This document shows, piece after piece, positions 1 through 21,092 of a stretch of 21,092 nucleotides of DNA. Location of the stretch: IMG/VR virus record IMGVR_UViG_3300005529_000108, positions 1 to 21,092 of that record; one strand, given 5' to 3'. The position numbers and the translations under genes were made by a program. The notes beneath the pieces are model-generated. The model saw only the letters and a program-made list of their open reading frames with translations. It ran no database searches and was not told where the DNA came from. Origin of the DNA: a virus. How positions within the stretch are numbered: position 1 is the first letter of the stretch; every line of letters begins with the position of its first letter.

Positions 1-1266
1 GCGATCACCGAAGTCACCAACCATGCGCAGGTGCGCGCGTGGGTCAATGCGCAGGGCGTGGAGACCGCCAGTGTCGCGAAAGGTCGCGTGCAAGAGATGC
101 TGGAATCCGACCTATCACCAGAGGTTCGGCTGGTCCTCCAGACTCGGGCGGACGCCGGACGCAGCTCGGTGGCAAAACTTGATTCCATGCTCGCCGTCGC
201 TGGTGCGGACGATCGGCTGCGAGGCCTTTTGCTCTATCACGCTGCGTCGACCGGCCGGTGGGGCGGGCGTTTGGTTCAGCCCCACAATTTTCCGCGGGGC
301 GAATTTGAGAAGCCTGAACATGTAGAGGCGTTCATTCCAGATGTTCTCTCTGGGAACTATGATCGTATAGATCTAATCGCACACCCGATTGTGGTCGTGC
401 TATCTATGCTGCGCAGCATGCTCGTCGCCGCACCCGGCAAGACGTTAATAGCGGCGGACTTTAGTGCGATCGAAGCGCGCGTCGTCAACTGGCTCGCCGG
501 CCAGACGGATATCGTCGCGCTTTTCGCGGAGGGCAAGGACGTCTACAAATACAACGCGGCGCGGCTATATCGCGTGCCCGTCACCACGATCACGAAGAAG
601 CAGCGCCAAGGCGGCAAATTTCAGGAGCTCGGTTGTGGCTTCGGCATGGGGTGGAAGAAGGCGATTACGGCCGGCAAGACAATGTATGATATCGATCTTG
701 ACGAGCAGTCTAGTAAGGATCTCATCAACGCCTATCGCGAGACCCATGCGAACGTAGTGCAATTCTGGTATGCCGCTGAGGCGGCGTGTATTGCCGCCGT
801 GGAGAATCCGGGAGCGGTACAGGTCTTCGGAGCGCACAAGAATCTCAAGGCGATCGTCGCCGGGTCATATCTCTACATTGTGCTCCCGAGTGGACGGCCG
901 CTGTGCTTCGCCTCGCCGCGGGTGGTCGAAGCCGAAACGCCGTGGGGTGCAATCAAACCGCAGGTGGAATACAGCGGCGTTGATCCACTCTCGCGCAAAT
1001 GGGGGCGGTTGCGGCTGTATGGCGGGCTGATTGTCGAGAACATCGTTCAGGCCGTAGCGCGCGATCTCATGGCCGAGGGCATGTTCCGCGTTGAAGCGGC
1101 GGGCTATCCGGTGGTGCTTGATGTGCACGACGAAATCGTGTCGGAAGTGGACGAGGATTTCGGCTCGGTGGAGGAATACGAGAAGTTACTAAGTGAAGTG
1201 CCCGATTGGGCGCGCGGCTGTCCCGTGGCGGCCGAGGGATGGCGCGGTCAGAGATACAGGAAATGA
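1..1266 (+). CDS. Phage DNA polymerase, family A (3' part; 5' end outside window)
   Basis: This is the polymerase (palm/fingers) part of a family A DNA polymerase that would copy the phage genome. The reading frame is open to base 1, so the gene begins outside the window; the GTG at 31 is only the first possible start inside it. Motif A reads DFSAIEAR (bases 457-480) with its metal-binding Asp. A motif B-like segment with KKQRQGGKFQELG lies at 595-633. Motif C reads DVHDEIVSE (1120-1146) with the second catalytic Asp. These spacings match small phage polymerases of this family. Whether a 3'-5' exonuclease domain precedes it cannot be seen. The stop overlaps the next start (ATGA), and a primase-helicase follows, giving a replication operon. 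Family assignment is firm because all three motifs are present in order. Confidence 0.93.
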   Translation, partial: AITEVTNHAQVRAWVNAQGVETASVAKGRVQEMLESDLSPEVRLVLQTRADAGRSSVAKLDSMLAVAGADDRLRGLLLYHAASTGRWGGRLVQPHNFPRGEFEKPEHVEAFIPDVLSGNYDRIDLIAHPIVVVLSMLRSMLVAAPGKTLIAADFSAIEARVVNWLAGQTDIVALFAEGKDVYKYNAARLYRVPVTTITKKQRQGGKFQELGCGFGMGWKKAITAGKTMYDIDLDEQSSKDLINAYRETHANVVQFWYAAEAACIAAVENPGAVQVFGAHKNLKAIVAGSYLYIVLPSGRPLCFASPRVVEAETPWGAIKPQVEYSGVDPLSRKWGRLRLYGGLIVENIVQAVARDLMAEGMFRVEAAGYPVVLDVHDEIVSEVDEDFGSVEEYEKLLSEVPDWARGCPVAAEGWRGQRYRK

Positions 1267-1364
1267 TTTTTTGGATTTGGGGAATCCTAATTGTCGCGGT
1301 GTGGTTCGGTGTTTTTCTACTCATTGACCTAATCGATACACATGCCGAAGGAGACACGCTATGA
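1263..1364 (+). CDS. Small single-span membrane protein (33 aa), function unknown
   Basis: This tiny ORF fills the gap between the polymerase and the next gene, with an ATGA overlap at both ends (1263-1266 and 1361-1364). Its first 24 residues are almost entirely hydrophobic (MIFWIWGILIVAVWFG...), enough for one membrane span, followed by a short acidic tail (DLIDTHAEGDTL). A purine-rich ribosome site (CAGGA) precedes the ATG. The double overlap and hydrophobic composition argue that it is translated rather than chance, but I do not recognise a family. Small membrane peptides in early phage operons can modulate host membrane functions; that is inference only. Confidence 0.6.
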   Translation: MIFWIWGILIVAVWFGVFLLIDLIDTHAEGDTL

Positions 1365-1735
1365 CCCATCCCTTCGACACAATGTCTTACGCGAAACTGA
1401 AGCAAATCGCAAAGGCCGCAGCGGAAACCGTCGGCGTGCTCAAGACGGAGCACCAAGGTTCGCTACTCGTTAACCACATTCTCACAAAGCGCCTTGGCGG
1501 CGAGGTGCGCATTAGCCAGAAGGAGATGGCGGAGATTGGCGCCGCGCGGCTGCAGGTGATGTTCGATCGCGAGACTGAGGAGTTTGTCTTTGTCGCGCTC
1601 GAGCCTGAGGCGCTTGCTGAACTTACTCCGGAGGAACAGGAAGCGATTGAGATCATGGCTACACCAGGCCGGGCGCCGATGCCATTGCGAAAGACATTCG
1701 ACGCCGATGGCAATATCGTTGAGGTTCCTGCGTGA
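1361..1735 (+). CDS. Conserved-looking hypothetical protein (124 aa)
   Basis: I do not recognise this protein. It starts with ATG eight bases after a strong Shine-Dalgarno sequence (GAAGGAG, 1348-1354) and ends in a GTGA overlap with the primase-helicase gene. It looks soluble, with a helical Lys/Ala-rich first 40 residues, an alpha/beta middle (RLQVMFDRETEEFVFVALEP) and an acidic helix (AELTPEEQEAIEIM). No metal-binding or nucleotide-binding motif is visible. Sitting between polymerase and primase-helicase and coupled to the latter, it may be a replication accessory factor, but this is inferred from position only. Confidence 0.8.
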   Translation: MTHPFDTMSYAKLKQIAKAAAETVGVLKTEHQGSLLVNHILTKRLGGEVRISQKEMAEIGAARLQVMFDRETEEFVFVALEPEALAELTPEEQEAIEIMATPGRAPMPLRKTFDADGNIVEVPA

Positions 1736-4152
1736 CGGAGCGGCTGTTCGGTGAGATCCTGTATGACCGGGGTTATAGGGACCTCGTGTCCGTCATTCCG
1801 CCGGGCGCGCAGCTGACGCCGTCATCGAAGATCGCAACGGCGTCAATAGGCAAAGCGCCAGGCCGGCGTCTCGGTACTGGACTATGGGCCGGCTATGATT
1901 GGCGCAAATCGCAGCCGACGATTGAGGACGTACGGAATTGGGGAATCCAGGGCGCGAGCCTCGGCCTGCGCGCGGATCGTTTTCCCGGGGTGGATATAGA
2001 CTGCACGGATGCCGGACTTTGCAAAATCATCGAAGATTTTGCAATTCGTAAACTTGGCCCGGCGCCGAAGCGCGTCGGCCGAGCGCCTAAGGCGCTTCTG
2101 ATGTATCGCACCGACGAGCCATTTAGCCGCATGCGCCTCTGGATCACGATTCAGGGAACCGCCCATATGGTCGAAGTGCTCGGCATGGGACAGCAATACC
2201 TAGTCCATGGCGTACACCCTGCCACGGCACGGCCGTATGAATGGACTTGGCCAGTGTACGGTCTTCTTGGTAACGAGATCGCAACGGGAACCGTTGGCTT
2301 TCCGCCTCCCGAGGTGCTTACGCCGATCACCCGGGACCAGGCGGACATGTTCCTCGTCGAACTCGCCGACCTGCTGGGCGACTTCGGCGTTGTCGAGCGA
2401 GAAGGCGACGGGCGTATCGTGCAGCGTGCCGCCGTTGTGGATCAAACGGGGCTCGTCGCGCCCGATATCACCACGTTGCGCGCTGCCGTCGCGGCTATCC
2501 CGAACCTTGACACGGTATTTTCGAGCCGCGAGGACTACATCAAGTTCGGGTACGCCATACGCGCCGCATGTGGCGATGAGCACGAAGAGGGTTTCGCGAT
2601 CTTCGCCGACTGGGCGGCGCGCTGGGACGGCGGCGTCAATGCCCCCGATACGGTGCGCCAGGACTGGCGCCGGATGCGGGCGCCGTTCGCGGTCGGCTGG
2701 AACTGGATCGCGGAGCATGCCCGCCGATTCGGGTACGAGACCGCGTCGCTCGATTTCGAGGTGGCGGATGACGGCGCGGCGCCGATCCGCAGTGAAGCGA
2801 TCGACGCACCTTTGTACAGTGATCAGTGGCTTGCGAAGGCGGTCGTCGCGGCGCGCCGCGGGGAACTCCGCTATGTGCCGCAGACAGGCCGGTTCCTCGT
2901 CTGGCATAAGGGTCGTTGGGCTGTCGATGCGGAGTTGCTCGGTGAAGATATCGTCAAGCAGGAATTGCGTGCGATCGGAGGGGCGTTATACCAGCGCGCC
3001 GGAGGGTCCGCAGCGGAGAAGAAAGCAATAGAAGGCCAGGCGAAGGATATCTGCTCGGCGTATCGGGCCAGTGCGGTCGCAACGCTAGTCAAGAGCGAGC
3101 GCGAGATCGCGATCGGGATCGATCAGCTCGATCGTGATCCGTGGGTTCTCAATACTCCGGACGGTATCGTTAACCTAAAATCCGGCGTGCTTGGACCGGC
3201 GGACCCCGATGCCCTCTGTTCGCGTTGCACTATCGTGCGCCCGCTCACCGAGCAGCCGGTGCTCTGGCTGCGCTTTCTGCACGAGGCGACGGGAGGCGAT
3301 GAGGCGTTGATCGGCTACCTCTGGCGCCTGTGTGGCTATGCGCTCACCGGTTCGACACGGGAACAGCAGCTAACATTTATCCACGGGAAAGGCGGCAACG
3401 GCAAAGGCGTCTTCCTTCACACGGTGGCGGCGATCCTCGGCGATTACGCTCGCAATGCCTCCATGGAGGCGTTCACGGCATCAAATAACGAACGCCACTC
3501 GACAGAGATCGCCATGCTGGCTGGCGCGCGCTTGGTGACGGCCAGTGAGACGCAGGCGGGCAAGCGCTGGGATGAAGCGAAGGTCAAGGGGCTCACCGGG
3601 GGAGATCCCGTAACTGCACGCTTCATGCGGCAGGACAATTTTACCTTCATGCCGCAGTTCAAACTGATCTTCATCGGCAACCACCGGCCGGAGATCCGGG
3701 ACGTGGACGCTGCCATGCGCCGACGCATGCACCTCGTGCCGTTCACGAACGAGCCGGCGCACAAGGATCTCGAGTTGACGCAGAAGCTCGTCGCGGAATA
3801 CCCGGCCATTCTTGCGTGGATGATTCGGGGTTGCCTGGAGTGGCAGCAGCATGGGCTCAATCCACCGGCGAGCGTGCGCGCGGCGACCGAGGAGTACTTT
3901 AGTGAAGAGGACGCCGTAGGTCGTTGGTTATCGGAGACGTGCGAACAGACTGATCACACCGAGCTGTCGCAAGATCTCTTCCTGTCGTGGAAGCAGTGGG
4001 CAAACGCGTCAGGCGAATACGTCGGCACCCTCAAGCGACTATCGTCGGCGCTCAGTGCACGCAAGGTAGAACGTTGGCGCGATCCCGCGACGGGGCGAAT
4101 GGGCTTCCGCGGGTTGAGGATTAAGGACCGGCAGGGCTTTGGAGTCGTATGA
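1732..4152 (+). CDS. Primase-helicase: PrimPol-like N-terminus plus D5/P4-type SF3 helicase
   Basis: This 806-residue protein probably primes and unwinds DNA at the phage replication fork. The N-terminal 230 residues look like an archaeo-eukaryotic primase (PrimPol-like) domain: VDID at residues 87-90 carries the acidic pair, and VEVLGMGQQYLVHGVHP supplies the downstream conserved His region. Residues around 245-340 resemble the PriCT-2 linker (IPNLDTVFSSREDYIKFGYA). The C-terminal half is a D5-type superfamily 3 helicase. Its Walker A is GKGGNGKG (552-559), followed by the ASETQAG region and the TGGDPVTARFM segment. The motif C Asn is N650 (FIGNHRPEI) and arginines 663-665 provide the arginine-finger region. 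The start is GTG at 1732, overlapping the previous stop (GTGA). The length is normal for fused phage/plasmid primases. It is coupled to the next gene by ATGA. Confidence 0.93.
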   Translation: MTERLFGEILYDRGYRDLVSVIPPGAQLTPSSKIATASIGKAPGRRLGTGLWAGYDWRKSQPTIEDVRNWGIQGASLGLRADRFPGVDIDCTDAGLCKIIEDFAIRKLGPAPKRVGRAPKALLMYRTDEPFSRMRLWITIQGTAHMVEVLGMGQQYLVHGVHPATARPYEWTWPVYGLLGNEIATGTVGFPPPEVLTPITRDQADMFLVELADLLGDFGVVEREGDGRIVQRAAVVDQTGLVAPDITTLRAAVAAIPNLDTVFSSREDYIKFGYAIRAACGDEHEEGFAIFADWAARWDGGVNAPDTVRQDWRRMRAPFAVGWNWIAEHARRFGYETASLDFEVADDGAAPIRSEAIDAPLYSDQWLAKAVVAARRGELRYVPQTGRFLVWHKGRWAVDAELLGEDIVKQELRAIGGALYQRAGGSAAEKKAIEGQAKDICSAYRASAVATLVKSEREIAIGIDQLDRDPWVLNTPDGIVNLKSGVLGPADPDALCSRCTIVRPLTEQPVLWLRFLHEATGGDEALIGYLWRLCGYALTGSTREQQLTFIHGKGGNGKGVFLHTVAAILGDYARNASMEAFTASNNERHSTEIAMLAGARLVTASETQAGKRWDEAKVKGLTGGDPVTARFMRQDNFTFMPQFKLIFIGNHRPEIRDVDAAMRRRMHLVPFTNEPAHKDLELTQKLVAEYPAILAWMIRGCLEWQQHGLNPPASVRAATEEYFSEEDAVGRWLSETCEQTDHTELSQDLFLSWKQWANASGEYVGTLKRLSSALSARKVERWRDPATGRMGFRGLRIKDRQGFGVV

Positions 4153-4610
4153 TGGGAGTGTCTCAACAATTCATCGAAGCGAGTGGCGCAGTAAAGGATT
4201 GTACTTGCTCCCGTTGTAACACGAAGCGGTTCAAACACGCTCCGTTACGCCAGGAATCGAAAAGTGAGAGCGTAGGGCTGCGCACCATTCTACACGAAGC
4301 GCTCGATATTACGGGCACCGGAGGTGAGCGAAACGACAGTTACGACCACCCGCACCCGAACTTTTCCAAGATCGCAGCCGTGTGGACGACGCTCCTTTCG
4401 GCCAAGCTACGGGAGGGGGCGCAGATCACGCCGGAAGAAGTCGCGAATCTGATGATCGGCATGAAGCTCGTGCGTCAGGCGCACAAGCACAAACGAGACA
4501 ACCTCGTCGACATCGCGGGCTACGCGCGCTGCATTGAGCGCCTTGATGAATGGGGGGTGGGGGGACTCGGTAGTATTACGGAAGTCGACAAGAACGGGAA
4601 GCCCATCTAA
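4149..4610 (+). CDS. DUF6378-type (MazG-like helical) phage protein
   Basis: Residues about 45-140 match the pattern I know for DUF6378 phage proteins: a glu-rich first helix, an RNDSYDHPHPNF-like stretch, then ITPEEVANLMIGMKLVRQAHKHKRDNLVDIAGYA. The family is helical and resembles MazG-type nucleotide pyrophosphohydrolases, so a role in nucleotide pool cleaning is plausible but not proven. Clear metal-binding EExxE motifs are not obvious here. The extra N-terminal 40 residues include CTCSRC, a possible small zinc site. GGAG lies about 6 bases before the ATGATG start, and the start overlaps the helicase stop. Confidence 0.82.
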   Translation: MMGVSQQFIEASGAVKDCTCSRCNTKRFKHAPLRQESKSESVGLRTILHEALDITGTGGERNDSYDHPHPNFSKIAAVWTTLLSAKLREGAQITPEEVANLMIGMKLVRQAHKHKRDNLVDIAGYARCIERLDEWGVGGLGSITEVDKNGKPI

Positions 4611-4739
4611 ATGGGTAAGGGATCAGGGCGCCGCCCGCCAGCGGTGCCGGAGGACAAAATACAGGCAGAATGGGACCGTATATTCCCGCCGAAGCCGAAA
4701 CCAGAGGCTCAACCAACTAATAGTACACCAGTGCACTAA
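4611..4739 (+). CDS. Small conserved phage protein (42 aa, MGKGSGRRP type)
   Basis: The ATG follows directly after the previous TAA (TAAATG). The peptide begins MGKGSGRRPPAVPEDK and contains EWDRIFPPK, a pattern seen in small proteins of many proteobacterial phages (GKGSGRRP...W-DRIF). It is basic at the N-terminus and Pro-rich at the C-terminus, with no membrane span. Its function is unknown. My recognition of the family is from memory of the motif, not from a search. Confidence 0.7.
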   Translation: MGKGSGRRPPAVPEDKIQAEWDRIFPPKPKPEAQPTNSTPVH

Positions 4740-4768
4740 TATAACCGCGCGCTAGTACAGTAGCACGT

Positions 4769-4813
4769 GTGCCCCGCCACAAACTCGGTGTTGACAGAGT
4801 TGTGGCGGGGCAC
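4769..4813 (+). terminator. Strong hairpin after the replication genes
   Basis: Bases 4769-4786 and 4797-4813 form a GC-rich stem of 17 pairs with a single bulged A on the left arm and a 10-base loop. It lies 29 bases after the last replication-operon stop. No T-tract follows, so it is not a textbook intrinsic terminator. It could slow polymerase, protect 3' ends, or be an RNase III site. The loop also holds the -35 box of the promoter listed next. Confidence 0.6.
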
Positions 4814-4819
4814 TATTGT
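4791..4819 (+). promoter_or_regulatory. Sigma70-type promoter inside the hairpin
   Basis: TTGACA (4791-4796, full consensus) is separated by exactly 17 bases from TATTGT (4814-4819, 4 of 6 consensus). The spacer is precisely the right arm of the 4769-4813 hairpin. The expected start site, about 6 bases after the -10 box, coincides with the ATG at 4825, which has no ribosome binding site. This predicts a leaderless or nearly leaderless message. Confidence 0.62.
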
Positions 4820-4824
4820 TACCC

Positions 4825-4977
4825 ATGCCGCCCGAGATGCTGAACCAGATCCGGCAATCGACCAACGAGTTTGTCAGAACACTCGCGACTGAGCATAAGG
4901 CCGGCGAGCATGAGGACAAGCACTATGCCTGTTGCCCACACTGTTCGGCGCGCTCTGCGCGCAAGGCGGATGTATGA
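4825..4977 (+). CDS. Small hypothetical protein with CCPHC cluster (50 aa)
   Basis: This 50-residue ORF opens right after the 4791-4819 promoter and has no Shine-Dalgarno sequence. An in-frame ATG at 4837 is an alternative start but is no better served. The first 35 residues look helical and charged; a CCPHC cluster near the C-terminus could bind a metal, although only one half of a zinc ribbon is present. The end overlaps the next start (ATGA at 4974). Function unknown; as the first gene after an early-type promoter it could be a regulator. Confidence 0.6.
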   Translation: MPPEMLNQIRQSTNEFVRTLATEHKAGEHEDKHYACCPHCSARSARKADV

Positions 4978-5057
4978 TGCGTGCGATCACGGTGGTTTTA
5001 GAAGTGGTGGCTTTTGCGGCCGCAATTATTCTCTTCAAGATAGGCGAGGCACAGTGA
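4974..5057 (+). CDS. Tiny single-span membrane protein (27 aa)
   Basis: It starts at ATGATG (4974 or 4977), overlapping the previous stop, and ends in a GTGA overlap with the following small gene. The peptide MMRAITVVLEVVAFAAAIIL... is one hydrophobic helix ending in FKIGEAQ. The overlaps on both sides support translation. It resembles the 33-residue membrane peptide at 1263-1364 in size and design, not in sequence. Function unknown. Confidence 0.5.
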   Translation: MMRAITVVLEVVAFAAAIILFKIGEAQ

Positions 5058-5176
5058 CCATGGCCCGCGTCGTTCTTCCGAGCGGTACGAGCGTATGGTT
5101 CGCTACGCGCGAGCGCGCCGAGAAGTTCCTGGCCCAGTTTCCGGAAGTGGTACGCGCGGCGGCGCGTATTGAATGA
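5054..5176 (+). CDS. Small hypothetical protein (38-40 aa)
   Basis: It starts at GTG 5054 (overlapping the previous TGA) or at ATG 5060. The latter gives MARVVLPSGTSVWFATRERA followed by EKFLAQFPEVVRAAARIE. It reads as two short beta-strands and an amphipathic helix, with no known motif. The open frame extends further upstream, but that part would overlap two better-supported small genes. It ends in an ATGA overlap with the next gene. Confidence 0.55.
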   Translation: MTMARVVLPSGTSVWFATRERAEKFLAQFPEVVRAAARIE

Positions 5177-5370
5177 GCGAAGGGCCGTCCACACGCGAAC
5201 GACAGCTCCTTAAAGCTGGCTCGCAAGTGTGGTGTGCGCGACAGGGCGGACTGCGTGTCGTGGCAGTGGAGCCCGAACTCTACGCGCGCACGTTAGAATT
5301 GCGCCCGAAAGGTGCCTTCCCTACGTCACTGCCGTGGGTTGAGGTGACCGTATTGGAAGGCTGGCTGTGA
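5173..5370 (+). CDS. Hypothetical protein (65 aa)
   Basis: The ATG at 5173 overlaps the previous stop (ATGA). The 65-residue product starts with a charged helix (MSEGPSTRERQLLKAG) and continues as several short strands (SQVWCARQGGLRVVAVEP; LPWVEVTVLEGWL), like a small beta-barrel or SH3-type fold. I do not recognise a family. It is part of the run of tiny coupled early genes between 4825 and 5566. Confidence 0.6.
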   Translation: MSEGPSTRERQLLKAGSQVWCARQGGLRVVAVEPELYARTLELRPKGAFPTSLPWVEVTVLEGWL

Positions 5371-5416
5371 CGAGCGGCTAGTACGGATCGTCATTCATCA
5401 ACTGGAGATAATCCAC

Positions 5417-5566
5417 ATGTCGAGTGCAGAACAGCAGCGACGCGAGAAAATACTCACGAAGGCGAAATCTGACCCGGCCTGGCGCCACCTCACCGCAGAT
5501 GCGCAGCGCCGCCTCGAGGACGCGATCATGAACGATCGCTTTCCGTCGCTCGCCCCACTGGCCTAA
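5417..5566 (+). CDS. Small hypothetical helical protein (49 aa)
   Basis: The ATG is preceded at 9 bases by GGAG (5404-5407), so this gene has its own ribosome site rather than an overlap. The peptide (MSSAEQQRREKILTKAKSDP...) is almost fully helical, basic and Arg/Gln-rich, and could bind nucleic acid; no helix-turn-helix is convincingly visible. It is the last plus-strand gene before the convergent hairpin, ending two bases before the hairpin begins at 5568. Confidence 0.55.
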   Translation: MSSAEQQRREKILTKAKSDPAWRHLTADAQRRLEDAIMNDRFPSLAPLA

Positions 5567-5567
5567 T

Positions 5568-5614
5568 GTAGCATATAGCTTACCTTAGACGCGCTAAGGT
5601 AAGCTATATGCTAC
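5568..5614. terminator. Perfect 21-bp inverted repeat between convergent operons
   Basis: Bases 5568-5588 and 5594-5614 are perfectly complementary over 21 bp around a 5-base loop (ACGCG). It lies exactly between the last plus-strand gene (stop 5564-5566) and the last minus-strand gene, whose TAG stop (5611-5613) is inside the right arm. Position and symmetry fit a bidirectional terminator. There is no T-tract on either side, so termination may instead involve Rho or RNase III processing. Confidence 0.75.
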
Positions 5615-6318
5615 CGTAACCGCGATAGATCGATCGACGCGATACGGCCGTCGCCGCGGTCGCCTATGAGGGTCTGGGCGCCGGGGTGTTGTTTTGCCAG
5701 CCAGGACGCGATCTGTTGCATGCCCTTCCGGCCGATCGTGTTGGCGTCCGTCGGAGCCGTCGCGTAGTTGGTCCGCACGGGGCCGACGTTGTTCATGCGC
5801 AGCGTCTTTCCTCCATCCTCGGCGGCGAGTACGAGCTCGTTGGGCGCACCGGTGGTGGGGTGGGTGAACTCGTATCGCGGCGCGAGCGTCGGGTGATCCG
5901 ATCCCGCCTCGTGAATCCCAAATGGAGCGAGATCTCGCTCGGCGTCGCCGAGGAGCCCCTCGGATTCAGGGACGCCGATCGCACCGAGCGCCGTGAGTGC
6001 AGCCATGCCCGGCCGGCCGGCATTTACGGCGTCGGAAGCCTGCTTCCCCGCCTGGAGGGCGCTCACGGGCGGCAGGAAGCCCAGCACCCGCCCCAGTTTG
6101 CTGCTGGGGTCCATAACCTGCTGCCAGAATGCGGGTAGACCCTGCGGCGCTGTGGGGACGCTCGCGCGCGGCAGAGCGTCGAATCGGCCTGGCGCCATTG
6201 TTGACGGCCCGATCGTCGGCTGCGGCAACCCTTGGGGAATAGGGGTCGCGGTAGCATCGGACTGCACGGGCGCCGAACCGCCGCCGGTGCCATTTACGTA
6301 ATCGGTGATCCAGCTCAC
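5611..6318 (-). CDS. Putative virion/ejection-cluster protein (235 aa)
   Basis: This is the last late gene. It starts at GTG 6318, immediately after an in-frame TGA, so no longer version exists. The N-terminus (MSWITDYVNGTGGG) loosely resembles the MGFFDEMNG motif of its neighbours. A Pro/Gln/Thr-rich low-complexity linker runs to about residue 60, a hydrophobic Ala/Gly stretch follows (about 70-115), and then a compact C-terminal domain. That domain has strands and a helix (NTIGRKGMQQIASWLAKQHP) ending in TLIGDRGDGR, loosely like a GNAT acetyltransferase core; I hold this weakly. Context puts it with ejection proteins. No homologue is recognised with certainty. Confidence 0.75.
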   Translation of the reverse strand: MSWITDYVNGTGGGSAPVQSDATATPIPQGLPQPTIGPSTMAPGRFDALPRASVPTAPQGLPAFWQQVMDPSSKLGRVLGFLPPVSALQAGKQASDAVNAGRPGMAALTALGAIGVPESEGLLGDAERDLAPFGIHEAGSDHPTLAPRYEFTHPTTGAPNELVLAAEDGGKTLRMNNVGPVRTNYATAPTDANTIGRKGMQQIASWLAKQHPGAQTLIGDRGDGRIASIDLSRLR

Positions 6319-6419
6319 TCAATGCGTGTCGGGTAACTCCTGTTCATGGCGTTGAGGTGGACGTATCGTTCACCTATGCTGATTCTCGAGATTGCTGCGG
6401 GCATCGTTCTAGCCGTCAT
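6315..6419 (-). CDS. Possible small ORF coupled to the last late gene (34 aa)
   Basis: A minus-strand ORF from ATG 6419 ends in a GTGA overlap with the 235-aa gene start, the same junction style used elsewhere in the operon. A shorter version starts at ATG 6347. The peptide (MTARTMPAAISRISIGERY...) has no recognisable features and no ribosome site. It competes with an opposite-strand ORF at 6346-6483; probably only one is real, and either could be chance. Confidence 0.25.
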   Translation of the reverse strand: MTARTMPAAISRISIGERYVHLNAMNRSYPTRIE

Positions 6420-6483
6420 CGTATTGCGCGTGCTAGCGTCGCTGCTCTTCTGGCACCGCTATCGCAACGGCGAACCACTGTAG
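6346..6483 (+). CDS. Possible opposite-strand membrane peptide (35-45 aa)
   Basis: A plus-strand ORF sits in a 140-base break of the minus-strand late operon and overlaps the 3' end of the 174-aa gene. Starts are ATG 6346 (45 aa, basic N-terminus MALRWTYRSP) or ATG 6376 (35 aa). Both give a strong single membrane helix (MLILEIAAGIVLAVIVLRVL) followed by HRYRNGEPL. No good ribosome site is seen; weak boxes TTGAGG (6352) and TATGCT (6375) with 17-base spacing are not convincing. It is reported because the hydrophobic pattern resembles the other tiny membrane proteins of this phage. Confidence 0.35.
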   Translation: MALRWTYRSPMLILEIAAGIVLAVIVLRVLASLLFWHRYRNGEPL

Positions 6484-6983
6484 GGGCCCGGCGTCAGATT
6501 GAGCGCCGCCAGTACTTTGCCGAGATCCCACTGCGCGACGTGGCCGTCTGGTCCGATGCGGTAGACGCTACTCTGGTTCGTGACGTAGCTCGGAATCTGT
6601 GCCGTCCGCGCCATATTGACGTCGTCCGATGACGGGTCGCCTGGCGCGTAGCCGCCGCGGGGAAATTCAGGCGACGCGCCTGGACTGATATAGCCGTGCC
6701 ACGGGTGGTTGTGGGCAATGGCCATGAGCATGTAGTTCGCGCGTTGCGCCGAATCCAGCGCGGGCATGGCCGCCTGCACGTGCGCGGCCTGACTGCCGAC
6801 GTCCGGCGACGGCATCACAACGTCAGAGTCGCCAGCCATGTCGTGAAATAGAAGCGACATGTGCTCGTGCTTGTCGGTGATACCCTGCGCCTGCTGCTGC
6901 GCCAGCCACTGCGCCCACTTCGGACTGTGCGTCAACAACGAATCCGGCGCCGGCGGATGCGTCAGTTCATCAAACAGCCCCAC
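6459..6983 (-). CDS. JAMM/DUF4329-like protein with virion-type N-terminal motif (174 aa)
   Basis: It starts at GTG 6983 directly after the upstream TAA. The first residues MGLFDELTHPPAP share the motif found on two neighbouring virion proteins. The C-terminal domain carries HNHP (H91, H93), a Gly/Pro-rich loop, then PSSDDVNMA (D121), followed by YVTNQSSVYRIGPDG. This is the H-x-H-P...S-x-x-D layout of JAMM/Mov34 metalloproteases and DUF4329. E40 (HEHMSLLF) could be the catalytic Glu. JAMM domains occur in phage tail-tip proteins such as lambda K, so an injected or tail-associated peptidase is plausible. Activity is inferred from the motif only. No signal peptide or membrane span is seen. Confidence 0.72.
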   Translation of the reverse strand: MGLFDELTHPPAPDSLLTHSPKWAQWLAQQQAQGITDKHEHMSLLFHDMAGDSDVVMPSPDVGSQAAHVQAAMPALDSAQRANYMLMAIAHNHPWHGYISPGASPEFPRGGYAPGDPSSDDVNMARTAQIPSYVTNQSSVYRIGPDGHVAQWDLGKVLAALNLTPGPYSGSPLR

Positions 6984-9032
6984 TTACTGCGGCTCATGTA
7001 GCAACCCGGGGAATTGGCCGCCCGCCGCAGCCGGCGCGCCGAGCGCCGCGCCAGGAAGACCGGGCTGAGGCATCTGCAATCGCGCAAGCAGTTGGTTGAT
7101 AGCGTCGGGGCCCTGCGTCATCAGCATGGGCGCGATCTTGCCAGCATCCGTGCGGACAGCATCTGCGGCGGACTGCCGCGCGGCCGAGTTGACTAGTCCT
7201 AAGGTCGACATCAACGGACTGCGCGCGAACCGCAACATTTTCGGCATGGCCGCCGCGACCGACGCGGCCCCGGCTTCGGTACGCGGCGCAGTCGGCGACC
7301 CACCGGTGGCCTTTTGAAGGCGCGCGAGCTGTGCCTCTGACTCGACCTGCTGCACGAATTTTTGAAACGTCGGCTGGTCACCGAATACGATTTGCAATTT
7401 GTCCTGAGTCGCCGGCGACGCCGACATGAGTTGCGCGGCCTGGTTTCGATTGGTCGACGTGCTACGAAGCTGATCAATCAACTGGGAAGCCATGCCGCGA
7501 CGAAACTCAGCCTGCTCAGCAGGAGAGAACGCCGCCATTTGCTTGGCCAGCGCGCGCGTATCGGATTTACCCCACGCCTCAACTCCGGCTTCGACGGCTT
7601 CCTCAAGGCCTTTGCGCTGCGCATACTCGGCTTGCACGGGCGCATAGTTCGGATCTTTACCCAAAGCATCCTTGACGGCGCTCTGGACCGTCTGATAAGC
7701 CTTTGCCAGGTTGCCATTGCCGGCTCGGTATGCCGTACTAATACGGCCGTCTAGCATCTGATCGAATGACTGCAAATCAGCGAACGTCGCGGGGCGCGTG
7801 CCGCCCTTCTCGATCATGCTTTGCAACGAGGGCACGGTTTTCATAGCGTCCCGGATCGTGCCCGCGTCAGCTTCGGGGTTCTGTTCGGAAAGGCTCTGAA
7901 ACAGGCGATCGGCCGGGCTATCGGAAACGATATCACCGGCGAGCCGCGCCTGCTGCCATGCCTGCTTGACGCCGGGCTTCTGGAGCGTCGCCGCAAGCGA
8001 CGTCCAGTCAATGTCCTTATTGGCCTCGCGCAGCTTGTCGTAGGCATCGTTGGCCCACGCGCGTCGCGACGCCGCGAGCTCGTCGAGGCGCTGATCGGCT
8101 ATAGGATTTCCGGTCACGTTCTGCACGTCATTGAGCAACCGATCGCCCGGTCCGGCTGCCCGCGAGCGGGTCACGGCATCGATCGCAGCATGGGCGTCGC
8201 TGTTCGCTGTCGCCACGCGATCGGCTTCGGCCGCGAGCGGCGGCGAGAGATCCGCCAACGTCGCCTGGTCTCCGCGGCCTGCCGCCTGCAATTTGGCGAG
8301 AGTCGTCTGCCAGGACGGGTCTTTAGCCGCAACGGTCGCGAGACGCTGCTCCGCGCTCGTGAGCGGCACGCGTCCCGCGATCTTGTCCGCGATAGCGCCG
8401 AGCACCGGCGAAAGCGTGCCGCCGAGCACCGCACCGCCGGCGCCCCCAGTCGCCGCACCACTAACTCTATTGTCAGGACCTGCCGCGCCCGCGCCATTCA
8501 CCGCGCCGAGCACGGCTCCCGTGCCCGCTCCGACAGCCGCACGGCCAGCCGCCGTGCTCGCGCCTATCTCTGGCGCCAATAGAAACGGCGCGACGCCGCC
8601 GGCGATGTCCGCCGCCGTGGCGCCCACCTTATGCGTCGCCTTAAATGACGAAAGCTGGTCGCGTAGGAACTGCGCCGTTTCATCCGGCGTACGTCCACCG
8701 GAAGGAACCCCAATCCGCGACAGAAACGCGCCTACCTCAGGTGCCCAATGCTGAAAGATTCCGTTCGCGCCATGCAACGCATAGCCAGACCAATCGGGGC
8801 CGACGAAACTCGGCTTGTCGCCGGTCGGAGCCGGATTACTTACCAACTGTAGGTCCTTGACTCCGAACTTGCCGCCGGTCTCTTCCCGTACGAACGCTTC
8901 TTCTGCAGACGGGTCTAATGTGATGCCCTTTTCCGCAGCGCGCGAACGCGCGAGCGCAAGTTGCGCCCCAACCGCTGCGGTCGGGTCGATGGGAGCAACT
9001 TGCGTAGGAGGGGGCGGAACTGGAGTTGGCAT
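6984..9032 (-). CDS. Internal virion / DNA ejection protein candidate (682 aa)
   Basis: This is the largest late protein of the ejection-type cluster. It starts at ATG 9032 in a TAATG overlap. The N-terminus is Pro-rich (MPTPVPPPPTQ). Residues about 20-130 form a folded region (EEAFVREETGGKFGVKD...). Residues about 135-220 are a long Gly/Ala-rich hydrophobic stretch with glycine-zipper character (AAVGAGTGAVLGAVNGAG), as expected for a protein that inserts into membranes. The remaining 450 residues are helical and coiled-coil prone. The C-terminus is Pro/Ala/Gly-rich. Size, composition and position match the large ejection proteins of podoviruses (comparable in role to T7 gp15/gp16 or P22 gp16/gp20), but sequence homology is not claimed. 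No transglycosylase motif is evident. Confidence 0.72.
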   Translation of the reverse strand: MPTPVPPPPTQVAPIDPTAAVGAQLALARSRAAEKGITLDPSAEEAFVREETGGKFGVKDLQLVSNPAPTGDKPSFVGPDWSGYALHGANGIFQHWAPEVGAFLSRIGVPSGGRTPDETAQFLRDQLSSFKATHKVGATAADIAGGVAPFLLAPEIGASTAAGRAAVGAGTGAVLGAVNGAGAAGPDNRVSGAATGGAGGAVLGGTLSPVLGAIADKIAGRVPLTSAEQRLATVAAKDPSWQTTLAKLQAAGRGDQATLADLSPPLAAEADRVATANSDAHAAIDAVTRSRAAGPGDRLLNDVQNVTGNPIADQRLDELAASRRAWANDAYDKLREANKDIDWTSLAATLQKPGVKQAWQQARLAGDIVSDSPADRLFQSLSEQNPEADAGTIRDAMKTVPSLQSMIEKGGTRPATFADLQSFDQMLDGRISTAYRAGNGNLAKAYQTVQSAVKDALGKDPNYAPVQAEYAQRKGLEEAVEAGVEAWGKSDTRALAKQMAAFSPAEQAEFRRGMASQLIDQLRSTSTNRNQAAQLMSASPATQDKLQIVFGDQPTFQKFVQQVESEAQLARLQKATGGSPTAPRTEAGAASVAAAMPKMLRFARSPLMSTLGLVNSAARQSAADAVRTDAGKIAPMLMTQGPDAINQLLARLQMPQPGLPGAALGAPAAAGGQFPGLLHEPQ

Positions 9033-10300
9033 TACTTCGTCTTCAGCAAATCACGAACCTGTTGCGATCCGCCGCTGCTCAATGCGGGCAGCATTTCCGT
9101 CGGATCATCGAACACCTGCGGATCGACCTGCCAACGTGCCGCCCGCTTCGCGTAATCAGCGCGGATGGGCGCCACGTCATTAAGGGTGTTCTGGTGCGCC
9201 GACCGCACGACGTTGATCAAACCCTTCACCTGATCATCCGTCAGCAGCGCGCCACCCTTCCCATTCTGCAACTTCTCAAAGAGCCGACTCACATTGCCGA
9301 CAGGTCCGACCGAACCCTGATAGCTCTGCAACTCGTTGCGCGGGACCTGCATGCCGGGATGCGCGAGGTTGAGTGCGTTGTACAGCAGCTCCTGCTCGGC
9401 CGTGATATCGTGCTTCGTCGCGCCCGGAATAGCGGCATACGCGCTCTGAATCTGACGGCTCTGATCGACGTACGGTTTAATCTCGCCATTATACTGCTGC
9501 ACGAGACGGTCTTCGCGGTTAGAGGCGGCGTTCGTTGTTGCTAGCGCTTGCTGCGCATCACGGTACGATTTGGCGTCGTCACTCATCTGCTTCGGCATAG
9601 GTTGCAACCACGGAATTGGCTGCCCCGTAAGTTTGTTGATCGGCACGAGTTGATTACCCGTGTCTTTGTATTCCACCTCCATCGGCTTGGATGCGTTGTC
9701 GAAACTGCCCTTGAGCGTCTCTCCGATCTTACCGGCCATCTCCATGTCGCCCGCAGCGACGTACGCCTGGTAAGCCTGCATCAGCTTCTGCGTCGTCTGC
9801 TGTGGAGTGTCACCCCGCTGTGGCATGAACATAGATCCAATCGCCGCACGGTTACGCAGGATGCTCTGCTGGTAGCCGACGTTCTGCGCTTCACCCATTT
9901 GCTGGATAGGCTGCTGAATCGCCTCGTTGAACCCCTGGCGCATGTTATTGACGCCGCCGGCGAGCGCTTGCCCGAAGGTGCCCATTGCAGGTTGGCCCAA
10001 GACGCCGAGACCAAAGTCGAGCAGTCCGCGAGAACGCGCGTGCTGCAAGTCCGCCTGCGAGATAAGACCGGAATCAACGAGCGCCTGCGGATTCGGATTG
10101 ATATTGCCGCTGATGTTCTGGCCCGCGCGCTTCAGGCGATCCCAAAACGACATGCGGACCGGAGACGAGACTACGGGAGCCGCACTGGGCGTAAGTTGCG
10201 AGGCGGGCGCCTGCATTCCGGGGGTGCTTGAGATTTGCGCAAACGTCGGGGCACCGGGAACGATCGGAGGGGGCCCGTTCATTTCATCGAAAAAACCCAT
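9032..10300 (-). CDS. Internal virion / ejection protein candidate with MGFFDEM motif (422 aa)
   Basis: It starts at ATG 10300 in a TAATG overlap. The N-terminal 35 residues (MGFFDEMNGPPPIVPG...TFAQIS) match the N-terminus of the preceding 134-aa protein in motif and in the downstream FAQIS. A second similar motif, MSFWDRLKRAG, is at residues 50-60. Then comes a Gly-rich helical region (LLDFGLGVLGQPAMGTFGQA) and a long Gln/Ala-rich, mostly helical body. Composition and genomic neighbours suggest a protein carried in the virion and released with the DNA. No enzyme motif is seen. Confidence 0.72.
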   Translation of the reverse strand: MGFFDEMNGPPPIVPGAPTFAQISSTPGMQAPASQLTPSAAPVVSSPVRMSFWDRLKRAGQNISGNINPNPQALVDSGLISQADLQHARSRGLLDFGLGVLGQPAMGTFGQALAGGVNNMRQGFNEAIQQPIQQMGEAQNVGYQQSILRNRAAIGSMFMPQRGDTPQQTTQKLMQAYQAYVAAGDMEMAGKIGETLKGSFDNASKPMEVEYKDTGNQLVPINKLTGQPIPWLQPMPKQMSDDAKSYRDAQQALATTNAASNREDRLVQQYNGEIKPYVDQSRQIQSAYAAIPGATKHDITAEQELLYNALNLAHPGMQVPRNELQSYQGSVGPVGNVSRLFEKLQNGKGGALLTDDQVKGLINVVRSAHQNTLNDVAPIRADYAKRAARWQVDPQVFDDPTEMLPALSSGGSQQVRDLLKTK

Positions 10301-10704
10301 TAGTACATCCTCTGTCCGCTAGCCAGCGGATTCGCGGAGAACAGTTGCGACATCTGCGCCCTGTGCTGTTGCATCGCGTTCATGTTCGGCATTCCGAGAT
10401 TCTGCATTGGATGCGGTTGCGGCATGTTCGGCGGCAATGCAGGCTGCCCCATTTGCGCAAGCCCATGCATGAGGTTCGTGAGGTGCATGCCCATTTGCGG
10501 ACCAAACGCAGAACTGAACATGCTCTGCATCATCGGTGTATGCCCGGTCATCTGTGGCTGCACACTCGGATGCTGCTGAAGTAGCGGAGCAGCCGTGCTC
10601 TGAACTTGCGGTAACCCATTGGATATCTGCGCAAACTGCTGCGGGGTAGAGATACTTATAGGCGGCGCGCCGTTCTGGCCGCCCAATTCGTCGAAGAGTC
10701 CCAT
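10300..10704 (-). CDS. Met/Gln/Pro-rich virion-type protein with MGLFDEL motif (134 aa)
   Basis: It starts at ATG 10704 (TAATG overlap) and ends in a TAATG overlap with the next gene. The N-terminus MGLFDELGGQNGAPPISI and the following QQFAQIS align with the neighbour at 9032-10300. The rest is low complexity, rich in Met, Gln, Pro and His (QPQMTGHTPMMQSMF), and probably disordered. No catalytic motif is visible. It may be a small companion of the ejection proteins, related to the neighbour's N-terminal region by duplication. Confidence 0.68.
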   Translation of the reverse strand: MGLFDELGGQNGAPPISISTPQQFAQISNGLPQVQSTAAPLLQQHPSVQPQMTGHTPMMQSMFSSAFGPQMGMHLTNLMHGLAQMGQPALPPNMPQPHPMQNLGMPNMNAMQQHRAQMSQLFSANPLASGQRMY

Positions 10705-11384
10705 TACATCATTGCCACAAGACCCGCCCCAGTGGTGACATCACCGAGCGCCGTTGACCACGGGCTGGGATTCTGCTGCTGCGTCTGCGTGCCTTGGAAC
10801 GGCGTCGCCATGACCGAGCCGCGCATGACGTTGTACGGATTCATGAACTGCTGTTGCGCAACACCCGTCTCATACTGGCCGATGTTGTTCAACTGGCTGC
10901 CAGCGCCGAAGCCGAGGTTCGCGAGCTGTCCGGCCTGCTGCATAGCCTGCTGATAGCCGCCTGACAACAGATTCGCGATGGTGTTGTTCTCGCCCGTCTG
11001 CGCCGTGCCCAGTGCGGCACCCTGCGCGACCGCCGCGCGGTCGCCACCGAACGCGCCCTGCGCGGTCGCGTTCGAGTTGACTTGGTTGGCCACCTGCGCA
11101 TTGTTGTTAGCGAACTGCTGATTTTGCGCGTTGATCACCTCTGACTGATACGGGTTCATCAACTTCTGGAGATCCTGCGCGTTCCCGCTCAGTGCACCCA
11201 TGCCGGTTTGCGCGCCAGGCAGCATTCCCTGGAAGAAGCCCTGCGCCTGATACGTCGGCTGACTGACGCCGGGGAGTTGTCCCGCGGCCGTCTGGTCCGC
11301 CGTGTTCCACATCTGCTGCAACTGCTGTTGTTCAGCAGGAGAGAGTTGTGTCGTATTTGTCTGACTGCCGCCCTTTGAGCCCAC
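10704..11384 (-). CDS. Gln/Asn/Ala-rich virion protein, probable ejection-cluster member (226 aa)
   Basis: It starts at GTG 11384 overlapping the upstream TAG by one base. The sequence begins MGSKGGSQTNTTQLSPAEQQ and is rich in Gln, Asn, Gly and Ala, with Phe/Tyr spaced through helical segments. I recall this MGSKGG/Q-rich type from the structural regions of proteobacterial podoviruses, where it lies beside ejection proteins. The C-terminus is hydrophobic (TTGAGLVAMM). No enzymatic motif. The role is assigned from composition and neighbours. Confidence 0.65.
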   Translation of the reverse strand: MGSKGGSQTNTTQLSPAEQQQLQQMWNTADQTAAGQLPGVSQPTYQAQGFFQGMLPGAQTGMGALSGNAQDLQKLMNPYQSEVINAQNQQFANNNAQVANQVNSNATAQGAFGGDRAAVAQGAALGTAQTGENNTIANLLSGGYQQAMQQAGQLANLGFGAGSQLNNIGQYETGVAQQQFMNPYNVMRGSVMATPFQGTQTQQQNPSPWSTALGDVTTGAGLVAMM

Positions 11385-11743
11385 TAGAGTCGTTTCTCGA
11401 GCACCACCAGTCTTTTATCTTCCCACCCCGCGCGAGAAGTAAGAAACGAACGCTCCCATCCGCGTCGACCTGTCATGTAGATCAGGGCACAGCCGCGGGT
11501 GCGTCCGAAGGCGCACACAAGCGGCTCCATCGCTTCAAGTTCCGCGAGGTTGCCACCCGCTAGGAACACGTTCACTGCTTTCTCGCGTGGTGATTCGAGA
11601 ACCTCGGTAATCATCACGCTCTGCGGGCCGTTCCACATCTGAAACCGGCCGCTTGCTACCCCTTCAGCGATGTCGTCGAATGCGTGAGAGCCGCCCGCGT
11701 ATTCGAGTGCCGCCTCAATCTGCTTCCGATATTGCTCTATCAC
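11384..11743 (-). CDS. Conserved phage protein, GNAT-like (119 aa)
   Basis: It starts at GTG 11743 in a GTGA overlap. The sequence follows a pattern familiar from podovirus structural regions: DIAEGVASGRFQMWNGPQSV, then VFLAGGNLAELEAM, and at the end GCALIYMTGRRGWERSFL. The alternation of strands and helices and the GRxGWxR ending resemble a reduced GNAT acetyltransferase fold, but the acetyl-CoA loop is not clear. It could modify or help fold neighbouring tail or ejection proteins; function is unproven. Confidence 0.72.
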   Translation of the reverse strand: MIEQYRKQIEAALEYAGGSHAFDDIAEGVASGRFQMWNGPQSVMITEVLESPREKAVNVFLAGGNLAELEAMEPLVCAFGRTRGCALIYMTGRRGWERSFLTSRAGWEDKRLVVLEKRL

Positions 11744-12219
11744 GCGCCCAGCAAGCCATGTGTCTTCAAGTCGGCAATAAGCTGCGCGAGCATTTCCGAC
11801 GTCTGCACCAATGTCGCTGACGCGCCGGGGAAGTTCGCGATACGCGAGCCGCCGGTAGGGGTCCCATAGCCGCCTATCTGGGGCCCAACAACCTGATTCG
11901 AGCCAACTTGGAAATAGTTAGTCAGGAGCAATCCGCCATTGGATTGGAACTGGCCGATAAAATTTCCATTGAAATTCACTCTCAACGCGTTGAGCGAATC
12001 CGGGTTGTTAAACTGCCAATCGCGAACGCCCGCCGTCGCGCCATAGAAGTTCAAACTTGAACCACCGGCCGCGCGTTGTGCGTTTACGTTCACCGTCTGT
12101 GCGAGCGCGCCCTGTTGCCACTGCGTTTCGATTTGTTGTATTTCCTGTTCAACTTGTTTCCGGAAAGACGCCTCGTTCTGAAAAGAATACTGCGACGGCG
12201 CGGTGGTTAGTCTGATCAT
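11740..12219 (-). CDS. Fibre-like structural protein (159 aa)
   Basis: The ATG at 12219 overlaps the upstream stop (ATGA) and is preferred over a TTG at 12267 that would overlap the hub gene by 52 bases. The N-terminal third is a Gln/Glu-rich coiled coil (FRKQVEQEIQQIETQWQQ). The middle is strand-rich with repeated Asn/Gly/Gln (LNALRVNFNGNFIGQFQSNG), typical of a trimeric fibre or a tail-needle tip. The C-terminus is a short helix. No homologue is recognised with certainty. Location after the gp10-like hub supports a tail role. Confidence 0.65.
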   Translation of the reverse strand: MIRLTTAPSQYSFQNEASFRKQVEQEIQQIETQWQQGALAQTVNVNAQRAAGGSSLNFYGATAGVRDWQFNNPDSLNALRVNFNGNFIGQFQSNGGLLLTNYFQVGSNQVVGPQIGGYGTPTGGSRIANFPGASATLVQTSEMLAQLIADLKTHGLLGA

Positions 12220-14000
12220 CGTCGACCGCCTTGCTTCACGCCGAGCCGCATCGTACCAACTCGCCAACCACCTCCGTTAACCTGACTAAAGCGGAATCGC
12301 ATCTGTCGACCGGACACACGCACGTTCGTCGGAGCCGTCAGTGTGTACGGACCATATGCGACATCAGGATCAGTCGGCATATACTTTGAGAACACGGTGA
12401 GATTCACGGCCCCTAGCGTCAACTCATCAGGGACGAGCCGTTGCAGCTTGACAATGTTATCTCCATTGCCGAGTTCCACCGGGCCCGATTCGATATACGG
12501 CATTTCGCCAGCGTAGTCATTTCCGGATTCATGTGCAATCAGTACGCTTGCGCTCGCGCCCTGTGCATTGCACATCATCGGATTGTCGAATACATCCGGC
12601 GAGGCACCACATGAACGATCAAGACTCGTCCCGAACGACCAGTGATTTTCCTTATAGTTGTAAATGACGTAGCAGTTGTTTTCCGTCGGCGACTCAAAGC
12701 CGATTTGACCCGTTGTCGTGCTAGGGAAAAACCACCACACTTCGCTGAACTGCGGCATAACCATGCTCCACACTTTCGCGCGCTGAGCAACGTTCAAGCC
12801 GCCGAACACGAAATCTGCCACATCGCATGGGATCGTTTGCACCATGCCGTTATACATGTAGAACTCGTTGCGTCCCATCCAGATTGCCATCGAACCGACC
12901 ATCGCGACAGCATTCGGAGAGATAATACCGCATTTGTCACCTACTTTGGTGAACGAATAGACGAGCTGACCGCCGATGTAGCGCATGGCGTGGAGGTCAT
13001 CATCCGTCCACAAGAGCGTTTCATTAACACCGGCGCGACCGCACATCAATCGGCCGTTCGTCGCGAGCTCGAAACTACCGGCCGTATTGTTGGCCGTCGC
13101 GCTCCACGCGTTAATGGTCTCTTGTGATGCCCACGCGACTTGACGGCTATCGCTGTTCGCGCCAAGGACGACAAGAAACCGTTCTGGAGTGCAGACCACG
13201 GCGCGACCGGTCGGCGCCTGTGTGCCGGTACCCGTTACGGCGGTCCCATTCGCGATCGTACTCGGGACGGGAGGCTGCACCGTTACTGTCAACACGTTAC
13301 TAACGGCCGTCGCCACAAGCTGCGCCGTGTACGTCACACCTGAAATAACGAACGTCTGCCCTGACAAAATGGAACCGGTCAGCGTCGTCGCCGTGAGTGC
13401 GATCGTCGTCGCGCCGCCGGCCGTACTGCCAGATGTAACGAGCGAGCCCGTGAACGTTGGCGACCACGCTGGCGGGACGGCGGCTACGCCCGTATTACCC
13501 TGCCAGACATACAGCTTGCCATCGCTCGTGCAAATCCCGCAGAGGAAGCCACCGAAGTTATCGAGCGTCCACGTATCCGCCTCGAGGAACGTGGAGCTAG
13601 CCGCCCCAACACCATATGCACCCGCGCCATACGCGAGATTGCCGTACGAACCACCAGAACCGCTGTAGACGGAATCAATACGGCCGCTTGTAAATCCAGC
13701 TGGCGTGATATCAAAGTACGAACCGCCGGCCAATAGTTTGAGCTTGGTCGTCGTGCCAATGACGAGCAGCGGCGAGCCATCAGTATATCGCCACGTTAGC
13801 ATACAACGGGGCATGCCTGGAAGCACACCAAGAGGGTTGTTGTTGACATCCACCTGCGTAACCCACCCGCCGATCGGGCGCACGCTTCCCTCGAAGAAGC
13901 GGATGAGCGTCCCATCATACCAGCGTCCTTTTGCTTGGTACGTTGTGCCGTTGCGATAGAGACCAGGCGGTAGTTTGAGCGGTAACAGTGTTTCCTGCAT
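12216..14000 (-). CDS. P22 gp10-like tail hub / DNA stabilization protein (594 aa)
   Basis: This protein probably closes the portal-adaptor channel and carries the fibres. The N-terminus has the pattern GLYRNGTTYQAKGRWYDG, then IRFFEGSVRPIGGW, typical of P22 gp10-like packaged-DNA stabilization proteins, followed by beta-rich repeats with conserved Trp/Asp and a C-terminal beta domain (NVRVSGRQMRFRFSQV). Residues about 183-262 form a Thr/Ser/Gly/Val-rich segment (TTIALTATTLTGSILSG) that looks like an extra inserted beta domain. The ATG at 14000 is one base after the endolysin stop. The family call is from pattern memory. Confidence 0.8.
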   Translation of the reverse strand: MQETLLPLKLPPGLYRNGTTYQAKGRWYDGTLIRFFEGSVRPIGGWVTQVDVNNNPLGVLPGMPRCMLTWRYTDGSPLLVIGTTTKLKLLAGGSYFDITPAGFTSGRIDSVYSGSGGSYGNLAYGAGAYGVGAASSTFLEADTWTLDNFGGFLCGICTSDGKLYVWQGNTGVAAVPPAWSPTFTGSLVTSGSTAGGATTIALTATTLTGSILSGQTFVISGVTYTAQLVATAVSNVLTVTVQPPVPSTIANGTAVTGTGTQAPTGRAVVCTPERFLVVLGANSDSRQVAWASQETINAWSATANNTAGSFELATNGRLMCGRAGVNETLLWTDDDLHAMRYIGGQLVYSFTKVGDKCGIISPNAVAMVGSMAIWMGRNEFYMYNGMVQTIPCDVADFVFGGLNVAQRAKVWSMVMPQFSEVWWFFPSTTTGQIGFESPTENNCYVIYNYKENHWSFGTSLDRSCGASPDVFDNPMMCNAQGASASVLIAHESGNDYAGEMPYIESGPVELGNGDNIVKLQRLVPDELTLGAVNLTVFSKYMPTDPDVAYGPYTLTAPTNVRVSGRQMRFRFSQVNGGGWRVGTMRLGVKQGGRR

Positions 14001-14001
14001 G

Positions 14002-14421
14002 CTACCACTCCCCCGCCGCTATCATCGCGCGGCGGACTGCATACCATTTCGTCGACTGGATATGATCATCGTCGGCTGGGGCGACGGGCGGAAAATCATG
14101 TCCACTGTGCAGCTGCGGCGCTTTGCGTACCGCAGCCCACAGCCGCGCCCACGCCGGGTGAGCCGTATCCCACGACAGTTGACCGGCCGCAGTGCGCCGC
14201 GCGCAATCGATCGCCAGTCCCACGCCATGCGCGCTGTGCCCCGGCTTCGCCGCCAGCGGGCCGCCAGCGAGATAGCGATCGTGCAGAACCTTTTGCTCCG
14301 CATCGGAACGCCGTCCGAATGTAACGACCCACATATCCGGCAATGGGCCGAGTGTTGCGTCAACATCCGACGCAAACTCCGGGTCGAGCGCGTCGCGGTA
14401 GTGCCCCCACACGACGGCCAT
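14002..14421 (-). CDS. Endolysin, M15-type L-Ala-D-Glu / D-Ala-D-Ala peptidase (139 aa)
   Basis: It would cut peptidoglycan stem peptides at lysis. The zinc motif SAHGVGLAID gives H65 and D72, and DDDHIQ gives the third ligand H120; this is the S-x-H-x-x-G-x-A-x-D ... H layout of peptidase M15/VanY-type endolysins. The upstream strand TFGRRSDAEQKVLHDRYL fits the family fold. No signal peptide or cell-wall-binding domain is present, so export would need a holin. The ATG 14421 shares one base with the previous stop (TGATG); a TTG at 14424 is a less likely start. Two membrane proteins lie just upstream, completing a lysis cassette. Confidence 0.85.
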   Translation of the reverse strand: MAVVWGHYRDALDPEFASDVDATLGPLPDMWVVTFGRRSDAEQKVLHDRYLAGGPLAAKPGHSAHGVGLAIDCARRTAAGQLSWDTAHPAWARLWAAVRKAPQLHSGHDFPPVAPADDDHIQSTKWYAVRRAMIAAGEW

Positions 14422-14729
14422 CAACAGCCTTCAGTATCGGCCTGCCGTTCCTCCGCGGTGCGGGTGTCCACATAGTCCGGCTGGTCGGACGGGAAGATCG
14501 GCGCCATAGCGGGCGGAAATCCCTTCGTGCGATTCGCAATGGCCACGCAGCCATTGATGACGAACGCGCCGGCCAGCGCGGCGTACGCCAGGATCACATT
14601 CGCGCTCGGCTTCAACTTCAGCAACGCGATGCAAACGACACACGCAATCGCGCTTGCATCGACAAACAGCCCGAACGCGATGATACGCGACATGCTCAGT
14701 TTTCCACCGGGATCGCGAAAAGCCGTCAC
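14421..14729 (-). CDS. Holin candidate with two membrane spans (102 aa)
   Basis: The GTG at 14729 overlaps the upstream stop (GTGA); ATG 14756 is an alternative that would overlap the upstream gene by 31 bases. Two hydrophobic segments at about residues 16-37 and 45-65 are separated by a short basic turn (KLKPSAN). A charged tail of about 35 residues follows (DTRTAEERQADTEGC). Two spans, a charged tail and a position directly before an endolysin fit a class II-type holin. The sequence family is not recognised. Confidence 0.68.
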   Translation of the reverse strand: MTAFRDPGGKLSMSRIIAFGLFVDASAIACVVCIALLKLKPSANVILAYAALAGAFVINGCVAIANRTKGFPPAMAPIFPSDQPDYVDTRTAEERQADTEGC

Positions 14730-14950
14730 GGTTTTGCGTGTCCAGTCAACCACCATTTTACAAAGAGCGTAGCAACCGCCCCGACAATTCCGCCGCTCCC
14801 GCTGGCAAACAGCGCCGTCGCGTGGCGTTCCCCTTTGCGTTCCGAAAGAATGCTCTTGATCTCGGTCACGTCGGTTTGGAGGGTCGCCATACCCGTGACG
14901 AGCGTTTCAATCTGCGCCTCATGGCGGCCGAGGGTGAAGGTGTCGCTCAT
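14726..14950 (-). CDS. XhlA-like holin or holin partner (74 aa)
   Basis: The ATG at 14950 overlaps the previous stop (ATGA); ATG 14977 is a possible longer start. Residues about 8-40 are a coiled coil (HEAQIETLVTGMATLQTDV), followed by a basic hinge (SERKGERH) and one C-terminal membrane span (GGIVGAVATLFVKWW) with a basic end. This coil-plus-single-span layout is that of haemolysin XhlA-type holins. Together with the two-span protein and the endolysin it forms the lysis cassette. It could also be an antiholin. Confidence 0.66.
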   Translation of the reverse strand: MSDTFTLGRHEAQIETLVTGMATLQTDVTEIKSILSERKGERHATALFASGSGGIVGAVATLFVKWWLTGHAKP

Positions 14951-15354
14951 GAACAGCTTCCATAGCGCTGCTGCCATTCTGAGGACACAGCTTGCGAGAC
15001 CACTGCAGAGTCCGAGTTACGAACAACCTTGACGGTATAGACCCAATTGGACTGGAAACTGTTCGTTGGACCATTCAGCACCAGGCCAGTAAGGTTCTTA
15101 GTCCACGACGTCACAGTGTTCGCGAGAGACACCATTAAGACGCCATTCTCGTAGATATTCGTGACGTAGTTTGAACTTTGAGCATTTGCTACCGTCCAAG
15201 ACACCACGATAGCGGCCGAGGATGTAAGCGTACCCCCTGACGGCCTACTACAACCTCCGGGAGCGCTCGACGCGACGGTCACCGCACTCACGCTCGGCTG
15301 TGGACCGATGGCCCCCAGAGAGCCAGACGCGATCGCCAATAAAAGTCCGAGCAT
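14947..15354 (-). CDS. Secreted-looking FN3/Ig-like beta protein (135 aa)
   Basis: The ATG at 15354 shares one base with the fibre gene stop (TGATG). A longer start at ATG 15390 would add MAHDWYTVERAL and supply a charged residue before the hydrophobic segment. That segment (MLGLLLAIASGSLGAIG) resembles a signal peptide, although without positive charge in the short form. The remainder is beta-rich, like one fibronectin-III or Ig-like domain (AAIVVSWTVANAQSSNYVTN ... WVYTVKVVRNSDSAVV). It may decorate the virion or act in the periplasm. Function is not assigned. Confidence 0.62.
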   Translation of the reverse strand: MLGLLLAIASGSLGAIGPQPSVSAVTVASSAPGGCSRPSGGTLTSSAAIVVSWTVANAQSSNYVTNIYENGVLMVSLANTVTSWTKNLTGLVLNGPTNSFQSNWVYTVKVVRNSDSAVVSQAVSSEWQQRYGSCS

Positions 15355-15866
15355 CAGTGCACGTTCAACTGTATACCAATCATGCGCCATGTCGCACCGG
15401 CGCTATCAGAGATGAACGCAAGCATATCGGTACCAGACGACGAGAGCGTCGGCACCACGCCGCCTGGCCATTTGAACGATGCCGGCCACGTGATAGTAAA
15501 TGCGCCACCATTCACGAGCACCAACACCAACCCGCAGGCCACACTGGCTGGGGGGTTAGTGACTGTGACCGTAAGATTTTGCGTCACGACACCAGAGTAG
15601 TAGTTCGCGGTGCCCGCAGGATCACACGCGAGAGTCGCTCCGAGATTTCCGCCATTCACGGCTGCGATAGTCGAATTCTTAGCGTCAAGCCGTCCTGTCA
15701 GGACGCCGCCCGCTTTTGGAAGGGCTGCGTTGGCAGTTGACTGTACACTGAACAGATCCGTGTCAAGTGCATCCATGAACGCGTTCAGTTCCGTTCCCCA
15801 CGCGCCGGAGTCGCCACCGACGGCGGGCTTACCAAACGCGAAATTCGTTGTCGGAGTCGTCGACAT
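15354..15866 (-). CDS. Short tail fibre-type protein (170 aa)
   Basis: The start shares one base with the adaptor stop (TAATG). The N-terminus (TPTTNFAFGKPAVGGDSGAW followed by GTELNAFMDALD) is the pattern commonly found at the beginning of phage tail fibre proteins, followed by a Q/A coiled segment and LPKAGGVLTGRLDAKNS, another fibre-type repeat. The C-terminal 100 residues are a beta domain ending AGATWRMIGIQLNVH. At 170 residues it is much shorter than receptor-binding fibres, so it could be an adaptor fibre, a decoration or a truncated fibre. Confidence 0.74.
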   Translation of the reverse strand: MSTTPTTNFAFGKPAVGGDSGAWGTELNAFMDALDTDLFSVQSTANAALPKAGGVLTGRLDAKNSTIAAVNGGNLGATLACDPAGTANYYSGVVTQNLTVTVTNPPASVACGLVLVLVNGGAFTITWPASFKWPGGVVPTLSSSGTDMLAFISDSAGATWRMIGIQLNVH

Positions 15867-16516
15867 TAATTGAATCCATTCATTGGCAGGCGCACGGGGC
15901 GCAGACTAGCGCCGTACTCCTCGTTATCGCGCTTCAGTCGAATCTGTTCCAACGCTTTCTGGAATCGGCCGTCCCAGTATTCAGAGCGCGCGTCGTTCTC
16001 AAGATAGATTTCCGCTTCACGCATAACGCCGAACATGTACAGGCGTGGAAATTCCGTCAAAACAGAGTTTGTCGGATTCGTGGTACTAAGCGGCACGACC
16101 GCCTGATAATATGTCAGTTCTACCGTGTATGCCTGATCGGGCGACGGAGCCACATAGAGATTCCCAGTGACGACTGCAGCGCGCGCCGGCCGTCCTGCGA
16201 CGTTATCGAGCGCCGCTCGAAGTTCCGATAGTTGCTCCAGCGTGCCAATCTCAATCGGCTTATCGAGTATCGGAATACCACTGACAAGTCGAGCTGAGCG
16301 AAGCTCGGCGCAGTCGGCTGGCAGGGGGTTCACGTCCTGCTGAATCGTCGTCTGGTTGATAACTGTCGTGCGACGCAATACGTCCGCGATTTCATCTTCC
16401 GCCTCTTGAATCAATGACGGCAGGGACGCGGCAAAATCGGCATCATTCAGCCGATTGCACTTCGCGATAATGGCGGCTTGCAACGAGGCGTAATCGACGA
16501 TGAGAGGAGCGGACAT
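15866..16516 (-). CDS. SU10-type head-tail adaptor protein (216 aa)
   Basis: This protein probably docks below the portal and joins head to tail. It begins DYASLQAAIIAKCNRLNDAD, continues with a helix (QEAEDEIADVLRRTTVI) and a strand region ending PLPADCAELRSARLV, and has the typical late part VELTYYQAVVPLSTTNPTN, then FPRLYMFGVMREAEIYL. This is the pattern of phage adaptor proteins of the SU10/P22 gp4-like group. Its length is normal. The ATG directly follows the upstream TAA (TAAATG). Confidence 0.82.
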   Translation of the reverse strand: MSAPLIVDYASLQAAIIAKCNRLNDADFAASLPSLIQEAEDEIADVLRRTTVINQTTIQQDVNPLPADCAELRSARLVSGIPILDKPIEIGTLEQLSELRAALDNVAGRPARAAVVTGNLYVAPSPDQAYTVELTYYQAVVPLSTTNPTNSVLTEFPRLYMFGVMREAEIYLENDARSEYWDGRFQKALEQIRLKRDNEEYGASLRPVRLPMNGFN

Positions 16517-16858
16517 TTAGAGGTGCCCCAGCTTCGTGCGAAAGACGCGATTGTCGGGATCGTTCAGCCACTTCTTGAATGCCTTCTGATCCAAAATGCG
16601 CCCCGCCGGCGTCACGATACCTTGGAGCGAGGGATGCGAAAACATGTTCATTGGAATGCTCGCAACCCGATGCATGTCGCCCTGCCAGTTACTGTCTTCG
16701 GAATTGGCGAGGTACTTATTCGCCTCCACCAAATCATCAACCACCTGAATCGTTTCTATCGAAAACGAGCCGTCGTCCTTCTCGGTGTCGTAATGGAATA
16801 TCTCCGTACGACCCATCGTAGCGTCGTCGGTAAAGAGGCGCGTCGTCTCGCCGGCCAT
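16517..16858 (-). CDS. Conserved phage structural-region protein (113 aa)
   Basis: The ATG follows the upstream TAA without a gap. The second half reads MHRVASIPMNMFSHPSLQGI and ends KWLNDPDNRVFRTKLGHL. The WLNDPDNRxFRT ending is familiar from small proteins next to head-tail genes in podoviruses. No membrane span or enzyme motif. It may be a head-completion or neck factor, inferred from position beside the adaptor. I cannot name the family. Confidence 0.72.
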   Translation of the reverse strand: MAGETTRLFTDDATMGRTEIFHYDTEKDDGSFSIETIQVVDDLVEANKYLANSEDSNWQGDMHRVASIPMNMFSHPSLQGIVTPAGRILDQKAFKKWLNDPDNRVFRTKLGHL

Positions 16859-17497
16859 TTAGAAATGCCACCCTAAGGTCACGCCAATAACGACAGCGGG
16901 TTGTTTGCGAATTGGATCGTATCCGAGTGTCGCCCCGATGCCTGGCCGCGGCAACACTGCGAGAAGAAGTGAAGGCCGACTAGCCTTGACGAGCGTAACA
17001 GACGAGACGCGGAGCCGATTTAGGGCTAAAGCACTCGTGTCCAGTGCGCTGACGTGGAGACTGTCCGCGGTCAGCGCACTGTGTACGGTTAGTTCCAACT
17101 CTAAATGAGAAACGGAAGCGGCGGCGAGCGCCGCATTAGCCGTGCGCACAACGCTGCTGCACTGTGCCGGAGCAGACGCCGCCGTGACGCGATAGGTTAT
17201 CGCCAACGAATCGGCAACATTTTCGACACTATCGGCCCGGCCGCGCTCGGACACCGCTGCGGCGCGAGCACTATCACCGCGCTGGCGCTCAAGTGCGGCC
17301 GTCGCCGCAGAGCGCGCGGCGCTATCTAGGGCCGCCATCTCGGCGTGGCGGGCAGCCGCCAGGGCTGCCGCGCTGTCACGCGCCACGCCACATCCGCGAA
17401 TCGACCCTACGAGTAGCACGATCACCCCGAGGGCCACGCCCACGAGGACACGCGTCTGCAACGGCAATCCTTTCAAATAAGCAAGTACATCTTTCAC
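16859..17497 (-). CDS. Spanin-like membrane protein with C-terminal beta segment (212 aa)
   Basis: The GTG at 17497 overlaps the upstream stop (GTGA); a TTG at 17518 would add seven residues. A basic N-terminus precedes one membrane span (VLVGVALGVIVLLVGSI). About 80 residues of Ala/Arg/Asp/Ser-rich coiled coil follow (AAALAAARHAEMAALDSAAR onward), then a helical region. This is the layout of inner-membrane spanins (Rz). Unusually, the end is beta-like: PRPGIGATLGYDPIRKQP then AVVIGVTLGWHF, with alternating hydrophobic residues and a terminal Phe, as in outer-membrane strands. It might link both membranes by itself. It lies among head genes rather than beside the lysis cassette. The function is inferred from layout. 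Confidence 0.62.
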   Translation of the reverse strand: MKDVLAYLKGLPLQTRVLVGVALGVIVLLVGSIRGCGVARDSAAALAAARHAEMAALDSAARSAATAALERQRGDSARAAAVSERGRADSVENVADSLAITYRVTAASAPAQCSSVVRTANAALAAASVSHLELELTVHSALTADSLHVSALDTSALALNRLRVSSVTLVKASRPSLLLAVLPRPGIGATLGYDPIRKQPAVVIGVTLGWHF

Positions 17498-17811
17498 GCG
17501 TCGCGTCTCAGGGGCCAAATCTCAGCAGTGCCGTTGTCTATGTGGACGCGACCATGGCCGCAGAAAAAGCCGCTCGGCTCGGGATACTGCCGCCGGCCTG
17601 CGTAGTGCGACTGCATGGGCACGCCGTGCATGATGACGACGCGCACATTATGCTCGCCGCTCTGGCTTCCGTCGTCGATCGCCCACACATACGGATCGGC
17701 GGCCTTTGCGTTAAAGTAGAGGCGGAAATAGCCCTCCCACTCGAGCGGAGCTCCATTGAAATGCGGATCGGACATATTGGGGGTGATGGATTCGGACCAC
17801 CGTCGCTGCAT
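17494..17811 (-). CDS. Hypothetical protein after coat gene (105 aa)
   Basis: I do not recognise this protein. It starts at ATG 17811, or at ATG 17775 if shorter (MSDPHFNGAPLEWEG); neither has a convincing ribosome site. The product is soluble, rich in Trp, Tyr and His, with strand-like segments (HNVRVVIMHGVPMQSHYAG). It could be a small beta-sandwich such as a head decoration protein, but only position after the coat gene supports that. It follows the coat hairpin and is coupled to the spanin-like gene by GTGA. Confidence 0.65.
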   Translation of the reverse strand: MQRRWSESITPNMSDPHFNGAPLEWEGYFRLYFNAKAADPYVWAIDDGSQSGEHNVRVVIMHGVPMQSHYAGRRQYPEPSGFFCGHGRVHIDNGTAEIWPLRRDA

Positions 17812-17851
17812 TCAGGGCGCAGCATCCTGCCGCTAGACGAACCCCCAGTTG

Positions 17852-17894
17852 GTAGTCGATCGACGACGTTATTGAAATGTCGTCGATCGACTAC
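17852..17894 (-). terminator. Perfect 16-bp hairpin after the coat gene
   Basis: Bases 17852-17867 and 17879-17894 are perfectly complementary over 16 bp, with an 11-base AT-rich loop. It starts 8 bases after the coat stop codon. No T-tract follows in the minus-strand direction. It fits a terminator, attenuator or RNase III site that raises coat mRNA over downstream genes. Confidence 0.72.
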
Positions 17895-17902
17895 GCTGCT
17901 CT

Positions 17903-18880
17903 TTAGAGCAGGTCAGGCTGGAGACCCTGCGCGGTCGGCGCCGTCACCTTGACGCACCACTCGGCAAGGACCATCCGCTTCTCGGCGTCGCCGGTCTTAG
18001 CCAACGCTTCGGTGCGGAAGTTCCGGAGGTACGCGATCTTCACGTATTCGAAATCGATCGTGAAGCAGTCGCGATGCCGCTGGAAGCGGTTCGGGACGAT
18101 CGACAGCACACCGAAATCCGACACATACACGTCGGCCGCGCCGATGATCGCCGACTCAACTTTCTGAGTCTGGTAATACGTCTTGGTCGCGATCCCCGAA
18201 AAACCGGAAATCGTCTGCTTCTGCTGCCCATCGACCATGATGGTCGACGGATTGCCGCCGCTGACCCACTGCTGCTGCAGCACGTTCTTTAGCATGGACT
18301 CGGTGAACGCCTGCAAGCCCGACGTCGCGTCAGTACGCGTGGTCGTCGGCGCGCCGGAGCCCGCCCATGCCTGATTCACGCCACCGGTACCGAGGGTACC
18401 AACGTTGGCGATGATGAACGAGATAAACGATGCCGTTGTGCGCGCGACGGTATTGCTACCGGCATTCGCGGCCTGACTAGCACCGATCGCAATCGCCTCA
18501 ATATCGCGCTTCAGTTCGCGGCTTTTCTTCGCAACCTGATACGCCATTTCGCTCTTGCGGCCGGCTTTCTTGACTTTCTCTTCCGTTCCGCCCACGACCG
18601 CCGTTTTGCGCGAAATCTGCGCATAGTTACCGAGCCGCACGGTCGCCTGGATCGCATCGAAGTTGTTCCCGATGTCATCGGCTTCCAACTGCGCGTTGCT
18701 CGTGTTCGGCGACTGAAGTGAATCGGTCTGCCACTCGGTGAACGTGTTGTCCATGTCATCACGGCCGGCGTTCGAGACAAACGGCGTCTCGGTCGGCGAG
18801 ATGTTATAGATCACATCGCTCAGCTCTTCCCTGATACCTTTCACACCGTACGTCGTGACGGTGTTTGTAAGAATGGTCAC
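17903..18880 (-). CDS. Major capsid protein, SU10/DUF5309-type (325 aa)
   Basis: This is the coat protein forming the icosahedral head (HK97 fold expected). The N-terminal pattern TYGVKGIREELSDVIYNISP, then ETPFVSNAGR and FTEWQTDSL, is typical of the DUF5309 / SU10 major capsid family. RLGNYAQISRKTAVV and the helical ELKRDIEAIAIGASQ fit the same family. The late part includes VSDFGVLSIVPNRFQRHRD. The start is GTG 18880, with a purine-rich AGAGAAG about 10 bases before it. The scaffold gene is 22 bases upstream and a hairpin follows the stop, so both are probably expressed as one unit. Confidence 0.9.
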   Translation of the reverse strand: MTILTNTVTTYGVKGIREELSDVIYNISPTETPFVSNAGRDDMDNTFTEWQTDSLQSPNTSNAQLEADDIGNNFDAIQATVRLGNYAQISRKTAVVGGTEEKVKKAGRKSEMAYQVAKKSRELKRDIEAIAIGASQAANAGSNTVARTTASFISFIIANVGTLGTGGVNQAWAGSGAPTTTRTDATSGLQAFTESMLKNVLQQQWVSGGNPSTIMVDGQQKQTISGFSGIATKTYYQTQKVESAIIGAADVYVSDFGVLSIVPNRFQRHRDCFTIDFEYVKIAYLRNFRTEALAKTGDAEKRMVLAEWCVKVTAPTAQGLQPDLL

Positions 18881-18902
18881 CTGCTACTTCTCTGGGTCGT
18901 GC

Positions 18903-19943
18903 TCAGTCCTCGAGCAGATGCTCGATGGTCGTCGCGGCATCCCGCAACTGACCTGTCTTCGCGAGCCGTTGTTTCGCCCTGGTCAAGTCCGTCACCGGTT
19001 TTCTGTTCGTGCTCCCGGTACCCGGCGTCGCCGTCTTCACCGCGCTAATTCGCTCACGCACCGCGGGTAAGTTTTTCTGCGCTTCGTCGTACAGTCGCGC
19101 TTTATGCGCGATCACAAGAACGCGATGGTCGCGAATGTTCGCCAGATCCTGATCGGTGTAACCCATCGCCTTGATGTACGGAATGAGTTTGCCCTTATCG
19201 GCCTTCCGGACTTTCTCGTCCTTCCACGCCGGCACGGCTTCAACCAGTTTCTTTGACTCTTCGACCATCTGCGCCTGATATGCTTTATGGGTATCTTCAG
19301 CGACCTTCTGCTGCGCGCGTTGCCCTTCGGCAGCCACGGCGGCGAGACGGTCCTTGTAGATTTGCCACTGCGCATGCACCCGCGGGAACTCGTCGGGATG
19401 CTCAGCAGCGAGCTTATCCCAGTTCGGCTCTTCGGGCGCCTGCGACTTCAGCGCATCGTACAACTCCTTCAGTTTGGCGGCGTATTCCTGGCGTTCCACC
19501 CGGACGGCTTCAAACTCGGCTGCCTGCGCTTTGCGCTGCTCAGCCAGTTCCTGCGTCTTACGGGTGTAGTCGGCGTTACGGCTGTATCCCTTGTGCAGTT
19601 CCTCTTCCGTGACCTCGTGCTCGACACCGTCGATTTTGACGCGGTGCATGCGCGGAGGTTGGGGGACTACTGCGCTTGAGTCTTCGTCGTCTTCGCCTGA
19701 GTCTTCGTCGTCTTCGCCTGACTCGGGTTCCGGGTCGGATTGCTCGTCGGGGTCCGACTCTTCGCCCTTCGGCTCCGGCTCGTCATCCTCGTTGGCTTGC
19801 GCCGTAGCGGATTTGGCCGGCTTTGGGTCGCGAGACTGCGTGTCCTCTTCTTCAGAGAGCAGGTTCTCAAAGACCGATGCTGCGCTATCGAGGGTCAGCT
19901 CGCCCACGGGCGAGCCGGGTGCCTTCGATTGTCCTTCTAGCAT
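18903..19943 (-). CDS. Capsid scaffolding protein (346 aa)
   Basis: This protein probably guides coat assembly and is then released or degraded. Residues about 30-90 are a very acidic disordered stretch with a 7-residue repeat (EDDEDSG, EDDEDSS). Residues 99-130 carry the familiar scaffold-type segment RVKIDGVEHEVTEEELHKGY then SRNADYTRKTQ. Residues 130-230 are coiled coil, and the C-terminus is basic and helical (KPVTDLTRAKQRLAKTG), as in coat-binding scaffold tails. It lies directly upstream of the coat gene. The ATG at 19943 is only two bases after a perfect -10 box and has no ribosome site; GTG at residue 13 (19907) is an alternative start. Confidence 0.85.
   Translation of the reverse strand: MLEGQSKAPGSPVGELTLDSAASVFENLLSEEEDTQSRDPKPAKSATAQANEDDEPEPKGEESDPDEQSDPEPESGEDDEDSGEDDEDSSAVVPQPPRMHRVKIDGVEHEVTEEELHKGYSRNADYTRKTQELAEQRKAQAAEFEAVRVERQEYAAKLKELYDALKSQAPEEPNWDKLAAEHPDEFPRVHAQWQIYKDRLAAVAAEGQRAQQKVAEDTHKAYQAQMVEESKKLVEAVPAWKDEKVRKADKGKLIPYIKAMGYTDQDLANIRDHRVLVIAHKARLYDEAQKNLPAVRERISAVKTATPGTGSTNRKPVTDLTRAKQRLAKTGQLRDAATTIEHLLED
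19681..19722. repeat. Tandem 21-bp repeat (two copies) inside the scaffold gene
   Basis: Bases 19681-19701 and 19702-19722 are identical except for the last base. They encode the repeated acidic heptad of the scaffold disordered region, so copy-number variation would not break the frame. Confidence 0.85.
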
Positions 19944-19945
19944 GA

Positions 19946-19974
19946 ATTATACACTCATGGATTAATCCTGTCAA
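19946..19974 (-). promoter_or_regulatory. Full-consensus sigma70 promoter before scaffold-coat
   Basis: On the minus strand TTGACA (19974-19969) is followed by exactly 17 bases and TATAAT (19951-19946), a perfect match to consensus in both boxes and spacing. The spacer begins with the 10-bp palindrome GGATTAATCC (19959-19968), a possible operator. It fills the 44-base gap between two late genes. The -10 box ends two bases before the scaffold ATG, so transcripts would start inside the first codons. Confidence 0.85.
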
Positions 19975-19987
19975 GAGGGAATAACTA

Positions 19988-20275
19988 TTATCGGCGGGGT
20001 TGGCGTTGCTTGGCTCGGTCGTGCTCGAGCTGGTGCTCCGCTTTGACCCCGGTGTCGATCGTGCCCTGTAATTGAGTCCGAAGCTGATCAACGGCCTTGG
20101 AGAGAGCCCATGCCGCCGTACGTTTCTCGTTGGTGTCGGCGCCGCGGAAATCCGCGTACGCGCGCTCGGACGCCGCTTTAAGCGCGGCCTCAACGGCCGG
20201 GTCGGCCAGGAAATTCTTTACTCGCTGTCCGGCGTCGATCTCGTCCTGTAAGCTCGTGCCCTGCTGTTGGCTCAC
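19988..20275 (-). CDS. Small conserved phage protein between portal and scaffold (95 aa)
   Basis: The start is GTG 20275 in a GTGA overlap with the portal stop. The sequence (QDEIDAGQRVKNFLADPAVE then AALKAASERAYADFRGADTN) continues with WALSKAVDQLRTQLQGTIDTG. Small helical proteins with GxRVxxFLxDPxV and a terminal basic tail are common between portal and scaffold genes of podoviruses. No enzymatic motif. It may be a capsid-assembly or head-accessory factor; the function is not known to me. Confidence 0.75.
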   Translation of the reverse strand: MSQQQGTSLQDEIDAGQRVKNFLADPAVEAALKAASERAYADFRGADTNEKRTAAWALSKAVDQLRTQLQGTIDTGVKAEHQLEHDRAKQRQPRR

Positions 20276-21092
20276 TGAGTCCCTCCCGAGGGTTGCTCTG
20301 GTGCCTGTTGAGCGGCGAGCGCCTGCGCCTGCTGGTCCATGTCTTGGTCATGTCCCTGCTGGTCGGCGGCGAGCGCCTGGTTGTGCGCATCGATGTCCTG
20401 ATCGTGCGCCTGCTGGTTCTGCGCCAGCGCCATCTCATGGCCGGCGCGAACACGCGATAGCCAATTCTCCTGCGCCGTTGCGGCGGCTTCGAGTTGCTGT
20501 TCCGAGAAGCTCGTTTTGAACTGCGCTTCAATCTGCAGACGGCGCAGCGTAAAGTCGTCGGCCATTTGGCGGATTTTGAGATCGCGATCGGACGCCGCCT
20601 GCTGCCGCTTGAGCTCTAGTTCGGCTTCTTTGATCGCCAGTTCCCGCTGCGTGCGCACAAGTTCATTCTGCGTTTCAGCCTGCGCCAACACCTGCTCGTG
20701 TGTCGGTGGCGGGGGCGGCGCGGGCGCCGGTTTCCAATTTGGGTCCACCGGCGAATAGAACTGGGATACGTCCTTGAAGCCGCGCAATTCCAGTAGCTTG
20801 GCCTTCGTGTTGCGCAGCATCGCAAGCGTGCAAATGGGGTTCGTCGGTCCGAGGGTTTGGATGATCTGCGTCTGATCCGCGGCGACCGCCGTCAGCGTCG
20901 CGATGCGCTGCTCTGTCATCCCTGAACCAAGACCGACGTTGACCAACACATCCATATCCGAGTCCCACGCCCGCGGATCGACTTCGACCCACTTACCGCG
21001 CAGTCGCATCATGCGCTTTCTCGGCTGGTGCTTGCAGAGCGCTCGCAACATGCCTTTGAACAGCCGCTTGAGGAACATCTCGGCGAATATCC
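20272..21092 (-). CDS. Portal protein, P22/SU10-like (C-terminal part; 5' end outside window)
   Basis: The frame is open to the window edge, reading IFAEMFLKRLFKGMLRAL, so the gene begins outside and the ATG at 21078 is internal. This is the end of the portal ring protein through which DNA enters and leaves the head. KWVEVDPRAWDSDMDVLVNV, then GLGSGMTEQR, is the conserved late portal signature of P22-like portals. After it come a Pro-rich hinge (PAPAPPPPPTHEQVL), a long coiled coil (about 100 residues) for the barrel, and two imperfect 18-residue Gln/Asp/His repeats (QQAHDQDIDAHNQALAAD and QQGHDQDMDQQAQALAAQ). The family is well supported. Confidence 0.9.
   Translation of the reverse strand, partial: IFAEMFLKRLFKGMLRALCKHQPRKRMMRLRGKWVEVDPRAWDSDMDVLVNVGLGSGMTEQRIATLTAVAADQTQIIQTLGPTNPICTLAMLRNTKAKLLELRGFKDVSQFYSPVDPNWKPAPAPPPPPTHEQVLAQAETQNELVRTQRELAIKEAELELKRQQAASDRDLKIRQMADDFTLRRLQIEAQFKTSFSEQQLEAAATAQENWLSRVRAGHEMALAQNQQAHDQDIDAHNQALAADQQGHDQDMDQQAQALAAQQAPEQPSGGTQ

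What the first reader, a model, noticed from the sequence alone, without database searches (positions are those of the whole stretch)
6459..10704. Shared N-terminal MG[LF]FDE[LM] motif on three proteins of the ejection cluster
Three genes begin with almost the same peptide: MGLFDELGGQNGAPP (10704), MGFFDEMNGPPP (10300) and MGLFDELTHPPAP (6983). Their codons differ, so the match is at protein level. In the first two the likeness continues to FAQIS about 20-25 residues on. The 10300 protein has an inner variant (MSFWDRL, residues 50-56), and the last gene starts MSWITDYVNG, a looser relative. Apart from the motif the bodies differ completely. A short common tag on otherwise unrelated late proteins could be a signal for loading into the procapsid or for binding a shared partner such as the portal barrel or the large ejection protein.
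Basis: partly seen in the sequence, partly recalled or inferred. Interest (0 to 1): 0.75.

Follow-up and report, generated by a model that had tools for sequence, protein, structure and literature searches.

The report
Shared leader peptide on phage-ejected proteins
Three proteins in the DNA-injection gene cluster of this short-tailed phage start with the same tiny peptide, and unrelated phages put nearly the same peptide at the start of their own injected proteins and probable injected enzymes, so it looks like a reusable address label for loading cargo into the virus particle.

Summary
MGLFDEL, MGFFDEM and MGLFDEL start three genes of the ejection cluster; no other non-homologous N-termini within one genome are as alike. 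Two corrections apply. The first two proteins also share a ~50-residue N-terminal arm, an old local duplication. The "inner" MSFWDRL is the normal start of the middle protein (EjB), so 49 residues were added in front of it. In relatives, the gene after the large ejection protein is a variable effector gene (ADP-ribosyltransferase, GNAT, unknown) that begins M..L[LF]D in 20 of 35 cases, against 0.4% of background families. A motif model trained only on those leaders ranks the three window proteins first in the window. An unbiased scan for MG[LF]FDE starts found six true families; four are ejection or injected-protein types. Sister phages swap the effector right after the ten-codon leader. Best reading: a short acidic leader that docks co-ejected proteins on a common virion partner, working like the T4 capsid-targeting sequence. 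Virion presence and the partner are untested.

The parts
10684..10704 (-). leader MGLFDEL of the short pre-EjB protein
   Evidence: motif model score 16.8, above all 681 background families
10300..10704 (-). short Gln/Met/Pro-rich protein (134 aa) between EjA and EjB; N-terminal ~50 aa homologous to the EjB arm
   Evidence: a short gene lies at the same place in several relatives, and in PaP3 it is annotated 'virion structural protein'
10280..10300 (-). leader MGFFDEM of EjB
   Evidence: motif model score 10.1, above 99.85% of background families
10154..10300 (-). added N-terminal arm of EjB (residues 1-49), duplicated with the arm of 10704-10300
10133..10153 (-). inner MSFWDRL (residues 50-56), corresponds to the usual N-terminus of EjB
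   Evidence: hhalign places residues 78-136 on EjB 24-86
9032..10300 (-). EjB, pilot/ejection-type protein (422 aa)
   Evidence: synteny and weak hhalign match to the EjB family; no database family of known function
6984..9032 (-). EjC, large ejection-type protein (682 aa), no leader
   Evidence: phrog_5880, E=1e-40; position
6963..6983 (-). leader MGLFDEL of the terminal effector candidate, GTG start
   Evidence: motif model score 16.8
6459..6983 (-). terminal effector candidate (174 aa), possible DUF4329/JAB-like body (HNHP...SSDD)
   Evidence: Pfam DUF4329 E=0.052, below its cut-off; position after EjC as in relatives
10704..11384 (-). EjA, DNA ejection protein, no leader
   Evidence: phrog_4287 'DNA ejection protein' E=1.5e-4
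11384..11743 (-). small conserved protein upstream of EjA, at the position of an annotated (putative) acetyltransferase in relatives
   Evidence: phrog_22172 E=3e-11; 75 relative loci match
5611..6318 (-). second gene after EjC (235 aa), unknown; start codon uncertain; leader not supported

Best explanation
The peptide is a short N-terminal leader (M-x(0-2)-[LF][LF]-D-[DE]-x-hydrophobic, net acidic, amphipathic if helical) that marks proteins to be packed with, and ejected by, the podoviral ejection machine. In this phage it sits on a short protein, on EjB and on the terminal effector-like gene. Mechanism: after synthesis from the late operon, the exposed leader of each protein docks on one common partner that lacks the leader (EjA, EjC or the portal are the candidates) and so brings EjB and cargo into the procapsid core; they then leave through the portal with the DNA. 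Shown: the shared peptide, its protein-level conservation, its recurrence on ejection-cluster and injected-type proteins of other phages, and effector swapping behind it. Inferred: packaging, ejection, the docking partner and the effector function of 6983-6459.
For: N-terminal likeness far above background. Synonymous codon turnover with no amino-acid change. In EjB-anchored relatives the gene after EjC starts M..L[LF]D in 20 of 35 unique effectors and in 5 of 6 N-terminal module types, against 0.43% of 595 background families; without window and L131, Fisher p=1e-6 on modules. Bodies vary: ART-PolyVal above Pfam's cut-off in L043, GNAT above cut-off in L063, DUF7178 in L294, others unknown, and modules and bodies reassort. 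A model trained on other phages' leaders ranks the three window proteins 1-3 in the window. Unbiased scan: MGLFDE[LI] starts a T7-gp16-like polyvalent protein with PBECR5 and ART domains, a protein at the T7 gp15 position, an EjA (phrog_598 DNA ejection) and the gene after the large protein in L131; only one of six families is a clear non-virion protein, a DNA methyltransferase. L261 and L265 are 96.5% identical upstream, 29/30 nt in the leader, then unrelated. Precedents: T4 CTS ~10 residues (PMC9958956), P1 DarB N-terminal 30 residues sufficient (PMC9024508).
Against: No virion proteomics for this phage or for the tagged effectors. EjB of most relatives does not carry the strict leader (for example 3 of 33 in the largest family). 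About 40% of terminal effectors lack it. The first two window copies share a duplicated arm, so they count as one event. The 6983 start is a GTG without a clear ribosome-binding site. Pfam support for the 6459 body is below cut-off. AlphaFold models were too poor to use.
Confidence: 0.6

Rival explanations
1. The leader is a passive recombination handle: the first codons travel with the conserved upstream operon, and new bodies are joined just behind them, with no function for the peptide.
For: Junctions fall right behind the leader (L261/L265, L246/L250, L246/L300), and the upstream DNA is conserved there.
Against: In L249/L265 the upstream DNA is unrelated but the leader is kept. Codons differ synonymously while residues stay. 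The same peptide occurs on ejection-type proteins of unrelated phages and on three genes of one genome.
Confidence: 0.15
2. An amphipathic membrane-active helix: the leader inserts into or disturbs the host inner membrane during ejection, helping these proteins to cross or to form the channel.
For: Hydrophobic residues at i, i+1, i+4 (and i+5) in most copies; ejection proteins do enter membranes (review PMC8954989).
Against: Leaders carry net charge -1 to -4 in the first ten residues, unfavourable for anionic bacterial membranes, and the peptide is only about 7-10 residues long.
Confidence: 0.12
3. Within this window the likeness is mostly common descent: one start cassette was duplicated from the neighbouring gene to EjB and to 6459 and is kept by drift.
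For: 10300 and 9032 share a ~50-residue arm and DNA similarity above shuffles.
Against: Between 10300 and 6459 only the heptapeptide is shared, with 5 of 6 codons changed synonymously and no residue change; neutral decay would not keep exactly seven residues. It does not explain the leaders in other phages.
Confidence: 0.1
4. Chance or compositional convergence of phage N-termini.
For: MG-hydrophobic starts are not rare in phage proteins.
Against: Background rates of about 0.4% or less of families.
Confidence: 0.03

Closest known systems
T4 capsid-targeting sequence (CTS) on internal proteins IPII and IPIII
   Same: Short N-terminal peptide (~10 aa) shared by proteins with different bodies; sends foreign proteins into the head (PMC9958956).
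   Different: T4 is a myovirus with a core and a prohead protease; no sequence relation was tested or claimed, and no protease gene was identified in this window.
P1 DarB N-terminal packaging signal
   Same: First 30 residues suffice to package a reporter (PMC9024508); an injected anti-restriction protein.
   Different: The authors found no common sequence among Dar proteins; here a common sequence is the finding.
MuF polymorphic toxins of temperate phages
   Same: N-terminal virion-linked part with exchangeable C-terminal effector domains such as ART (PMC5576092).
   Different: MuF is a folded domain next to the portal gene; here it is a 7-10 residue leader on genes behind EjC, with no MuF domain hit.
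Polyvalent proteins (phage and plasmid early effectors)
   Same: ART, PBECR and similar domains in late-gene contexts, proposed to be packaged and injected (PMC5512222); one MGLFDEL protein (L129) has PBECR5 and ART domains.
   Different: Terminal effectors here are mostly short with at most one recognised domain; no shared leader was reported in the passages read.
LUZ24/PaP3-like podovirus ejection clusters (also phiM5)
   Same: Gene order tail protein, small acetyltransferase-like protein, EjA, (short gene), EjB, EjC.
   Different: PaP3, Bjorn and phiM5 lack the leader on these genes.

Membership tests
N-terminal capsid-targeting sequences (T4 CTS / P1 DarB type) | Short N-terminal peptide common to several otherwise different proteins of one phage | tested here: met
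   (two of the three share a longer arm)
N-terminal capsid-targeting sequences (T4 CTS / P1 DarB type) | Peptide is sufficient to bring a foreign protein into the head | not testable with these tools
   needs a reporter fusion
N-terminal capsid-targeting sequences (T4 CTS / P1 DarB type) | Carrier proteins are found in virions | not tested
   no proteomics for this phage; the short gene at the same place in PaP3 is annotated virion structural protein, and phiM5 internal virion proteins are annotated as detected in particles
Polymorphic effector (toxin-like) systems | Conserved exchangeable N-terminal part with variable C-terminal domains | tested here: met
   met for terminal genes of relatives: L036/L043 80% over residues 1-119 and L016/L055 75% over 18-97 with different C-terminal parts; modules and bodies reassort
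Polymorphic effector (toxin-like) systems | The window's own terminal gene has such an architecture | tested here: inconclusive
   only the heptapeptide is shared; body hit DUF4329 E=0.052 is below cut-off; no homologs
MuF toxins | MuF domain at the N-terminus | tested here: not met
   no MuF hit in the window proteins or the terminal effectors scanned
LUZ24-like/SU10-MCP podovirus ejection cluster | SU10_MCP-type capsid and gene order tail protein-EjA-EjB-EjC | tested here: met
   PF17236 E=9e-85; phrog_3287, phrog_4287, phrog_5880
JAB/DUF4329 effector (6983-6459) | Match above the Pfam cut-off | tested here: not met
   13.9 bits vs 28.6 cut-off

The most novel reading that the evidence does not exclude
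Podoviruses of several unrelated lineages use one portable, acidic amphipathic N-terminal leader (M-x-L-[LF]-D-[DE]-x-L) as a cargo label. Any protein fused behind it in the late operon is packed with the ejection proteins and injected, which lets phages exchange effector enzymes behind a fixed ten-codon leader.
Probability: 0.45. Interest if true: 0.85.

Novelty: new variant of a known kind. Interest (0 to 1): 0.7.

Why it matters
How podoviruses select which proteins go into the capsid with the ejection apparatus is poorly understood. In the papers found and read here, a shared signal sequence was reported only for T4, and P1's Dar proteins showed none in common. A short conserved leader on ejection proteins and swappable effectors would give a directly testable signal, a sequence handle for finding injected phage effectors (ART, GNAT, nucleases, unknown folds) in metagenomes, and a minimal tag for loading proteins into podoviral particles.

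Tried and rejected
Direct homologs of EjB, EjC, 6459 and 5611: none by tblastn in 50,697 phage records, and none for EjB or EjC by single-sequence IMG/VR scans. The motif with PP: six IMG/VR hits, judged chance, internal, early-gene or misplaced. General phi-phi-[DE]-x-phi regex: only weak enrichment, replaced by the position-specific test. Repeated short motifs in EjC tails (for example NFFDQF...NYFDQF in L006): noted, not pursued. Tape-measure hits L121, L124 and L126: internal methionines, not N-termini. JAB homologs in 385 bacterial genomes: two hits with stops, rejected. PDB sequence search: nothing. AlphaFold of 6459 (pLDDT 38) and of effector L246 (pLDDT 34): unusable, so no fold search was run. 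MSWITDYVNG as a fourth member: rejected by score.

Full report
WHAT IS THERE. The window (a 21,092-base virus record) holds the late region of a podovirus-like phage on the minus strand, with an SU10-type major capsid protein (PF17236, E=9e-85), a P22-gp10-like tail protein at 14000-12216 (phrog_3287, E=9e-73) and, behind it, an ejection cluster: 11743-11384 (phrog_22172), EjA 11384-10704 (phrog_4287 'DNA ejection protein'), a short gene 10704-10300, EjB 10300-9032, EjC 9032-6984 (phrog_5880), then 6983-6459 and 6318-5611. EjA, EjB and EjC are names used here by position and weak homology. Relatives found through the capsid and tail proteins (PaP3, Bjorn, phiM5, Manatee Spring phages, many IMG/VR contigs) largely keep this order.

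CHECK OF THE OBSERVATION. The three N-termini are exactly as reported. The 6983 gene starts with GTG right after the TAA of EjC. In the two MGLFDEL copies 5 of the 6 codons after the start differ without changing a residue. N-terminal similarity between non-homologous genes of the same genome was scored in all relatives: the window pairs score 31, 31 and 27, the top three ejection-cluster pairs (the third ties one pair in L008), and the best of 2,525 control family pairs scores 26. The first two proteins align over about 50 residues, significantly even without the motif, and their DNA aligns above shuffles, so they share a duplicated arm; 6459 shares only the heptapeptide. Profile alignment places EjB residues 78-136 on residues 24-86 of the EjB family (hhalign E=0.003, reported probability only 10%), so the inner MSFWDRL is where EjB normally begins and the first 49 residues are an addition. 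The assignment of 9032 to EjB rests on this weak match plus position.

WHAT THE LEADER DOES ELSEWHERE. Anchoring on EjB brought in contigs reaching beyond EjC. The gene behind EjC usually begins with the same kind of peptide while the rest differs: MALLDEELMPFFGNPN (L232), MAGLFDDILGYMEDP (L234), MAGLLDDVLQYMQDP (L246), MAGLLDYLEGIGETG (L250), MGLLDELLNAQKPKR (L283), MAGLLDEEELLPVF (L055), MGLLEDLEFLKKQ (L036) and others. Of 35 unique terminal proteins 20 have M..L[LF]D; 5 of 6 N-terminal module types have it, against 0.43% of 595 background families. Leaving out the window and L131, Fisher p=1e-6 on modules; the body-level p-values are inflated because bodies share modules. In the relatives checked, the leader codon mostly follows a good ribosome-binding site (such as AGGAGTAA-ATG), so it is a true N-terminus, and codons vary. 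These terminal genes look like a polymorphic effector set: L036 and L043 are 80% identical over residues 1-119 and then differ; L016/L055 and L060/L063 behave alike. Domains found are ART-PolyVal (L043, 1.4e-7), GNAT (L063, 2e-5) and DUF7178 (L294, 3e-9), with weak ART matches in L261 and L285; most bodies match nothing.

BLIND TEST. A position-specific matrix built from 16 unique leaders of other phages was applied to every gene. The window's 10300, 6459 and 9032 proteins scored 16.8, 16.8 and 10.1, the three highest in the window and above 100, 100 and 99.85% of 681 background families. The L131 terminal gene scored 16.7. EjB of some other branches also scores high: L009 MAGLLDYIFDP 18.3, L215 MALLDSLFGQ 14.1, L148 MGLLDIFKRG 9.5, L103 MAGLFDNIGG 9.0; most EjB proteins do not. 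The training leaders were aligned on their L[LF]D core, so the matrix describes the leader and does not prove its frequency; frequency comes.

UNBIASED SCAN. A scan of IMG/VR for a start codon overlapping a stop and followed by MG[LF]FDE gave 28 contigs. Keeping true N-termini of ORFs of at least 150 residues leaves six families: a T7-gp16-like polyvalent protein with PBECR5 (3.8e-10), ART and transglycosylase regions (L110/L129 group); a large protein behind tail protein, acetyltransferase and small protein, that is, the T7 gp15 position (L119/L135); the gene behind the large protein in a cluster whose EjA is phrog_4287 (L131); an EjA of phrog_598 'DNA ejection' (L133); one unknown (L109); and one DNA methyltransferase (L112). 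Four of six are ejection or injected-protein types.

SWAPPING BEHIND THE LEADER. L261 and L265 are 96.5% identical over 600 nt upstream and share 29 of 30 nt of MALLDDEELL, then become unrelated, while L249 and L265 share leader and module with unrelated upstream DNA. Leader and body therefore separate in evolution.

MECHANISM. Shown: a conserved N-terminal peptide tied to ejection and terminal-effector genes in several phage lineages. Inferred: it docks these proteins on a common partner for packing and ejection. Acidic charge (-1 to -4 in the first ten residues) and shortness argue for protein docking over membrane insertion. EjA and EjC lack the leader and, with the portal, are candidate receptors (inference). 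It works like the T4 CTS (about 10 residues, PMC9958956) and the P1 DarB signal (30 residues sufficient, PMC9024508); kinship with either is not claimed.

LIMITS. No proteomics, no close relatives of the window, low-quality structure models, simple gene calling in relatives, and a weak assignment of the 6459 body (DUF4329 E=0.052, below its cut-off). The literature search covered open PMC papers only and found no description of this leader.

Noticed in passing
window 5568-5614: Perfect 21-bp inverted repeat with a 5-nt loop at the end of the last late gene, between convergent late and early operons; probably a bidirectional terminator.
   Followed up: partly
L006 14357-16015; L009 29341-31026; L133 152-1987; L074 15389-16984: Large ejection proteins of other phages start with short repeated aromatic motifs in a loose tail (NFFDQF..NYFDQF; GPWEQY..GPWQNY; NIFDQF..NVFDQF; GYEDLIP twice), perhaps a second kind of docking repeat.
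   Followed up: no
L036, L043, L016, L055, L060, L063 and other terminal genes: Terminal genes behind EjC form a polymorphic effector set with exchangeable N-terminal modules; most C-terminal bodies match no Pfam family.
   Followed up: partly
L129 1325-5692 and about eleven similar contigs: A 1,456-residue T7-gp16-like protein starting MGLFDELLSQPG, encoded right after the terminase gene, with PBECR5 nuclease, ART and transglycosylase regions.
   Followed up: partly
window 6318-5611: Orphan 235-aa protein whose C-terminal part (NTIGRKGMQQIASWLAKQHPGAQTLIGDR) faintly resembles a GNAT core by eye; no database support.
   Followed up: no

Follow-up and report, generated by a model that had tools for sequence, protein, structure and literature searches.

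The window analysed here spans a whole virus record (21,092 bases), which is probably a fragment; it encodes an SU10-like major capsid protein (PF17236, E 8.6e-85 in Pfam). Its 594-aa stabilisation protein, which we take to be P22 gp10-like, groups with phage stabilisation proteins, and the genes of the neighbouring cluster run in the order F1, F0, two proteins with MGLFDEL or MGFFDEM starts, F5, P0001 and an orphan (Table 1). P0001, the gene under study, lies inside this cluster directly after F5. The PHROG matches and the gene order from F1 to F5 support the first-pass annotation, which had read the locus as an ejection-type cluster. Tail tubular proteins are found in relatives including Sinorhizobium phage phiM5, which also carries internal virion proteins, and Octadecabacter virus DB2, and no tape measure or sheath is annotated in the regions read of such relatives. 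On these grounds the phage is likely short-tailed, as had been proposed earlier and as the capsid and stabilisation proteins also support; a depositors' Myoviridae label on three of five relatives' records was not credited.

Table 1. Genes of the ejection cluster and nearby features in the window
Positions	Strand	Feature	Basis
5611..6318	-	235-aa orphan, second slot gene	no credible family in Pfam, PHROGs, NCBIfam, PADLOC
6459..6983	-	P0001: MGLFDEL N-terminus and divergent JAB-superfamily domain, by sequence nearest DUF4329/Tox-JAB-2	Pfam, broad profile, alignment
6984..9032	-	682-aa ejection-type protein (family F5), conserved, directly upstream of the cargo slot	phrog_5880
9032..10300	-	422-aa ejection-cluster protein, related N-terminus MGFFDEM	
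10300..10704	-	134-aa ejection-cluster protein, related N-terminus MGLFDEL	
10704..11384	-	226-aa protein (F0), conserved in relatives	weak PHROG 'DNA ejection protein' match, E 1.5e-4
11384..11743	-	conserved 119-aa protein (family F1), opens the ejection cluster; "acetyltransferase" in two relatives' annotation	
12216..14000	-	stabilisation/structural protein, anchor for finding relatives	phrog_3287; relatives: phage stabilization protein
14002..14424	-	probable endolysin	weak VanY/M15-type match, Pfam E 0.002; PHROG endolysin E 0.0015

P0001 is an ORF of 174 aa with a GTG start. It looks like a real gene, since the TAA stop of the upstream F5 gene abuts its start codon with no gap and its GC content by codon position (0.67/0.48/0.78) resembles that of the adjacent genes. 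The protein begins with MGLFDEL, an N-terminal motif of the type common to the 422-aa and 134-aa proteins of the cluster, as the first reading of the sequence had noticed. In these two proteins the MG[LF]FDE[LM] start is accompanied by a FAQIS segment near residue 20-25, which suggests an N-terminal module of ~30 residues. The JAB-like domain of P0001 aligned over residues 25-153, where E40, H91-x-H93 and S118-x-x-D121 can be read with 24 residues between H93 and S118; the numbering previously given for E40, H91, H93 and D121 was correct, and S118 is likewise placed. The adjacent orphan, looked at as a possible immunity gene, matches no recognised family; its N-terminal half is of low complexity, its C-terminal ~100 aa are without family match, and its candidacy as a GNAT protein was dismissed, the profile giving it no score.

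The sole Pfam match of P0001 was DUF4329 (PF14220), at 13.9 bits against a gathering score of 28.6 bits (E 0.052 over 24,736 models), and none of the other Pfam JAB models matched at E up to 10. Because DUF4329 had been named ahead of any search, the probability of a chance match to this family alone is ~2e-6. A broad profile of 17 diverse DUF4329 members scored P0001 at 24.6 bits (E 8.1e-6), rank 1 of 9,084 sequences (P0001 itself, 2,000 shuffles and 7,083 ORFs), the runner-up reaching 9.3 bits. A narrow profile of 29 members, 27 of them from one order, did not recognise the protein (5.1 bits, rank 13). As the 17 members were picked for diversity after the narrow profile had failed, the choice was checked with other member sets and with random subsets. 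P0001 scored 19.0 bits with all 37 members (6.4 for the best of 500 shuffles) and 17.5 bits with 10 members from outside the main order (best shuffle 5.8), and it gave no signal with the 27 members of one order only (1.1 bits, best shuffle 6.5); with random mixed subsets it stood above all 500 shuffles in 20 of 20 cases (7.7-26.9 bits).

The family members were gathered from genomes, being present in 70 of 244, 2 of 300, 3 of 194 and 7 of 296, and in 1 of 12 and 0 of 8 of the genomes with prophage-like loci. Nine of 46 DUF4329 loci were removed by the picking pattern, four of which had the motif after all, three lacked strict SxxD spacing and two were unreadable. E40, H91, H93, S118 and D121 sit on columns that are invariant in all 37 aligned members, where H, H, S and D belonged to the pattern by which members were picked and E did not. 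The conservation of H91, H93 and D121, proposed in the first-pass annotation as a check, was found at the level of the DUF4329 family. The H-x-H...S-x-x-D layout described there stands in that its columns match those of the family, but the bare motif is weak evidence and not significant, a relaxed pattern returning 37 rows when run on the 4,380 ORFs from 43 loci; the profile comparison is the stronger argument.

It is extremely improbable, in our judgement, that the DUF4329 similarity arose by chance and that P0001 is an unrelated orphan fold. The low Pfam score, the negative narrow profile and the lack of a usable AlphaFold2 model (single sequence, mean pLDDT 37.9) speak for it, but the family was named a priori, and neither the first rank in the broad profile nor the 20 subsets agree with it. 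A sequence search of the PDB with P0001 returned four matches, all at chance level. The Pfam match, the first rank with the broad profile and the invariant columns bear out the JAB/DUF4329-like domain that had been proposed, and at the sequence level P0001 is a divergent JAB-superfamily domain whose closest described family is DUF4329/Tox-JAB-2. Formal membership in DUF4329 is not claimed, since the protein misses the Pfam cut-off, has HNH in place of the H[ST]H of Zhang et al. 2012 and carries a longer loop. Relative to the JAMM motif E-Xn-H[ST]H-X7-SxxD, P0001 differs in its HNH and in its 24-residue H93-S118 stretch, and the H-to-S spacing in 36 DUF4329 members is 6-18, mostly 12. Passages of PMC300881 accept N between the histidines as a variant found in distant relatives of JAMM proteins. 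The similarity could also be real and the domain dead, binding-only or present in the cluster as structural filler, as the divergent sequence, the long loop, the single copy and the lack of homologues might indicate; the retention of all five active-site positions despite strong overall divergence makes this very unlikely.

Close homologues of P0001 were found neither in viral contigs, nor in phages and plasmids by tblastn, nor in genome contigs. Relatives of the phage were gathered from viral contigs and genomes by anchoring on the F1 and stabilisation proteins, and their loci (151, then 223, with 17,045 ORFs) contained no P0001 homologue. The slot of these 223 loci likewise yielded no JAB domain, and in the absence of homologues the recurrence of a JAB domain in the slot is unsupported. 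Six weak matches (E 0.001-0.01, in sets of 385 and 300 genomes) were inspected individually and dismissed as chance. Searches of annotated phages for DUF4329 by tblastn with three members as queries gave nothing or chance-level matches, and two DNA patterns found zero DUF4329-like genes in viral contigs.

The position after the F5-like gene appeared variable in its occupants. The 62 F5-like matches in relatives, in which three contigs are counted twice, were followed directly by a non-portal gene in 40 cases and by the portal in five; eight were cut by the contig end and nine had no called next gene, L002 being counted among these nine though its annotation shows genes there. When 20 slot proteins were compared with Pfam, a GNAT domain was found above cut-off in L091 and L135 and DUF7178 in L088 and L109. 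The slot protein of L202 gave a sub-threshold ART-PolyVal match (E 6.4e-4) together with an HlyD_2 match above cut-off, which is taken for a coiled coil, and the other 15 matched no Pfam family above cut-off, so that a recognised enzyme domain is absent from most. AlphaFold2 on a four-sequence ART-like slot family returned a pLDDT of 35.7. Related small proteins with a HExxH stretch (HECLH) follow the F5-like gene in L233 (8475-8912) and L235 (10547-10927); they are possible zinc peptidases by sequence, that of L233 being without Pfam match.

The slot genes of relatives also share their ends unequally. The GNAT protein of L135 and the protein of L254 are 73% identical over ~115 N-terminal residues and have different C-termini, and the protein of L109 has its N-terminus in common with L092 (49%) and its C-terminus in common with L088 (71.5%). 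Sequence comparison thus portrays the relatives' slot genes as having interchangeable N- and C-terminal modules, the swaps involving L109:16221-18836, L092:11001-12431, L088:10506-13205, L135:7100-8245 and L254:10678-11565. A G-L-L-D-type start (MGLLDE/MAGLLD) is present in 10 of 42 relatives' slot proteins, and the MGLFDEL of P0001 resembles it; the likeness of P0001 to these proteins is confined to this short N-terminal motif of 4-7 residues. As a regular expression the motif occurred in 16 of 537 genes downstream of the anchor against 4 of 941 upstream, an enrichment whose p-value of 8e-5 is optimistic because the sequences are related. Cargo-like starts (MAGLLD or MGLFDA) also occur outside the slot, in L140:1058-2065 and L149:4004-8029.

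We favour, with moderate confidence, the reading that P0001 is a cargo of the ejection cluster with a JAB-type zinc hydrolase domain, injected and acting in the new host. In layout it would have a brief N-terminal stretch (MGLFDEL...) ahead of the divergent JAB-superfamily domain, which is compact. The protein would be made late, together with the virion proteins, packaged alongside the ejection proteins and delivered with the DNA into the host, where it might act as a zinc hydrolase. H91, H93 and D121 are predicted to bind zinc, E40 to serve in acid-base catalysis and S118 as a helper residue. Its likely purpose would be to knock out a molecule or defence of the host at an early stage of infection. 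A role against some host target once injected, as suggested before, fits the cluster position, but the action itself is one that we infer.

An injected JAB effector is plausible in the light of two sources. Passages of Zhang et al. 2012 (PMC3482391) suggest that toxin JABs, including Tox-JAB-2/DUF4329, might be nucleases rather than peptidases, describe the ubiquitin-tail tunnel as not conserved in them, and report Tox-JAB-2 versions in phage and giant virus, naming Xanthomonas phage OP1. Passages of Iyer et al. 2017 (PMC5512222) deal with injected polyvalent proteins that have ART, GNAT and RadC-type JAB domains. The term metalloprotease, used in the first-pass annotation, is unsupported, given the nuclease suggestion of Zhang et al. 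and the mean pLDDT of the model; cleavage of nucleic acid or nucleotides seems somewhat more likely for P0001 than isopeptidase activity.

An injected JAB isopeptidase stripping ubiquitin-like tags of antiphage systems (type II CBASS, Bil-like), in the manner of a counter-defence, is decidedly unlikely. UBL-like conjugation reportedly operates in CBASS defence (PMC10097602). The best-studied JAMM/JAB proteins, as portrayed in passages of PMC300881, are isopeptidases for Ub/UBL whose sites comprise E, HxH and SxxD, and by the same account the HNH of P0001 would be tolerable. On the other side, P0001 has no PADLOC match, and the prediction of Zhang et al. (PMC3482391) for Tox-JAB-2 favours nucleic acids over ubiquitin-like tails.

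Location within the ejection cluster could agree with a virion protease of assembly or ejection, one that processes ejection proteins or aids envelope passage, including by trimming peptidoglycan. The N-termini of DUF4329 members from one sampled order suggest export, as judged by eye, and passages of PMC300881 count lambda tail protein K among the JAMM proteins. We consider this role unlikely, since an equivalent is absent from the 223 loci of relatives, which argues that P0001 is not a core assembly factor, and a separate VanY/M15-like enzyme, itself a weak match, is encoded in the window. We know of no peptidoglycan-directed DUF4329 protein, and the trimming of peptidoglycan that had been put forward for P0001 is without support.

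The injected-hydrolase reading might be extended to the slot as a whole. Short, swappable N-terminal packaging modules could there deliver swappable effectors (GNAT, ART-like, DUF7178, JAB), with the JAB domain cleaving a host defence molecule; such a system would be polymorphic-toxin-like and injected, built on neither MuF nor giant polyvalent proteins. This extension is tentative and, taken in full, somewhat unlikely. The JAB domain class and injected effectors are already known. For a stand-alone Tox-JAB-2-like cargo in a modular, podovirus-type ejection slot we found no precedent, nor did we recognise a description of DUF4329 in ejected cargo, in the open-access literature, surveyed mostly at the level of listings. 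To our knowledge, the targets of predicted JAB-type toxins are not known, and a small free-standing JAB protein in an ejection cluster would suit purification and testing. Reading whichever gene follows the F5-like ejection gene would be a simple route to early host-takeover factors in uncultured phages, and the slot may define a minimal N-terminal signal that loads proteins into podovirus heads.

Compared with DUF4329/Tox-JAB-2, P0001 shares the order E...HxH...SxxD, the alignment over most of its length and a 'P-x-G' segment after D, whereas it scores below threshold, has HNH and carries a longer H-to-S loop. Unlike polymorphic-toxin Tox-JAB-2 domains, it is a free-standing phage protein with neither an Rhs or secretion N-terminus nor a recognised immunity gene. 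Lambda tail protein K, named in passages of PMC300881, likewise places a JAB-superfamily domain in a virion-morphogenesis region, although K belongs to the tail assembly of a long-tailed phage and P0001 matches only DUF4329 among the Pfam JAB models. MuF toxins, as described in PMC12226406, resemble it in being phage proteins that join a delivery N-terminus to an exchangeable C-terminal activity, but the N-terminal segment of P0001 is short and unrelated, no MuF domain was matched in Pfam or PHROGs, and the cluster is of podovirus type. Polyvalent proteins combine two or more disparate domains (2-15 in the passages of PMC5512222), whereas P0001 is a single small recognisable domain, and their RadC belongs to a different JAB clade. 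What the slot has in common with them, by the same passages, is the principle of predicted host-modifying enzymes injected with the DNA, GNAT and possibly ART being among its occupants.
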